A stretch of DNA of 64,000 nucleotides. Source: Lelliottia wanjuensis. GTDB lineage: Bacteria > Pseudomonadota > Gammaproteobacteria > Enterobacterales > Enterobacteriaceae. The position numbers were made by a program, and so were the translations under genes. Of this stretch, positions 1-64,000 are shown piece by piece (positions within the stretch are counted from its first letter, which is position 1; each line of letters begins with the position of its first letter). Where the stretch lies: assembly GCF_030238365.1 (NCBI RefSeq), contig NZ_JASSOT010000052.1, positions 1-64,000 on the forward strand, given 5' to 3'. The notes beneath the pieces were generated by a model. It ran no database searches and was not told the DNA's origin. It saw nothing but the letters and a program-made list of their open reading frames with translations.

Positions 1-354
1 CGTGGGGGAGGAAAATCCAAACAGCGCCGCGCCGAGAACGATGGCGAAACTGGCCCCGGCGTTAACGCCGAGAATGCCGGGGTCGGCGAGGGGGTTGCGG
101 GTCAGAGTCTGCATCAGCGCTCCGGCGAGGCCCAGGGCCGCACCGGCCAGCAATCCGGCAAGGGTGCGCGGCAGTCGGGCGTCGAGCACAATAATGCAGT
201 CTGCGCTCTGACAGGAGCCGGACAGGGCATCGACGATCGTGGACGCGGGCAGCGGTTTCGCGCCGACCAGCAGGCTGAGTGCCACAGCAAGAAATAGCAG
301 TATCAATAATACGGGCACGGCAGTGGCGCGCACCGTCAAAGGGGAAGACGACAT
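1..354 (-). CDS. fepD: Ferric enterobactin ABC transporter permease FepD (5' end only)
   Basis: N-terminal 118 codons of the inner-membrane permease that, with FepG and the ATPase FepC, imports ferric enterobactin delivered by FepB. The gene runs off the left edge, so the C-terminal two thirds are missing. The translation starts [10 protein letters not shown], has a hydrophobic first membrane segment around residues 12-32, then the FecCD-family signature [20 protein letters not shown] and [16 protein letters not shown]. It is divergent from entS, with a Fur-box-like site between them, as in E. coli. The ATG at 354 is the only sensible start. Identification is by family resemblance and gene order. 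Confidence 0.93.
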
Positions 355-371
355 AGCAACATCCATGATTT

Positions 372-390
372 GATAATGATAGTAATTATC
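372..390. promoter_or_regulatory. Fur box in the fepD/entS divergent promoter
   Basis: GATAATGATAGTAATTATC matches the 19-bp Fur consensus GATAATGATAATCATTATC at 17 of 19 positions. It lies 18 bp from the fepD start and about 75 bp from the entS start, so one site can repress both divergent genes when iron is sufficient. Confidence 0.85.
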
Positions 391-465
391 GTTATCTATC
401 TTATTTGGCTATGTTAGCATGTGCCGCCATGGAATTGGTAGAAAGTTAGATTTGAAGGCATTGTT

Positions 466-1701
466 ATGACTAAACAATCCTGGCTGCTCAACCTCAGCCT
501 GCTCAGGACCCACCCGGCGTTTCGCGCGGTGTTTATCGCCCGTTTTATCTCCATTTTATCCCTCGGCCTCTTGGGCGTTGCCGTCCCGGTACAGATCCAG
601 GCCATGACGAACTCCAGCTGGCTGGTCGGTCTTTCGGTCACCCTGACGGGCAGCGCGATGTTTATCGGCCTGATGGTCGGCGGCGTGCTGGCGGACCGCT
701 ACGAGCGTAAAAAGCTGATCCTGCTGGCGCGCGGCACCTGCGGCGTGGGCTTCGTCGGGCTGTGTCTGAACGCCATGCTGCCGGAGCCGTCGCTTGTCGC
801 GATCTATGCGCTCGGTTTGTGGGACGGTTTCTTTGCCTCGCTGGGCGTGACGGCGCTGCTGGCGGCTACGCCTGCGCTGGTCGGGCGTGAGAATTTGATG
901 CAGGCCGGGGCGATCACCATGCTCACCGTGCGTCTGGGGTCGGTCATTTCTCCGATGGTCGGCGGCCTGCTGCTGGCGACCGGGAACGTGGCCTGGAACT
1001 ACGGCCTGGCGGCGGCGGGGACCTTTATCACCACCCTGACCTTGCTGCGTCTGCCGCTGCTGCCCCCTCCGCCGCAGCCGCGCGAGCACCCATTGAAATC
1101 CCTGATGGCGGCGATCCGTTTTCTGTTCAGTAATCCGCTGATCGGTGGCATTGCGCTGCTGGGCGGGCTGCTGACGATGGCGAGCGCGGTGCGCGTGCTT
1201 TATCCGGCGCTGGCGCTGGAGTGGCAGATGAGCGCCTCGCAGATTGGCCTGCTGTACGCGGCGATCCCGCTCGGCGCGGCGTTTGGCGCGCTGACCAGCG
1301 GTAATCTGGCGCAGAGTGCGCGTCCGGGGCTGATTATGTTGTCTGCCACGCTGGCGTCCTTTATCGCCATCGGCTTCTTCAGCCTGATGCCGTTCTGGGC
1401 GCTGGGCGTGGTGTGTCTGGCGCTGTTTGGCTGGCTGAGCGCCATCAGTTCTCTGCTGCAATACACCCTGATTCAGACCCAGACGCCGGAAGGGATGCTC
1501 GGGCGGATCAACGGCCTGTGGACCGCGCAGAACGTGACGGGCGATGCGATTGGCGCGGCGATTTTAGGCGGGTTAGGGGTGATCATGACCCCGGTGGCGT
1601 CGGCGAGCAGCAGCGGGTTTGTATTAGCCATCATCGGGGTGATTTTGTTGATGACGTTGGCGGAGTTACGTCGGTTCCGCCAGGAGCCCGCCACGGTTTA
1701 A
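466..1701 (+). CDS. entS: Enterobactin exporter EntS (major facilitator superfamily)
   Basis: Twelve-helix inner-membrane MFS exporter that moves newly made enterobactin from cytoplasm to periplasm. It has 411 residues, about the usual EntS length. Hydrophobic helices run throughout, with the MFS loop motif [12 protein letters not shown] at about residues 72-83 between helices 2 and 3. The start ATG gives MTKQSWLL, like E. coli EntS. It lies between fepD and fepB, opposite to both, exactly as in E. coli. Fur control is expected from the box at 372-390. Identity rests on similarity and synteny. Confidence 0.95.
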
Positions 1702-1714
1702 ACCGGTGGACATT

Positions 1715-1800
1715 GCCGGGTGGCGGCTTCGCCTTACCCGGCCTACAAAACCCGTAACGACACGAAACGTAGGCCCGGTAAGGCGTAGCCGCCACCGGGC
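1715..1800. repeat. BIME: two inverted REP units
   Basis: Two oppositely oriented REP-like palindromes (GCCGGGTGGCGGCTTCGCC and its near inverse) sit between the convergent entS and fepB stops. They could form a large stem-loop protecting both 3' ends. Confidence 0.85.
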
Positions 1801-1807
1801 GCAGCGG

Positions 1808-2767
1808 TTATCCAAACACCGCACTCAGCCTCTGCAACACCAGCATCGCGCTGTAATAATCCAGCCGGAACGTCTCCGTCCCGAGCGCCCAAACGCGTTT
1901 GTTTTCGACGGACGGTAGGTGCGCCAGCAGCGGATTCGCGTAAATCGCATCGACATCTTTCTGGTCGCCCGCAAACAGGAACAACCCTTGCCCGTTCAGA
2001 CCCGTCGCCAGGTTTTCACCCCCGAGCTGGATAATATCGTGGCGTTTCCCCTGGCTTTTTGACGTCGTCAGCCCGGCAGGCAGTTCCGCCAGCTGGAAAC
2101 CGAGCTGTTGCAGGAATTTGCCCTGCGCGGATTCGGGCGTCCACAGGTTCGCGCTGTGCGCCGCGGCGGTGTAAACGATAGCGTTGACCGGCTGCGGCGG
2201 CAGCTTCATCTGCTGTTTCACCTGCGCGAGCTGCTTATCGAATTCGGCGATGCGCGCGGCGGCCTGCTTCTCCTGCCCGGTGATGGTCCCGAGCTGGGTC
2301 AGCAATGCCTGCCAGCTTTTGTCGTCGTAATTAATGACCAACGTCGGGGCGATAGCCGACAGCTGATCGTACAGCGCCAGCGCCGAATCACCGCCGGTGG
2401 CGCTAATCAGAATCAGATCCGGCATTTGCGCGGCCACGGCTTCGGCGCTCGGTTCGCCGATGTACAGGCGGCTCAGTTTGCGCGTTTTCGCGATATCGCC
2501 CCACTGGCGCATAAAGCCCTGCGCATCCGCCACCCGGTTGTTCGGCGTGGTTGCGCCGCTGGCAATGACCGGCGCGTCAATCGCCAGCAGGGAGCCGGTG
2601 AGGGTCACGCTGGTGGAGACAATGCGCGTCGGTTTGCTCTCAAGGGTGTGGGTACCCTGGCTGTCGCTCACCTGACGCGGCCAGTCGGCGGCGGTAGCTG
2701 AGGTTAGTCCTAAAACAAAAAGTCCTGCTAAAAGCAGGGCGTTACGGCAAACAGCGGGGAGTTTCAC
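1808..2767 (-). CDS. fepB: Ferric enterobactin periplasmic binding protein FepB
   Basis: Periplasmic binding protein that passes ferric enterobactin from FepA to FepDGC. 319 residues. The N-terminus is a signal peptide (basic start, hydrophobic [11 protein letters not shown], cleavage near ATA-A at about residue 26). Two lobes of the class III helical-backbone binding fold follow; [21 protein letters not shown] and [20 protein letters not shown] are typical of FepB. It is divergent from entC, with Fur-like sites in between. Downstream is a convergent BIME and entS. Confidence 0.94.
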
Positions 2768-2792
2768 AAAGCGGCATCCTGTTTTCGTTGAA

Positions 2793-2811
2793 GTTAATGC
2801 TTCTCATTTTC
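2793..2811 (-). promoter_or_regulatory. Fur box upstream of fepB
   Basis: Read on the minus strand, GAAAATGAGAAGCATTAAC matches the Fur consensus at 15 of 19 positions. It lies 26 bp upstream of the fepB start codon, a position suited to blocking the fepB promoter. Confidence 0.7.
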
Positions 2812-2907
2812 ATGAATGCGCCGAAGGGATGCAAGCGATAGTCGCACAAGATGCGCTGTCGGCGGTTGACACCGTCGCGCTCACCGATTAGGTTAGCCAT
2901 CGAAAAT

Positions 2908-2926
2908 ATAAATGATAACTATTCGT
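2908..2926 (+). promoter_or_regulatory. Partial Fur-box-like site upstream of entC
   Basis: ATAAATGATAACTATTCGT shares 11 of 19 positions with the Fur consensus, with the core AATGATAA intact. It lies about 30 bp upstream of the entC start. In E. coli the entC promoter is Fur-repressed. The match is weak, so the exact register is uncertain. Confidence 0.45.
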
Positions 2927-2954
2927 AATGCGTTTATCGTTTAAGGAGGATGAT

Positions 2955-4130
2955 ATGGATACGTCATTGGCTGAGGAAGTTCAGCACACCGCGACCACGC
3001 TGCAATCAGACAGCTTTTTCTTTATGTCGCCTTATCGCAGTTTCACCACGTCAGGCTGTTTTGCCCGCTTTTCTGAATCCGCCGTCGGCGGCGACGATCC
3101 GGCTGGTGCCTTCCAGCAAAAACTGGCGCAGGCCTTCCGGCAGGCCAAAGCCCAGGGGATAACGCACCCGATTATGGTCGGCGCGATCCCGTTCGATACC
3201 CGCAAACCGTCGTCACTGTTTATTCCGCAAAGCTGGCAAACCTTCTCGCGCCCGGCGCGACAGAAATCCGCGCGCTACCTTCCAGGGGCGCAGGAATTGA
3301 CCGTCACGAAGCGCACCGAAATCCCATCGCAGCCGATTTTCGAAGAGATGGTGGCCCGCGCCGCCGCGCTCACCGCCACGCCGCAGGTGAATAAAGTGGT
3401 GCTCTCGCGCCTGATTGATATCGCCGCCGATCAGAAGATCGACAGCGGGGCGCTGCTTGAGCGTCTGATCGCGCAAAACCCGGCCAGCTTTAACTTCCAC
3501 GTGCCGCTCGAAGACGGCGGCGTGTTGCTCGGCGCCAGCCCGGAATTGCTGCTGCGCAAAGAGGGGGCGCATTTTAGCTCCCTGCCGCTGGCCGGTTCCG
3601 CGCGCCGTCAGCCGGACGACATGCTGGACCGCGAAGCCGGGAACAAACTGCTGGCCTCGGAAAAAGATCGTCACGAGCACGACCTGGTGACCCAGGCGAT
3701 GAAAACTGTGCTCGAAACGCGCAGCCACCATCTGACCATGCCTTCCTCGCCGCAGCTGGTGACCACGCCGACGCTCTGGCATCTGGCGACGCCGGTCGAA
3801 GGCGAAGCGCGCGAGAACGAAAATGCCCTGACGCTGGCCTGCCTGCTGCACCCAACGCCTGCCCTGAGCGGTTTCCCGCATCAGGCGGCGAAACAGCTGA
3901 TTGCTGAACTCGAGCCGTTCGATCGCGAACTGTTCGGCGGCATCGTCGGCTGGTGCGACAGCGAAGGCAACGGCGAGTGGGTCGTCACCATCCGCTGCGC
4001 GCGCATCCATGAAAAAACGGTTCGCCTGTTCGCGGGCGCGGGCATCGTCCCGGCCTCTTCGCCGGTCGGCGAGTGGCGCGAAACCGGGGTGAAACTTTCC
4101 ACCATGCTCAACGTTTTTGGCCTGCACTGA
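2955..4130 (+). CDS. entC: Isochorismate synthase EntC
   Basis: Converts chorismate to isochorismate, the first dedicated step of 2,3-dihydroxybenzoate and enterobactin synthesis. 391 residues, the same as E. coli EntC. The frame is open 27 bp further upstream, but ATG 2955 is chosen because AAGGAGG (2943-2949) is ideally placed and the protein then begins [10 protein letters not shown] as in E. coli. Chorismate-binding family landmarks are present: [52 protein letters not shown] and [11 protein letters not shown] near the C-terminus. It is first gene of entCEBA-entH. Confidence 0.97.
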
Positions 4131-4139
4131 GGAATCATC

Positions 4140-5750
4140 ATGACCCTTCCCTTTACCCGCTGGCCCGAAGATTTTGCCCGGCGCTACCGCGAAAAAGGCT
4201 ACTGGCAGGATCTGCCCCTGACCGACATTTTGACCCGCCACGCCGACCGAGAAGCGACGGCGATTATCGACGGCGAGCGCCAGTTCACGTATCGCCAGTT
4301 CCATCAGTCGGTCAACAATCTGGCGTCCGCATTGCAGGCGCAGGGCGTCAAGCGCGGCGAGACGGCGCTGGTGCAGCTCGGCAATGTCGCCGAGTTTTAC
4401 ATCACCTTCTTCGCGCTCCTGCAAGTGGGCGTCGCGCCCGTCAATGCCCTGTTCAGCCATCAGCGCAGCGAGCTGAACGCCTACGCCACGCAGATTGAAC
4501 CGGCGCTGCTGATTGCCGACAGGCAGCACGCCCTGTTTGCGGGCGATGATTTCCTCAATACCTTTGTCGACCAGCACCGCTCCGTGCGCGTGGTGCTCCT
4601 GCGCGGTGATACGGGCGAACACGCCCTGGAAGCGGCGATAGCGCGCCCGGCGGATAACTTTATTGCCAGCCCAACGCCCGCCGATGAAGTGGCGTTTTTC
4701 CAGCTCTCCGGCGGCAGCACCGGCACGCCGAAGCTGATCCCGCGCACCCACAATGATTACTACTACAGCATTCTTCGCAGCAACGAGATTTGCGCCATCA
4801 ACAGCCAGACGCGCTACCTGAACGCGCTGCCCGCCGCGCATAACTACGCGATGAGTTCCCCCGGGTCGCTGGGCGTGTTCCTTGCGGGCGGCTGCGTGGT
4901 GCTGGCGAACGATCCAAGCGCGACGCTCTGTTTTCCCCTGATTGAAAAGCATCAGATCAACGTCACCTCGCTGGTGCCACCGGCGGTCAGCCTGTGGTTG
5001 CAGGCGATTGCCGAAGGGGCGGGCAACGCCCAGCTCGCGTCGCTGGCGCTGCTGCAGGTGGGCGGGGCGCGCTTGTCTGCGACCCTTGCCGCGCGGATTC
5101 CGGCGGAGATCGGCTGCCAGCTACAGCAGGTGTTTGGCATGGCGGAAGGGCTGGTGAACTACACCGCGCTTGACGATTCGCCAGAAAAAATCATGAACAC
5201 CCAGGGCCGTCCGATGTGTCCGGACGACGAAGTGTGGGTCGCGGATGAGCACGGTAATCCGCTGCCGCGCGGCGAAGTCGGACGCCTGATGACGCGCGGG
5301 CCGTACACTTTCCGCGGCTATTTCAAGAGCCTGGAGCACAACGCCAGCGCCTTTGACGCCGACGGCTTCTACTGCTCGGGCGATCTGATCGCCATCGACG
5401 AACAGGGCTACATCACCGTTCAGGGGCGTGAGAAAGATCAGATCAACCGCGGGGGCGAGAAGATCGCCGCCGAAGAGATCGAAAACCTGCTCCTGCGCCA
5501 CGAGGCGGTGATCCATGCGGCGCTCGTCAGCATGGAAGACAGCCTGCTGGGCGAGAAAAGCTGCGCGTATCTGGTGGTGAAAACCCCGCTGCGGGCGGTG
5601 GACGTGCGGCGTTTCCTGCGCGAGCAGGGCGTGGCGGATTTCAAGCTGCCGGATCGCGTGGAGAGCGTGGATGCGCTCCCGCTGACGCCGGTAGGAAAAG
5701 TGGACAAGAAACAATTGCGCCTGTGGCTGGCCGAACGCGCCCAGGGCTGA
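4140..5750 (+). CDS. entE: 2,3-dihydroxybenzoate-AMP ligase EntE
   Basis: Activates 2,3-dihydroxybenzoate with ATP and loads it on the aryl-carrier domain of EntB. 536 residues, normal for EntE. The adenylate-forming P-loop SGGSTGTPK is at residues 190-198; the later core motifs GFYCSGDLI and [15 protein letters not shown] and the C-terminal hinge lysine region [11 protein letters not shown] are also visible. It starts 9 bp after the entC stop and is followed by entB after 10 bp, so it is translated from the ent operon mRNA. Confidence 0.97.
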
Positions 5751-5760
5751 GGAGTTAAAC

Positions 5761-6615
5761 ATGGCAATTCCAAAATTAACCGGCTATGCGCTGCCAACGG
5801 CGGCCGAACTGCCAAACAACAAAGTGAGCTGGGCGTTTGAGCCGGAGCGCGCGGCGCTGCTGATCCACGATATGCAGGAATACTTCCTCAACTTCTGGGG
5901 CGATAACTGCCCGATGATGGAGCAGGTGGTGGCGAACATCGCTGCGCTGCGCGAGTACTGCAAAAAGCACAACATTCCGGTCTATTACACCGCCCAGCCG
6001 AAAGAGCAGAGCGATGAAGATCGCGCCCTGCTGAACGACATGTGGGGACCGGGCCTGACCCGTTCTCCGGAGCAGCAGCGCATTGTCGCCGAACTGGCCC
6101 CTGACGAAGCCGATACCGTGCTGGTGAAGTGGCGCTACAGCGCGTTCCACCGCTCGCCGCTGGAGCAGATGCTCAAAGAGACCGGGCGCAATCAGCTGCT
6201 GATCACCGGTGTTTATGCCCATATCGGCTGCATGACCACCGCCACCGATGCGTTTATGCGCGACATCAAACCCTTCTTCATCGCCGATGCGCTGGCCGAT
6301 TTCAGCCGCGAAGAGCACCTGATGTCCCTCAACTACGTGGCGGGCCGTACCGGTCGCGTGGTGATGACCGACGAACTGCTGCCGTCCGTACCGGCAAGCA
6401 AAGAGGCCCTGCGCGCGGTGGTGCTGCCGCTGCTGGATGAATCCGACGAGCCGATGGATGACGAGAACCTGATCGATTACGGTCTGGACTCTGTGCGCAT
6501 GATGGCCCTCGCCGCCCGCTGGCGCAAAGTGCATGGCGATATCGACTTTGTGATGCTGGCGAAAAATCCGACCATTGATGCCTGGTGGGCGCTGCTCTCC
6601 CGCGAGGTGAAGTGA
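5761..6615 (+). CDS. entB: Isochorismatase / aryl carrier protein EntB
   Basis: Two-domain protein. The N-terminal isochorismatase domain (about residues 1-205) makes 2,3-dihydro-2,3-dihydroxybenzoate from isochorismate. The C-terminal aryl carrier domain holds 2,3-dihydroxybenzoate on a phosphopantetheine arm at Ser244 in the motif DYGLDSVRMM. Isochorismatase-family features include LLIHDMQEYF and ITGVYAHIGCMTTATDAF. 284 residues, one shorter than E. coli. Its stop overlaps the entA start by one base (TGATG), implying translational coupling. Confidence 0.97.
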   Translation: MAIPKLTGYALPTAAELPNNKVSWAFEPERAALLIHDMQEYFLNFWGDNCPMMEQVVANIAALREYCKKHNIPVYYTAQPKEQSDEDRALLNDMWGPGLTRSPEQQRIVAELAPDEADTVLVKWRYSAFHRSPLEQMLKETGRNQLLITGVYAHIGCMTTATDAFMRDIKPFFIADALADFSREEHLMSLNYVAGRTGRVVMTDELLPSVPASKEALRAVVLPLLDESDEPMDDENLIDYGLDSVRMMALAARWRKVHGDIDFVMLAKNPTIDAWWALLSREVK

Positions 6616-7370
6616 TGGCCGGGTTTGATTTCACGGGTAAAACCGTCTGGGTCACCGGGGCCGGAAAGGGCATCGGTTACGCTACGGCGCAGGCTTTTGC
6701 TGAGGCGGGCGCGCGGGTGACTGGTTTTGATCTCGCGTTCCCGGAGCAGGAATATCCGTTCGCCACTGAGGTGCTGAACGTAGCGGATGCCACCCAGGTG
6801 AGCGACGTTTGCGGGCGCGTGCTGGCGACAGTCGAGCGCCTCGACGTGCTGGTTAACGCGGCAGGGATTTTGCGCATGGGCGCGACGGATCAGCTCTCGC
6901 AGGACGACTGGCAGCAGACTTTTGCCGTCAACGTCGGCGGGGCGTTTAACCTGTTCCAGCAGACGATGGGCCAGTTCCGCCGTCAGCAGGGCGGGGCGAT
7001 TGTCACCGTCGCGTCTGATGCGGCGCACACCCCGCGCATCGGCATGAGCGCGTACGGTGCATCGAAAGCGGCGCTGAAAAGCCTGGCGCTGACCGTCGGG
7101 CTAGAGCTGGCGGGCAGCGGCGTGCGTTGCAATATTGTCTCGCCGGGGTCGACGGATACGGACATGCAGCGCACCCTGTGGGTGAGCGATGACGCCGAGC
7201 AGCAGCGCATTCGCGGGTTCGGCGAGCAGTTTAAGCTCGGCATTCCGCTCGGCAAGATTGCGCGTCCGCATGAAATTGCCAATACCATTCTGTTCCTCGC
7301 CTCGGATCTCGCCAGCCACATCACGCTGCAGGATATTGTGGTTGACGGCGGCTCAACCCTGGGGGCGTAA
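6615..7370 (+). CDS. entA: 2,3-dihydro-2,3-dihydroxybenzoate dehydrogenase EntA
   Basis: NAD-dependent short-chain dehydrogenase making 2,3-dihydroxybenzoate. 251 residues from the ATG overlapping the entB stop. An in-frame start 30 bp further up lies inside entB and is rejected. The SDR cofactor motif GAGKGIG is at residues 15-21, NAAG follows, and the catalytic YGASK has Tyr147 and Lys151. The end DIVVDGGSTLGA is the standard EntA terminus. It is followed without any gap by entH. Confidence 0.97.
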   Translation: MAGFDFTGKTVWVTGAGKGIGYATAQAFAEAGARVTGFDLAFPEQEYPFATEVLNVADATQVSDVCGRVLATVERLDVLVNAAGILRMGATDQLSQDDWQQTFAVNVGGAFNLFQQTMGQFRRQQGGAIVTVASDAAHTPRIGMSAYGASKAALKSLALTVGLELAGSGVRCNIVSPGSTDTDMQRTLWVSDDAEQQRIRGFGEQFKLGIPLGKIARPHEIANTILFLASDLASHITLQDIVVDGGSTLGA

Positions 7371-7784
<414 letters not shown>

Positions 7785-7803
7785 GTTTTGTGCCCGCCTG
7801 TTT

Positions 7804-7879
7804 GTCGGGTGGCGGCTGCGCCTTACCCGACCTACAAAATCCCCGAATGTAGGCCCGTTAAGCGTTAGCGCCACCGGGC
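7804..7879. repeat. BIME (inverted REP pair)
   Basis: GTCGGGTGGCGGCTGCGCC and the inverse GGCCCGTTAAGCGTTAGCGCC form an imperfect inverted pair between entH and cstA. Confidence 0.75.
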
Positions 7880-7972
7880 AATCCCCCCGCGAAGGTGATC
7901 TCCGTAACAATGTCGCGTAAATATCTGGTTTGACCACGCATTATTGAGTTTCAAAGTTGTTAAATTTTAAGC

Positions 7973-7988
7973 CGTGATCTAGAAACAA
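7973..7988 (+). promoter_or_regulatory. Possible CRP site upstream of cstA
   Basis: CGTGATCTAGAAACAA has a strong left half (GTGATCTAGA) and a poor right half against TGTGATCTAGATCACA. It lies about 40 bp upstream of the cstA start. E. coli cstA depends on cAMP-CRP. The distance is short for an activator site if transcription starts nearby, so this is tentative. Confidence 0.3.
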
Positions 7989-8028
7989 AATGTAACATCT
8001 CACTGTTTCACGCTAACGGAAAACAACT

Positions 8029-10134
8029 ATGAACAACTCAGGGAAATACCTCATCTGGGCCGTGCTCTCCGTTGTGGGCGCATTCGCTCTGGGCTATATC
8101 GCCCTCAATCGTGGTGAACAGATCAATGCGCTATGGATTGTCGTCGCTTCCGTCTGCATTTATCTGATCGCGTATCGTTTTTATGGCCGTTTTATTGCCG
8201 ACAAAGTGCTGGCGGTCGACGGCACGCGCATGACGCCTGCGGTTCGTCATAACGACGGGCTGGACTATGTGCCTACCGATAAAAAAGTGTTGTTCGGTCA
8301 CCACTTCGCCGCGATTGCCGGGGCGGGGCCGTTGGTCGGGCCGGTGCTGGCCGCGCAGATGGGCTATCTGCCTGGGATGATCTGGATCCTCGCGGGCGTG
8401 GTGCTGGCCGGTGCGGTGCAGGACTTCATGGTGCTGTTTGTCTCCACCCGCCGCGACGGGCGCTCGCTCGGTGAGCTGGTGAAAGAGGAGATGGGCGCCA
8501 CGGCTGGGGTGATTGCGCTGATCGCCACCTTTATGATCATGGTGATCATTCTGGCGGTGCTGGCGATGATCGTGGTGAAAGCCCTGACCCACAGTCCGTG
8601 GGGAACCTACACCGTGGCCTTCACCATTCCGCTGGCGATTTTCATGGGGATCTACATTCGCTATATCCGCCCTGGGCGTATCGGTGAAGTGTCGGTCATC
8701 GGGCTGTTCTTCCTGGTCTTCGCGATTATCTCCGGCGGCTGGGTGGCGGAAAGCCCAACCTGGGCGCCGTACTTTGACTTTACCGGCGTGCAGCTGACCT
8801 GGATGCTGGTGGGCTACGGTTTTGTGGCGGCGGTACTGCCGGTCTGGTTGCTGCTGGCCCCGCGCGATTACCTCTCTACTTTCCTGAAAATCGGCACCAT
8901 TGTCGGTCTGGCGATCGGCATTCTGATCATGCGTCCGACGCTGACCATGCCAGCTCTGACCAAATTCATCGACGGCACCGGCCCGGTCTGGACCGGCAAC
9001 CTGTTCCCGTTCCTGTTTATCACCATCGCCTGCGGGGCGGTGTCTGGCTTCCACGCGTTGATTGCTTCCGGGACTACGCCGAAAATGCTGGCCAATGAAA
9101 ATCAGGCCTGCCTGATAGGCTACGGCGGCATGTTGATGGAGTCCTTCGTGGCGATTATGGCGCTGGTCTCGGCCTGCATCATCGATCCGGGCGTGTACTT
9201 TGCGATGAACAGCCCGATGGCGGTACTGGCTCCGGCCGGAACCGTTGACGTGGTGGCCTCTGCGGCACAGGTGGTGAGCGGCTGGGGCTTCGCGATTACC
9301 CCGGAAACCCTGACCCACATTGCGAACGAAGTGGGCGAGCAGTCGATTATCTCCCGTGCGGGCGGTGCGCCGACGCTGGCGGTAGGGATGGCGTATATCC
9401 TTCACGGCGCGCTCGGCGGGCTGATGGATGTGTCGTTCTGGTATCACTTCGCGATTCTGTTCGAAGCGCTGTTCATCCTCACGGCGGTCGATGCCGGGAC
9501 GCGTGCGGCGCGCTTTATGCTCCAGGATTTGCTGGGGGTGATCTCCCCGAATCTGAAGCGCACCGATTCCCTGCCCGCCAACCTGCTGGCAACGGCGCTG
9601 TGCGTGCTGGCGTGGGGTTATTTCCTTCATCAGGGGGTCGTGGATCCGCTCGGTGGGATTAACACCCTGTGGCCGCTGTTCGGTATCGCCAACCAGATGC
9701 TGGCCGGCATGGCGCTGATGCTTTGCGCGGTCGTGCTGTTCAAGATGAAACGCCAGCGTTACGCGTGGGTGGCACTGCTGCCGACGGCGTGGCTGCTGAT
9801 CTGTACGCTCACCGCGGGCTGGCAGAAAGCGTTTAGCCCGGATAATAAAGTTGGCTTCCTCGCCATTGCCAATAAGTTCCAGGCGATGATCGACAGCGGC
9901 AAAATCCCGATGCAGTACACGGAGTCACAGCTCTCGCAACTGGTGTTTAACAACCGTCTGGATGCCGGGCTGACCATCTTCTTTATGGTGGTGGTTGTGG
10001 TGCTGGCGTTGTACTCTCTGAAGACCGCGCTGGCGGCGCTGAAAGAAGACAAGCCGACCGCGAAAGAGACGCCATACGAGCCGATGCCGCAAAATCTGGA
10101 AGAGATTGTGACGCAGGCGAAAGGGGCGCATTAA
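8029..10134 (+). CDS. cstA: Carbon starvation protein CstA (peptide/pyruvate transporter)
   Basis: Large inner-membrane transporter of the CstA/BtsT family, induced on carbon starvation and linked to peptide and pyruvate uptake in E. coli. 701 residues, equal to E. coli CstA. Many hydrophobic helices run from residue 8 to about 660. Conserved loops include [16 protein letters not shown] (substrate-path region) and [14 protein letters not shown]. The short hydrophilic tail ends [11 protein letters not shown]. The small ybdD follows, the usual partner of this family, separated here by a palindromic repeat. Confidence 0.96.
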
Positions 10135-10146
10135 CCATTATCACTC

Positions 10147-10243
10147 ACCCCTCACCCCGGCCCTCGCCCCATAGGGGAGAGGGTGAAAACCGCACCGAGC
10201 AGTCCCCTCTCCCCTATGGGGAGAGGGTTAGGGTGAGGGGTAA
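10147..10243. repeat. Palindromic repeat with two CCCTCTCCC-type hairpins
   Basis: Two adjacent hairpins: CCCTCGCCCC-ATA-GGGGAGAGGG (10161-10183) and CCCTCTCCCC-TAT-GGGGAGAGGG (10205-10227). They are enclosed by outer arms resembling ACCCCTCACCCC and its inverse. Related single copies occur at 21206-21242 and 34391-34423, so this is a dispersed family, not a local terminator. Confidence 0.75.
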
Positions 10244-10265
10244 GGGGACAACACGAGAATCAACC

Positions 10266-10463
10266 ATGTTCGATACCCTATCCAAAGCAGGGAAATACCT
10301 CGGCCAGGCGGCCAAAATGATGATCGGTGTGCCGGATTACGACAACTATGTTGAGCATATGCGCGTCACGCATCCGGACCAGACGCCGATGACCTACGAG
10401 GAGTTTTTCCGCGATCGTCAGGACGCCCGTTACGGCAGCAAAGGCGGGGCGAAGTGCTGTTAA
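10266..10463 (+). CDS. ybdD: YbdD, small CstA-associated protein
   Basis: A 65-residue cytoplasmic protein of the family found next to cstA/btsT-type transporters (DUF466). Its molecular job is not established. ATG 10266 gives [17 protein letters not shown], matching E. coli YbdD; the earlier in-frame start lies in the repeat and is rejected. It ends in a vicinal cysteine pair (GGAKCC), a family hallmark. It probably shares the cstA transcript. The next gene, on the other strand, overlaps its last bases. Confidence 0.93.
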
Positions 10464-10864
10464 CCCTCTTTCGGGAAGTAAAGGCTGATTTGTTCCTGGG
10501 TGCAGCCGTAAATGGCGGCCAGCTTTTCGCGGGTACGTTTTTGCGGGCGGGAGTCCAGCGCTTCGAGCTGTGAAACGGCGGACTGGCTGATGCCCAGTTT
10601 GTCGGCCACTTCCTGCTGGGACAGGCCGCGCAGAATGCGCCAGGCAGCCTGCAGGCTGACGTTTTCGTAAGTCATGATGCTGCAGACGTCATTTGGCAAT
10701 CCAACGCCATCGTCGGTGCCGCTCTCCTTATCAATTCTCTCCCAGTCATCTTCATTTTCGTCGTCGTACTCAGCGGTTTGCAGAAGCATACGGAAATAGT
10801 CGGCGTAAGGGATGACGGCGTACTGCGGGTTCCCGTCCGCATCAGCGATAAATTGTACATCCAT
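10460..10864 (-). CDS. XRE-family antitoxin of a type II toxin-antitoxin pair
   Basis: 134 residues starting [10 protein letters not shown]. The first ~60 residues form an acidic toxin-binding-like region. The C-terminal part has a classic helix-turn-helix, [21 protein letters not shown], followed by [13 protein letters not shown] 10864 is preferred because a GAGGAG ribosome site lies 8-10 bp upstream; ATG 10873 is the alternative. The start overlaps the toxin 3' end, the toxin-first order seen in HigBA-like pairs. It should bind and neutralise the RelE-like protein and repress the promoter. Absent from this position in E. coli K-12. Confidence 0.85.
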
Positions 10865-11141
10865 AGGGGGCATTCTCCTCGTGAAGATAAGTTGTCGTCG
10901 TGCGTCGCTTAACCGCGATGAGATAGCACTCATTTCGCGATTCGCCTTGCATCAAAAAGATAACGCGGTATTCACCGACTCTGAGGCGATAGTACTCGCC
11001 AGGCATCGTCAGTTTTTTAATGTCCAAATATGGCGAGTTTTGATTCGCTATCGCGTTTAACTTTTCCTGAATCCTTTTTTGCGAAAGAGAATCAAGTTTG
11101 GCTAAATCTTTTTTCGCCGGTCTGGACCAAATAACCCTCAT
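10842..11141 (-). CDS. RelE/ParE-superfamily toxin
   Basis: 99 residues from MRVIWSRPAKKDLAKL, the usual start of RelE-type proteins. An upstream in-frame start at 11222 is rejected because it would add a sequence overlapping the promoter. Family features: a KKDLAKLD helix, RIQEKLNAI, YYRLRVGEYRVIF on the central strands and a basic KRRTTTTY end. Such proteins usually cleave ribosome-bound mRNA or inhibit gyrase; which applies here cannot be told. It overlaps the antitoxin by 23 bp. Confidence 0.83.
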   Translation of the reverse strand: MRVIWSRPAKKDLAKLDSLSQKRIQEKLNAIANQNSPYLDIKKLTMPGEYYRLRVGEYRVIFLMQGESRNECYLIAVKRRTTTTYLHEENAPYGCTIYR

Positions 11142-11146
11142 CTGTG

Positions 11147-11226
11147 ACGTCACTCTACACCCCTTCGAATTATAAGGAAATAATAAGACTATTAGACAAA
11201 TTCCGAATTTCTTATACGTCACTCTA
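11147..11226 (-). promoter_or_regulatory. Toxin-antitoxin promoter flanked by direct repeats
   Basis: An exact 11-bp direct repeat ACGTCACTCTA occurs at 11147-11157 and 11216-11226, flanking a minus-strand TATAAT (11169-11174) with a loose TTGTCT 19 bp upstream. The toxin-proximal copy lies within GTGACGTCAC, a perfect palindrome. This suits cooperative autorepression by the antitoxin or the complex. Confidence 0.55.
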
Positions 11227-11285
11227 GAGCGCGGGATTTGACGGCGAAAGGGGCAAAACGAAGGGTGTCGAGGCGGCTCGCAAGC

Positions 11286-11307
11286 GCCTCTGTCAGGCGA
11301 CAGAGGC
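11286..11307. repeat. Perfect 9-bp hairpin downstream of the SDR gene
   Basis: GCCTCTGTC-AGGC-GACAGAGGC lies 25 bp beyond the SDR stop. There is no U-tract on the minus strand, so termination is possible but not shown. Confidence 0.5.
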
Positions 11308-11331
11308 GTGCAAAAAATGTGGAAGCAGGCT

Positions 11332-12075
11332 TCAGGCGTTTAACCCTCCATCCACGTCCAGACCGGTGCCGGAGATCTGCCCGGCGGCAGGGCTTGCCAG
11401 GAAGGTGACCGCCGCCGCGATATCTTCCGGCTGGCCGTAATGACCGGTGGCAATCAGCTGGCGCTGAGAGTCGGCCTGTTCGCCATCTTCCGGGTTCATG
11501 TCGCTGTTGGTCGGGCCGGGATGGACCAGATTGACGGTGATCCCGCGCGGACCCAGATCGCGGGCCAGACCGCGAGTCAGGGAGTTAAGCGCCGATTTGG
11601 TCATGGAGTAGACGGAGATTCCCGGCTGGGCGACGCGGTTGGCGAGACAGCTGCCGATATTGATGATGCGCCCGCCGTCAGAGAGATGAACGAGTGCGGC
11701 CTGGGTGGCGATGACCACACCGCGGATGTTGACGTTGATCAGGGCGTCGATGTCCGCCAGCGTCATGGACTCCAGCGGGCCGCCGCGCGCAATCCCGGCA
11801 TTGTTGACCAGAATATCCAGCCCACCCAGGGTTCGCGCCGCATGAGTCACGGCATCCTGAATGGCCTGGGCGCTGGCGCTGTCAGCCTGAATCGCCTCGC
11901 TGTGACGCCCAAGTGCGGCGATCTCATCGGCGACGGCCTGAGCTTTGTCGGCGGATTTTTCATACGTAATAACCACGTCAGCCCCGGCCCGGGCTAATGA
12001 CAGCGCAATCGCACGCCCCAAACCACGACTGGCGCCGGTAACCAGCGCCTTCTTACCCGTTAAATCAATCTGCAT
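11332..12075 (-). CDS. Short-chain dehydrogenase/reductase, substrate unknown
   Basis: 247 residues, classical SDR length. The cofactor motif GASRGLG is at residues 14-20, NNAG at 91-94, and the catalytic Ser142, Tyr156 and Lys160 (YSMTK) are all present, so it should be an active NAD(P)-dependent oxidoreductase. Start ATG 12075 has a GAGGT ribosome site; a start 33 bp upstream is less likely. The middle and C-terminal sequence recalls BdcA-like SDRs (GLARDLGPRGITVNLVHPGP). It lies between a toxin-antitoxin pair and hcxA and is not at this site in E. coli. The substrate cannot be inferred. Confidence 0.88.
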   Translation of the reverse strand: MQIDLTGKKALVTGASRGLGRAIALSLARAGADVVITYEKSADKAQAVADEIAALGRHSEAIQADSASAQAIQDAVTHAARTLGGLDILVNNAGIARGGPLESMTLADIDALINVNIRGVVIATQAALVHLSDGGRIINIGSCLANRVAQPGISVYSMTKSALNSLTRGLARDLGPRGITVNLVHPGPTNSDMNPEDGEQADSQRQLIATGHYGQPEDIAAAVTFLASPAAGQISGTGLDVDGGLNA

Positions 12076-12130
12076 GATGACCTCGTTGAGAGTGGTGAGA
12101 ATCATCATTAGGTATAGACGGTCGGGGCGA

Positions 12131-13219
12131 TTAGCGGCTGAAGTTTTCCACCTTCACCAGCGCAGCGTAAAGCGTCTCAGGCGTGAGGGTCACCGGCAGG
12201 AAGTGGATCGACTCCACCGGGCGCAGCGTATGGGCGATCACCTTATCCAGCTCGGCGCGATTGTGGATATCCACGTCCAGTTCACGCAGGGTTGTCGGCA
12301 GATGAAAACGCTGATACGCCGCGATTAACTGCGTGAGAACGTCGTCCTGACCGAGCAGGGCGCTCTGCACCAGGATGCCGTAGGCGACTTTGGTGCCGTG
12401 GAGGAATTTGTCAGTCTGCGGCAGGACCGTTAATCCGTTGTGTACCGCATGCGCGGCGGCCACGCGGGTGTAGCGCTCGCCCAGCCCGCCGACCATCCCG
12501 CCACCGGCGATAATGGCATCGACCACATCGCGAAACGCCTGCGACTGCTCGCCACGAGCCTGATCCGCCAGCGCCTGTTCGCTGCTCTCCAGCAGCACGT
12601 CGCGGATCGCCAGCGCGCCGTTGATGCCGAGTCGCACCGTCAGAGACAGCTCTTCCGGTTTTGGGGCCAGCACCACCGCTTCGTACCATTTCGCCAGCGT
12701 ATCGCCGATCCCTGCCAGCAGATACTCCGCCGGGGCGTTGAGGATAATTTGCGGCTCGACCAGCACCAGGAAGTTGGCGTCATCGAAAATCTCAAACTGC
12801 AGCGCCTGACCGGCGTCGTTGTACCACACGGAGAGCGGCGTCCAGGCCGCGCAGGTAGCGGCAATCGTTGGAATGCCGACGAATGGCGCATTCAGTCGAC
12901 GCGCCACCGCTTTGACCGTGTCGAGCACCGCGCCGCCGCCCACGCCGATCACCACGCTGACGTCCGTACCCGATTCATTCACCAGATGGGTGACATCGCG
13001 CTCGCTGCAGTGGCCTTTAAACAGCAGATGCTTCGCCCCAGGCGCGTTGAAACTCTCCGGCAGGAACGGACGGGCACCGTCGATGGCGCGTTCGCCGTAG
13101 ATCCATACCGCGCGGGAAAGCTGCTCCGGGGTGAAGAAATCGTTCAGGCGCGCGAGGCTGCCGCTGTGGGAGAAATAGTTTGCCGGGCCGGGTACGACGC
13201 GAATATCAGTGTTGCTCAT
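12131..13219 (-). CDS. hcxA: Hydroxycarboxylate dehydrogenase HcxA (YbdH)
   Basis: Iron-containing-alcohol-dehydrogenase-like enzyme; E. coli HcxA reduces 2-oxo acids such as 2-oxobutyrate. 362 residues, the same as E. coli YbdH. Start MSNTDIRVVPGPANYFSH; an upstream in-frame start 48 bp away is rejected. The nucleotide-binding stretch VVIGVGGGAVLDTVKA and the conserved GIPTIAATCAAWTPLSVWYN and AHAVHNGLTVLPQT segments are present. Divergent from the ABC importer genes. In E. coli, ybdH is divergent from ybdL and both are reported MetJ targets; here the MTR cluster lies between them. Confidence 0.93.
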   Translation of the reverse strand: MSNTDIRVVPGPANYFSHSGSLARLNDFFTPEQLSRAVWIYGERAIDGARPFLPESFNAPGAKHLLFKGHCSERDVTHLVNESGTDVSVVIGVGGGAVLDTVKAVARRLNAPFVGIPTIAATCAAWTPLSVWYNDAGQALQFEIFDDANFLVLVEPQIILNAPAEYLLAGIGDTLAKWYEAVVLAPKPEELSLTVRLGINGALAIRDVLLESSEQALADQARGEQSQAFRDVVDAIIAGGGMVGGLGERYTRVAAAHAVHNGLTVLPQTDKFLHGTKVAYGILVQSALLGQDDVLTQLIAAYQRFHLPTTLRELDVDIHNRAELDKVIAHTLRPVESIHFLPVTLTPETLYAALVKVENFSR

Positions 13220-13253
13220 GAGGGTGTCCTTTTTGCGAAGCGCTAACCCGATG

Positions 13254-13277
13254 TTATGTCTGGACATCCGGATGGCT
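13254..13277. promoter_or_regulatory. Possible MetJ operator between hcxA and the ABC importer
   Basis: Three tandem octamers, TTATGTCT, GGACATCC and GGATGGCT, each match the Met box AGACGTCT at 5 of 8 positions. Arrays of imperfect boxes are typical MetJ operators. The array is 34 bp upstream of hcxA and about 105 bp upstream of the ABC ATPase gene. Confidence 0.5.
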
Positions 13278-13381
13278 AATAATATTTCGCTTTATCTTAT
13301 GCCTTTTCACTCGTTGCCAGTCAACCCCAGCTGTGAAAAATTCCATAAATCAAAATATTAAATGAGAAGGAATGACAGCGG

Positions 13382-14884
13382 ATGGGTTCCAGTCGCCTTG
13401 AGATGCGCGGTATCAGCCTGGCCTTTTCCGGCTTTCAGGCGCTGTCACGTGTGGATTTCACCCTGACGGGCGGATCCGTCCATGCGCTGACGGGGGCCAA
13501 CGGGGCGGGAAAATCAACGCTGATGGCGGTGCTCTGCGGTACGCATGACCACTACGAGGGTGAAATCAGCATTAACAATCAGCCAGTGGGCATCCGCGAG
13601 CCGCTGGACGCCAAACAGCTGGGGATTCACCTGGTGCAGCAGGAAGTGGACGTGGCGCTGATCCCGGGGCTTAGCATCGCGGAAAACATCATGCTCGATA
13701 ATCTGGCGCAGCCGGGCCATCGCTATCGCTGGCGTGCGATTCGCGAGCAGGCGCAGCAGGCCCTGGCGCAGCTGGATGTCTCCCTCAACGTCCGTCGTTC
13801 CATCGATAGCTGCACCCTTGCCGAAAAGCAGCAAATTCTGCTGGCGCGAGCCCTGTCTCACCACTGCCGTTTTCTGATCCTCGATGAACCCACCGCTCCG
13901 CTGGACGCCCACGAAAGCGAGCGTCTGTTCGCGGTGGTCCGTCGCCTGCAACAGCAGGGCATCGGGGTGGTGTTTATCTCCCATCGCATTCACGAGCTGA
14001 AAGCCATCTGCGACACCTTAACGGTGCTGCGCGACGGCAAGCTGATTGAGTCCGGCCCGATGGCGTCGCTCTCGGGCGAAGCCATCGTCGAGAAGATGCT
14101 CGGCCACGAGCTGAGCGATATCTACCCGCCAGCGAGGCCGCCGCACAGCGACGAAACCCTGCTGCGCGTGGAAGGACTGCACGACGAAGCGCTGCTGAAA
14201 GATATCTCTCTGCACCTGCGCAAAGGCGAAATTCTGGGTATCGCAGGGCTTGCCGGAGCGGGGAAAACCGAGCTGTGCAAAGCGCTGTTTGGCGCCTCGA
14301 AAAGCCGGGTCGACAGCGGAGAGTTAAATCATCAGGCATGGAAACCGCGCGATCCGGCGGATTCCGTGCTGCGCGGGCTGGCGCTGGTGCCGGAAGAGCG
14401 GCGCAAAGAGGGCATTTTTATCGACGAGCCAGTGAGCATGAATCTGGCCGTCAGCGCGGATAACAGCTTCTCGCGCTGGAGCCTGTTTGGTCATCGTCAG
14501 GCGTGGCGTTGGGCCGAAGAGGTGATCGCTCGCGTCGGCGTGCGGGCGCGCGGGCCGGGGCAGGTTCTGCGCCGTTTGTCGGGCGGGAATCAGCAGAAAG
14601 TGGCGATTGGCAAATGGCTGCGCGGTAACGCCAGCGTACTGATTTTTGACGAGCCGACCAAAGGCGTGGACGTGAAGGCCAAAACCGATCTGTTCCAGCT
14701 GATCGACGGTCTGGCGCGCGAAGGCAAAGGGGTGATCTATGCCTCGGGCGAATTCGCCGAGCTGGTAGGGTTGTGCGACCGCATCTGCGTGCTGTGGGAC
14801 GGGAAGATCGTGGCGGAGATCGCCGGGGCCGAGGCCCGCGAAGAGACATTACTTTATTATTCAACCGGAGGTACGGCGTCGTGA
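13382..14884 (+). CDS. Sugar ABC transporter ATPase (RbsA type), probable methylthioribose importer
   Basis: 500-residue protein with two fused nucleotide-binding domains, as in RbsA/MglA/LsrA. Domain 1 has Walker A GANGAGKST (38-46) and Walker B FLILDEPTA (164-172), but its signature motif is degenerate (CTLAEKQQI, 144-152). Domain 2 has a weak Walker A GLAGAGKTE (289-297), a good signature LSGGNQQKV (399-407) and LIFDEPTKG from 420. Alternating weak motifs are normal in this family. Its stop overlaps the permease start (GTGA). Its place beside mtnK/mtnA and downstream of MetJ-like boxes suggests that 5-methylthioribose is the cargo (inference). Confidence 0.85.
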   Translation: MGSSRLEMRGISLAFSGFQALSRVDFTLTGGSVHALTGANGAGKSTLMAVLCGTHDHYEGEISINNQPVGIREPLDAKQLGIHLVQQEVDVALIPGLSIAENIMLDNLAQPGHRYRWRAIREQAQQALAQLDVSLNVRRSIDSCTLAEKQQILLARALSHHCRFLILDEPTAPLDAHESERLFAVVRRLQQQGIGVVFISHRIHELKAICDTLTVLRDGKLIESGPMASLSGEAIVEKMLGHELSDIYPPARPPHSDETLLRVEGLHDEALLKDISLHLRKGEILGIAGLAGAGKTELCKALFGASKSRVDSGELNHQAWKPRDPADSVLRGLALVPEERRKEGIFIDEPVSMNLAVSADNSFSRWSLFGHRQAWRWAEEVIARVGVRARGPGQVLRRLSGGNQQKVAIGKWLRGNASVLIFDEPTKGVDVKAKTDLFQLIDGLAREGKGVIYASGEFAELVGLCDRICVLWDGKIVAEIAGAEAREETLLYYSTGGTAS

Positions 14885-15876
14885 GCAAGGCCCTTTCAGT
14901 GAATGCGACGGCGTCGGGCCGTCAGCAGTTTTTCGATTTTCTCTACAAATGGGGCATGTTGCTGACCGTGGTCGCGCTGGTGGCGATTTTTGGCATCGCG
15001 TCGGACAACTTCCTCGACCCGTTCAACATCATCAATATCCTGCGATCGATCGCCATTGTGACGGTGATTGCGATTGGGGTGTCGATCTCGCTGACCGTCG
15101 GCGGGTTTGATCTCTCCGTTGGTTCAACGGCGTCGCTGGCAAATGCGCTGGTGATTTCGCTCTTCGTCTGGCACGGCTTCGGCACCACCGAATCGATTCT
15201 GATCACCCTGGCCCTCTGTACGCTGGTCGGGCTGTTTAACGCTTTCCTGATTGTCATTCTGCGCATTCCGGACATGCTGGCGACCCTTGCCAGTCTGTTT
15301 GTGATCCAGGGCGTGGCGATGACCTACAGCTACGGTGGCTCCATTACCGAAAACATGGTGCTGCCGAGCGGCGACATGGCCGAAGGGACCATTCCGGCGG
15401 CGTTTGGCCTGCTCGGCCAGGTGCCGACCATCGTGATCATCATGCTGGTGGTGACGGTGCTGGCGCAGCTCGGGCTATCGCTGACCACCCACGGGCGACG
15501 TATGTACGCCATCGGCGGCAACCCGGAAGCGGCGCGCCTGTCCGGCATTCGCACTACGCGTTACAAAGTGGCGGCGTATGTGATCGCCTCTCTGCTGGCC
15601 GGGTTAGGCGGGATTTTGCTGGCGTCACGCATTGGATCGTCGCAGGTGAATGCGGGCGGCGGGTATTTGATGGACGCTGTGGCCGCAGCGTGGATTGGCT
15701 TCTCGCTCGCCGGTTCCGGCAAGCCCAACGCGCTGGGGACGCTGGTCGGGGCGGTGATTTTAGGCGTGCTCTCCAACGGGCTGGTGATGCTCTCGGTTCC
15801 GTATTACGCGATGGACATTATAAAAGGGCTGGTGCTGGCAGTGGCGCTGGCGATGACCTACATACAAAAACGTTAA
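14881..15876 (+). CDS. Sugar ABC transporter permease (RbsC type), probable methylthioribose importer
   Basis: 331 residues beginning with GTG 14881, which overlaps the ATPase stop codon by four bases and has GGAGGT upstream. The much longer in-frame extension runs through the ATPase gene and is rejected. It has about ten hydrophobic segments and BPD_transp_2 family motifs such as GVSISLTVGGFDLSVGSTA and GLSLTTHGRRMYAIGGNPEAA. It should form the inner-membrane channel with the ATPase and the binding protein encoded next. Substrate is inferred from context only. Confidence 0.87.
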   Translation: MSKALSVNATASGRQQFFDFLYKWGMLLTVVALVAIFGIASDNFLDPFNIINILRSIAIVTVIAIGVSISLTVGGFDLSVGSTASLANALVISLFVWHGFGTTESILITLALCTLVGLFNAFLIVILRIPDMLATLASLFVIQGVAMTYSYGGSITENMVLPSGDMAEGTIPAAFGLLGQVPTIVIIMLVVTVLAQLGLSLTTHGRRMYAIGGNPEAARLSGIRTTRYKVAAYVIASLLAGLGGILLASRIGSSQVNAGGGYLMDAVAAAWIGFSLAGSGKPNALGTLVGAVILGVLSNGLVMLSVPYYAMDIIKGLVLAVALAMTYIQKR

Positions 15877-15903
15877 AACTTAACAACACAACGGGATAAC
15901 AGA

Positions 15904-16968
15904 ATGAAAAAAATCGCACTCTCTTTAGCGGCGCTGGGATTATTGACGGCATTGCCAGGCTACGCGGCGACGCCTGCACCGGTTCCGGCGGCCATTGCCA
16001 ACCATGAAGGCCCGATTCGTATCGCGGTGATCCGCAACCTCGGCTCAGACGACAACACCACGCAGTTTGTCTCGGGCGCGATTCAGGAAGGGAAAAAGCT
16101 CGGCTTTAAAGTCAGCACCTTTTTAAGCAACGGCGACGACGCCAAATTCCAGGATTTCGTTAACCAGGCCATCAGCCAGAAGTATGACGGGATCATCCTC
16201 TCTCAGGGCCGCGACCCGTACTCCACGGCGCTGGTGAAAAAAGCGGTCGATGCCGGGATCAAAGTGGCGGTGTTCGATACCGCCGTTAACGGTGAAATTC
16301 CGGGCGTGACCGTCACCCAGCAGGATGACGCCTCCCTGACCAATCTCTCCTTCGGCCAGTTGGCGAAAGATTTCAACGGCAAAGCCAATATCATCAAGCT
16401 GTGGGTCGCGGGCTTCCCGCCGATGGAGCGTCGTCAGGCGGCGTATCAGGAATTGCAAAAGCAGTATCCGGGCATCAAAGAGCTGGAGTCTATTGGCGCG
16501 GTATCGTCTGACGTGCAGGGCGACACGGCGAACAAAGTCGGAGCCGTGCTGGCGAAATACCCGAAAGGCCAGATCGATGCGATCTGGGGCACCTGGGACG
16601 CCTTCAGCCAGGGCGCTTATAAGGCGCTCAAAGAGAACGGTCGCACCGAGATCAAACTCTATAGCATCGATATTTCGAATCAGGATCTGCAGCTGATGCG
16701 CGAATCCGGCAGCCCGTGGAAAGTGAGCGTGGCGGTCGATCCTAAGCTGATTGGGGCGACTAACGTGCGTCTGATCGCCAATAAGATCGCGGGCGAAACC
16801 ACGCCTGCGACCTACGACTTTAAAGCGGCGGCGATCCCGCAGGCGCTGCTGGCGGCCCAGCCGGGTGCAGTGAACGTGGCGTCGCTCGGGAAAATCATTC
16901 CGGGCTGGGGTCAGACCGAAGATTTTATCGCGCCGTGGTTTGCGACTCTCGAAGCCAAGAGCAAGTAA
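15904..16968 (+). CDS. Periplasmic sugar-binding protein (RbsB/LsrB type), probable methylthioribose receptor
   Basis: 354 residues with a clear signal peptide (MKKIALSLAALGLLTALPGYA, cleavage at about residue 22). The periplasmic binding protein type 1 fold is shown by IRIAVIRNLGSDDNTTQF, YDGIILSQGRDPYS, AGIKVAVFDTAV and IDAIWGTWDAFSQGAYKAL. It lies 27 bp downstream of the permease. It completes an ATPase-permease-receptor set. The ligand is not visible from sequence; methylthioribose is inferred from the mtn neighbours. Confidence 0.88.
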   Translation: MKKIALSLAALGLLTALPGYAATPAPVPAAIANHEGPIRIAVIRNLGSDDNTTQFVSGAIQEGKKLGFKVSTFLSNGDDAKFQDFVNQAISQKYDGIILSQGRDPYSTALVKKAVDAGIKVAVFDTAVNGEIPGVTVTQQDDASLTNLSFGQLAKDFNGKANIIKLWVAGFPPMERRQAAYQELQKQYPGIKELESIGAVSSDVQGDTANKVGAVLAKYPKGQIDAIWGTWDAFSQGAYKALKENGRTEIKLYSIDISNQDLQLMRESGSPWKVSVAVDPKLIGATNVRLIANKIAGETTPATYDFKAAAIPQALLAAQPGAVNVASLGKIIPGWGQTEDFIAPWFATLEAKSK

Positions 16969-16972
16969 CATT

Positions 16973-17042
16973 GCCCGGTGGCGCTGCGCTTACCGGGCCT
17001 ACAACAAAACGTAGGCCGGATAAGGCGTAGCCGCCATCCGGC
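16973..17042. repeat. BIME (inverted REP pair)
   Basis: GCCCGGTGGCGCTGCGCTT and the inverse GTAGGCCGGATAAGGCGTAG lie between the binding-protein gene and the LVIVD gene. This may lower expression of the downstream gene relative to the importer. Confidence 0.75.
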
Positions 17043-17055
17043 AAAAGGAACGGAT

Positions 17056-18300
17056 ATGTCCTCTCAATTACCTCGCCCTGACTACAGCCGCAATATGCGT
17101 CTGATCGGCCACAGCGATCAGGGCGGCCGCCCGGACGGCGTGCAGCTGATGGTGCATCGCGGCTTTGCTTATATCGGCCATATGGTGTCGCAGGGCTTTT
17201 CCATCGTCGACGTGCGTGACCCGAAAAACCCGAAAGCAGCGGGCTACGTGCCTGCGCCGCCGGGGACCTGGAACGTGCATCTGCAGGCTCACGACGATCT
17301 GCTGCTGGTCATTAACGCCCGCGATCTGTTTGCCGACGCCCGCTTTGCCGACGAGAAGGTCTATTACACCCGTCAGGTCGGCCACACCGTCAGCGACGTG
17401 CAGGACAAGGGCTGGAGCGCGGGGCTGCGGATTTTTGATATCTCCACGGCGGACAAACCGCGTGAAATCAGCTTCCTGTCTCTCGACGGGATCGGCATTC
17501 ACCGCATCTGGTACGTCGGCGGGCGCTGGGCCTATGTCTCGGCGCTGATCGACGGCTTTACCGACTACATTTTCCTGACCATCGATCTGGCCGATCCGCG
17601 TAAACCGGAGGTGGCGGGCCGCTGGTGGTTACCGGGGATGAATCAGGCGGATGGCGAAGAGCCGACCTGGCCGGAAGGTAAACGCCACGCCCTGCATCAC
17701 GCCATTATCGCGGGCGAAACCGCCTACGGCAGCTGGCGCGACGGCGGTTTAACTCTGCTGGATGTGAAGGACAGAACCCAGCCGAAGCTGATTAGCCATC
17801 GCAACTGGAGCCCGCCGTTTGGCGGCGGAACCCACACCGCGCTGCCGCTCCCGGACCGGGATCTGCTGGTGGTACTCGACGAAGCGGTGCTTGATAATCA
17901 GGAAGACGGCGAAAAGCTGATCTGGCTGTTTGATATCCGCGAGCCGTCGAACCCGGTCAGTATTTCGACCTTCCCGCAGCCGGATGAAACGGATTACGTG
18001 GCAAAAGGCGCACACTTCGGGCCGCATAATCTGCACGAAAACCGGCCTGGGAGTTTTATCAGCTCGACGCTGATTTTCGCGACGTATCAGAATGCGGGCG
18101 TGCGCGCGTACGACATTTCAAACCCGTACCGCCCGGTGGAAACCGGTGCGCTGGTGCCCGCCGCACCGGCAAAAATGATGGACACGCGGCCGAATCGCCC
18201 GCAGGTGATTCAGTCATGCGATGTGTTCGTGGATGCGCAGGGGATCATTTACAGCACCGATTACAACGGCGGATTGTCGGTGATTGAGTATTTGGGGTAA
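17056..18300 (+). CDS. LVIVD-repeat beta-propeller protein of unknown function
   Basis: 414 residues, start ATG 17056 with AAAGGAA upstream; an extension through the REP pair is rejected. No signal peptide, so probably cytoplasmic. At least six repeats of an LVIVD-like blade are visible: GFSIVDVRDPKNPKAAGYV, GLRIFDISTADKPREI, LTIDLADPRKPEVAG, GLTLLDVKDRTQPKLI, WLFDIREPSNPVSI and GVRAYDISNPYRPVET. These indicate a beta-propeller. Several conserved His residues (GTHTALPLPDRDL, HALHHAIIAG, GPHNLHENRPG) could be catalytic or metal-binding. It follows the importer genes and is convergent with mtnK, so a role in methylthioribose or related sugar handling is plausible but unproven. Confidence 0.82.
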   Translation: MSSQLPRPDYSRNMRLIGHSDQGGRPDGVQLMVHRGFAYIGHMVSQGFSIVDVRDPKNPKAAGYVPAPPGTWNVHLQAHDDLLLVINARDLFADARFADEKVYYTRQVGHTVSDVQDKGWSAGLRIFDISTADKPREISFLSLDGIGIHRIWYVGGRWAYVSALIDGFTDYIFLTIDLADPRKPEVAGRWWLPGMNQADGEEPTWPEGKRHALHHAIIAGETAYGSWRDGGLTLLDVKDRTQPKLISHRNWSPPFGGGTHTALPLPDRDLLVVLDEAVLDNQEDGEKLIWLFDIREPSNPVSISTFPQPDETDYVAKGAHFGPHNLHENRPGSFISSTLIFATYQNAGVRAYDISNPYRPVETGALVPAAPAKMMDTRPNRPQVIQSCDVFVDAQGIIYSTDYNGGLSVIEYLG

Positions 18301-18318
18301 TCGTAGCGGACGGGTTTT

Positions 18319-18350
18319 GTAGGCCGGGTAAGGCGAAGCCGCCACCCGGC
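18319..18350. repeat. REP element
   Basis: A single REP palindrome, GTAGGCCGGGTAAGGCGAAG with GCCGCCACCCGGC, sits between the convergent LVIVD and mtnK stops. Confidence 0.75.
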
Positions 18351-18357
18351 AACAAAT

Positions 18358-19557
18358 TCAACTGTACTGACGTACCCGCGCCACCAATTCTTCGGCGCTG
18401 TCGATACGGTCGGCGATCACAATCAACGCTCTGCCGAGGGTAATGGCGTGACGCAGGCATTCGTGGCACATCGCCTCGTCGGCAATGGTATCGATATCCG
18501 CCACGTGCGACAGCCCTACGCTGCGGCGAATCAGCTCCGTACCGCAAAAACCAATCGCATCGGTCCAGACTTTTTTCAGAAACTCAGAGGCATAGCCGGG
18601 CGCGCTGAGGGCGGCATCGCGGGTTTTTTCACGCGCCAGCGCCTGGAAGCGTTCGGCAAAGGTGTTCCACAGCTCCTGAATATCCGTCAGGCGCTGCTCG
18701 CGGGCGGCAGCCGCATCACGGATCCCCAGATGCCCCGGCAGACCGCAGAAGTTCAGCAGCAGATTGCCGATGGCGGTGCCGATATCAAACCCGATCGGGC
18801 CGTAATAACCGAACTCGGCGTCAATGGCCTTCAGGCTGTCTTGTGCGACAAAAATCGAGCCGCTGTGGATGTCGCCGTGCAGCAGGGCTTCGGCCTGCGA
18901 GAAGAAGCGGTGTTTGAGGGACGCGACGGCGATTTTCAGGCGATCGTCATTGCGCAGGGCGGAAACGTCCGCCTCCAGCTCGGCCGGATAGTTATTGCGC
19001 TCGTGGATCTGGTACGGATCGTTAAAGAACAGGTCTTCGGTGATCTCGCACATCTCCGGATTGATGTATTTCGCCACCTGCGCTTTTTTGGCGTGCGGGT
19101 GCAGGTAAAAGTCGCTGGTGTGGAACAGGGTGTGGGCCAGATATTCCCCCAGCTGGCGCGAAGCCTGCGGGTAATACGCGCCGCTAATCAGTTCGCCGCG
19201 CCAGATTTTGTGGCTGGAGAGATCTTCCATCACCATCACCGCCAGTTCCGGGTCGTAGTGGTGAATTTTTACCGTGTGTTGCGGGCTGTGCTGATAGTGC
19301 TCGACCAGGGTCTGCGCTTCAAGACGGGCGCGATCCAGCGTCAGCGGCCAGGACTCGCCGACGCAGCGCACATAGGGCAGCGCCTGCTTGACGATGATGC
19401 GGCTCACGCCCTCGGCATCAAAAATTTTAAACACCAGATTGAGGTTGCCGTCGCCCACTTCCTGCGCCTCCACCAGCGATGATGGGTTATCGAGGCCGCC
19501 AAACTGCTTTGCATAGTCCACGGCATCCTGGGCGGTAAAGGTACGGTATTGCGACAT
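18358..19557 (-). CDS. mtnK: 5-methylthioribose kinase MtnK
   Basis: Phosphorylates 5-methylthioribose to the 1-phosphate, the entry step of methionine salvage for MTR released by the Pfs nucleosidase. 399 residues, normal for MtnK. The start ATG 19557 gives [21 protein letters not shown]. Aminoglycoside-phosphotransferase-like fold: [13 protein letters not shown] hinge, catalytic loop [14 protein letters not shown] and metal-binding region [17 protein letters not shown]. Divergent from mtnA, with three tandem Met boxes only 30 bp upstream of the start, so MetJ repression is expected. Confidence 0.95.
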
Positions 19558-19586
19558 TGCCTGTTCCTCATCAGTTCTGGTAATAA

Positions 19587-19610
19587 AGACATTTAGACGT
19601 CTATACATCT
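19587..19610. promoter_or_regulatory. MetJ operator of the mtnK/mtnA divergent promoter
   Basis: Three contiguous octamers, AGACATTT, AGACGTCT and ATACATCT, match the Met box AGACGTCT at 6, 8 and 6 of 8 positions. A perfect central box with flanking near-matches is the standard MetJ array. Confidence 0.85.
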
Positions 19611-19662
19611 GAATTTTATCCTGACACAATGTGATACAACAACGCAACAGAGAATTAACGAT

Positions 19663-20679
19663 ATGCAGACATTACAGACGACCAGCCTGCGGGTGGCGGA
19701 TAATCAGCTATTTATTCTCGACCAACAGGCGCTTCCGCAGGAGAAACGCTGGCTGGATGCCTCAACGGTAGAGGCGCTGGTCGGCCACATTCACGCCCTC
19801 CGGGTGCGCGGCGCGCCGCTGATCGGGCTCTCTGCCAGCCTGCTGTTGGCGCTGCTGGCTGAGTCAGGCAAAAGCCGCGACGAGCTGGCGCTGGCCCTTG
19901 AAACTCTGCGCGCGTCACGCCCGACGGCGGTGAATCTGATGAACAATCTCGACCGCATGAAGCAGGCGCTGGGGCAGGAGGATTTTGTTCCGGCGCTGAC
20001 CGCTGAAGCTCTGCGTCTGATTGAGGAGGACAAACAGCTCTGTGATGCCATCGCCCGCGCGGGGAGCGAACTGGTAAAACCGGGAAGCCGTTTGCTGACT
20101 CACTGCAACACCGGTGGGCTGGCGACGGCGGGCGTCGGCACCGCGCTGGGGGTGATTGCGGTGGCGCATCAGCAGGGGAAAATCGCCAATGTCTGGGTGG
20201 ATGAAACGCGTCCCCTGTTGCAGGGCGGCAGACTCACCGCCTGGGAGTTGGGCGAACTGGGCGTGCCGTATCAGCTGATCACCGATTCCATGGCCGCCAG
20301 CCTGATGGCGAAAGGGCTGGTGGATGCGGTGTGGGTCGGGGCGGATCGCATTGCTGCCAACGGCGATGTGGCGAACAAAATCGGGACTTACTCGCTGGCG
20401 GTGCTGGCGAAATTCCACGGTATTCCGTTCTACGTCGCGGCCCCGCAAACCACGCTGGACCCGAACTGTCCGAACGGTGAGGCGATCCCGATTGAGCAGC
20501 GTGCCGCCAGCGAAGTGACGGGCGTCGCCGGGAGTTTTGGTACGGTGCAGTGGGCTCCGGAAGAGGTGAAAGTCTACAACCCGGCGTTTGACGTTACGCC
20601 TGCGGCGCTGATCAGCGGGTGGGTGCTGGATACGGGCGTGGTGTGGCCGCACGAGGTGGCAGCAGGGAAATTCGCCTGA
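19663..20679 (+). CDS. mtnA: Methylthioribose-1-phosphate isomerase MtnA
   Basis: Isomerises methylthioribose-1-phosphate to methylthioribulose-1-phosphate. 338 residues, eIF2B-like fold. The catalytic cysteine is Cys148 in [20 protein letters not shown] and the catalytic aspartate is Asp228 in [18 protein letters not shown]. The N-terminal VRGAPLIG and C-terminal [15 protein letters not shown] are family landmarks. Divergent from mtnK, with a MetJ array between them. The next gene starts 43 bp downstream on the same strand. Confidence 0.96.
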
Positions 20680-20722
20680 GTCCGGCTATCCTTTAAGGGC
20701 CTTCCCTGAAGAGGATCAAATC

Positions 20723-21193
20723 GTGACGCTTAATCCCGACACTGACTTAAAACTGGAACGCGTGGTGAATGCGCCACGCGACCTGCTGTGGCTGTGCTGG
20801 ACAACGCCCGAGCACATCAAACAGTTCTTCATTCCTGTTCCGCATAAAGTGCTCGAGTGTGACCTCGACCTGCGCGTGGGCGGGCGTTTTAACACGGTTT
20901 TTGAGGTGGACGGCCAACGGATGGACAACAAAGGCGTCTTTCTGGAGATCGACCCGGGTAAGAAACTGGTCTTTACCGATGGCTATACGGAAGGCTGGAA
21001 ACCTGCAGAACACCCGTTCATGACGGCGATTTTGTTGCTGGAAGATGTGGGGGAGGGGCAAACGCGGTATACCGCCATTGCGCGTCATCCCACGGCGGAA
21101 ATCCGCGAGCAGCACGAGAAGATGGGCTTCCATGAAGGTTGGGGGATTGTGTTGGATCAGCTGGTGGTTTATGCGAATGGGTTGCCGCGCTGA
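20723..21193 (+). CDS. SRPBCC (AHSA1-like) domain protein
   Basis: 156 residues, GTG start with GAGGATC upstream. Activator-of-Hsp90-homology/START-like fold: LERVVNAPRDLLWLCWTTPEHIKQFF at the N-terminus, the central LRVGGRFNTVFEVDG, and MGFHEGWGIVLDQLVVYA at the C-terminus. Such proteins bind small hydrophobic molecules or act in stress pathways; no enzyme reaction can be assigned. It is codirectional with mtnA and may share its transcript. This linkage could be chance, since it has no known part in methionine salvage. Confidence 0.8.
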   Translation: MTLNPDTDLKLERVVNAPRDLLWLCWTTPEHIKQFFIPVPHKVLECDLDLRVGGRFNTVFEVDGQRMDNKGVFLEIDPGKKLVFTDGYTEGWKPAEHPFMTAILLLEDVGEGQTRYTAIARHPTAEIREQHEKMGFHEGWGIVLDQLVVYANGLPR

Positions 21194-21205
21194 ATGTTGA
21201 GACCC

Positions 21206-21242
21206 CCTCTCCCTTGAGGGAGAGGGTTGGGGTGAGGGGGAA
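21206..21242. repeat. CCCTCTCCC-type palindromic repeat
   Basis: CCCTCTCCC-TTGA-GGGAGAGGG forms a perfect 9-bp arm hairpin followed by GTTGGGGTGAGGGGG. Same family as 10147-10243. It marks the left edge of the AT-rich island. Confidence 0.7.
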
Positions 21243-21252
21243 AATTACGTGA

Positions 21253-21525
21253 TCATGTTCCAGACAGGTTTTCTCTCTTTTTGACTCTCATCTGGCGAAT
21301 GATGGGATTCCCTTGTTCATCAAAATACCTCTCAGGCCAGATCACTTCCGGTGAAGTATTGAGTGCCTGAGCGATGAGCAATTCTCCTTTTGGCCATGGG
21401 CGACTGAGCGCATTTGCTAATGTCGATGATGAAAGCCCTGCTTGACGGGACAGTGCTGCGAGGCTGGTTCCGTGCTTCTTTAATGCAGCAATGATATCGG
21501 CAGTGTGCCAATTTTGATGGTTCAT
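21253..21525 (-). CDS. Ner/SfsB-like winged helix DNA-binding protein
   Basis: 90 residues with AGGAG ribosome site ahead of ATG 21525. The sequence MNHQNWHTADIIAALKKHGTSL, LAALSRQAGLSSSTLANALSRPWPKGE and IAQALNTSPEVIWPERYFDE is the signature of phage Mu Ner-type repressors and their bacterial relatives (SfsB/Nlp). It should bind DNA and probably regulates the divergent gene pair. Two palindromes occupy the shared intergenic region. The phage-like nature of this regulator fits an acquired module. Confidence 0.85.
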   Translation of the reverse strand: MNHQNWHTADIIAALKKHGTSLAALSRQAGLSSSTLANALSRPWPKGELLIAQALNTSPEVIWPERYFDEQGNPIIRQMRVKKRENLSGT

Positions 21526-21534
21526 GGTGTTCTC

Positions 21535-21553
21535 CTTACATGTGTTTTGTAAG
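21535..21553. promoter_or_regulatory. Inverted repeat operator 1 (CTTACA-N7-TGTAAG)
   Basis: A perfect 6-bp inverted repeat with 7-bp spacer lies 10 bp upstream of the Ner-like gene start, overlapping its leader. It is a likely binding site of one of the two flanking regulators. Confidence 0.5.
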
Positions 21554-21561
21554 TGTTCAAT

Positions 21562-21578
21562 TATCCCGTTTTGGGATA
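21562..21578. promoter_or_regulatory. Inverted repeat operator 2 (TATCCC-N5-GGGATA)
   Basis: A perfect 6-bp inverted repeat with 5-bp spacer lies 54 bp upstream of the XRE gene start. It is unlike operator 1, so two proteins, or one protein and its partner, may read this region. Confidence 0.5.
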
Positions 21579-21631
21579 AAAACGCAATGAGAGGATATTC
21601 GATTTCAGGATATTTGTATGGAATCGGAACA

Positions 21632-21865
21632 ATGGCCTCAGTTTACTCAGATGAATACCAGCGTGTTATCAATGCATTAAAGACTGCTCGCAAAGAGCGT
21701 GGAATCACTCAGGCGCAGCTTGCTGAGGCTTTGGGCAAACCGCAGTCATTTATTGCAAAAGTGGAAAGCGGTGAACGCCGACTTGATGTTGTGGAGTTTG
21801 TGCATTTGGCGAGGTTGGTTGGAGTTGAACCAACCAACGTAATTAATTCTATAAATAAAAATTAA
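21632..21865 (+). CDS. XRE-family transcriptional regulator
   Basis: 77 residues from MASVYSDEYQ; a longer in-frame start (21524) lies across the operators and is rejected. Almost the whole protein is one Cro/C1 helix-turn-helix: ALKTARKERGITQAQLAEALGKPQSFIAKVESGERRLDVVEF (residues about 15-57). It ends 13 bp before the large nuclease-like gene and is in the same direction, so the two form an operon. It probably controls the pair, like controller proteins of restriction or defence systems. Confidence 0.87.
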   Translation: MASVYSDEYQRVINALKTARKERGITQAQLAEALGKPQSFIAKVESGERRLDVVEFVHLARLVGVEPTNVINSINKN

Positions 21866-21878
21866 AACGTGAGTCTTT

Positions 21879-23198
21879 ATGTTAGAGAAAGCTTCCGAGT
21901 TACTAGAGAAATTTATAGAAATTGAGAGGCAAGAGCTCAGTAAAATCGATATGCCTCATATGCCTACATTAGGATCTGCGTATGAAGAAATTACCAAACA
22001 AGGCATTGATCAAGAATTTATTATCCCTAAAGGGTTAAATCTTAAAGTAGTTTCTGGATTTATCTCGATTAATGGTGAGATGCTACCTCAGCAAATTGAT
22101 GGAATGTTAGTCTGTGGTGATGGAGCTCAATATGGGCGCACAACTCAATATATATATCCAATAGATCAAATTCTTTGTATATTTGAAGTTAAAAAGACAT
22201 TGAATAAATCTGATTATATAGATGCGTTTGATCATCTTAGAGTTATTAGGCATAAATATTCGAAATACTTCGAATCCAAATTTCAAGATCCTGATTTCGA
22301 ACCTGATATTTCTATAGCTAGTAAGCATTTTTCTCAAATAACGGGAAGAGAGTCACCTAGGTATTACAGTGATATTCATTCATTGTCCAAACCAGATGGG
22401 ATATTATTTTATGCCTTAGTGCAAGAAAGTTTGGCTCCCTCAAGTATCATTCATGGATATGGCGGTTATGTAACAGAGTCTGGAATGAGGAATGCGTTTC
22501 TGGATATTATAACTGAGAAAAGTGAGGTTTCAGGGCATGGGTTAGGTGTTCCAAGCTTGCCAGCGTTAGTGACAACAAACAAAATTAGTATAGTGAAAGC
22601 TAATGGAATACCTTTCCTTGGGGTTAACAAAAATAGGCATTGGGCAGCATTAGTATCGATGCGAGATAATGCAGCAAGAATTATGCTGGAAATAATTTGG
22701 TCAAAAATATCATTATATTTTAAGCTTGGAATACCATGGGGTGATGATTCTCAAATTGAAAATATGGCTCCCTTACTATATGCGATCCCTTTGGAAAAAG
22801 GTGGCAAAGTTGGTTGGCTTTACAAATCTGTAGAAATGAAAGAAAGCGAGTTGCAAAAGCGAGATTTTTCACAAGAGTGGGAGCCAGAGAAAATCGATGA
22901 AGATATGCAATCCGTATTTAATCGTATGCTATTTTCTGGTGGTTATATCCATTTGGATGATATTGCTAAAATAGCTGAGAATTACAATGAAACAAAAAAT
23001 GAGTTGTTAGATAAACTCATGGGTATTTTTTTATTTAAGCAAGTTGGTGATTATATTAGACCTATATGTTCAACTATGGCAATGGTTTCCGATGAAAAAG
23101 GAACCAAATATTTAACTTCTAATCTTGATAGTCTGGATGTCTGGTGCGATAAAAGAGGCTTGCGTAAAAATTATATTAATTTGGTTATTGCGGAATAG
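21879..23198 (+). CDS. Putative PD-(D/E)XK nuclease-like protein (DUF6602-like N-terminal domain)
   Basis: 439 residues, not recognised as a named protein. The N-terminal ~110 residues resemble DUF6602-type domains: GSAYEEI (Glu36/37) on a helix, QQIDGMLV (Asp74), then LCIFEVKKTL with Glu103 and Lys105. This is the E...D...ExK arrangement of PD-(D/E)XK nucleases. The remaining ~330 residues have no family I can name. Codon use and base composition are far more AT-rich than neighbours, a sign of horizontal transfer. It is coupled to an XRE regulator and faces a Ner-like repressor. A restriction or anti-phage role is inference; a repair or scaffold role is possible. Confidence 0.6.
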   Translation: MLEKASELLEKFIEIERQELSKIDMPHMPTLGSAYEEITKQGIDQEFIIPKGLNLKVVSGFISINGEMLPQQIDGMLVCGDGAQYGRTTQYIYPIDQILCIFEVKKTLNKSDYIDAFDHLRVIRHKYSKYFESKFQDPDFEPDISIASKHFSQITGRESPRYYSDIHSLSKPDGILFYALVQESLAPSSIIHGYGGYVTESGMRNAFLDIITEKSEVSGHGLGVPSLPALVTTNKISIVKANGIPFLGVNKNRHWAALVSMRDNAARIMLEIIWSKISLYFKLGIPWGDDSQIENMAPLLYAIPLEKGGKVGWLYKSVEMKESELQKRDFSQEWEPEKIDEDMQSVFNRMLFSGGYIHLDDIAKIAENYNETKNELLDKLMGIFLFKQVGDYIRPICSTMAMVSDEKGTKYLTSNLDSLDVWCDKRGLRKNYINLVIAE

Positions 23199-23245
23199 TG
23201 TTGATAATTTTTATCAAACTCAGTCGTCACAGTTGAGTGACAAAA

Positions 23246-23375
23246 GCCGGGTGGCGCTGGCGCTTACCCGGCCTACGGGATCGGAGATTGAATACGCCGG
23301 GTGGCGGCTACGCCTTACCCGGCCTACAAAAACCGCCGATCGTGTAGGTCGGGTAAGGCGCAGCCGCCACCCGAC
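23246..23375. repeat. Triple REP cluster
   Basis: Three REP palindromes in alternating or same orientation: GCCGGGTGGCGCTGGCGCTT, GCCGGGTGGCGGCTACGCC and the inverse GTAGGTCGGGTAAGGCGCAG. They lie between the AT-rich island and mtnD and are the densest REP cluster in the window. Confidence 0.8.
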
Positions 23376-23382
23376 AATGTTT

Positions 23383-23925
23383 TTACGCCAGCCGCGGATA
23401 CCCATCCGCAATCTCACTTCCGGTAAACTGCGCGACCCATCCCTCGGGGTTATCGAAAATGCGGATCGCGGTAAAGTTCGGCTCAGAACCCATATCAAAC
23501 CAGTGCGGTGTCCCGGCGGGGACCGAGATCAGATCGTTTTTCTCGCACAGCACCTGATAAACCTGATCTTCGATGTGCAGGCAAAACAGCCCGGCGCCCT
23601 CGACGAAGAAACGCACTTCGTCTTCGCCGTGGGTATGTTCGTTGAGGAACTTCGCGCGCAGCGCCTCTTTCTGCGGGTTGTCCGCGCGCAGGCTAATCAC
23701 ATCCCAGCTCTGATAGCCTTTCTCTGCCACCAGTTTATCGATCGCATGCTGATACGCGCCGATCACCGTTTCCGGCGCCGGATCGCGGCCCAAGTCGCGG
23801 TCGGCTTCCCAGCGCTCGAAACGCATGCCGCGGGCGTTGAGCTGTTCGGCGATCTCGTCCGCCTGCGTGCTGTGCCACAGCGGAGTGCTTGTCTCGGTGT
23901 CGGAAAAAATGGTCAATGCGCTCAT
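23383..23925 (-). CDS. mtnD: Acireductone dioxygenase MtnD
   Basis: Converts acireductone and O2 to 2-oxo-4-methylthiobutyrate and formate (Fe form), or to methylthiopropionate, CO and formate (Ni form). 180 residues, cupin fold. Metal ligands His97, His99, Glu103 and His141 are all present in [12 protein letters not shown] and TPHWFDMG. Four-base overlap with mtnC (ATGA type) shows translational coupling in mtnB-mtnC-mtnD. Confidence 0.96.
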
Positions 23926-24611
23926 GAAGGAATGTGCTCCGGATTGATCTCGTCGAATTGATGGACCTGGTGGTGGTGGCTCGCGCCATCGTCATCACCG
24001 CGAATCAGCTGCAGGGTGCGAAAACCTGCCTGCTCAGCGGCGTCCAGCTCCTCGTGAATATCCGAGAGGAACAGGATTTGCGACGGGGCAACGCCGATCT
24101 GCGCGGCAATGTTGGCGTAAGATTGCACTTCGCGCTTCGCGCCCACGTGGGTATCAAAATAACCGCTGAACAGATGAGTAATATCACCTTCGTCGCTGTA
24201 GCCAAATAACAGTTTCTGCGCGGCGACGGAGCCGGAGGAATAAACATAGAGATCAATGCCCTGGGCTTTCCATTTTTCAAGCGAGGGCAACACATCCGGG
24301 TAGAGATGGCCGGTGAAGTCGCCGTTAACGTAACCGTCCTGCCAGATGATCCCCTGCAGGGCTTTCAGGGCGGTGGATTTCCGGTCTTCGTCCATAAAGG
24401 TAAACAGGGTGTCGATCAGTTCGCTGATGCTGGCGTGCGGGTTGGCGATCTCATCGCGCAGATTGTCCAGAATGGATTTCACCGGCTCGGCGTACTGCTG
24501 GGCGGTAACAAACGCCGCCAGCCGTTCACGCGCATAGGGGAACAACACATTGTGAACAAAACGAATATCGCTGGTCGTCCCTTCAATATCCGTCACTATC
24601 GCGCGAATCAT
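23922..24611 (-). CDS. mtnC: Enolase-phosphatase MtnC (E1)
   Basis: HAD-family bifunctional enzyme that enolises and dephosphorylates diketo-methylthiopentyl-1-phosphate to acireductone. 229 residues. Start [15 protein letters not shown], with the HAD motif I nucleophile Asp8 and general acid region Glu10. Motif [13 protein letters not shown] and motif [16 protein letters not shown] are visible. An in-frame start 33 bp upstream is rejected, since ATG 24611 overlaps the mtnB stop by four bases. Confidence 0.96.
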
Positions 24612-25222
24612 AATCTCTCCAGTTGTCGTAAACGCATTTCGCATTCAAATAAGAATTCAAGGCCTTCAAGGTGACGGCGGGCTTCGGCCACATCACGTCC
24701 CCAGCAGGTTAAGCCATGACCGCGCAGAAGAAAACCATAATTAAGCGGGGTTTCCTGTGCGTAATGGGCGATTCGCGAGGCGAGGGCGTCAATATCCTGG
24801 TCGTTGTCGAACACCGGAATGGTGAGCGTATCCAGATGGGTGGTCTGCCCGCTGAGGGATTTTTGCATCTCAAAGCCGCTGATACGCAGTTCGGTTGTTT
24901 TCGTCAGGCGCGACAGCACCGTGGCGTTGACGGTGTGGACGTGCAGCACCGCGTTGGCCTGCGGGAACAGACGATAAATCAGCGTATGCAGCCCCGTTTC
25001 CGCCGAGGGTTTGCGCCCGGAAGGCGCGCGGTTGGTGGCGATCTCCACTTGCAGGAAATCATCCGTCGTCAGGCTGCCTTTGTCTTTCCCGGATTCGCTG
25101 AGCCAGCACAGGGCGTCGTCCTGGCGCACGGACATGTTTCCGCCGGTCGCGGGGGCCCAGCCTTTCGCGCCAATCCAGCGGCAGGCGTCGACGAGTTGTG
25201 TGAGTTGCAGGTGGTCTGTCAT
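24608..25222 (-). CDS. mtnB: Methylthioribulose-1-phosphate dehydratase MtnB
   Basis: Dehydrates methylthioribulose-1-phosphate to the 2,3-diketo compound. 204 residues, class II aldolase fold. Family features: [26 protein letters not shown], Glu75 in [10 protein letters not shown], zinc ligands His94 and His96 in [13 protein letters not shown], and the later RGHGLTCWG histidine. First gene of the mtnBCD operon, divergent from mtnE with a MetJ array between. Confidence 0.96.
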
Positions 25223-25264
25223 TTTCCTTTTACCCTCTGTCGGCCAGGAATATTGATATGGTTT

Positions 25265-25280
25265 AGACGTCTAAGCGTCT
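25265..25280. promoter_or_regulatory. MetJ operator of the mtnB/mtnE divergent promoter
   Basis: Two contiguous octamers, AGACGTCT (8/8) and AAGCGTCT (6/8 to the Met box), lie 43 bp upstream of mtnB and 68 bp upstream of mtnE. E. coli ybdL is a reported MetJ target. Confidence 0.8.
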
Positions 25281-25347
25281 TGATTGCCAAAGACTAACAT
25301 CGTGTTATAGTGTCAGCAACATAAGTATTACACGCAGGCACAACACA

Positions 25348-26508
25348 ATGATCAATAAGGCGTTGATTCCGCAAAGCAAACTTCCCAATCTTGGCACCAC
25401 CATCTTTACCCAGATGAGTGCGTTAGCGCAGGAGTACAAGGCGATTAACCTCTCGCAGGGATTCCCTGATTTTGACGGCCCGAAATACTTGCAGGAACGT
25501 CTGGCGCACCATGTGGCGCAGGGGGCGAACCAGTATGCGCCGATGACGGGCGCCCAGCCGCTGCGCGACGCGATCGCCGATAAAACGGCTGAACTGTATG
25601 GCTACAAGCCTGACGCCAACGCGGAAGTGACCGTGACGGCGGGAGCGACGGAAGCGCTGTATGCGGCGATCACGGCTCTGGTGCGCACCGGCGATGAGGT
25701 GATCTGCTTCGACCCGAGCTATGACAGCTATGCCCCGGCGATTGAACTCTCCGGCGGAGTGGTGAAACGCGTGGCGCTCCAGCCGCCGCATTTCCGTCCG
25801 GACTGGCAGGCGTTTGCCGCGTTGCTGAGCGACAAAACCCGTCTGGTGATCCTCAACACGCCACACAATCCGTCGGCGACCGTCTGGCGCAAAGCGGATT
25901 TCGCTGCATTGTGGCAGGCGATTGCCGAACGCGAAATCTATGTCCTGAGCGACGAAGTGTACGAGCACATCTGTTTTGCCGAAGAGGGGCACGCCAGCGT
26001 GCTGGCGCATCCGCAGCTGCGCGAGCGTGCCATTGCGGTGTCGTCGTTTGGTAAAACCTATCATATGACCGGCTGGAAGGTGGGCTATTGCGTCGCGCCT
26101 GCGGCCATCAGCGCCGAGCTGCGTAAAGTCCATCAGTATCTGACTTTTGCGGTGAACACCCCGGCACAGCTGGCGCTGGCGGATATGCTGCGCGCCGAAC
26201 CGGAGCATTATCGGGAGTTACCGGAGTTTTATCGCGCGCGGCGGGATCTGTTTGTGAATGCGTTGAGCCGCAGTCGCCTGGAAATCTTGCCGTGTGAAGG
26301 GACCTACTTCCTGCTGGCGGATTACAGCGCGATCTCCTCTCTGGACGATGTGAGTTTTTGCCAGTGGCTGACCAAAGAAGTGGGCGTGGCCGCCATTCCG
26401 CTGTCGGTATTTTGCGCCGATCCCTTCCCGCATAAACTGATTCGTCTCTGTTTTGCGAAGCAGGAATCGACGCTGTTAGCGGCGGCCGAACGCCTCAATA
26501 CCCTGTGA
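25348..26508 (+). CDS. mtnE: Methionine aminotransferase MtnE (YbdL)
   Basis: PLP-dependent class I aminotransferase, here placed to convert 2-oxo-4-methylthiobutyrate to methionine as the last salvage step. E. coli YbdL is a methionine-preferring aminotransferase of the same family. 386 residues. The PLP lysine is Lys236 in SSFGKTYHMTGWKVGYC; NLSQGFPDFDGP and ILNTPHNPSATVW are fold I landmarks. Divergent from mtnB, under the same MetJ array. The next gene is convergent with no gap. Confidence 0.94.
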   Translation: MINKALIPQSKLPNLGTTIFTQMSALAQEYKAINLSQGFPDFDGPKYLQERLAHHVAQGANQYAPMTGAQPLRDAIADKTAELYGYKPDANAEVTVTAGATEALYAAITALVRTGDEVICFDPSYDSYAPAIELSGGVVKRVALQPPHFRPDWQAFAALLSDKTRLVILNTPHNPSATVWRKADFAALWQAIAEREIYVLSDEVYEHICFAEEGHASVLAHPQLRERAIAVSSFGKTYHMTGWKVGYCVAPAAISAELRKVHQYLTFAVNTPAQLALADMLRAEPEHYRELPEFYRARRDLFVNALSRSRLEILPCEGTYFLLADYSAISSLDDVSFCQWLTKEVGVAAIPLSVFCADPFPHKLIRLCFAKQESTLLAAAERLNTL

Positions 26509-27135
26509 TTATTTAACGGTCCAGGCTTCTGAATATCGACGGTCTGCAAAGAGTTCCAGCAGGCCGTTGATTTGCTTCAGACGCAGCACTTCATCGCAGT
26601 CCATCCCCAGCTCCATGCCGATTTTCTTATCCTCCCAACCCAGCAGGACCAGCTCACGAACAATCTCCGACATGGCGTTGATTTGATGGCGTCCGCGCGC
26701 CCGGTTGTGGCGGATGGTCGAGGCCATCCGATCGAACTTCTCCTGGCGCTCTTTTCGCAGACAGGTGATCGGCAGATAGCCTTGTAACTGGCGCTTCAGG
26801 GCCGCGCGATGGGTGCCGATTTCATGCCGGTGGAAGCCATCGACGATTTCGTAATGGTTGTCGCAGTTTTCGGTGACGAGGATCGGCTGGGTAAACCCAT
26901 CCAGCTCCAGCGATTTGCTGAGCAGGCGTTTCTCCGGCGGGGCCACGTTATTGGGGTTGTAATCGTTGGCGCTGATCTCTTCCTGTTTGATCCACAGTAC
27001 GCAGTCGACGGGTTGTTCGCGAAACGGGCTGAGTTCGTGAATGGCCTGGCGAAAAGCGTTGATGGCTTCAATTTTCTCTTCGCCAGAAAGTGACTGCAGA
27101 TAGTTTTCCACGTCATGAATTAATCGTTGTTGCAT
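26509..27135 (-). CDS. ybdM: ParB/Srx-like protein YbdM
   Basis: 208 residues from ATG 27135; GTG 27147 is possible but has no spacing from its ribosome site. It contains a ParB/sulfiredoxin-like nucleotide-binding region: SLELDGFTQPILVTENCDNHYEIVDGFHR, then RMASTIRHNRARGRHQINAMSEIV. E. coli YbdM is uncharacterised; it resembles IbrB, one of a pair of regulators of immunoglobulin-binding proteins. Its start overlaps the end of ybdN, so the two are coupled. Confidence 0.85.
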   Translation of the reverse strand: MQQRLIHDVENYLQSLSGEEKIEAINAFRQAIHELSPFREQPVDCVLWIKQEEISANDYNPNNVAPPEKRLLSKSLELDGFTQPILVTENCDNHYEIVDGFHRHEIGTHRAALKRQLQGYLPITCLRKERQEKFDRMASTIRHNRARGRHQINAMSEIVRELVLLGWEDKKIGMELGMDCDEVLRLKQINGLLELFADRRYSEAWTVK

Positions 27136-28343
27136 AAAATTCCCCACTCCTGGCGTTTGTTTTTCATTCGTTCACTGTAGCGTTGGTAATGCTTAGGTTT
27201 ATTTGGGCTAAAAGATAACGCCCGACACCAATAATCATTATTAAGAAGCACCTTACAAATTCGTCGCCAGGAGGGAATATCTTTTGAGCCAATATCACCC
27301 GTCTGGGTGTCGGGAATATTCTCGCTGCCGTGCTTTTTATACCAGTGCAAATAAACGGCAATTTTGTTGCGATAATGTTCAGCCGTGGTTTCAGGCATGC
27401 TCGCGAGTAATAACATCGCATATTCCTGCCAGCAAAGATGATCGGGTTTGAGGATTTTCCGATGACCGTAGAAATGGTTGTCATGGCCTGCGTAGATCCC
27501 TCCGCTTCTGACGCCGCTGACCCGTTCGCACATCGCCGCCCAGCGCTCGGGTTCGAGCACATGATAGAGCCACAAACCCTGGCGCTGCTCCGGGCCAAAG
27601 GGCTCGCAGATGCGCATATAGCGCAGCGGAACCCCGGCCTGATGCATCAGATTGTACAGGGGGTTATAGCAGCAGCCGGTTTTGGCAAACCAGGTCCAGA
27701 TATCGGCGGTTTTCCAGTCATAAATGGGGTAGAGATACCAGGCGTGGCCGCCCGGCGCGATGGTGGTCCAGGGCTTATCGTCCGCGAACCGCTGTTTGCG
27801 GGCGCTGGCGATACTCAGGAAGCGGTTATAGGATTCATCAGCGCGAATACCAATCATCACCGCGGCGGGGCGCTTTTGCGCGAACCAGTCGGAAAAGGCT
27901 CTGACAAAGGCTTCGAAGGTCATTCCCTGCTGGTAGAAATCAAAATACTTAGGATCGGTAATGGCATCCGCCGGAGGCTGGCGGACCCAGTCGGTGCCGG
28001 GCTCCCAGCATTGCCACTCGGGCTGGAACTGGGAGAGGGAGTTTTGCGTGGTGAGCGGCAGCGCGACCCAATAAAACTGCTCGATGACGTCGCGATACTG
28101 GGCCCGCATACGTTCGATATGGGTTATCGTGCAGGAGAATTGCGCCTCCCAGTCGATAAATAACACGCTTATTTTCCGCTGCTTCTTGCGCGCCTGCTGT
28201 GCGACCAGATGCAGCATGATGGTGGAATCTTTTCCCCCGGAAAAAGAGACGCAAACCTTCGCTAAGTTATCCAGCGCCCAGTCGACTCTCTCTATTGCGG
28301 CTTCAAGAACATTACACTGAAGGGGATATTTGTAGATAGACAT
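27120..28343 (-). CDS. ybdN: PAPS-reductase-like PP-loop protein YbdN
   Basis: 407 residues, close to E. coli YbdN. The ATP-pyrophosphatase PP-loop SFSGGKDST covers residues 33-41, followed by the fold ISVLFIDWEAQF. Later segments PAAVMIGIRADESYNRF and HAWYLYPIYDWKTADIWTWF are the PAPS-reductase-like core, and the C-terminal extension is of the DUF3440 kind. Related proteins include IbrA and, more distantly, DndC of DNA phosphorothioation. The substrate is unknown. Start ATG 28343 has AGGGA upstream. It precedes and overlaps ybdM. Confidence 0.86.
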   Translation of the reverse strand: MSIYKYPLQCNVLEAAIERVDWALDNLAKVCVSFSGGKDSTIMLHLVAQQARKKQRKISVLFIDWEAQFSCTITHIERMRAQYRDVIEQFYWVALPLTTQNSLSQFQPEWQCWEPGTDWVRQPPADAITDPKYFDFYQQGMTFEAFVRAFSDWFAQKRPAAVMIGIRADESYNRFLSIASARKQRFADDKPWTTIAPGGHAWYLYPIYDWKTADIWTWFAKTGCCYNPLYNLMHQAGVPLRYMRICEPFGPEQRQGLWLYHVLEPERWAAMCERVSGVRSGGIYAGHDNHFYGHRKILKPDHLCWQEYAMLLLASMPETTAEHYRNKIAVYLHWYKKHGSENIPDTQTGDIGSKDIPSWRRICKVLLNNDYWCRALSFSPNKPKHYQRYSERMKNKRQEWGILCNND

Positions 28344-28650
28344 AAGCAATCCCTGCATGGCTATTCACGGCCATATAGTCATTTTGACGGAAATTAACTT
28401 CTGATAGTAAAGCAATTCTCAAATATGTAAAAAAGAAAGTTGCTAACAAATAATAATGGAGCCGGGCGGGCAAGGCAAACTGTGATTCAAAGCCCGTTTT
28501 GAAAAGTGTGTAATATTGCACGGTGTCTTTACGTGGCCAAAAATGCATTATGTAGCCGGGAAATAATATTTTTACTTTAATAATAATCTTTATGAATGCG
28601 TTATTATTAATTTATTATGATTTTGTATTTTATCTATTTGAAGTGTGTTG
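28344..28650. other. AT-rich intergenic segment upstream of ybdN
   Basis: About 300 bp with no supportable gene. The stretch 28560-28635 is strongly AT-rich (runs of TAATAAT) and should be bent or H-NS-prone. It presumably carries the ybdN promoter. Nothing else was recognised. Confidence 0.5.
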
Positions 28651-28687
28651 TTAGGTCAAACCTATCGCAGCCATAGACACGAATGCC
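28651..28687 (+). promoter_or_regulatory. OxyR-like binding site
   Basis: TTAG-N7-CTAT-N7-ATAG-N7-TGCC fits the OxyR tetranucleotide pattern ATAG-N7-CTAT-N7-ATAG-N7-CTAT in the two central quarters exactly and 3/4 in the first; the last is poor. It lies 11 bp upstream of a promoter-like -35 and about 300 bp upstream of ahpC, an OxyR-regulated gene in E. coli. Confidence 0.55.
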
Positions 28688-28698
28688 ATCGCGGCGGA

Positions 28699-28727
28699 TT
28701 GCTCATTGCCTGCGCGGGTGGTGTAAT
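28699..28727 (+). promoter_or_regulatory. Candidate sigma70 promoter before the ahpC leader/sRNA
   Basis: TTGCTC at 28699-28704 and TGTAAT at 28722-28727 with an ideal 17-bp spacer. A start near 28734 would fall at the base of the first hairpin of the structured RNA. Confidence 0.5.
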
Positions 28728-28733
28728 CAGGTC

Positions 28734-28848
28734 GCTGTTACATCCTGTCTCAGGTTATGTAGAGCGCAACGCAACGCCAGCTTAGGCTGGCACTGAATGA
28801 CCCCGCGGGAGTTCAGGTATCAGGGCCGCCCGTTGAGGCGGCCTTTTT
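28734..28848 (+). ncRNA. Candidate structured sRNA or attenuator leader upstream of ahpC
   Basis: About 115 nt with three features in series and no ORF. Hairpin 1 (28733-28766) pairs CGCT with AGCG, TACAT with ATGTA, and CCTG with CAGG around TCT. Hairpin 2 (28776-28791) is GCCAGC-TTAG-GCTGGC. A CCCGCGGG palindrome (28802-28809) comes next, then an intrinsic terminator. With the promoter and OxyR-like site just upstream it looks like a complete transcription unit. It could be a trans-acting sRNA, or the ahpC leader with a premature terminator. Confidence 0.5.
28824..28848 (+). terminator. Intrinsic terminator upstream of ahpC
   Basis: GGCCGCC-CGTTGA-GGCGGCC, a perfect 7-bp stem with 6-nt loop, followed directly by TTTTT. 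Confidence 0.85.
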
Positions 28849-28983
28849 ACGTTTGGGGCATTCACCACGTTGTCTTGAAAGGCTTGTAAGGTATGACTGA
28901 TTGATTTGATACGGCAAACGCATTAGCCCCCTCAGCCAAAGTTCGTTACCTTACATCTCAACGAAAACACGGAGGAAGTACAG

Positions 28984-29547
28984 ATGTCTTTGATTAACAC
29001 TAAAATTAAACCTTTCAAAAACCAGGCGTTCAAAAACGGTGAATTCGTCGAAGTGACCGAGAAAGATACCGAAGGTCGCTGGAGCGTGTTCTTCTTCTAT
29101 CCGGCAGATTTCACCTTCGTTTGCCCAACCGAACTGGGCGACGTGGCAGATCACTACGACGAACTGCAGAAACTGGGCGTGGACGTTTACTCTGTCTCTA
29201 CCGACACCCACTTCACCCACAAAGCGTGGCATGGCAGCTCTGAAACCATCGCGAAAATCAAATACGCGATGATCGGCGACCCGACTGGCGCCCTGACCCG
29301 TAACTTCGACAACATGCGTGAAGATGAAGGCCTGGCTGACCGTGCCACCTTCGTTGTTGACCCGCAGGGTATTATCCAGGCTATCGAAGTTACCGCTGAA
29401 GGTATCGGCCGTGATGCATCTGACCTGCTGCGCAAAATCAAAGCCGCTCAGTACGTCGCTTCTCACCCAGGCGAAGTGTGCCCGGCTAAGTGGAAAGAAG
29501 GCGAAGCAACGCTGGCTCCATCCCTGGACCTGGTTGGTAAGATTTAA
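28984..29547 (+). CDS. ahpC: Alkyl hydroperoxide reductase peroxiredoxin AhpC
   Basis: Typical 2-Cys peroxiredoxin that reduces H2O2 and organic hydroperoxides in the cytoplasm, recycled by AhpF. 187 residues. Peroxidatic Cys47 is in [12 protein letters not shown] and resolving Cys166 is in GEVCPAKW; the C-terminal region of sensitive bacterial AhpC is present. A strong GGAGG site precedes ATG 28984. ahpF follows. Codon use is strongly biased, as for highly expressed genes. Confidence 0.98.
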
Positions 29548-29565
29548 GCCTTCAGGCGCTTTGAA

Positions 29566-29595
29566 GCCGGATGGCGCTACGCTTATCCGGCCTAC
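29566..29595. repeat. REP element
   Basis: GCCGGATGGCGCTACGCTT with ATCCGGCCTAC lies between ahpC and ahpF. Such elements can stabilise the upstream mRNA and give more AhpC than AhpF. Confidence 0.75.
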
Positions 29596-29610
29596 AAGAC
29601 CGGTCTACAA

Positions 29611-29635
29611 ACGGGTGCATCACGCACCCGTTTTA
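29611..29635 (+). terminator. Intrinsic terminator between ahpC and ahpF
   Basis: ACGGGTGC-ATCAC-GCACCCGT, a perfect 8-bp stem, is followed by TTTATT. It would terminate part of the ahpC transcripts before ahpF. Confidence 0.75.
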
Positions 29636-29718
29636 TTCCAAACCCCATGATGCAAGCCGCATTCAGGCCGCCCGCAAGGCAGCTTGCATGATGATGTTTT
29701 TTAAGCAGGAGATTAATG

Positions 29719-31284
29719 ATGCTCGACACCAACATGAAAACCCAGCTCAAGGCCTACCTTGAGAAACTGACCAAACCTGTTGAGTTGATTGCCACGCTGG
29801 ACGACAGCGCTAAATCGGCAGAAATCAAGGAACTGCTGGCGGAAATCGCTGAACTGTCACCGAAAGTGACCTTTAAAGAAGACAATACGCTGGCGGTGCG
29901 CAAGCCGTCGTTCCTGATTACCAACCCAGGCTCTGACCAGGGGCCGCGCTTTGCGGGCTCTCCGCTGGGCCACGAATTTACCTCTCTGGTACTGGCGCTG
30001 CTCTGGACCGGCGGGCATCCGTCGAAAGAGGCGCAGTCGCTGCTGGAGCAGATCGGCAATATCGACGGCGACTTTGAGTTCGAAACCTATTACTCGCTCT
30101 CATGCCACAACTGCCCGGACGTGGTGCAGGCCCTGAACCTGATGTCGGTGCTGAACCCGCGCATCAAACACACGGCCATCGACGGCGGTGTGTTCCAGAA
30201 CGAAATCACCGATCGCAACGTGATGGGCGTTCCGGCGGTCTTCATGAATGGTCAGGAGTTCGGTCAGGGGCGTATGACGCTGACGGAAATCGTTGCCAAA
30301 ATTGATACCGGCGCGGAGAAACGTGCGGCGGAAGAGTTGAACAAACGCGATGTTTACGACGTGCTGATTGTCGGCTCTGGCCCGGCGGGCGCGGCGGCGG
30401 CGGTCTACTCCGCACGTAAAGGCATTCGTACCGGCCTGATGGGCGAGCGTTTTGGTGGCCAGGTGCTCGACACCGTGGACATCGAAAACTACATCTCCGT
30501 GCCGAAAACCGAAGGTCAAAAGCTGGCGGGTGCCCTGAAAGCGCACGTCAGTGACTATGAAGTGGATGTGATTGACAGCCAGAGCGCCAGCAAACTGGTT
30601 CCGGCGGCGCAGGAAGGCGGCTTACACCAGATTGAAACCGCCTCCGGTGCGGTGCTGAAAGCGCGCAGCGTAATCATTGCCACCGGCGCGAAATGGCGCA
30701 ACATGAACGTTCCGGGCGAAGATCAGTATCGCACCAAAGGCGTGACCTACTGCCCACACTGCGACGGTCCGCTGTTCAAAGGCAAACGCGTGGCGGTGAT
30801 CGGTGGCGGTAACTCCGGTGTCGAAGCGGCTATCGATCTGGCGGGGATTGTGGAACACGTGACCCTGCTGGAATTCGCACCTGAAATGAAAGCGGATCAG
30901 GTATTGCAGGATAAAGTACGCAGCCTGAAAAACGTCGATATCGTACTGAACGCCCAGACCACCGAAGTGAAAGGCGACGGCAGCAAAGTCACCGGCCTGG
31001 AATACCGCGACCGCGTGAGCGGCGATGTCCACAGCGTGCCGCTGTCAGGGATTTTCGTCCAGATTGGTCTGCTGCCAAACACCACCTGGCTGGAAGGCGC
31101 GATTGAGCGCAACCGCATGGGCGAAATCATTATCGACGCCAAATGCGAAACCAGCGTGAAGGGGATCTTTGCGGCGGGCGACTGCACCACGGTGCCGTAC
31201 AAACAGATTATCATCGCCACCGGCGAAGGGGCGAAAGCGTCACTCAGCTCGTTTGATTATCTGATTCGCACCAAAACAGCATAA
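29719..31284 (+). CDS. ahpF: Alkyl hydroperoxide reductase flavoprotein AhpF
   Basis: NADH-dependent FAD disulfide reductase that re-reduces AhpC. 521 residues from the second of two tandem ATGs; this is the E. coli length and gives better spacing to AGGAG. The N-terminal double-thioredoxin-like domain carries Cys129/Cys132 (SCHNCPDV); the FAD-binding [17 protein letters not shown] follows; the redox centre Cys345/Cys348 is in YCPHCDGP; the NADH region is [17 protein letters not shown]. The C-terminus [13 protein letters not shown] is conserved. Confidence 0.98.
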
Positions 31285-31320
31285 TAAAAGAAAGTAAGAC
31301 TGCACCTGCACCAGACAAAA

Positions 31321-31342
31321 CCCCGCGCGAGCGGGGTTTTTC
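31321..31342 (+). terminator. Intrinsic terminator of ahpF
   Basis: CCCCGC-GCGA-GCGGGG followed by TTTTTCTTTT, 36 bp after the ahpF stop and just before the convergent uspG. Confidence 0.85.
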
Positions 31343-31351
31343 TTTTGGGCG

Positions 31352-31780
31352 TTATCTGACAACCATCACCGGAATGTGGGTGTGGCGGATCACGCTCGAA
31401 GCGTTTGAGCCCAGCAGATGGGTGCTGATAGACGGATTGCGTGAACCGATAACGACCACATCGGCTTTCAGTTCGTTCGCCATTTCGTTCACCGCATCGC
31501 GCACGCTACCGAAGCGGACGTGGGTTTTGATCCGCGACGGATCGATGGTGAAATGGCCGACCATGGTTTGTAACCGCGTTTCGGCTTCATGCTGGAGATG
31601 CTCTTCAAAGCGGCGCACGTCGGCGGCGAAGCGATGCAGGCTCAGGCTGGCAGAGCCGGGTAAAACGTGTAGCAGATGAATGATGCCGTCCTGTTGCGCC
31701 AGAAACTCGGCGTGGCGAACGGCCTTGTCGCTCAGTTCCATTTCAAAAACATCAACGGGCATAATGATTGTCTGGTACAT
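31352..31780 (-). CDS. uspG: Universal stress protein UspG
   Basis: Cytoplasmic universal stress protein of the UspFG class (E. coli YbdQ). 142 residues from [20 protein letters not shown]; an in-frame start 45 bp upstream is rejected. The ATP-binding Usp motif [25 protein letters not shown] fits G-2x-G-9x-G(S/T). Convergent with ahpF. A miniprotein gene lies 133 bp upstream on the same strand. Confidence 0.95.
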
Positions 31781-31913
31781 ATCCGTTTCTCCTCCTTTAT
31801 AAACGCTGAAATCATTCAAACACAAAATAATCGAGGTTTCTGATAGCTGTCAGACACTTTTTCATATCGTGGCGTTTTTTGACATTTCTTTGCGCAGTTC
31901 AGGCGGGGGAGGG

Positions 31914-32003
31914 CTACCAGTGGCGTTCCAGGTACAGCACGGCCGTGACGATAATCGCCAGAAAAATGAAATAGATCAGGGAGATGACCACTATCTCATT
32001 CAT
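31914..32003 (-). CDS. 29-residue single-pass membrane miniprotein (predicted)
   Basis: A 29-codon ORF, MNEIVVISLIYF to the end ERHW-stop, preceded by AAGGA five bases before ATG. Residues about 4-24 are uninterrupted hydrophobic (VVISLIYFIFLAIIVTAVLY), flanked by an acidic N-end and a basic C-end (Leu-Glu-Arg-His-Trp). It resembles in design the single-pass small proteins of enterics, such as KdpF-like peptides, but I recognise no named family. It lies between rnk and uspG, same strand. Confidence 0.6.
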   Translation of the reverse strand: MNEIVVISLIYFIFLAIIVTAVLYLERHW

Positions 32004-32080
32004 GTCCGTCCTTAAGGTGATGAAACGGATTAAGCCTGGATGAAGATAATTATGGTCTCTATAAGAAATTAAGGTGATTT

Positions 32081-32109
32081 TACGGAAAGAGGATGCAGGT
32101 GCATCCTCT
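32081..32109 (-). terminator. Terminator of rnk
   Basis: On the minus strand AGAGGATGCA-CC-TGCATCCTCT, a perfect 10-bp stem, is followed by TTCCGTAA. It lies 34 bp beyond the rnk stop. Confidence 0.65.
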
Positions 32110-32143
32110 GGGCAAAGCGGTGATGGCGCTTATTCAGATGAGA

Positions 32144-32554
32144 TTAACGCAGGTAATCGCCGGCGGCTTCTGGCTGGTAGAGCAGTTCCAGCACTTCCAG
32201 ATGCGCGGAGGCACCACCTGGTAATTCCCAGTGGATGGTATCGCCCGTGCGCAGGCCGAGCAGCGCAGCACCAACAGGTGCGAGAACCGAAAGCTGCGTG
32301 CTGCTGTCAGTCATTTGCGCAGGATAAACCAGGGTACGCGTGCGCTCTTCGCCGGAAGTGAGATCGCGGAATTTGACCTGGCTATTCATCGTCACCACGT
32401 CATGCGGCATGGTTTCCGGAGTACACATCTGTGCCCGGTCCAGCTCTGCATTCAGGGCGTCGGCCACCGGCAGGGAGGCGAACTGCGGTTTTTCCAGAAG
32501 GCGATCAATACGTTCTGCGTCGAGTTCATTAATGATAATTGTAGGTCTGGACAT
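32144..32554 (-). CDS. rnk: Regulator of nucleoside diphosphate kinase Rnk
   Basis: GreA/GreB-like RNA polymerase secondary-channel protein with a C-terminal FKBP-like domain; first known as regulator of nucleoside diphosphate kinase. 136 residues. Starts [23 protein letters not shown], a short N-terminal coiled coil; the C-terminal domain includes [22 protein letters not shown] and [19 protein letters not shown] hairpin leader precedes it. Confidence 0.95.
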
Positions 32555-32606
32555 TTATTACTCCATGTCGTTAATGCTGCGTGCACCGCAGAAACCAATC
32601 CAAAAG

Positions 32607-32637
32607 AAAACCCTCGCCGTCTGGCAGCGAGGGTTTT
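32607..32637 (-). promoter_or_regulatory. Leader attenuator-like terminator upstream of rnk
   Basis: AAAACCCTCGC-loop-GCGAGGGTTTT is symmetric and carries a U-tract on the minus strand (TTTTCTTTTGG). It lies 53 bp upstream of rnk. A premature terminator in this leader has been proposed for enterics (rnk leader). As the two flanking genes are divergent, it is not a normal gene-end terminator. Confidence 0.6.
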
Positions 32638-32796
32638 ATCTGTTCTGATGATACTGGCTGTGCCCGCAACTTTGAAGTGATCAATGTCACATTCATTGCG
32701 CAGATGAAGTTTATGCAGGATGGATTTCAGGATTGCCGCTGTACCGGGCGAGTTCGCGCGGCATAATGAGGTTCTGACTATACACCGGAGAGCGTC

Positions 32797-33414
32797 ATGT
32801 ATTTTTATCAGCCTTCGCAGGGGCATGGTTTGCCGCACGATCCCCTGAATGCCATTATCGGCCCTCGCCCTATTGGCTGGATTGCCTCGCAGGATGCGGC
32901 CGGGCATACCAATCTGGCGCCCTACAGTTTCTTCAACTGTTTTAATTATCGTCCGCCCATTATTGGTTTCGCCAGCAGCGGCTGGAAGGACAGCGTGCGA
33001 AATATCGTCGAGACCAAAGAATTTGTCTGGAATCTTGCCACACGCGAGCTGGCAGAGGCGATGAATGAAACCTCCGCCAGCCTCCCTCAGGGGGAAGATG
33101 AGTTTGCGTTTGCGGGGCTAACAAAAGCTGAGAGCACGCTGGTCAAGGTGCCGCGGGTGGCTGAAAGTCCGGTGAACTTTGAGTGCCGACTGTCGCAATG
33201 CATTCAACTGACCGCCGCAGACGGAACAGCGATTGAGAGCTGGCTGGTGCTGGGCGAAGTCGTCGGGATTCATATTGCGTCGTCGCTGCTGGAAGAGGGC
33301 ATCTATCAGACCGCGAAGGCCAACCCGGTACTGCGCGCGGGCGGGCCTTCGGCCTACTACTCGATTAGCGACGAGCACCGCTTTGATCTGGTGCGGCCGG
33401 ACGCGCGCAGGTAA
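32797..33414 (+). CDS. Flavin reductase-like (FMN-binding split barrel) protein
   Basis: 205 residues. Family signature at the N-terminus: DPLNAIIGPRPIGWIASQD, NLAPYSFFNCFNYRPPIIGF and FVWNLATRELAEAMNETSA, with ESWLVLGEVVGIHIA later; this is the flavin reductase/DIM6-like FMN-binding split barrel. Likely a cytoplasmic FMN-dependent oxidoreductase; the substrate is unknown. ATG has GGAGAG upstream. Convergent with rna, ending 20 bp from its stop. Not between rnk and rna in E. coli K-12. Confidence 0.86.
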   Translation: MYFYQPSQGHGLPHDPLNAIIGPRPIGWIASQDAAGHTNLAPYSFFNCFNYRPPIIGFASSGWKDSVRNIVETKEFVWNLATRELAEAMNETSASLPQGEDEFAFAGLTKAESTLVKVPRVAESPVNFECRLSQCIQLTAADGTAIESWLVLGEVVGIHIASSLLEEGIYQTAKANPVLRAGGPSAYYSISDEHRFDLVRPDARR

Positions 33415-33434
33415 AGGGACCGCATGGCAAAGGA

Positions 33435-34244
33435 TCAGTATCCGACTTTATCGATCACAAACTGCTTGCCGCAGTTGCCTGGATGAGGCTGCGGGGCGAA
33501 TGACGCTGCAGTCAGCGGCGCGTTGATCTTGGCGGCGTTAAGCGAGATCTGCATTTCGGTGAGATACGCCGGGTTGTTGTTGCAGGTCAGTTTGACCGCT
33601 TTCACCGAATCTTTGCCCCAGCTTTTGGCGACCGCGTCGTCGAAATCGCGGCGAGACACGGTTTTGCCGTAGTTATCGGCAAGGAATTTGCCCAGCGCGC
33701 TGCTTTTCACTTCCTGATTCATGCGCACCATGGTGCCAAAATAGGCATCGGGATCGAACCCGAAGCAGACGCCGTGCTTGGCGTATTCGTAGCGTTCCAG
33801 ACAGGATCCGCCGCCCGCGCCCGGCATCACGCCGTTCAGCTTCGCGGCGGCTTCGAAGGAGAGGCCGGTTTCGGCGGCGGCGCATTTACGGCTGGCTCTC
33901 GCTTCCGGCATGTTAGGAACCGGGCGGGTGGCGCAGCCAAATCGCATCCAGCGGCGGTCATCGACGCCGCGCGACGCGATGGATTTCGGCAGGCTCGGCC
34001 ACAGGCCGTGAACCGTCAGGAAATCCGTTTTGTTCGGGCTCTCTTTTTGCAGCCGGCACTCGTCAGGCTCGTTGCGGTCGCGATCGTGCATGCTCTGGCA
34101 AAACCCGGTTTGCCAGGAAAGCGCCAGAACGTAACGGTCAAAATCGGCGTATTGCGTAGCCTGAAGCGGGGCGGCATGGGCTGAGAAGGCGCACAGCGCA
34201 AAAGCGGTTGCACTGAAACGGAGAACGATATCCTTCCTGAACAT
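33435..34244 (-). CDS. rna: Periplasmic ribonuclease I (RNase T2 family)
   Basis: Secreted broad-specificity endoribonuclease. 269 residues. Signal peptide at the start (FSATAFALCAFSAHA, cleavage around residue 24). RNase T2 active-site motifs are both present: FLTVHGLWPSL with the first catalytic His and RYEYAKHGVCF with the second. Multiple cysteines suit periplasmic disulfides. Between the flavin reductase-like gene and dcuC. Confidence 0.95.
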   Translation of the reverse strand: MFRKDIVLRFSATAFALCAFSAHAAPLQATQYADFDRYVLALSWQTGFCQSMHDRDRNEPDECRLQKESPNKTDFLTVHGLWPSLPKSIASRGVDDRRWMRFGCATRPVPNMPEARASRKCAAAETGLSFEAAAKLNGVMPGAGGGSCLERYEYAKHGVCFGFDPDAYFGTMVRMNQEVKSSALGKFLADNYGKTVSRRDFDDAVAKSWGKDSVKAVKLTCNNNPAYLTEMQISLNAAKINAPLTAASFAPQPHPGNCGKQFVIDKVGY

Positions 34245-34295
34245 TTGTATTCCTGATGATTAAAGGGAAATTAATTCCAGGAACTTATTAAAGCA

Positions 34296-34317
34296 CAAAA
34301 AGCGCCCGTGGGCGCTT
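34296..34317 (-). terminator. Intrinsic terminator downstream of dcuC
   Basis: Minus-strand AAGCGCCC-AC-GGGCGCTT followed by TTTGTG, between the dcuC stop and the rna start. Confidence 0.65.
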
Positions 34318-34340
34318 CGGTGTGATGTTTGATGTTTGAT

Positions 34341-34423
34341 GTCGGGTGGCGCTGCGCTTACCCGACCTACAAAACGACTCTGCGGTCTGGTGCCCTCACC
34401 CTGACCCTCTCCCACAGGGAGAG
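34341..34423. repeat. REP element plus CCCTCTCCC-type palindrome
   Basis: A REP unit (34341-34370, GTCGGGTGGCGCTGCGCTT) is followed by a palindromic repeat (34391-34423) with CCCTCTCCC-ACA-GGGAGAGGG, the third copy of the family seen at 10147 and 21206. Confidence 0.7.
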
Positions 34424-34431
34424 GGAAAAAC

Positions 34432-35805
34432 TTAATGCGCCACCGTACCCGGCACCAGAATTTCCGTCGCAATAATCACAATCACCAGGCCGACCAGCAC
34501 CGGAACGGAGGTGCGTTTGACGACTTCGAACGGCGAGATTTTTGCCATACCCGCAACCGCAACCACTACGCCGGAGACCGGGGAGATGGTACGGCCCAGG
34601 TTGGAAGCCTGCAGCATCGGAATCGACAGGTAAGCCGGGTTGATGCCTGACGAGTGCGCCAGTTTTGGGATCATCTCGACGAAGGCATAGAACGGCGCGT
34701 TACCGGAGCCGGTGGTCATCGCCGCCAGCATGGTCAGGATCACCAGCACCAGCATCAGAATAATGCTCGCGGAGCCGAATGAGGTGGCGATGGAGATCAG
34801 GCTCTGGATAAAGCCGATGGTGCTCAGGCCCTGAGCAAACACGCCCGCCGCGACCAGCAGCATCACCACGCCGGCGAAGGCGTCGGCCATGCCGCGATAG
34901 GCCACTTCCAGCCCGGAGAACACTTTCTGAGTGTTAAAGCCGCGCACGAATTCCAGCACGGCGGCCAGCAGCATGCAGATCACCAGGATGGTAATGATGT
35001 GCAGCTGCGGGCCCCATTTGCCGTCAAAAATCAGCACCCCGATAATCGGCGTGAACGGCAGAATGGCGTAGAACGACGGCGCGGTGGTGGTGATTTCGCT
35101 GACGTCCAGCATCTCGTGGCTGATATTTTCTTTTTTATCGAGATACTTCTGCCAGAAATAGTGCGCGACCGCCATGCCGATAATCGCGGCGATGGAGATC
35201 GGCAGCGTGGTTTTAAAGGCAAAGTCGATGAGCGGCATTTCGGCGGCTTTCGCAGCCAGCACCACGTCACCGGAAGTCGGGGAGAGAATAATTGCGGCAG
35301 GGGAGGCGCAGATCGCCGCCGCAGCGCCGCGGCTGATCCCGACGTTCACCATCACCGGGAACAGCGTCGCCATCAGCAGTACGCCGAGACCGGTAGCGGA
35401 GGAGACTGCCAGCGACATCAGGCATGCCACGAAATAGGCGGCAATCATCAGAATATACGGGGAATTAATATATTGCAGCGGTTTGGATGCCAGTTTGACA
35501 ACCATATCGTTAGCGCCGATATGGGTCATATAAGCGGCGAAACCACACAGCATCATAATCATCATGCCGAGATCGCCACCGCGGCTCATCAGCAGAATTT
35601 TAATATATTCCACAATATCGGTGGCGGTATATCCGGTGCTGGTTTCGCTGGCCGGTAACACCTGGTGGCCCATTAGCGCGCTAATAATCAGCAGGGTTAA
35701 ACCGCCGACGAATAATACCCCGGTGGCCGAATAGCCTTTGATGATGTAGCGCGCGACGCCAACGATGACGACAACTCCAATGAGGAGTTCGATTACGGTA
35801 AGCAT
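34432..35805 (-). CDS. dcuC: Anaerobic C4-dicarboxylate transporter DcuC
   Basis: Inner-membrane carrier, chiefly succinate efflux in fermentation. 457 residues against about 461 in E. coli. Start MLTVIELLIGVVVIVGVARY; a start 87 bp upstream is rejected. Around 12 hydrophobic segments with family runs such as GGDLGMMIMMLCGFAAYMTH, ASPAAIILSPTSGDVVLAA and TGSGNAPFYAFVEMIPKLAH. Divergent from the Cus-like operon. Confidence 0.96.
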   Translation of the reverse strand: MLTVIELLIGVVVIVGVARYIIKGYSATGVLFVGGLTLLIISALMGHQVLPASETSTGYTATDIVEYIKILLMSRGGDLGMMIMMLCGFAAYMTHIGANDMVVKLASKPLQYINSPYILMIAAYFVACLMSLAVSSATGLGVLLMATLFPVMVNVGISRGAAAAICASPAAIILSPTSGDVVLAAKAAEMPLIDFAFKTTLPISIAAIIGMAVAHYFWQKYLDKKENISHEMLDVSEITTTAPSFYAILPFTPIIGVLIFDGKWGPQLHIITILVICMLLAAVLEFVRGFNTQKVFSGLEVAYRGMADAFAGVVMLLVAAGVFAQGLSTIGFIQSLISIATSFGSASIILMLVLVILTMLAAMTTGSGNAPFYAFVEMIPKLAHSSGINPAYLSIPMLQASNLGRTISPVSGVVVAVAGMAKISPFEVVKRTSVPVLVGLVIVIIATEILVPGTVAH

Positions 35806-36147
35806 GGTTTCCCCTGTACGTGCGCTCCCCAGAGAGCACGGAAAATCAAAAAATAAGAAGTGTGGAAATGTGCCGAATAAATGGGCAGTCATTGATGACT
35901 AAAATCAATAAAACCACTACTAGAACTATCATCGACGATATTTTGCCACCACTGCGTCATTTGTGTCATCACAGTATTGACCGTAGCTATGATTATTATA
36001 TGTCACTAAATTGATAATTAATTGTTGTGATATTTAGAGGGTTTTATCAGCGAACGGATAAAGAACGTAAAACTTTTTAAAATAGCTTTAATTTCAACAG
36101 GCCCTGTTCCTATACTCGACCACCTTTTCACACCCGATGACGCGAAT
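35806..36147. other. Divergent promoter region, dcuC / Cus-like operon
   Basis: 342 bp, AT-rich, no supportable gene. A loose FNR-like pair (TTGAT and ATCAA separated by 7 instead of 4 bp) occurs near 35892 and is not convincing. The right end holds the palindromic promoter at 36087-36116. Confidence 0.5.
36087..36116 (+). promoter_or_regulatory. Candidate metal-responsive promoter of the Cus-like operon
   Basis: TATACT (36111-36116) as -10, a poor -35 (TTTAAT, 36087-36092) at 18-19 bp spacing, and a perfect palindrome AACAGG-C-CCTGTT (36096-36108) filling the spacer. A long spacer with a central palindrome is how MerR-family activators act. The sequence does not match the known CueR or CusR boxes. 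Confidence 0.35.
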
Positions 36148-36549
36148 ATGCATGCCAGCTGGACCTACCGCCTGCGCTTTCTGAAAAAACATCTGCTGAT
36201 GTTTTTGTTCGCGTTTGGCTGGCTGCTGATCCAGAGCCAGGTCGCGGTGGCGTCTCATGACTGCTTCCTGAGTCCGCGCGGTGAAAGTGCCATGATCCAG
36301 CATATGGATATGATGGACACGCCGCAGCATCACCAGCTCAGCAACATCTCTCCGCTGTGTGAAAAACACTGCGTGCCGGATCAGGCGCAAAAAGATCCGG
36401 CTCAGCCGCAGTTGGTCGCGATACCGGCGACCATGACCATCACCTTAAACACGCCGTCATGCAGCGAAGTCGCGCATTCGGCATGGTTCCTGACCCCTCC
36501 CGCCGCGGGGCCGCCGGCAACCATTCGGTTTTGCCGGTTCCGGGAATAA
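36148..36549 (+). CDS. Cys/His/Met-rich membrane-anchored or secreted protein, first gene of Cus-like operon
   Basis: 133 residues, not recognised as a named protein. One hydrophobic segment (LLMFLFAFGWLLIQSQVAVA, about 17-36) acts as signal peptide or anchor. After it comes a metal-ligand-rich stretch: SHDC, MIQHMDMMDTPQHHQL and SPLCEKHC. The remainder is Pro-rich. Ligand content and position upstream of a CusF-like gene suggest periplasmic Cu(I)/Ag(I) binding (inference). ATG 36148 has only a weak ribosome site. Confidence 0.65.
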   Translation: MHASWTYRLRFLKKHLLMFLFAFGWLLIQSQVAVASHDCFLSPRGESAMIQHMDMMDTPQHHQLSNISPLCEKHCVPDQAQKDPAQPQLVAIPATMTITLNTPSCSEVAHSAWFLTPPAAGPPATIRFCRFRE

Positions 36550-36604
36550 CTCGCTGTTAATTCGTTGAATTTCTTTTTCATTTACGATTAACAGGAGTTT
36601 TATC

Positions 36605-36913
36605 ATGCGTGCATTTTTTGTCTCTGCGCTTACGGGCGTACTGCTTTCCCTTTCTTCTCTTTCCGTTCAGGCTACCGAGCCGTCCGCTGCGCAGCAGTGG
36701 CAGGGCCAGGGCGTGGTCCAGGAAATCTCCCCACCGCAAATCATCCTTCAACATCAGGCGATCCCTGAGCTGCAGTGGCCCGCGATGACCATGCCGTTTG
36801 TGCTGGCGAAAAGCGCGGATACCGCCTCGGTGAAGCCTGGCGATCGCGTCACCTTTACGCTCGAGCGAGCGGGTGACGGGTTCCAGATTATCTCTCTGAC
36901 GCCGCTGCGCTAA
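36605..36913 (+). CDS. CusF-like periplasmic Cu(I)/Ag(I) chaperone
   Basis: 102 residues with a signal peptide (cleavage near VQA-T, about residue 23) and AGGAG before ATG 36605. The CusF metal site is complete: a His, then Trp, Met and Met in HQAIPELQWPAMTMPFVL (E. coli CusF uses H36, W44, M47, M49). GDRVTFTLERAGDGFQI completes the small OB-like barrel. It should hand metal to the CusB/CusA pump encoded downstream; 11 bp separate it from the next gene. Confidence 0.9.
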   Translation: MRAFFVSALTGVLLSLSSLSVQATEPSAAQQWQGQGVVQEISPPQIILQHQAIPELQWPAMTMPFVLAKSADTASVKPGDRVTFTLERAGDGFQIISLTPLR

Positions 36914-36924
36914 GGGAGCACACC

Positions 36925-38181
36925 ATGAAACCACAAACACTGAGCCTGTGGCTCGGTGGGGTGCTGCTCGGCTTTTTAAGCTCAGCGGTTCAGGCGCAGC
37001 CCTGGACGCTCGCGCAAACCCTGACCGAGGCCCAGCGCTATTCCGCCGAGCTTTCCGCCAGCCGCAATGAGGCGCAGGCCCTGGATATGATGGCGGATTC
37101 CGCCACCCAGCTTCCCGACCCTAAGCTCAAATTCGGTATCGAAAACGTGCCCGTTCAGGGCAGTAACGACCAGCGTTTTACCCGCGAAGGGATGACGATG
37201 CAGCGGATTGGCATCATGCAAAGCTACGTGAGCGCGGAAAAACGGGAGCGCAAATCGCAGACGCTGCAGGCGCAGGCCCGCGGCGTGGAGGCGAAATCCG
37301 AAACCATTCGCGCCGCGCTCCAGCGCGATACGGCCCAGGCATGGCTCGATCTGGCGCTTTTACAGCAGGCGCTCGCCACCGCGAAAAAACTGGTGAGCGA
37401 AACGGAACGCCAGCAGGGCGCGCAAAAAGCGAGCGTCGGCGCGGGAAGTGCTGCGCCGGATAGCGTGCTGTCGCTGCAAATGACCCTGAGCGCGATGCGC
37501 GACAAAGTGACCCTCGCGACACGGGATGTCCAGCTGGCGCAAAGCCGTCTGTTCCAGCTCACCGGGCAATCCATCACGGAGGTGCAAGGCCCGCTCCCAC
37601 GTTATCAGCGTTTGCCTGCCGATGAAAAAACGCTGGAGGAGGGGATCACTCGCCATCCGGAAGTGGAAGCTGCGCTGCGTGAGTCGGAAACGGCGAAAGC
37701 GCGCTCGGCGCAATCGGCGGTGGCGGCCATTCCTGACGTTGACGTCGAAGTGTTCTACTCCCATCGCGCCGAAGGGTATGACGACATGGCCGGGGTGATG
37801 TTCACCGTGGACCTGCCGCTGTTCCAGTCGCGCAGGCAGGACAAGGATTACGCCGCAGACGTCTCGCGCTCGATGCAGGCCGTGGATCAACTGACGTTGA
37901 TTCAGCGCGAGCACGTCGCGCAGGTGCAGTCGCTGGTGGCGCAATATCAGGCCGCGCAGACCCTGTGGCAGCGCCAGCGCGATGACATTTTGCCCTTGCA
38001 GCACAAGCGGCTGGAGGTGCTGGCCGCGCAGTATCGCTCCGGGCAGTCGGAACTCCCGTCACTTCTCGAGGCGCGTCGCAGCGTGCTCGACACTGAACTG
38101 GCTGCCAACCAGGCCGAGCGCGAAATGGCGCGCACCTGGGCGGCCATCCAATGGCTGATCCCGCAGGAGATCGCACAATGA
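36925..38181 (+). CDS. CusC-like outer-membrane efflux protein (TolC family)
   Basis: 418 residues with signal peptide (cleavage about AQA-Q, residue 25). Outer-membrane factor with long coiled-coil helices: WTLAQTLTEAQRYSAELSAS, AWLDLALLQQALATAKKLV and LAAQYRSGQSELPSLLEARR. It lacks the lipobox cysteine of E. coli CusC and is shorter (about 457 there), so it is a non-lipidated relative. Four-base overlap with the next gene. Confidence 0.88.
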   Translation: MKPQTLSLWLGGVLLGFLSSAVQAQPWTLAQTLTEAQRYSAELSASRNEAQALDMMADSATQLPDPKLKFGIENVPVQGSNDQRFTREGMTMQRIGIMQSYVSAEKRERKSQTLQAQARGVEAKSETIRAALQRDTAQAWLDLALLQQALATAKKLVSETERQQGAQKASVGAGSAAPDSVLSLQMTLSAMRDKVTLATRDVQLAQSRLFQLTGQSITEVQGPLPRYQRLPADEKTLEEGITRHPEVEAALRESETAKARSAQSAVAAIPDVDVEVFYSHRAEGYDDMAGVMFTVDLPLFQSRRQDKDYAADVSRSMQAVDQLTLIQREHVAQVQSLVAQYQAAQTLWQRQRDDILPLQHKRLEVLAAQYRSGQSELPSLLEARRSVLDTELAANQAEREMARTWAAIQWLIPQEIAQ

Positions 38182-39383
38182 AAACTCTCACCCTGAGCGC
38201 GATCGCGCTGGCCGTTCTGCTGGCGGCGGGCGGTGGATATTACGCCGGACAGCGTGCGATGCATGCCGCGCCCGAAGAGGCCAAACTGTCCGGGCGTAAA
38301 GTGCTCTACTGGTACGATCCCATGATGCCCGGCCAGCGTTTCGATAAGCCCGGCAAATCGCCGTTTATGGATATGGATCTGGTTCCGCGCTACGCCGATG
38401 AAGAGAAAGCAGCAGCGGGCGTGGGGATCAGCACTCAACAGCAGCAGAATCTGGGGATGAAAACCGGTAAAGCGCAGAAGCGCGAGCTCGCGCAGCCGTT
38501 CTCCGCCTACGCCACGGTAACGACCAATGAGCGCAGTCTGACAATCTATCCGGCTCCCGCTGCGGGGGTGATCGCAAAACTGTACGTGCGCGCCCAGCAG
38601 CAGCAGGTCAAAGCCGGAGAACCGCTGGCGGAGATCTGGGTTCCGCAGTGGACGACAGCGCAGCAGGAGTATCTGGCCGTGCGCCAGCTCGGTGACGCGT
38701 CGCTCACCCGCGCGGCGCGGGAGCGGCTGGCACTGCAGTTTATGCCGGAAGAGACCATTCGCGCCGTCGAACGCAGCGGCAAACCGCAAACCCGCTTAAC
38801 GCTGCGCGCCGAGCGTGCAGGATACGTCGTCAAACTGGATGTGCGGGAAGGGGCGCAGGTGGCGGCCACCGCGCCGCTGTTTGAGATGGCGGCGCTGGAT
38901 ACGGTCTGGCTGGTTGCGGATTACCCGCAAACCCAGGCGCAGTCCCTGACGGTGGGCAGCGAGATGGTCGCGACCTCAGAAAGCTGGCCGGGCGAGCGTT
39001 TCCACGGCAAAGTCAGCGAACTGCTGCCGCAGATGGAGACCACCACGCGCACGCTGCAGGCGCGCATCGTGCTGGAAAACCCGGACAACAAGCTCAAACC
39101 GGGTATGTTCCTCAATGTTTCTCGCGCCAACCAAACGCATGGTGCCGCGGTGCTTGCCGTCCCGGAAGAGGCGGTGATTAACAGCGGCGAATCTCAACGG
39201 GTGCTGCTGGCGACGGGGGACGGCTATTTCCGTCCGGTGAATGTCACGACAGGTCTGAGCGCAGGGGGCTGGACAGAAATCACCTCCGGCCTGAAAGAGA
39301 ATGATGCCGTGGTGACATCCGGGCAATTCCTGATCGACTCGGAAGCCAGCCTGCGCAGCGCGCTGCCGGAGGTGACGAAATGA
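38178..39383 (+). CDS. CusB-like membrane fusion protein
   Basis: 401 residues; ATG 38178 overlaps the preceding stop. N-terminal signal/anchor helix ([19 protein letters not shown]), then a heavy-metal-binding segment [20 protein letters not shown] with further Met in [13 protein letters not shown], corresponding to the Met-rich N-terminal site of CusB. Lipoyl/barrel domains follow: [25 protein letters not shown] and [11 protein letters not shown]. It links inner and outer membrane parts of the pump. Four-base overlap with the CusA-like gene. Confidence 0.92.
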
Positions 39384-42300
39384 TCGCCGCTGTGATTCGC
39401 GCCTCGCTGCGCAACCGGCTGCTGGTGATCCTCGCCGCCGCGATCATGGCCGGGTGGGGCTGGTGGGCCGTGCAACGTGCGCCGCTGGACGCACTGCCCG
39501 ATCTGTCTGACGTCCAGGTGATCGTCAAAGCGAGCTACCCCGGTAAAGCGCCGCAGGTGATAGAGGACCAGGTGACCTGGCCGCTGACCACCTCGATGCT
39601 CTCCGTGCCGGGGGCGAAAACCGTGCGCGGTTTTTCGATGTTCGGCGACGCGTATGTTTATGTGCTGTTTGAGGACGGGACCGATCTCTACTGGGCACGC
39701 TCAAGGGTGCTGGAGTATCTGAGCCAGGTGCAGTCGCAATTCCCGGCGGGGGTGAAAGTCTCTCTCGGGCCAGATGCCACGGGCGTGGGCTGGATCTATG
39801 AATATGCGCTGATCGATCGCACCGGCAAACACAGTCTGGCGGATTTACGGGCGCTGCAGGACTGGACGCTCAAGTTTGAGCTCAAAACCGTGCCCAACGT
39901 CTCGGAAGTCGCCAGCATCGGCGGCATGGTGCGCCAGTATCAGATTGTGGCCTCACCCGAGAAAATGCGCGCCCTGAATATCACCCACGGGCAGCTGGTG
40001 AGTGCGATTCAGGCGGCGAATAAAGAGAGCGGCGGCGCGCTGCTGGAGATGGGCGAGGCGGAATACATGGTGCGAACCACCGGTTATCTGCGCTCACTCG
40101 AGGATTTCCGCAACGTGGTGTTGACCTCGCGCGAGGGCAAACCGGTACTGCTTAGCGATGTCGCCTCGATAAGCTACGGACCAGAAATCCGACGCGGGGT
40201 GGCGGAGCTGAACGGCGAGGGCGAAGTGACCGGTGGCGTAGTGGTGATGCGCTACGGGCAGAATGCGCTGGAGACCATTCATGCGGTGAAAGACAAACTC
40301 CGGGCGCTGCAAAAAACGCTGCCGGAAGGGGTCGAGATTGTTCCGGTGTATGACCGCTCCACGCTTATCGAAGAGTCGGTCAAAACCCTGACCCACAAAC
40401 TGCTGGAAGAGTTTGCGGTGGTGGTGCTGGTGTGTGCGTTATTCCTCTTCCATTTCCGCTCGGCGCTGGTGGCGATTGTCTCTCTGCCGCTAGGCATTTT
40501 GGGCGCGTTTGTGGTGATGCATTATCAGGGCATCAACGCCAACATCATGTCGCTCGGCGGGATTGCGATTGCCATCGGGGCGATGGTGGATGCCGCGATT
40601 GTGATGATTGAAAACATGCACAAGGTGCTGGAGCAGTGGCGACACGACCATCCTGAGCAGGAGCCGTCCTCGGGGGATTACTGGCATCTGGCCGAGCGGG
40701 CCGCGGTTGAAGTCGGGCCCGCGCTGTTTTGCAGTCTGCTGATCATCACGCTGTCGTTTATTCCGGTCTTCTCCCTCGAAGCACAGGAAGGGCGGATGTT
40801 CTCCCCGCTTGCCTTCACCAAAACCTGGTCAATGGCGATGGCTGCCGGGCTCGGGATTACGCTGATCCCGGTGCTGATGGGCTATTTCATTCGCGGCAAA
40901 ATTCCGGACGAAAAAGCCAACCCGATCAACCGATTTTTGATTCGAGCCTACGAACCGCTGCTCGATAAAGTGCTGACCTTTCCCAAAACCACGCTGGCCC
41001 TGGCGTTTGCGCTTTTACTGGTGACGCTTTGGCCGCTCAGTCGGCTGGGCAGCGAGTTTATGCCGCCGCTGGACGAGGGCGATCTGCTGTATATGCCATC
41101 GACGCTGCCGGGCATTTCGGCGCGCGAAGCCAGCCGCCTGCTGCAACAGACGGATCGCCTGATCAAAAGCGTTCCGGAAGTTGCCAGCGTGTTCGGCAAA
41201 GCCGGACGGGCGGAGACGGCGACCGACCCGGCCCCGCTGACCATGATTGAAACCACCATCCACTTTAAACCGCGCGACCAGTGGCGGCCGGGCATGACGC
41301 CGGAAAAACTGGTGGAAGAGCTGGATAAAACTGTCTCGGTTCCGGGAATTGCCAACGTCTGGGTGCCGCCAATCCGTAATCGTCTGGATATGCTGGCGAC
41401 AGGGATCAAAAGCCCGGTAGGCATTAAGGTGAACGGCAACACTATTGCCGATATCGAACGGGTGGCGTCGCAGATTGAATCGATCGTTAAGCAGGTGCCG
41501 GGCGTGACCTCCGCGCTGGCGGAGCGGCTGGCGGGCGGGCGCTATGTCGATATTCGTATCGACCGGCAAAAAGCGGCGCGCTACGGCGTCTCGGTCGATG
41601 AGCTGCAAAGTATGGTCTCGACGCTGGTGGGCGGCGACAATATTGGCGAAGTGATCCAGGGGCGCGAGCGGTATCCCATCAACGTGCGTTATCCCCGCGA
41701 CCTGCGCGATAACGTCGATAAACTGCGCGTGCTGCCGGTGGTCACCGCCAGCGGAGGACAGATCGCCCTGGGCGAGCTGGCGGATATCGTGGTGACTGAG
41801 GGGCCGCCAATGCTGAAAAGCGAAAACGCTCGCCTGTCTAACTGGATTTATGTCGATTTGCGCGGGCGGGATTTGAAGTCAGCGGTGGAGGAGATGCAGC
41901 AGCGCGTTGCCGAACAGGTGGTACTGCCGCAGGGCGTTTCGCTCTCGTGGTCAGGTCAATTTGAATATCTGGAGCGTGCGACGGAAAAACTGAAAGTGGT
42001 GCTTCCGGTAACGCTAATGATTATCTTTATTCTGTTATGGCTGACGTTTAATCGCATCTCAGATGTCTTATTAATAATGGGGACATTACCCTTTGCGCTT
42101 ATTGGCGGCGTCTGGTTGCTGTGGCTGCTGGGGTATAATCTTTCTGTCGCAGGAGCGGTCGGATTTATCGCTCTCGCCGGCGTGGCCGCAGAGTTTGGCG
42201 TTATTATGGTGCTGTATCTCAATCAGGCGCTGGATAAATATCCCGGCGGCGGGAACACCCAGCTGATGCGCGCCATTCATGAAGGTGCTGTGCTGCGCGT

Positions 42301-42484
42301 GCGGCCAAAGGTGATGACGGTAGCGACGATCATGGCAGGGCTGTTACCTATCATGTGGGGCGGCGGCAGCGGTTCGGAGGTGATGCAGCGCATCGCTGCC
42401 CCGATGATCGGAGGCATGGTGACGGCACCTTTATTATCTATGCTGGTCATTCCCGCTTTGTATAAATTGTTACATAAACGTTAG
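39380..42484 (+). CDS. CusA-like heavy-metal RND efflux pump
   Basis: 1034 residues, a proton-driven HME-RND pump. The three methionines that bind Cu(I)/Ag(I) in E. coli CusA (573, 623, 672) are all kept, shifted by one: Met572 (LLYMPS), Met622 (APLTMIETT) and Met671 (RLDMLATG). This points to monovalent copper/silver rather than Zn/Co/Cd. The proton-relay helix [21 protein letters not shown] is intact. Twelve membrane helices as usual. No cusRS-like genes are nearby. Confidence 0.94.
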
Positions 42485-42490
42485 TTTTTG

Positions 42491-42518
42491 TATGCGCCTC
42501 GAATATTTCGGGGCGCAT
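42491..42518. terminator. Hairpin after the Cus-like operon
   Basis: ATGCGCCTCGAA-TAT-TTCGGGGCGCAT, a 12-bp stem with one G-U pair, begins 7 bp after the cusA-like stop. It has no U-tract, so it may stabilise the 3' end rather than terminate. Confidence 0.5.
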
Positions 42519-42646
42519 TCAGACTATTCGTTAGGAATATTCCCATTTTGTAATTAAATAATTCGGATTTAAACCGGTGTTATTGGGCTTTCATTTAATT
42601 AAAATTTGTTAAGATCGCCCCGAATACAATAAATGGTAATTTCATC

Positions 42647-43222
42647 GTGACGTTAAGAAATAATATTTATCTGGTGTTGTTGTTTATTTTTGCTCAGCTC
42701 ACGTTATCGTCTTCGGCGATGGCGGACGATAAAGCGACGGAAAAGGGCTGGTTCTCAACCTTCACCGATAACGTGGCGCAAACCTGGAACGAACCAGAAC
42801 ATTACGACCTTTACGTCCCGGCGATCACCTGGCATGCACGCTTTGCCTACGACAAAGAGAAAACGGACCGCTACAACGAACGCCCGTGGGGCGCGGGTTT
42901 CGGTCAGTCTCGTTGGGATGAAGAGGGTAACTGGCACGGCCTGTACCTGATGGCGTTTAAAGACTCCTATAACAAATGGGAGCCGATTGGCGGCTACGGC
43001 TGGGAGAAAACCTGGCGCCCGCTGGCGGATGACAATTTCCGTCTCGGCCTGGGGTACACGGCGGGCTTCACGGCGCGTGATAACTGGAAATACATCCCGA
43101 TCCCTGTGCTGTTACCCCTGGCCTCGATTGGCTATGGTCCGGCAACCTTCCAGATGACCTACATTCCGGGCACTTACAATAACGGAAACGTTTACTTTGC
43201 CTGGATGCGCTTCCAGTTTTAA
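42647..43222 (+). CDS. pagP: Lipid A palmitoyltransferase PagP
   Basis: Outer-membrane beta-barrel enzyme that transfers palmitate from phospholipids to lipid A. 191 residues from GTG 42647, the only start giving a complete signal peptide ([20 protein letters not shown]). The mature part is strongly E. coli-like: [20 protein letters not shown] with the catalytic His, [20 protein letters not shown] with Asp-Ser, and the final FAWMRFQF ending in Phe as in barrel proteins. Weak ribosome site. A PhoP box was not convincingly found. Confidence 0.95.
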
Positions 43223-43412
43223 CTGAAAAATGACAAAGGGTTGGCTGAAAAATACACGCTTTTTACATCGGAAAGAACAAACAGCCAGCCGATAAAATTA
43301 ACGCGACTTTTGTCACTTTTTAACAAAGATCCGCTGGACAAAACGCCCCACAATTGTTGTACTGATACCCGACACAGCATTTGTGTCCATTTTTCATGTA
43401 AAGGTAATTTTG

Positions 43413-43622
43413 ATGTCTAAGATTAAAGGTAACGTTAAGTGGTTTAATGAGTCCAAAGGATTCGGTTTCATTACTCCGGAAGATGGCAGCAAAGACGTGT
43501 TCGTACACTTCTCTGCAATCCAGACTAATGGTTTCAAAACCCTGGCTGAAGGCCAGCGCGTTGAGTTCGAAATCACTAACGGTGCCAAAGGTCCTTCTGC
43601 TGCTAACGTAACTGCTCTGTAA
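43413..43622 (+). CDS. cspE: Cold-shock-like RNA chaperone CspE
   Basis: 69-residue single cold-shock domain. RNP1 KGFGFITP and RNP2 VFVHFSAI are perfect. The sequence differs from E. coli CspE at essentially one position near the C-terminus. Start ATG 43413 with AAGG upstream; the in-frame extension 30 bp upstream is rejected. Between pagP and crcB, as in E. coli. A strong terminator follows. The 190-bp leader upstream is long, as usual for csp genes. Confidence 0.97.
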
Positions 43623-43646
43623 TTCGAGCCGTTCAGCAAGAAATCC

Positions 43647-43675
43647 AAAACCCGCTCATTGAGCGGGTTTTTTTT
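43647..43675 (+). terminator. Intrinsic terminator of cspE
   Basis: AAAACCCGCTC-ATT-GAGCGGGTTTT followed by TTTT, 25 bp after the cspE stop. Confidence 0.9.
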
Positions 43676-43688
43676 GGCTTTTTTTTAG

Positions 43689-43772
43689 CTAAAACAGATA
43701 GATTTTCAAAAAGCTGGCGACGATCAGTACGCTCAGTAACACCATGCCCGCGCTCATCACTTTCTCTTTCAT
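43689..43772 (-). CDS. 27-residue membrane miniprotein (predicted)
   Basis: A 27-codon ORF on the minus strand beginning MKEKVMSAGMVLLS and ending KIYLF-stop. A basic N-end (Lys2, Lys4) precedes a hydrophobic stretch of about 18 residues (AGMVLLSVLIVASFL). AGGGG lies seven bases before ATG. I know no name for it. It sits between cspE and crcB, codirectional with and 72 bp downstream of crcB. Confidence 0.55.
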   Translation of the reverse strand: MKEKVMSAGMVLLSVLIVASFLKIYLF

Positions 43773-43843
43773 TTCATCACCCCTGGTCGGTTTGTCGACA
43801 AGAGTGACAGAGAAAAATTAAGCTAACATTAATGCGCCGGGTC

Positions 43844-44227
43844 TTAGTGCGCGCTGGCGGCAGAAAATAGCCAAAATGCGAGGGCGGTCATCGCAAAAGA
43901 ACCGAGCATATTGACGGCGATGTTGGTTAACGCCCAGCCAAATCGTCCGTCCTGGAACAGGAAAACCACTTCCGCCGAGAAGGTGGAAAAGGTGGTTAAT
44001 CCGCCGCAAAAACCGGTGGTAATCAAAACCTTCCACATAGGGTCGATATTGGTCATGCGGTTAAACCACGCCAGGCCCATACCAATGATAAAGGCACCGA
44101 TCAGGTTTGCGGCAAGCGTACCCATCGGGATGGCCTGATGCATCGGGTTAAAACGCATGCTGAGAAACCATCGCGCAACGCTACCCGTGCCGCCGCCAAT
44201 AAAGACGGCTAAAAGGAGTTGTAACAC
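43844..44227 (-). CDS. crcB: Fluoride channel CrcB (Fluc)
   Basis: Small four-helix dual-topology fluoride exporter. 127 residues from GTG 44227, equal to E. coli and with AGGA seven bases upstream; a TTG two codons earlier is less likely. Family motifs: [27 protein letters not shown] (with the channel Asn) and the Phe/Thr signature [13 protein letters not shown]. No fluoride riboswitch seen upstream; the 66-bp divergent gap to ybeM is too short for one. Confidence 0.96.
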
Positions 44228-44293
44228 AGTCAATTCCTGCTATTTGAATGAGTAAGGGTTTAAGTGTATCGCTAACTGATGCTGGGGGAAAAT

Positions 44294-45082
44294 ATGTATG
44301 TTGCGGTTGGGCAGTTCGCGGTAACGGCTGACTGGGAAGAGAATGCCCGCCAGTGCGTCGCCTTAATGGCACAGGCGGCACGTCAGGGAGCAGCGCTTTT
44401 AGTGCTGCCTGAAGCGCTGCTGGCGCGTGATGACAACGATCCGGATCTCTCGGTAAAGTCTGCGCAATCTCTTGAGGGCGGTTTTTTGCAGCGGCTGCTG
44501 GCAGAAAGCCTTCGCAATGATCTCACCACGGTGCTGACCGTCCATGTGCCGACGACGCCGGGCAGGGCGGCGAATACGCTGGTGGTGCTGCGCGAAGGGA
44601 AAGTCATTGAACAGTACGCCAAGCTCCATCTCTATGATGCGTTTAGTATTCAGGAATCACGGCTGGTCGATCGGGGCCACCAGATCCCGCCGCTGATTGA
44701 CGTCGGAGGGTTCAGGCTGGGGCTGATGACCTGCTACGATTTGCGCTTCCCGGAGATGGCGCTGAATCTGGCCCTGGCGGGAGCGGAAGTGCTGGTCTTG
44801 CCTGCCGCGTGGGTCAAAGGGCCGCTCAAAGAGCATCACTGGGCAACGCTACTGGCGGCGCGGGCGCTGGACACCACCTGCTATATCGTCGCGGCGGGAG
44901 AGTGTGGTAACAAGAATATCGGTCAGAGCCGGGTTATCGACCCGCTGGGTGTGACTATTGCCGCGGCGGCAGAAGCCCCGGCCTTGCTGATGGCTGAAAT
45001 TGACCGCGAGCGGGTGACACAAGCGCGGCGGCAATTGCCGGTTCTTAACAACCGACGCTTTGCGCCACCGCAATTATTGTGA
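44294..45082 (+). CDS. ybeM: Deaminated glutathione amidase YbeM (nitrilase family)
   Basis: C-N hydrolase of the Nit1 class, which cleaves deaminated glutathione. 262 residues from [11 protein letters not shown] 44279 is possible, but ATG 44294 has the better GGGGGA site. The catalytic triad is complete: Glu40 (LLVLPEALL), Lys110 (YAKLHLYDA) and Cys147 ([10 protein letters not shown]). E. coli K-12 carries a disrupted ybeM; this copy is full length. Followed by tatE on the same strand. Confidence 0.92.
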
Positions 45083-45209
45083 TGTTTTTTTCATCAGAGC
45101 TTGATTCACCTTGTTACAGATTGCTATTGTGTGCGCGCGTCGAATATCCGTTAATAACATCAGGTTTTCTGGCGCTGTTTGCAGCCTGTTTTATGTGAAG
45201 AAGGTATCT

Positions 45210-45413
45210 ATGGGTGAGATTAGTATTACTAAACTGCTGGTAGTTGCGGCGCTGGTCGTCCTGCTGTTTGGTACCAAGAAGTTACGTACGCTGGGCGGAG
45301 ACCTGGGTACCGCCATTAAAGGCTTCAAAAAAGCGATGAATGACGATGATTCTTCTGCGAAGAAAACCGCAGATGATGAAGTCCCGGCTGAGAAGCTGTC
45401 GCACAAAGAGTAA
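45210..45413 (+). CDS. tatE: Twin-arginine translocase subunit TatE
   Basis: TatA paralogue of the Tat export machinery. 67 residues, start [21 protein letters not shown] with GAAGG upstream; an extension of 33 residues is rejected. One N-terminal membrane helix, then the amphipathic helix [20 protein letters not shown] and a charged tail ending EKLSHKE as in E. coli. Confidence 0.96.
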
Positions 45414-45442
45414 TGGCTATTCCTTCCAGATCTCTGGAAAGA

Positions 45443-45471
45443 AAAAAACCGGCGTAATAGCCGGTTTTTTT
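45443..45471. terminator. Bidirectional terminator between tatE and lipA
   Basis: AAAAAACCGGC-GTAATA-GCCGGTTTTTT has T-runs on both strands and separates the convergent tatE and lipA genes. Confidence 0.88.
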
Positions 45472-45493
45472 ATGCCTGAAGTGTAATAAATTA

Positions 45494-46459
45494 TTACTTC
45501 ACTTCTTCGCCTTTCGCCTGCATATCGGCATGGTAAGACGAGCGAACGAACGGGCCGCAGGCGGCATGGGTGAAGCCCATCGCCATCGCTTCGGCTTTCA
45601 TCTCATCGAACTCATCCGGGCTGACGTAGCGCTGCACCGGGAGGTGGTGACGGCTCGGCTGCAGATACTGGCCCAGGGTCAACATGGTCACGCCATGACG
45701 ACGCAGATCGCGCATCACTTCGATGATTTCGGCATTGGTTTCACCCAGACCGACCATCAAACCTGATTTGGTTGGAATGTGCGGATGCGCTTCTTTAAAG
45801 CGTTCCAGCAGCTTCAGCGACCAGTTGTAGTCTGCACCCGGACGCACCTGACGGTATACGCGCGGCACGTTTTCCAGGTTGTGGTTAAAGACGTCTGGCG
45901 GGGTAGCGGTGAGAATATCCAGCGCGCGATCCATACGACCACGGAAGTCAGGCACCAGAGTTTCAATCTTAATGGTTGGGCTTTTCTCACGAATGGCGCT
46001 GATGCAGTCAGCAAAGTGCTGAGCACCGCCGTCGCGGAGATCGTCACGGTCAACGGAGGTAATCACCACGTAGCGCAGCGCCATGTCGGCAATGGTCTGA
46101 GCCAGCTTCAGTGGCTCATTGGCGTCTGGCGCCACCGGGCGACCGTGTGCCACGTCGCAGAACGGGCAGCGACGGGTGCAAATCGCGCCCAGGATCATGA
46201 AGGTGGCCGTACCGTGGTTGAAACATTCCGCAAGGTTAGGGCAAGAGGCCTCTTCACAGACGGAGTGAAGGCCGTTCTTACGCATCGCCGCTTTGATACC
46301 CTGGATGCGTGACGAGTCAGCCGGAAGTTTGATTTTCATCCATTCCGGTTTTCTTAACAGCGCTTCGCGCTCTGTAGCCACGTTTTTAACCGGGATAAGG
46401 GCCATTTTATCGGCGTCGCGGTACTTAACACCGCGTTCCATCACAATGGGTTTACTCAT
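45494..46459 (-). CDS. lipA: Lipoyl synthase LipA
   Basis: Radical-SAM enzyme inserting two sulfurs into octanoyl groups on E2 and GcvH domains. 321 residues. The auxiliary 4Fe-4S ligands are Cys68, Cys73 and Cys79 ([12 protein letters not shown]). The radical-SAM cluster is CTRRCPFC at 94-101. GGLMVGLGE-type segment and the final ARSSYHAD-like SSYHADMQA are conserved. Together with lipB it forms the lipoate synthesis pair, separated by ybeF as in E. coli. Confidence 0.98.
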
Positions 46460-46620
46460 AGCGTGCGTGTTCCAGTTGCGAAATTCGAGGGAAAGCGTTT
46501 CAATTCAAGGGAATGTTGTATTTATCAACTATTTTTGAACGAACGACAGGCAGTATATCATTGATAAGGGCGATAAAGCAGCCTGTGAGGTCGCCAAATT
46601 GTAAAATAGTTGTTGTTTTG

Positions 46621-46663
46621 TGCCCTTTGCCCCCTGCGGGGCGCGGACCTGCGAGGAAGGGCA
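46621..46663 (-). terminator. Hairpin downstream of ybeF
   Basis: Outer arms TGCCCTT/AAGGGCA enclose GCCCC-CTGC-GGGGC, starting 4 bp beyond the ybeF stop. No true U-tract. Confidence 0.4.
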
Positions 46664-46666
46664 GCG

Positions 46667-47620
46667 TTAAAACGCCTGGCGGATAATATTAATCACATTC
46701 TCCAGAACCGGGTCGCGCAGGCTCAGTTTATTGTAATGCAGCGAGATCTCAATAGATTCCGCATTCAGTGGTGCATAGGGGATTTGGTCCAGCGGCCAGC
46801 ACTGACGGAGCAGACCGAACAGGCGCGAAGGCATAATCGTCAGCATATCGCTGCTGCCTATCAGCGCGGCAATCGTGAACATATTGTAACTGCTGAAGCT
46901 AATCTGGCGGTCCGGGAAGAGCTCGTTGATGCGCAGATGGAGCTGATTCAGGTTCTGCCCGTCGTTCATGAACAGCGCGTATTCGTGCTCGCGCAAATTC
47001 TCAGCGGTCGCTGGATGGTTGAGCGCCGGATGGTTTTTACGGCAGACCAGCAGCAGCCCGTCGGCATAAAGCACGCTGTGCGCCAACGAGCGGGCGCCAA
47101 TGGCGTTGCTGTCGACGATCAGATCGGTCTGGAACTGCGCAAGCTGAGTTTCTGTGTCAAGAACCGGAATGTTGCGCAGCAGGAGCTGAGGCGCTTCACG
47201 CTTCACAGCCTGATAGATAATTGGTAATACCATTGCGCCAACGGAAGGCGAGGTGCCGATGGTGATTGTCCGCTGTTTGTCATAGCTGCCGGTGAGATCC
47301 AGCGCGCCGAGAATCGACTCCAGGCCCTGGCTGATGTACTCGTGGAGGTGCGTGGCGTAAGCGGTTGGCGTGACGCCCTGACCTTTACGAATAAACAGCG
47401 GATCAGGAAATATGGCGCGCAATTTCTGAATAGACTGACTAATTGCTGACGGGGTGAGATTAAGAATTTTCGCAGCATTAACGATACCCTTGTGGACATA
47501 TACTGCCTCAAAGATCGTCAATAAATTGAGGTCAATATTACGTAAAGTCCGAAACACTTGCGGCTTGTCCTGGCCACCGGGCTCATTCAGTCGTTTAGCT
47601 GGTAAATTATTATAATCCAC
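46667..47620 (-). CDS. ybeF: LysR-family regulator YbeF
   Basis: 317 residues. N-terminal winged HTH: LNLLTIFEAVYVHKGIVNAAKI and LTPSAISQSIQKLRAIFPDPLFIRKG (about residues 30-85), then a periplasmic-binding-like effector domain. Closest to E. coli YbeF, which lies at the same place between lipA and lipB; effector and targets are unknown. An inverted repeat with LysR spacing lies just upstream. Confidence 0.92.
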   Translation of the reverse strand: MDYNNLPAKRLNEPGGQDKPQVFRTLRNIDLNLLTIFEAVYVHKGIVNAAKILNLTPSAISQSIQKLRAIFPDPLFIRKGQGVTPTAYATHLHEYISQGLESILGALDLTGSYDKQRTITIGTSPSVGAMVLPIIYQAVKREAPQLLLRNIPVLDTETQLAQFQTDLIVDSNAIGARSLAHSVLYADGLLLVCRKNHPALNHPATAENLREHEYALFMNDGQNLNQLHLRINELFPDRQISFSSYNMFTIAALIGSSDMLTIMPSRLFGLLRQCWPLDQIPYAPLNAESIEISLHYNKLSLRDPVLENVINIIRQAF

Positions 47621-47633
47621 GCTCTCACTCCGT

Positions 47634-47652
47634 ATTCATTCACAATATGAAT
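47634..47652. promoter_or_regulatory. LysR-type inverted repeat upstream of ybeF
   Basis: ATTCAT-TCACAAT-ATGAAT, a perfect 6-bp inverted repeat with LysR-like T-N11-A geometry, 13 bp upstream of the ybeF start. Possible autoregulation. The rest of 47653-47883 is AT-rich and holds nothing recognised. Confidence 0.45.
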
Positions 47653-47883
47653 GATAGTTGAATTTATATATTGTGCTTGTTGTGATCGGTAAAGTATTTT
47701 GTGGATTTCAATTGTTTAAGAAAATCAACTAGCTGAGTAATTTTCAATCAAGTGAAGGTCAATTCGCAAGGTGGTATTCACGCACTGAAATTAAACGCGG
47801 CAAAATAAGTAAACCTGCTCAAGCGCTTCGAAAATATAGAAACAATGGATTATTGTAAAGCCAAAAAGCGGGAAATAGGTGAA

Positions 47884-47904
47884 GGTCCATCAAATAAATG
47901 GACC
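47884..47904 (-). terminator. Hairpin downstream of lipB
   Basis: GGTCCAT-N7-ATGGACC, a 7-bp stem, 15 bp after the lipB stop; the U-tract is poor. Confidence 0.45.
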
Positions 47905-47919
47905 AGTATGTATAATATA

Positions 47920-48561
47920 TTAAGCGGTAATATATTCGTGCGGTGGATTGTTTAGCAGCGCTAAAAGATTACTGACAAGCCTTGGGCGAATAATATCGGG
48001 GGTGACATTTTCTACCCACTGACCCATTTGAGTCATTTCCATTCCCGCGTAGCCACAGGGATTGATGCGCAGGAAAGGCGAAAGATCCATATTGATATTG
48101 AGCGCCAGACCGTGGAATGAGCACCCTTTGCGGATACGTAAACCCAGCGAACAGATCTTCATCTCTCCGACATACACGCCCGGTGCGTCTGCACGCGGAT
48201 GCGCGTCGATGCCGTATTCTGCCAGAGTGTTAACCACCGTATTTTCCAGCAGGGTCACCAGCTCGCGAACACCAAGTTTGCGGCGTTTCAGGTTCAGCAG
48301 GACATACATCACCTGTTGGCCCGGCCCGTGATAGGTCACCTGGCCACCGCGGTCGCTCTGAATAACGGGAATATCGCCGGGAACCAGCACATGCTCTGCT
48401 TTACCCGCCTGGCCCTGAGTGAAAATCGGCAGGTGCTCGACCAGCCAAATCTCGTCGGGGGTCGTCTCATCGCGTGAGTCAGTGAAATCATGCATAGCCT
48501 GAGAGACAGGCTCATAAGGTTGCAGCCCGAGATGGCGGACAAGAATTTTATCCTGATACAA
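47920..48561 (-). CDS. lipB: Octanoyltransferase LipB
   Basis: Transfers octanoyl from acyl carrier protein to lipoyl domains, supplying LipA. 213 residues from TTG 48561, the same rare start used in E. coli ([17 protein letters not shown]). Active-site landmarks: [37 protein letters not shown] (catalytic Lys area) and [13 protein letters not shown] with the catalytic Cys. Confidence 0.96.
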
Positions 48562-48657
48562 AACAGCAACTCCGGGGGAGGTAGCGACTTAAGGTGGGGA
48601 GAAGTATATCACAGAGGAGAAGCGGGTTACCCGGCAAAGCGGGTAACCACGAGGGGA

Positions 48658-48921
48658 CTACAGCACCATACGGACGATGTCGATATTGCCGAGCTCTTCG
48701 TAAAGGGTCTCGACCTGCTCAATATGGGTGGCCGTGATGGTGATGGAAACCGAGTGGTAGTTGCCCTTGCTGCTTGGTTTTACCGTCGGAGAGTAGTCAC
48801 CCGGCGCATGGCGCTGTACCACTTCAACCACCTGGTCAACCAGCTCCGGCAACGCCTGACCCATTACTTTGTAAGTAAACGGGGTAGGGAATTCAAGCAG
48901 TTCGTTAAGTTTGGTTTTCAT
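48658..48921 (-). CDS. ybeD: YbeD (DUF493) protein
   Basis: 87-residue protein of the DUF493 family with an ACT-like fold. [25 protein letters not shown] and [22 protein letters not shown] match E. coli YbeD. Function is not settled; its constant place between dacA and lipB hints at envelope or lipoate linkage. Confidence 0.94.
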
Positions 48922-49029
48922 GTCAGCTCCGGCATTACATCAAAAAAATAATAACTCCCACGTGCGGGTGGGAGTTATCAGGATACCTAGTATATGGGGA
49001 TCAAAATCACACTTTCAAGTGTTCAATTT

Positions 49030-50241
49030 TTAACCAAACCAGTGATGGAACATCAATTTAATGTAATCAATGATTTTGCCGAAGAAATTGCCTTCAGGAA
49101 TTTCATCCAGCACCACCAGCGGACGTTGGTCGATGGTTTTGCCGTCCAGCTGGAAGTTGATGGTGCCCACCACCTGGTTTTTCTGCAATGGCGCGTGAAG
49201 TTCGCTGGTGTTCAGCACGTAGCTGGCTTTCAGGTCTTTCATGCGGCCACGAGGAATGGTCAGGTAGAGATCTTTATCTACGCCCAGGGACGCGCGATCG
49301 TTATCGCCAAACCACACCGGCTCTGACGCGAACTCTTTACCGGCTTTCAGCGGATTCACGGTTTCGAAGAAACGGAAGCCCCAGGTCAGCAGTTTTTTAC
49401 TTTCAGTTTCACGACCTTTAAAGGTACGACCACCCATCACGGCGGAGATCAGACGCATCTGGCCTTCGGTTGCGGATGCCACCAGGTTGTAACCTGCTTT
49501 ATCCGTATGGCCGGTTTTGATGCCGTCCACATTCAGGCTGTTATCCCACAGCAGACCGTTGCGGTTGGTCTGACGGATGCCGTTGAAGGTGAACTCTTTT
49601 TCTTTATAGATGGTGTATTCGTTCGGTACGTCGCGGATCAGCGCCTGGCCAATCAGCGCCATATCGCGCGCGGAGCTGTACTGGCCGTCTGCGTCCAGGC
49701 CGTGAACGGTCTGGAAGTGGCTGTTCTTCAGGCCCAGGGCGGAAACGTAGCTGTTCATCAGGCCCACGAAGGCGTCCTGGCTACCGGCTGCGAAATCGGC
49801 CATCGCCACACAGGCGTCGTTACCGGACTGCAGGTTGATACCGCGGATCAGCTGAGAAACCGGTACCTGCATGCCTGGTTTCAGGAACATCAGGGAAGAG
49901 CCTTTGAACACCGGGTTGCCGGTTGCCCAGGCATCGTTACCCACGGTGACGAGATCCGTCTCTTTGAATTTACCCGCCTTCATTGCCTGGCCGATGACGT
50001 AGCTGGTCATCATTTTGGTCAGGCTCGCAGGATCACGGCGCGAATCAGCGTTCTGTTCTGCCAGCACTTTGCCGGAGTTGTAGTCGATCAGGATGTAGGA
50101 TTCCGCGTCAATCTGCGGAACGCCAGGGATCATGGTCTTGATGTTCAGGTCATCGGCGTGAGCGGCTGAAAAAGCGGCTGCGCAAAGGGCCGTGGTCAGC
50201 GCCATGCGCTGCAAAAATCGAGCGGAGAGAGTGGTCTTCAT
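49030..50241 (-). CDS. dacA: D-alanyl-D-alanine carboxypeptidase DacA (PBP5)
   Basis: Trims the terminal D-Ala of peptidoglycan stem peptides and helps keep cell shape. 403 residues. Signal peptide to about residue 29 (FSAAHA-D). Catalytic motifs: Ser73-x-x-Lys76 (ASLTKM), SGN ([11 protein letters not shown]) and KTG ([11 protein letters not shown]). The C-terminus has an amphipathic anchor ([18 protein letters not shown]). Confidence 0.98.
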
Positions 50242-50380
50242 GGTCAGAACTACGACATCCGTGATGGAATTAAAAAAAGTGCCTTACTATAGCAAAAGCT
50301 ATACAGGCAGGCATCCGACTTTCAGCGTGAGTTTGTGAACGTTGGTTACACAAGCTGACAATTCGGATACCGCCGATTAA

Positions 50381-51475
50381 TTACTTCGCAACAGCGATAA
50401 ACGACTGTAACTGAGCTTCATTTTGCAGACGCTGCTGCAATGAAGCGGCCTGCGACTTGCTGGCAAAGGGTCCCATCTGGATACGCCAGACGGCCCCGTT
50501 TTGCTCAACGCGCCCCGGCACGCCAAACTTCTGGCTCAGCTGCTGCTGATACTGCTGCGCGCGCGCCTGATCGCTCACCGCACCGACCTGAACGACAAAA
50601 TTGCCGCTGCCAGAGGTCGCTGCAGGTGGGGTGACGGCGTTGGTCGCAGGCGCTGTGACCGGCGCGGGCTGAGCCACAACCGGTGCAGGTGTCGGCTCGC
50701 TGCCTTCCAGCACGCCAGAGGCCAGCGTCGTCGGTGCGCCCAGGAAACCGCTGCTGCTTACCGGCGCGCCCATAGAATCGTCGCTTTTCAGCGTGTCGTT
50801 GCTGATAGCGCGGACATTGTTCTGCGGCGTGGTGTCTTGCGGCATCGAGGTTGCGCTACCCATTCCGCTGTTCAAATCCGGACGGGCGGGCAGGGCATAA
50901 GTTTGTTTCGCCACCGTCGTACACACGGTTCCCGGGCCAGACAGCGTACCGTCTTGCGCCACGATAATCGGGTCGATGCGCACTTTGGTGTTGTTTGAGG
51001 TATTCAGACGATCGGCGGCCGCGCGGGAGAGGGAAATCACGCGGTCGTTGCCGTAAGGGCCACGATCGTTAATGCGCACCACAATCATACGACCGTTGGC
51101 GAGGTTAGTGACACGCACATAGCTTGGGATCGGCAGCGTCGGGTGCGCGGCGGTAATCTGCGCCGGGTCGAAGGCTTCACCAGAGGCGGTCAGATTGCTG
51201 CCGGGCTCTGCGTCATAAATGGCGGCAAACCCGGCCTGGCTGAAGCGAGACGGGTCCTGAACGATTTTATAGCTCTTGCCGTCGCGCTGATAATCCTGAT
51301 TCGCGGTCGCATTCAGCGGTTCGAAGACAGGGTCCGCGCCGCTGATTTCAACTACCGGACCGGTACAGGCCGCAGGCTGCGGCGGCGCGATGGTCGCCTG
51401 TTGCTGACCATCATCACTGGAACAAGCTGCAAGTAAACTTGCTGCGATGCAGATACCCAGCCACTGCTTACGCAT
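50381..51475 (-). CDS. rlpA: Septal-ring lytic transglycosylase-type lipoprotein RlpA
   Basis: Outer-membrane lipoprotein. 364 residues. Lipobox LLAAC with lipidated Cys18. Double-psi beta-barrel domain (about residues 78-175: [44 protein letters not shown]-like stretch), a long Pro/Ala/Thr linker, and a C-terminal SPOR domain (about 290-360, [20 protein letters not shown]) that binds denuded glycan at septa. Downstream of mrdB in the same operon. Confidence 0.96.
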
Positions 51476-51491
51476 GGCGATCCCCTTATTG

Positions 51492-52604
51492 TTATACGCT
51501 TTTGGACAACATTTTTCTGTGGGTGTGGATAGACATCACTATCCCAAACCCGGCCATCAACACGATCAGTGCCGAGCCTCCGTAGCTCACCAGCGGCAGC
51601 GGGACGCCCACGACAGGCAGAATTCCACTCACCATACCAATATTTACGAAGACATAAACGAATAAGATCAGCATCAACCCGCCCGCCATCACGCGACCGA
51701 AGGTGGTCTGCGCGCGCGCGGCAATCCACAGACCGCGCATGATCAGCAGCAGGTAGAGGGCCAGCAAAATCAGGATACCGACCAGGCCCAGCTCCTCGGC
51801 CAGAACCGCGAAGATAAAGTCCGTGTGGCGTTCCGGCAAGAACTCCAGCTGCGACTGCGTGCCGTGCAGCCAGCCTTTGCCGCGCAGACCACCCGAGCCA
51901 ATCGCAATTTTAGACTGAATAATATGATAGCCCGCGCCCAGCGGATCGGTTTCCGGATCGAGCAACATCATGACGCGCTGACGTTGATAGTCGTGCATTA
52001 GGAAGAACCACAGTATCGGGATAAAGGCGGCCACCAGCACCACCGCAATGCCGATCAAGCGCCAGCTTAAGCCCGACAGGAACAGCACGAACAGACCGGA
52101 CAGGGCGACCAGAATCGACGTTCCGAGGTCAGGCTGCGCCGCGACCAGCAGCGTCGGCAGGAAGATCAGCACCAGCGCAATGGCGGTATTTTTCAGCGAT
52201 GGCGGGCAGACGTCGCGGTTGATAAAGCGCGCGACCATCAGCGGGACGGCGATTTTCGCGATTTCCGAGGGCTGGAAACGCACAATGCCGAGATCCAGCC
52301 AGCGCTGCGCACCTTTTGAAATCGCCCCGAAGGCATCCACCGCGACCAGCAAAATAATACAGATGAAATAGAGGTAGGGCGCCCAGCCTTCGTACACTCT
52401 CGGCGGGATTTGCGCCATCACTACCATGATCACCAGGCCCATGGCGATCTGGCCGATCTTGCGCTCCATCATGCCGATGTCCTGGCCGCTGGCGCTCCAG
52501 ATAACGAGGGCGCTGTAGGTCAGCAATGCCAGCAGGATCAGCAGCATGGCCGGGTCGATGTGGATTTTATCCCACAGCGATTTCTTGTTTGGATTATCCG
52601 TCAT
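51492..52604 (-). CDS. mrdB: Rod-shape SEDS glycosyltransferase RodA (MrdB)
   Basis: Peptidoglycan polymerase of the elongasome, partner of PBP2. 370 residues, ten membrane helices. SEDS signatures: [22 protein letters not shown] and [21 protein letters not shown], then [22 protein letters not shown]. Starts 2 bp after the mrdA stop, so it is coupled to it. Confidence 0.97.
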
Positions 52605-52606
52605 GA

Positions 52607-54508
52607 TTATTGGTCCTCCGCCGCAGCGGCAGCTGGGGTTTCAGCCGGCAGTTCGGTGTTGTTGTCGCCCAACATAATGTGGTCGAGGATCTGGCGCATG
52701 ATAGTACCAACTGCCGGGCCAGCGCCGCCGTTTTCGAGAATAATCGCCACCGCGACCTGCGGATTATCATAAGGCGCAAAGGCGGTCATGAGTTTATGGT
52801 CGCGCAGACGCTCGGCAATTTTATGTGCGTTATAGGTTTCGTTGGCTTTCAGGCCGAAGACCTGAGCAGTACCGGATTTGGCCGCCACTTTGTACGGAGC
52901 GCCCGCAAAATACTTATGCGCGGTCCCGTTCGGACGGTTGGCAACGCCGTACATCCCGTCTTTGGCAATTTCCCAGAAGCCGGAGTGGATATCACCCACC
53001 GGCGCTTCGTGCGGCTGTGCCCACGGCACCTGTTTGCCATCTTCGACGGTACTCATCAGCAGGTGTGGCACTTTCACCACGCCGTCGTTGATGAGGATCA
53101 TCATGGCTTTGTTCATCTGGATTGGTGTAGCGGTCCAGTAGCCCTGGCCGATACCGACCGGAATGGTATCACCCTGATACCACGGCTTTTTAAAGCGTTT
53201 CAGCTTCCACTCGCGGGTTGGCATGTTGCCGGAACGCTCTTCCGACAGATCCACGCCCGTGTAGTGGCCGTAGCCAAATTTGCTCATCCACTCCGACAGG
53301 CGGTCGATCCCCATGTCGTAGGCGACCTGATAGAAGAAGGTATCCGCCGACTCTTCCAGGGATTTGGTGACATTCAGGTGGCCGTGGCCCCATTTTTTCC
53401 AGTCGCGGTAGCGTTTTTCCGAGCCCGGCAACTGCCACCAGCCTGGGTCAAACAGGCTGGTGTTGCGATTGATGACGCCCGCGCTCAGCGCAGAGACGGC
53501 AACGTAAGGTTTCACGGTGGACGCTGGCGGGTAAACGCCCTGAGTCGCACGGTTCACCAGCGGGGTATTCGGATCGTTCAACAGGCCGGAGTAATCTTTG
53601 CTGGAGATACCATCCACGAACAGGTTCGGGTCGTAGCTTGGCATCGAGACCAGCGCCAGGATCCCGCCGGTGCGCGGATCGGTCACCACCACAGCCGCAC
53701 GGCTGCCCGCCAGCAGGGTTTCGATATACTGCTGGAGCTTGAGATCCAGCGTCAGATAAACATCGTGACCCGCCTGCGGCGGCACTTCTTTCAGCTGACG
53801 GATAACGCGGCCACGGTTGTTGACTTCAACCTCTTCATAGCCCGTCTGCCCGTGCAGCACGTCTTCGTAGAAGCGCTCGATGCCGAGTTTGCCGATATCG
53901 TGCGTCGCAGCGTAGTTCGCCAGCTTGCCGTCTTTATCGAGCCTGTCGACATCTTTATCGTTAATTTTGGAGACGTAGCCGATGACGTGCGTCAGCGCGG
54001 AGCCGTAAGGGTAGAAGCGGCGTTTATAGCCTTTGACCTCAACGCCAGGGAAGCGGTACTGATTCACCGCAAAGCGGGCGACCTGAACTTCCGTGAGGTT
54101 AGTTTTAACGGCGATGGAGGTGAAGCGGTGCGAACGGGCGCGCTCTTTCTTGAAGGCGGCGATGTCATCATCGGTGAGATCGACCACGCCTTTCAGGGCG
54201 TCCAGCGTGTCCTGCACGTTATCGACTTTTTCCGGCATCATCTCGATTTGATAGATGGTGCGGTTTAACGCCAGCGGCGTGCCGTTACGATCGTAGATAA
54301 TGCCGCGGCTTGGCGCGATGGGCACCAGCTTGATACGGTTTTCGTTGGAGCGCGTTTGATAGTCGGTAAAGCGGACGATTTGCAGATTGTAGAGGTTGGC
54401 GACAAGTACGCCAGACAGCAGCAAAATCCCGGTAAAAGCGACCAGCGCCCGGCGCACAAACAGCGCGGACTCAGCCGTATAGTCGCGAAAAGAATTCTGT
54501 AGTTTCAT
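52607..54508 (-). CDS. mrdA: Penicillin-binding protein 2 (MrdA)
   Basis: Elongation-specific D,D-transpeptidase. 633 residues. N-terminal membrane anchor ([18 protein letters not shown], about 28-45), pedestal domain, then the transpeptidase with Ser330 in PPASTVKP (the same number as in E. coli), Lys333, the SxD motif in LEESADTFF, and KSGTAQVFG. Transcribed ahead of mrdB. Confidence 0.98.
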
Positions 54509-54536
54509 CCGCTGCTTAATTTGCCCTGGTCAATCA

Positions 54537-55004
54537 TTACTCACGGTGATAAGGGTGGTTGGTAGTAATGCTCCACGCGCGATACAAGCTTTCTGCCACC
54601 AGTACCCGAACCAGCGGGTGAGGCAGTGTCAACGCGGAGAGGGACCAACTTTGTTCTGCGGCCGCTTTGCAGGCGGGGGACAACCCTTCGGGACCGCCAA
54701 TCAACAGACTGACGTCGCGGCCATCCTGCTTCCAGCGCTCCAGTTCGTGCGCCAGCTGCGGCGTATCCCAGGGTTTGCCTGGGATGTCGAGGGTGACAAT
54801 GCGGTTCTTGCCAGCGGCCGCCAGCATGAGCTCACCCTCTTTTTCGAGAATACGTTTGATATCCGCGTTCTTGCCGCGCTTTCCTGCTGGGATCTCCACC
54901 AGTTCGAACGGCATGTCTTTGGGAAAACGACGCAGATATTCAGTAAAACCCGTCTGTACCCAGTCCGGCATTTTCGTGCCGACGGCTACCAGTTGCAACT
55001 TCAC
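54537..55004 (-). CDS. rlmH: 23S rRNA pseudouridine-1915 N3-methyltransferase RlmH
   Basis: SPOUT-class methyltransferase acting on helix 69 of assembled ribosomes. 155 residues, as in E. coli. The knotted SAM site is visible: [14 protein letters not shown] and [26 protein letters not shown], ending NHPYHRE. Starts 3 bp after the rsfS stop, sharing its operon. Confidence 0.97.
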
Positions 55005-55007
55005 GCA

Positions 55008-55325
55008 TTAACCCCAGAGTTTTTCCAGCTCATACAGACGACGGCTCTCTTCCTGCATGACGTGAACGATCACATCGCCGAGGTCAACAACAACCCAGTC
55101 AGCAATGGCTTCGCCTTCTACGCCGAGAGGCATCAGACCGGCTTTACGTGATTCCTGAACCACATGGTCAGCGATAGAGGCAACGTGGCGAGTGGAAGTG
55201 CCGGTGCAAATGATCATGCAGTCGGTGATACTGGATTTACCATGAACGTCGATAGTGATGATGTCCTGACCTTTCAGGTCATCAATTTTGTCGATAACAA
55301 AATCCTGGAGTTCTTTACCCTGCAA
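55008..55325 (-). CDS. rsfS: Ribosome silencing factor RsfS
   Basis: Binds uL14 and blocks subunit joining in starvation. 105 residues from TTG 55325, giving [27 protein letters not shown] lies five bases upstream and the length equals E. coli. An ATG 30 bp upstream is less likely. Conserved core [19 protein letters not shown] and [26 protein letters not shown]. Confidence 0.95.
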
Positions 55326-55593
55326 GTTTTCCCCCTGGTGAGTGAAGTTGAGCAACGATTAAATGGATAGCTCGGCAGTATACCTTAACTGACGGCTGTG
55401 TCGGGACAAATGTCACCTGACGGACTTTTTAAGGCGGGTATCATCCCATCCCCGGCCTGACAATGCATCGCCATTTTTGTAAAACAATTTCTGTAAGGTA
55501 ACGACTGGCAGGAAGTCAGGCTGCGGAGGATATCAGCCTGAAAAGGGCTGTCAATGGCAGGGCGGTGAATTACCTGAATTTTCGCGTATCACC
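55326..55593. other. Intergenic gap where E. coli has cobC
   Basis: 268 bp between nadD and rsfS with no ORF. E. coli carries cobC (alpha-ribazole phosphatase) here. I see no recognisable remnant of it in any frame. Presumably it holds the rsfS promoter. Confidence 0.6.
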
Positions 55594-56250
55594 TTATTCA
55601 TCTGCGCTTTTCTGATACAAACCGTGCTGATGGATATAGTCGAGCACCGGCGCGGGCAGCAGTTCGTCGCAGGATAAATCCTGCTGGAGGCGCTCGCGGA
55701 TCAGGGTCGCGGAGATATCAAACCACGGCGTCTCGGCCAGGTAAATTTTACCGGCGGGCAGGGTGTGAAGATCTTCGACGTTGTTCGTCAGATGGGTGTC
55801 GAGCCACTCCTGGTGCTGCTCTTCCTTCATGGTCAACGGGTAGCCCGGACGGCGGCAGACGATAAGATGACTGTTCTGCAGAATGGTTTCGTATTGATGC
55901 CAGGAGGGGAAATTCAGCAGCGAATCCTGTCCGATGATAAACCCCAGCGGCAGCGTCGGGCCGCGCTCGGCGCGCCACTCCTGCAAGGTTTGCGAGGTAT
56001 ACGACGGCGTATCGCGGCGCAGTTCGCGCTCATCGAGCTGAAACAGCGGCTTGTCGGCAATCGCCAGTTCCAGCATCGCTTTGCGCTGTTCGCTGGTCGC
56101 TTCCGGCTGCGGGCGGTGCGGCGGGACATTATTCGGCATGATGATCACGCGCTGCAGGCCAATCAGATTCGCCAGAATTTCCACCGGCTTGAGATGACCG
56201 TAATGAACCGGGTCGAACGTGCCGCCGTACAGCGCCTGTAAAGAACTCAT
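55594..56250 (-). CDS. nadD: Nicotinate-nucleotide adenylyltransferase NadD
   Basis: Forms nicotinate adenine dinucleotide in NAD synthesis. 218 residues from [20 protein letters not shown], which carries the nucleotidyltransferase [11 protein letters not shown] motif; FIIGQDSLL and [10 protein letters not shown] (the ISSTxxR-type motif) follow. ATG 56250 lies one base after the holA stop; ATG 56262 inside holA is the alternative. Confidence 0.95.
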
Positions 56251-56251
56251 A

Positions 56252-57283
56252 TCAACCATCAATAAAGACGTCTGCGAGTGCCTTATGGCACAACAGCAGA
56301 GAAAGACTTTCCAGCTCAGCCCAGACCGACTGACCGTAATCCTGCTTCAGCGTCAGTTCGGCGCGCGTCAGGAGATGAACCGCCTGGCGAAGCTGCTCGG
56401 TGCTTAAGCGGTTGACCGCTTCGGTGGTCATGGCGCGGCGGTTTTGCCAGACGCGATGTTTATCAAACAGCGCGCGCAACGGCGTACTGGCCGACTGGCG
56501 TTTCAGGGTGTTGAGCAGCAGCAGTTCGCGCTGCAGGGTGCGCAGCAAAATCACCGGTTCGCTGCCTTCGAGCCTAAGCTGCTGCAAAATATGCAGCGCG
56601 CGTTTGCTCTTCGCTGCCAGCAGCGCATCGACCCAGTGGAACGGAGTAAAGTGCGCCGCATCGTTCACCGCCTGTTCGACACGCGGTAAGGTCAGCTTGC
56701 CGTCCGGCCACAGTAGAGACAGGCGATCCAGCGCTTGCGCCAGGGCCAGTAAATTCCCTTCGTAGCAGTAACAGAGCAGCTGATTGGCGGCGTCATCCAG
56801 CTGCAGATTATGTTGCTTCGCGCGTACCGCGACCCACTTCGGCAGCTGCGCCTGTTCGGGCGTCTGGCAGGTCACCTGCACGGAATGCGTCGCAAGCTGG
56901 GTAAACCAGGCGGCGTTTTCCTGCGCTTTGGTGAGTTTGTTTCCGCGCACGATCAGCAGTAAATCTGAATGCAGAAGCGTGACCAGCGTGGCGAGCTGTT
57001 CGTTAATCGCCGCGTTCGGGCCGTTTTCCGGCAGCTGGATCAAAATCGTCTGGCGAGAGGCAAACAGGCTCATCGCCTGGCACAGGGAAAAGATCGTCTG
57101 CCAGTCGGTGCTGTTGTCTATCTGGAAGGCGTGATGTTCATCGAAGCCCTGAGTCGCGGCCACCTGGCGCACGGCATCCTGGCTTTCCTGAAGTAAAAGG
57201 GGATCGTTTCCGAGAAGCAGATACGCCGCGCGCAGCCCTTCATTGAGCTGCGCGCGGAGTTGTTCAGGATACAACCGAACCAT
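56252..57283 (-). CDS. holA: DNA polymerase III delta subunit HolA
   Basis: Clamp-opening subunit of the clamp loader. 343 residues, as in E. coli. [34 protein letters not shown] is the typical start; [20 protein letters not shown] marks domain II/III. Its ATG shares one base with the lptE stop (TAATG), indicating coupling. Confidence 0.96.
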
Positions 57284-57852
57284 TAGTTACCCAGGGTTCC
57301 GGTAACTTGCGGCGTGGTGTCCAGCGGAACAGAGTGTTCCGTGCTGGTCTCTTTCGAGGCGACCTGAATGCTTGGCAGTTTACGGATCAGCTGTTCCGCC
57401 GCCTTGTCGTACATTTCGTTAATGATAATTTGCTGCTCAGCATCTTTCGCCAGCGCAGTTTGCGGGTTATCAAAGAACGAACGATAGACTTTGGTACTGA
57501 TCGGATAAATATCTTTACCCGGGATCAGCACGGCAGCACTCACCGACATCACCATCTGATATTCCGCCGTACGACCATCCTGGAAGATGGACGCCGTGTC
57601 TTTGCTCAGAACAGAGCTCAGTACACGGAAGGACGGAACATCCTGACGCAAGGTGCCTTTTTCGATCAGCTCCACGCCATTGAGGCGCAGCTGGTTACGA
57701 ATCGCCCGGCTCAATGGACCGTTCGGATCCCCGGAATCGAAGATCATCGTTTTCATCTGAGCGGGCACTGCCGTGGTATTGCGCAGATGCCAGCCACAAC
57801 CAGCGGTGGCAAGCACCGCCAGAGATAAGAGTATTGTTGCCAGTTGTCGCAC
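57283..57852 (-). CDS. lptE: LPS-assembly lipoprotein LptE
   Basis: Outer-membrane lipoprotein plug of the LptD barrel, for LPS insertion. 189 residues. Lipobox LATAGC with Cys19, then [31 protein letters not shown] and [19 protein letters not shown] match the family. Lies 14 bp after leuS. Confidence 0.96.
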
Positions 57853-57866
57853 GTTTCCTCCCGCGC

Positions 57867-60449
57867 TTAGCCAACGACCAGATTCAGCAGTTTACCCGGT
57901 ACGTAGATCACTTTACGCACGGTAACGCCATCAAGGTACTTCGCCACCAGATGTTCCTGGCCTGCGCGTTCACGAACCTGTTCTTCCGTTGCATCGACGG
58001 CAACAGTAATTTTACCGCGCACTTTACCGTTAACCTGAACCACCACCAGCGTGGTGTTTTCAACCATAGCGGCTTCATCGGCAACCGGCCACGGTGCGTT
58101 ATCGATATCGCCTTCGCCTTTCAGCTCCTGCCACAGGGTGAAGCTGGCATGAGGGGTGAACGGGTTCAGCATGCGAACGATAGCCAGCAGGGCTTCACGC
58201 ATTAAGGCACGATCCTGCTCGCCTTCCTGCGGGGCTCTCGCCAGCTTGTTCATCAGTTCCATAATAGCCGCAATTGCGGTGTTGAAGGTCTGACGACGAC
58301 CAATATCATCGGTCACTTTAGCGATAGTTTTGTGAACATCGCGACGCAGCGCCTGCTGATCTTCGCTGAGGGCCGCCACGTTCAGTGCCGGAGCCTCGCC
58401 CTGAGAGGTGTGCTCGTAAACCAGTTTCCAGACGCGTTTCAGGAAGCGGTTCGCGCCTTCTACGCCAGATTCCTGCCATTCCAGGGTCATATCCGCTGGA
58501 GACGCAAACATCATGAACAGACGCACGGTGTCTGCGCCGTAGCGCTCAACCATCACCTGCGGGTCGATGCCGTTGTTTTTGGACTTCGACATTTTGCTCA
58601 TGCCGGTATACACCAGCTCATGGCCTGCCGCGTCTTTCGCTTTTACGATACGACCTTTCTCATCGCGCTCAACGATGGCGTCAACCGGAGAGACCCAGTT
58701 ACGCTCGCCGTTTTCGCCGAGATAGTAGAATGCATCCGCCAGAACCATGCCCTGACACAGCAGCTGTTTGGCGGGCTCATCAGAGTTCACCAGGCCCGCA
58801 TCACGCATCAGTTTGTGGAAGAAGCGGAAGTAGAGCAGGTGCATGATCGCGTGTTCGATACCGCCGATGTAGATATCCACTGGCAGCCAGTAGTTGGCGG
58901 CTTTGGAATCCAGCATCCCTTCCTGATACTGCGGGCAAGTGTAGCGCGCGTAGTACCAGGACGATTCCATAAAGGTATCGAAGGTGTCGGTTTCACGCAG
59001 GGCAGGCTGACCGTTAACGGTGGTTTTTGCCCACTCAGGATCGGCTTTTATTGGGCTGCTGATGCCGTCCATGACCACATCTTCCGGCAGGATCACCGGG
59101 AGCTGATCTTCAGGCGTTGGGATCACGGTGCCGTCTTCCAGAGTCACCATCGGAATTGGCGCGCCCCAGTAACGCTGACGGGAAACACCCCAGTCGCGCA
59201 GACGATAGTTCACTTTACGCTCGCCCACGCCCAGCGCAGCCAGTTTGTCAGCGATCGCGTTGAAGCCCTCTTCGAAGCTCAGGCCGCTAAATTCGCCGGA
59301 GTTGAACAGGGTGCCTTTTTCGGTCAACGCCTGTCCGGAGAGATCCGGTTCAGAACCGTCTGCCGCCAGGATAACCGGCTTGATGTTCAGGCCGTATTTG
59401 GTCGCAAATTCGTAATCGCGCTGATCGTGGCCCGGAACCGCCATTACAGCGCCGGTGCCGTATTCCATCAGCACGAAGTTTGCCGCCCAGACCGGGATCG
59501 CTTCACCGGTCAGCGGGTGAATGGCGTTAAAGCCGGTCGCGACGCCACGTTTTTCCATGGTCGCCATTTCGGCTTCGGCCACTTTGGTGTTGCGGCATTC
59601 GTCGATGAAGGCAGCCAGTTCAGGGTTCGTTGCCGCCGCCTGCTGTGCCAGCGGATGACCCGCGGCCACGGCCAGGTAGGTGGAACCCATGAAGGTGTCA
59701 GGACGGGTGGTGTAGACGGTCAGTTTCTGATCGCTGTTCTGCACGTCAAAGGTGATCTCGACGCCTTCAGAACGGCCAATCCAGTTGCGCTGCATGGTCT
59801 TAACGGTATCTGGCCAGTGGTCCAGATTGTCCAGGTCGCGCAGCAGTTCGTCGGCGTAAGCGGTGATTTTAATAAACCACTGTGGGATCTCTTTACGCTC
59901 AACTTTCGTGTCGCAGCGCCAGCAGCAGCCGTCGATTACCTGTTCGTTCGCGAGAACGGTCTGGTCGTTCGGGCACCAGTTCACAGCAGAGGTTTTCTTG
60001 TACACCAGGCCCTTTTTGTACAGCTCGGTGAAGAATTTCTGCTCCCAGCGGTAATATTCCGGGGTGCAGGTCGCCAGCTCGCGGCTCCAGTCATAACCGA
60101 AGCCCAGCATTTTGAGCTGGTTTTTCATGTAGGCGATGTTGTCGTACGTCCACGGCGCAGGGGCAGTGTTGTTTTTCACCGCCGCGCCTTCAGCAGGCAG
60201 GCCAAACGCATCCCAGCCGATTGGCTGCAGAACGTTTTTACCCAGCATACGCTGGTAGCGAGCAATCACATCGCCGATGGTGTAGTTACGCACGTGGCCC
60301 ATGTGTAGTCGACCAGAAGGATAGGGAAGCATCGACAGGCAGTAATACTTCTCTTTGCTCTCGTCTTCAGTGACTTCAAAGGTACGCTTCTCGTCCCAGT
60401 GTTGCTGGACTTTCGATTCTATCTCTTCCGGGCGGTATTGCTCTTGCAT
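57867..60449 (-). CDS. leuS: Leucyl-tRNA synthetase LeuS
   Basis: Charges tRNA-Leu in the cytoplasm. 860 residues from [12 protein letters not shown], the E. coli length; the 25-codon upstream extension is rejected. Class I motifs: [11 protein letters not shown] (42-52) and KMSKS in [13 protein letters not shown]. The CP1 editing domain has TTRPDTFMG. First gene of leuS-lptE-holA-nadD. A very long open frame on the opposite strand is only a codon-bias shadow. Confidence 0.98.
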
Positions 60450-60609
60450 GGCAGCCAGTGGTCCTGTTCTCAATACAGCTACAAACGTAGCCAATGGATG
60501 TGGTATTTCAGATCCGCATAGCATAGCCCAAACGCCCGCGTCAAAACAGCCCTTATCTGTCTGCGCAGAAGGTGGCGTGAATTGGCGTTTTTAGCCGGGT
60601 CACACAGGA

Positions 60610-60885
60610 TCAGGTTTCATATTCCGATAACTGCCTGCGGGATTCGTTCTCTTTAATGTACTGAAAAGGCAGCAGATGTATTTTTGCGTCGTGGAAAAAC
60701 CACTCGGCGTTGTTGCGCTCGAGGGTATCGCCCGGTTGAAAGCACACGCCTGACGCCTCGCGCACGATGGCATATTTACCATTGCTGAAGACCACGCTGT
60801 GGATGCAGAAAGGGTGACAGGTTTCGCCGAGCCGTCGGCTTTCGACGATATGCCCTTCAATAAACACCGCTTTTTTGGTTTTCAT
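60610..60885 (-). CDS. Small uncharacterised protein
   Basis: 91 residues from MKTKKAVFIEGHIVESRRLG, with AGAGGGG before ATG 60885; an earlier in-frame start is less likely. No signal peptide or membrane helix. It has three Cys or His clusters (CHPFCIHSVVF, ASGVCFQPGD) and a hydrophilic, charged end. I do not recognise the family. It lies between leuS and the glucan-synthase-like gene, where E. coli has ybeL; it may be cotranscribed with the glucan-synthase-like gene, 54 bp upstream. Confidence 0.65.
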   Translation of the reverse strand: MKTKKAVFIEGHIVESRRLGETCHPFCIHSVVFSNGKYAIVREASGVCFQPGDTLERNNAEWFFHDAKIHLLPFQYIKENESRRQLSEYET

Positions 60886-60938
60886 AAGCCCCTCTCTGCA
60901 CACGGCAATCATGGATAGACCCTGTTAAGTATAGGACT

Positions 60939-63900
60939 TTAACGCTGGATAATTTCCACCTGATGAGGATTCCCGTCATCGACAAGCGGGATCTGGTCAT
61001 CCGGCAGCACTACGCCGTCCAGCGTGACCTGGTACGCCTCGCTGCCCTGCGAGATCCTGATCTGGTACTGACTCTGCCCCTGCTGATAGGCCATGCTGAG
61101 CGACGGCCAGTGCGCCGGGAGCTGTGCATGGACCGTCAGGACATTGCCGAAGCGCTTAATCCCCAGCAGCTCCTCGGTCAGCAGGCGATATGCCCAGCCC
61201 GCAGAGCCGGTATACCAGCTCCAGCCGCCGCGTCCGATATGCGGGGCCACGCTATACACATCGGCGCTCATGACGTACGGCTCGGTTTTATAGCGCTCGA
61301 CGTCATCGGGCGTGAGGGCATGGTTGACGGGATTGATCATCGACCACAGCTCCCACGCGCGCTCGGTGTTCCCCATTCGTGCAAAGGCCATCACCGCCCA
61401 GATGGCACCGTGAGTATACTGCCCGCCGTTTTCCCGCACGCCGGGCAGATAGCCCTGAATGTAGCCCGGATTCGGTCCGTGGCCGTCGAACGGTGGCGTC
61501 AGGAGTTTGATAAGCCCCGCGTCGTTATCCACCAGCAGCTTATCCAGCGACTGCATGGCGCGTTGGCTGCGCGACGGTTCGGCGGCCCCGGAGAGCACCG
61601 ACCAGCTTTGGGCGATGGCATCAATCCGACAGTCCTGCGAGGCTTTCGACCCCAGCGGTTCGCCGCCGTCAAAATAGCCGCGCCGGTACCACTCTCCGTC
61701 CCAGGCGGAGGTTTCGAGGTTTTTCTGTAGACGCGAGGCTTCAGTGCGGCACAGCTCTGCTATCGTGGCGTCCTGGCGCTGTTCGGCGAGATCCGCGACG
61801 CGCTGCAAAATATCGAACAGGAAAAAGCCCAGCCAGACGCTTTCGCCTTTTCCGTCGATGCCGACCCGGTTCATCCCGTCATTCCAGTCCCCCGCGCCCA
61901 TCAGCGGCAGGCCGTGCGAGCCAAACTGCAAACCGTGCCGAATGGCTTTCACGCAGTGCTGCCACAGCGTCTCTTCGACGGCGCTGATGACCGGCGTATC
62001 GTAGACCGACTCTTCGCCGGGCTGGAGCGGACGCCCTTCCAGATAGGGAATGCGCTGCTCAAGCACGCCAGTGTCGCCGGTGGTTTGCACGTAGTGGCAG
62101 ACCGCCAGCGGCAACCAGAGATAATCATCCGAGCAGCGGGTGCGCACGCCATTGCCGTGTGGCGGGTGCCACCAGTGCTGCACATCGCCTTCGATAAATT
62201 GCCGCGAGGCGCAGAGGATAATTTGCTCGCGCAGACGCTCCGGTGCGGCGTGGCTCAGGGCCAGCGTGTCCTGCAGCTGATCGCGGAATCCAAACGCACC
62301 GCCGGACTGATAGTAGCCGCTGCGCGCCAGCAATCGGCAGGCCACCGTCTGATAGAGCAGCCAGCCGTTGGTGAGTAGATTGACGGCGCTATCCGGCGTG
62401 TGGACGACGATTTTATCCAGCACGCTGTGCCAGTAACGGTGAACGCGGCTGAGCTCCTCGCGGGCGGCCTCTTCGTTCAGGTATCGCGCGAGAAGCGTCT
62501 GGGCTTCGACCGGATCTTCGCCGACGCCCAGCACAAAGATGAAGGTCTTCTGATCGCCATCGATCAGCGTAACGGCGGATTGCACCGCGCCGCAGGGATC
62601 CAGCCCGGCCCCGGTTTTATCCGACAGCCAGCGCAGACGCATCGCCGCCGGGTTGTGCTGAGCCCCGTTGCGACCGAGAAACTCGCGGCGGTCGCCCGTC
62701 AGGGAGCAGTGCGCGCCCGTCACGGCGAAAAAGGCGGTGCGCCCGGCGCCGTTGCTGCCGTAAAAATTGTTCGCCATCACGCCGCAGCCGTCCGCGACGC
62801 TGGCCGCATGGGTCACGATGTGCAGCGCCGATGAGGTGCGCGACTCGCCGAGCGTCCACTCCACGTAGCCCGTTGCGGAGAGTTTTCGCGTCCGCCCGGA
62901 GTTATTGCTGATGGTCAGGATCGCCAGTTTGACCGGTGCCTCTTCGGCGACCAGCACCGTCAGTTCGCTGTCGATGCCGCTCTCACGGTGGGCGAATACG
63001 CTGTAGCCGAAGCCGTGGCGAGAGAGATAATCCCCCTGGCCGCGCACCGGTAAGGCGGTCGGAGACCAGCAGGCGCCGCTCTCTTCGTCGCGCAGATAAA
63101 ACACTTCGCCGGAGCGATCGCTCACCGGGTCGTTTTCCCACGGCGTCAGGCGATATTCATGGGCGTTTTCATACCAGCTGTAGGCTTGCCCGGCCTCGGA
63201 CAGCACGCTGCCAAAGCGGGCGTTGGCCAGCACGTTTGACCAGGGGGCTGGCGTAGGCGCATTTTCCCGCAGCACAATCTGGTACTCGCGACCATCCTGT
63301 GAAAACCCGCCGTGGCCGTTGAAATGCACAAGTTGATCCGTATCCGGCGTCCAGGGGATATGCAGATTGACGCCCGGTACGAGGTGGGGAACGAAAGGTC
63401 GCGGGACCGTTTTTAACGCATGCAGGCGCTGATCGAGCTGTTCGTTCAGCCCGCCCGCGCGGTCATCCAGAGACAGATGCGCGACGCTTTGCAGCAGCAG
63501 CTTGTCTTCGGCGGAGAGATGTTCGCCGTTACGGACAAAAATCCCCCCCGACTTATCCAGCAGGCTGGCCTCGGACCCCGCATAGATCAGATCCATGATG
63601 TGATTTTGCAGCGCCTGCTGATAGCCGCCGGGGCTTTCGTTGAGGATCACCAGATCGACTGCCAGCCCTTTCAGCCGCCAGTAGCGGTGCGCCTGAATCA
63701 GCGTGGTAATCGACAAAATGCTCTCTTCGCTGCTGATGCTGAGCAGCACGATCGGCAAGTCGCCGGAAATCGCCCAGCCCCACAGGCCGGACTGGCCGCG
63801 CCGGTTGCGGCTGATGGTCAGGTTGTCGGCGCGCAGCTCCTGGCACGGGTAAAGAATGGCACCCGCAAGCCGGTTGAACAGCGCGGCGTCATCTTCGTTG

Positions 63901-64000
63901 GCGTTAATCTGGCGTAATACCACCAGGCTGTGCGACCAGGCGAGCTCAAAGACGCGGTCGGCGATCGGGTGATCGCGATATTTTTCCAGCAGCGCCAGGC
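60939..64000 (-). CDS. Cyclic beta-1,2-glucan synthase-like protein (NdvB family, C-terminal part)
   Basis: At least 1020 codons, open to the right edge, so the N-terminus is missing. Similar to the C-terminal half of NdvB/Cgs: LAWSHSLVVLRQINA (edge), a GH94-type phosphorylase region with VVHTPDSAVNLLTNGWLLYQT, GAFGFRDQLQDTLAL, HWWHPPHGNGVRTRCSDDYL and the catalytic-acid segment MGAGDWNDGMNRVG, then MSADVYSVAPHIGRGGWSWY. NdvB makes and trims cyclic beta-1,2-glucans, inner-membrane-bound and periplasm-destined; it is typical of rhizobia and found in some Enterobacter-group genomes. Exact product unverified. Confidence 0.88.
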   Translation of the reverse strand, partial: LALLEKYRDHPIADRVFELAWSHSLVVLRQINANEDDAALFNRLAGAILYPCQELRADNLTISRNRRGQSGLWGWAISGDLPIVLLSISSEESILSITTLIQAHRYWRLKGLAVDLVILNESPGGYQQALQNHIMDLIYAGSEASLLDKSGGIFVRNGEHLSAEDKLLLQSVAHLSLDDRAGGLNEQLDQRLHALKTVPRPFVPHLVPGVNLHIPWTPDTDQLVHFNGHGGFSQDGREYQIVLRENAPTPAPWSNVLANARFGSVLSEAGQAYSWYENAHEYRLTPWENDPVSDRSGEVFYLRDEESGACWSPTALPVRGQGDYLSRHGFGYSVFAHRESGIDSELTVLVAEEAPVKLAILTISNNSGRTRKLSATGYVEWTLGESRTSSALHIVTHAASVADGCGVMANNFYGSNGAGRTAFFAVTGAHCSLTGDRREFLGRNGAQHNPAAMRLRWLSDKTGAGLDPCGAVQSAVTLIDGDQKTFIFVLGVGEDPVEAQTLLARYLNEEAAREELSRVHRYWHSVLDKIVVHTPDSAVNLLTNGWLLYQTVACRLLARSGYYQSGGAFGFRDQLQDTLALSHAAPERLREQIILCASRQFIEGDVQHWWHPPHGNGVRTRCSDDYLWLPLAVCHYVQTTGDTGVLEQRIPYLEGRPLQPGEESVYDTPVISAVEETLWQHCVKAIRHGLQFGSHGLPLMGAGDWNDGMNRVGIDGKGESVWLGFFLFDILQRVADLAEQRQDATIAELCRTEASRLQKNLETSAWDGEWYRRGYFDGGEPLGSKASQDCRIDAIAQSWSVLSGAAEPSRSQRAMQSLDKLLVDNDAGLIKLLTPPFDGHGPNPGYIQGYLPGVRENGGQYTHGAIWAVMAFARMGNTERAWELWSMINPVNHALTPDDVERYKTEPYVMSADVYSVAPHIGRGGWSWYTGSAGWAYRLLTEELLGIKRFGNVLTVHAQLPAHWPSLSMAYQQGQSQYQIRISQGSEAYQVTLDGVVLPDDQIPLVDDGNPHQVEIIQR

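Follow-up and report, generated by a model that had tools for sequence, protein, structure and literature searches.

Organization of the region upstream of ahpC

The stretch analysed here, called the window, comprises 64,000 nucleotides of Lelliottia wanjuensis DNA. On its forward strand, positions 28651-28855 carry in order an OxyR-like site, an extended -10 promoter (P1), an RNA with four stems and an intrinsic terminator, and ahpC follows downstream (Table 1). The elements that a first-pass annotation had proposed from the sequence were all found in their places, namely TTAG-N7-CTAT-N7-ATAG starting at 28651, TTGCTC-N17-TGTAAT and the terminator stem. Its estimate that they precede ahpC by about 135 bp or more is borne out as well, the ATG lying 133 nt past position 28850. 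It was right about a structured RNA but counted two strong hairpins, whereas three stems precede the terminator. The upstream OxyR-like site that it described is present; a second one, between the terminator and ahpC, had been missed.

Table 1. Features of the ahpC upstream region (positions in the window)
Feature	Position	Strand	Basis or remark
Distal OxyR-like site, TTAG-N7-CTAT-N7-ATAG-N7-TGCC	28651..28687	+	14/20 consensus positions; core conserved
Promoter P1, TTGCTC-N17-TGTAAT with TG extended -10	28699..28727	+	sequence and conservation
STnc70 sRNA	28734..28850	+	predicted 5' end ~28734 (from the -10); 3' end ~28848-28850 (from the terminator)
Helix A (5' stem)	28733..28766	+	folding and covariation
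Unpaired linker CAACGCAAC, candidate seed region	28767..28775	+	conservation; seed role predicted
Helix B	28776..28791	+	folding and covariation
Helix C	28793..28816	+	folding and covariation
Intrinsic terminator	28822..28850	+	stem 28822-28845, T at 28844-28848 (U tract)
Proximal OxyR-like site of ahpC	28887..28923	+	12/20; position conserved
ahpC, 187 aa, downstream gene	28984..29547	+	ATG at 28984; nearest named relatives 98% identical

The left neighbour in the window is ybdN, named by similarity to the E. coli gene and about 290 bp away, and no dsbG lies beside ahpC. A block resembling GTTCAC-A-GTTGTCTTG at 28860-28877, between the terminator and the proximal OxyR-like site, is common to many STnc70 loci; none was seen by eye in a Serratia or Mixta locus.

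The RNA belongs to the STnc70 family

An Rfam scan of the whole window gave three matches over their cut-offs, one of which, at 28762-28855, is to the enterobacterial sRNA STnc70 (RF02069; 59.2 bits against a cut-off of 40, E = 2.7e-9). The RNA is a member of this catalogued family. The other two matches are a cspA thermoregulator at 43300-43674 (+) and an rnk leader at 32599-32708 (-). The window aligns from the first to the last position of the STnc70 model. The model has 149 positions, however, and in its consensus the helix B loop contains a palindromic insert, at which the window skips 57 positions; the match also omits most of helix A and stops short of the promoter and the OxyR-like site. 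In E. coli MG1655p the STnc70 match (L025, 2386-2479, 42.7 bits) occupies the same place, the dsbG-ahpC intergenic region, and ends 144 nt before ahpC, compared with 128 nt in the window.

The insert form is seen in genus g46, where the helix B loop of four of the five sampled genomes (L002, L127, L128, L134) holds an imperfect palindrome about 52 nt long. The match there is 183 nt long with the insert and 131 nt in L122, which has a short loop; the Rfam model follows the insert form. The possibility that the insert is a multicopy element was also considered: a search of four genomes with it gave a single match, the source itself, and a related stretch with 33 bits was found elsewhere in G144.

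The Rfam model matched in 21 of 149 family genomes, in 20 of them over the cut-off. A second covariance model, R1, was built from 26 loci without the insert. It was trained on the loci of the Rfam search together with named loci, so that finding these again is no evidence. R1 matches the window at 28729-28855 and gave matches in 88 of 391 family genomes (E <= 0.001), representing 34 of 149 genera, some of the weak ones arising by chance; at 42 bits or more there were, by our own count, 70 of the 391 genomes and 24 of the 149 sampled genera. On the same genomes R1 gained little over Rfam: by hand count, G074, G096 and G108 scored 43-64 bits with R1 and were under the cut-off with Rfam. Matches below 40 bits account for 18 of the 88 genomes. 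Twelve of these were inspected (L173-L184), of which five lie upstream of ahpC (L173, L174, L176, L180, L182) and seven have no ahpC in the stretch examined, which in L175 and L178 stops at a contig end. Two weak Rfam matches (L023, L024) likewise have no ahpC in the stretch examined. Within the genus of the window, R1 matched in 56 of 60 genomes. No R1 match (E <= 0.01) was obtained in 72 loci chosen by their AhpC (L034-L105; 73-91% identity), which include Serratia, Pantoea, Mixta, Morganella, Biostraticola and Vibrio.

For the comparisons below, a set of 100 STnc70 loci was used. Left out of it were near-identical loci (L004, L015, L106-L109, L111, L113, L119, L124, L131, L133), eight loci of the window's genus (L186, L187, L189, L191, L193, L195, L197, L201) and weak matches (L023 and L024 from Rfam and the ten R1 loci L175-L184). 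The RNA lies on the ahpC strand in all 100, with a median of 141 nt (range 115-174) between the end of the match and the ATG.

Structure, covariation and coding potential of the RNA

The segment 28729-28855 folds at -56.1 kcal/mol (z = -4.33), and none of 200 shuffled sequences was as stable. Eight folded sequences, that of the window included, gave z values from -4.74 to -1.51, the weakest fold being that of E. coli (z = -1.51, 13 of 200 shuffles as stable). The fold consists of helix A at the 5' end, helices B and C and the terminator stem, A and B being separated by an unpaired linker of 9 nt. Covariation of the hairpins, proposed as a check by the first-pass annotation, was found in all four helices. 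Among 97 distinct sequences, 85.9% of cells were paired, against 38.5-49.2% in slid controls, and 29 of 44 pairs showed changes on both sides (shuffled mean 18.7). No shuffle of 500 reached the observed value of any of five measures, which are not probabilities, as the shuffles do not keep relatedness. Both-side changes and paired cells amounted to 3 of 6 pairs and 96.3% in helix B, 8 of 10 and 88.1% in helix C, and 9 of 14 and 89.0% in the terminator stem; the alignment was fitted to R1, which holds these three helices, and their counts lean accordingly. Helix A, outside R1, had both-side changes in 9 of 14 pairs, with 76.3% of cells paired.

In the linker, conservation is 95-99% at each of the positions C, A, A and C, and 87 of the 97 distinct sequences have GCAAC unchanged. 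Being unpaired and nearly invariant, this linker is a natural candidate for pairing with targets.

A coding role was considered and rejected, as no open frame is common to the loci. In four RNAs, no frame that closes before the RNA ends is longer than 17 aa. When frames were allowed to run past the RNA end, 63 of 100 loci had one of at least 25 aa, with scattered starts, the commonest position being shared by four loci. The window has a 30-aa ATG frame at 28797-28889 that starts in helix C and is not kept in a genome of the same species, L198, in which the longest frame is 18 aa. The start-stop ATGTAG occurs in 42 of 97 sequences, inside helix A. On the other hand, in the one paper found to list STnc70, a ribosome-profiling table for EHEC gives, for a 94-nt interval, 47 RNA reads versus 141 ribosome-footprint reads (PMC5331693). 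More footprint than RNA reads is unusual for a non-coding RNA and counts against the sRNA reading, though the numbers are low.

The distal OxyR-like site and promoter P1

The OxyR consensus is ATAGNTNNNANCTATN7ATAGNTNNNANCTAT, with 20 fixed positions. Scores given here are matches to this consensus, and a score is not a footprint. A site of this type upstream of the promoter, as expected of a member of the OxyR regulon, was found in the window and in E. coli. The distal site of the window scores 14/20 and is the single best of all 37-nt positions in the 64 kb. Nine of ten positions match in its first half and five of ten in the second, in which the last tetrad, TGCC, matches at 0 of 4; three of the four inner T6/A10 positions fit. 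The E. coli MG1655p site upstream of STnc70 scores 16/20, equal to the two oxyS control sites, one from an Escherichia-type locus (L205) and one from genus g46 (L206), with 16/20 each. Counting against OxyR control of an sRNA, 19 of 116 loci have a distal region with a score no higher than 12.

The core of the site, CCTAT-N7-AT[AC]G, is present in 97 of the 100 loci. It was unrecognised in L153 and L173, which are one letter off, and in L158, which has other sequence left of P1. In this Escherichia-type locus, 358 nt upstream of ahpC were examined; the sequence left of P1, the distal site included, differs from that in related loci, with a contig end close by. The P1 pattern was found in 98 of 100 loci and fails in L167 and L196. 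Among 102 distinct loci matching both patterns, the TG element and a 17-nt spacer are present in all, that is in 42/42 without dsbG and in 60/60 with it. The distance from CCTAT to the TTG of the -35 is 37 or 38 in 116 of 116 loci having both patterns, a count that includes near-identical loci and uses, for double matches, the pair nearest 37; the same spacing was found in 102 of 102 distinct loci. P1 is absent from a scan for consensus promoters, which requires an A at position 2 of the -10 that TGTAAT lacks, and the terminator pattern alone occurs at chance level (1 found, 0.9 expected). Both elements are weak alone and are supported by conservation.

In E. coli, dsbG is the left neighbour and is transcribed divergently, which leads to the question whether the distal site is that of dsbG, the RNA being merely nearby. 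The distance between site and dsbG is roughly constant where that gene is present. In one paper dsbG is named among the OxyR genes, yet it was not dysregulated there (PMC9026346). The window, however, keeps site, promoter and RNA without dsbG. No dsbG was found in the stretch examined in 39 of the 100 loci, and 37 of these keep the core, the two exceptions being a single-letter change and L158. Moreover, the spacing to P1 is 37-38 both with dsbG (71 of the 116 loci) and without it (45). Ownership of the site by dsbG alone is very unlikely in view of these loci; where dsbG exists, the site is likely used by both dsbG and P1. Our reading is that the distal OxyR-like site serves P1, as its spacing and conservation suggest.

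A second question concerns the protein that binds. The RNA could be constitutive or otherwise regulated, with the CTAT-N7-ATAG palindrome bound by a regulator other than OxyR. In 42 distinct loci without dsbG, the seven central positions, which were not selected on (CCTAT and ATAG were selected by the pattern), hold 1.66 bits per column versus 0.39 in the upstream flank, a level above what an OxyR site would be expected to require; in addition, many loci match the consensus poorly in the outer tetrads, as the window does in its last one. Against this stand the parity of the E. coli site with the oxyS controls, the fit of three of the four inner T6/A10 positions in the window and the neighbouring gene, ahpC being an OxyR target. 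With these points weighed together, control by another regulator, or none, appears improbable. Besides the highly conserved distal centre (28666-28672), the centre of the proximal site also looks nearly constant in an alignment of the loci.

The centre of the distal site lies about 65 nt upstream of the RNA 5' end, which is predicted, versus 56 nt in both oxyS controls (L205: site 1648-1684, RNA start 1610, minus strand; L206: site 1427-1463, RNA start 1501). The difference counts against OxyR control of the RNA, yet both geometries would suit activation from upstream.

The terminator and the separate OxyR-like site of ahpC

Of 116 loci, 104 have their best proximal OxyR-like score at -96 to -98 from the ATG, and 12 have it at another position. 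The proximal site of the window scores 12/20, a value that equal-length shuffles reach in 19 of 500 cases. Given this weak score, the claim for the proximal site rests on position and conservation. Seven Enterobacterales loci without the RNA (L034-L040) have the site at -95 or -97, with 13-16/20 in six and 10 in the seventh. We take the proximal site to be older and shared, the RNA and its distal site having been gained, or retained, in a single lineage.

In 115 of 116 loci a hairpin with four or more T after it was recognised, with a median of -16.4 kcal/mol; as the folded segments differ in length, single energies compare only roughly. The terminator stem contains a mismatch in five Escherichia-type loci (L025 and, assigned by similarity, L020, L158, L161 and L162), four of which also have an interrupted run of T. 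Some terminators outside Escherichia are also weak. In the Escherichia-type loci a large share of the transcription from P1 may continue into ahpC. Their mismatched terminators suggest a decay from sRNA terminator to read-through leader.

The first-pass annotation had left two readings side by side, a peroxide-induced sRNA independent of ahpC and an ahpC leader whose premature termination tunes AhpC output. In the latter, a long ahpC transcript would begin with this RNA as its 5' leader and be terminated conditionally. The place of the RNA, on the ahpC strand and 115-174 nt before the gene in all 100 loci, fits such an attenuator, as do the Escherichia-type terminators, where read-through is likely. 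Leader attenuators with intrinsic terminators are similar in having a structured RNA and a terminator ahead of a coding gene in the same orientation; they differ from the present case, which has no conserved alternative fold and a downstream gene with an OxyR-like element of its own. A conserved antiterminator was sought in 97 sequences, using transcripts ending before the 3' arm of the terminator, and none was found. The 5' arm pairs upstream with a median of 0.52 versus 0.66 for shuffled upstream RNA, lower in 68 of the 97, and its partners are scattered. A first median pairing of 0.57 had looked suggestive of an antiterminator and was rejected as below chance against the shuffled control. 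In addition, ahpC has its conserved OxyR-like site after the terminator, and the gap from the RNA match to this site varies from 18 to 77 nt (taking -97 as the site start). The attenuator is unlikely on this evidence, though read-through into ahpC may occur, above all in the Escherichia-type loci with degraded terminators.

STnc70 as a candidate OxyR-activated sRNA

The reading that we regard as probable is an independent STnc70 sRNA gene, activated by OxyR and ending at its own terminator, whose RNA probably acts in trans via GCAAC, with some read-through into ahpC. The first of the two earlier readings is thus favoured over the leader, through the sRNA family, the fixed spacing of site and promoter, the core kept in loci without dsbG, the separate ahpC site and the lack of a conserved antiterminator; its peroxide part draws on the OxyR-like site. 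As envisaged from these elements, peroxide would oxidise OxyR, and the oxidised protein would bind the distal site and activate P1. RNA polymerase would make a four-stem RNA of about 115 nt, mostly stopping about 133 nt before ahpC, and ahpC would be driven separately through its own proximal OxyR-like promoter. During peroxide stress, STnc70 would pair with target mRNAs in trans via the linker containing GCAAC, alongside OxyS. Counting against this reading, the RNA stands beside ahpC in all 100 loci, which a trans-acting gene would not need. In Escherichia-type loci, given their weak terminators and the weak fold in E. coli, the RNA may serve mainly as a leader of ahpC.

OxyS is the textbook example of a small RNA induced by peroxide. 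Like OxyS (RF00035), which has a 16/20 site in the two control loci, STnc70 is a short, structured intergenic RNA that follows an OxyR-like site; it differs from OxyS in sitting upstream of ahpC. The OxyS model gave no match at 28550-29000 with E up to 1, where STnc70 alone was reported. Elsewhere in the same genome there is an OxyS-like match (G000:C38:7995-8105) with 55.3 bits, below the cut-off of 75, which would make STnc70 a second peroxide RNA. No account of the control or function of STnc70 was found in the searchable open-access papers, and a term search of the main text of an E. coli 3'-end study (PMC7815308) returned neither 'ahpC' nor 'OxyR'.

STnc70 is known as a family and little studied; its conserved switch appears to respond to peroxide and to be distinct from the one serving ahpC, the peroxidase gene next to it. 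In its widest form, which we hold tentatively and at slightly less than even chances, the proposal is that enterobacteria would have in STnc70 a second regulatory RNA under OxyR control, widely conserved and inherited together with ahpC, yet transcriptionally insulated from it and pairing with targets through GCAAC, and that decay of the terminator in Escherichia would be turning it into a plain ahpC leader. If OxyR-activated STnc70 is correct, it would explain the two OxyR-like sites upstream of ahpC, and part of the peroxide response would run through an RNA without an assigned job, tied to a main peroxidase gene.
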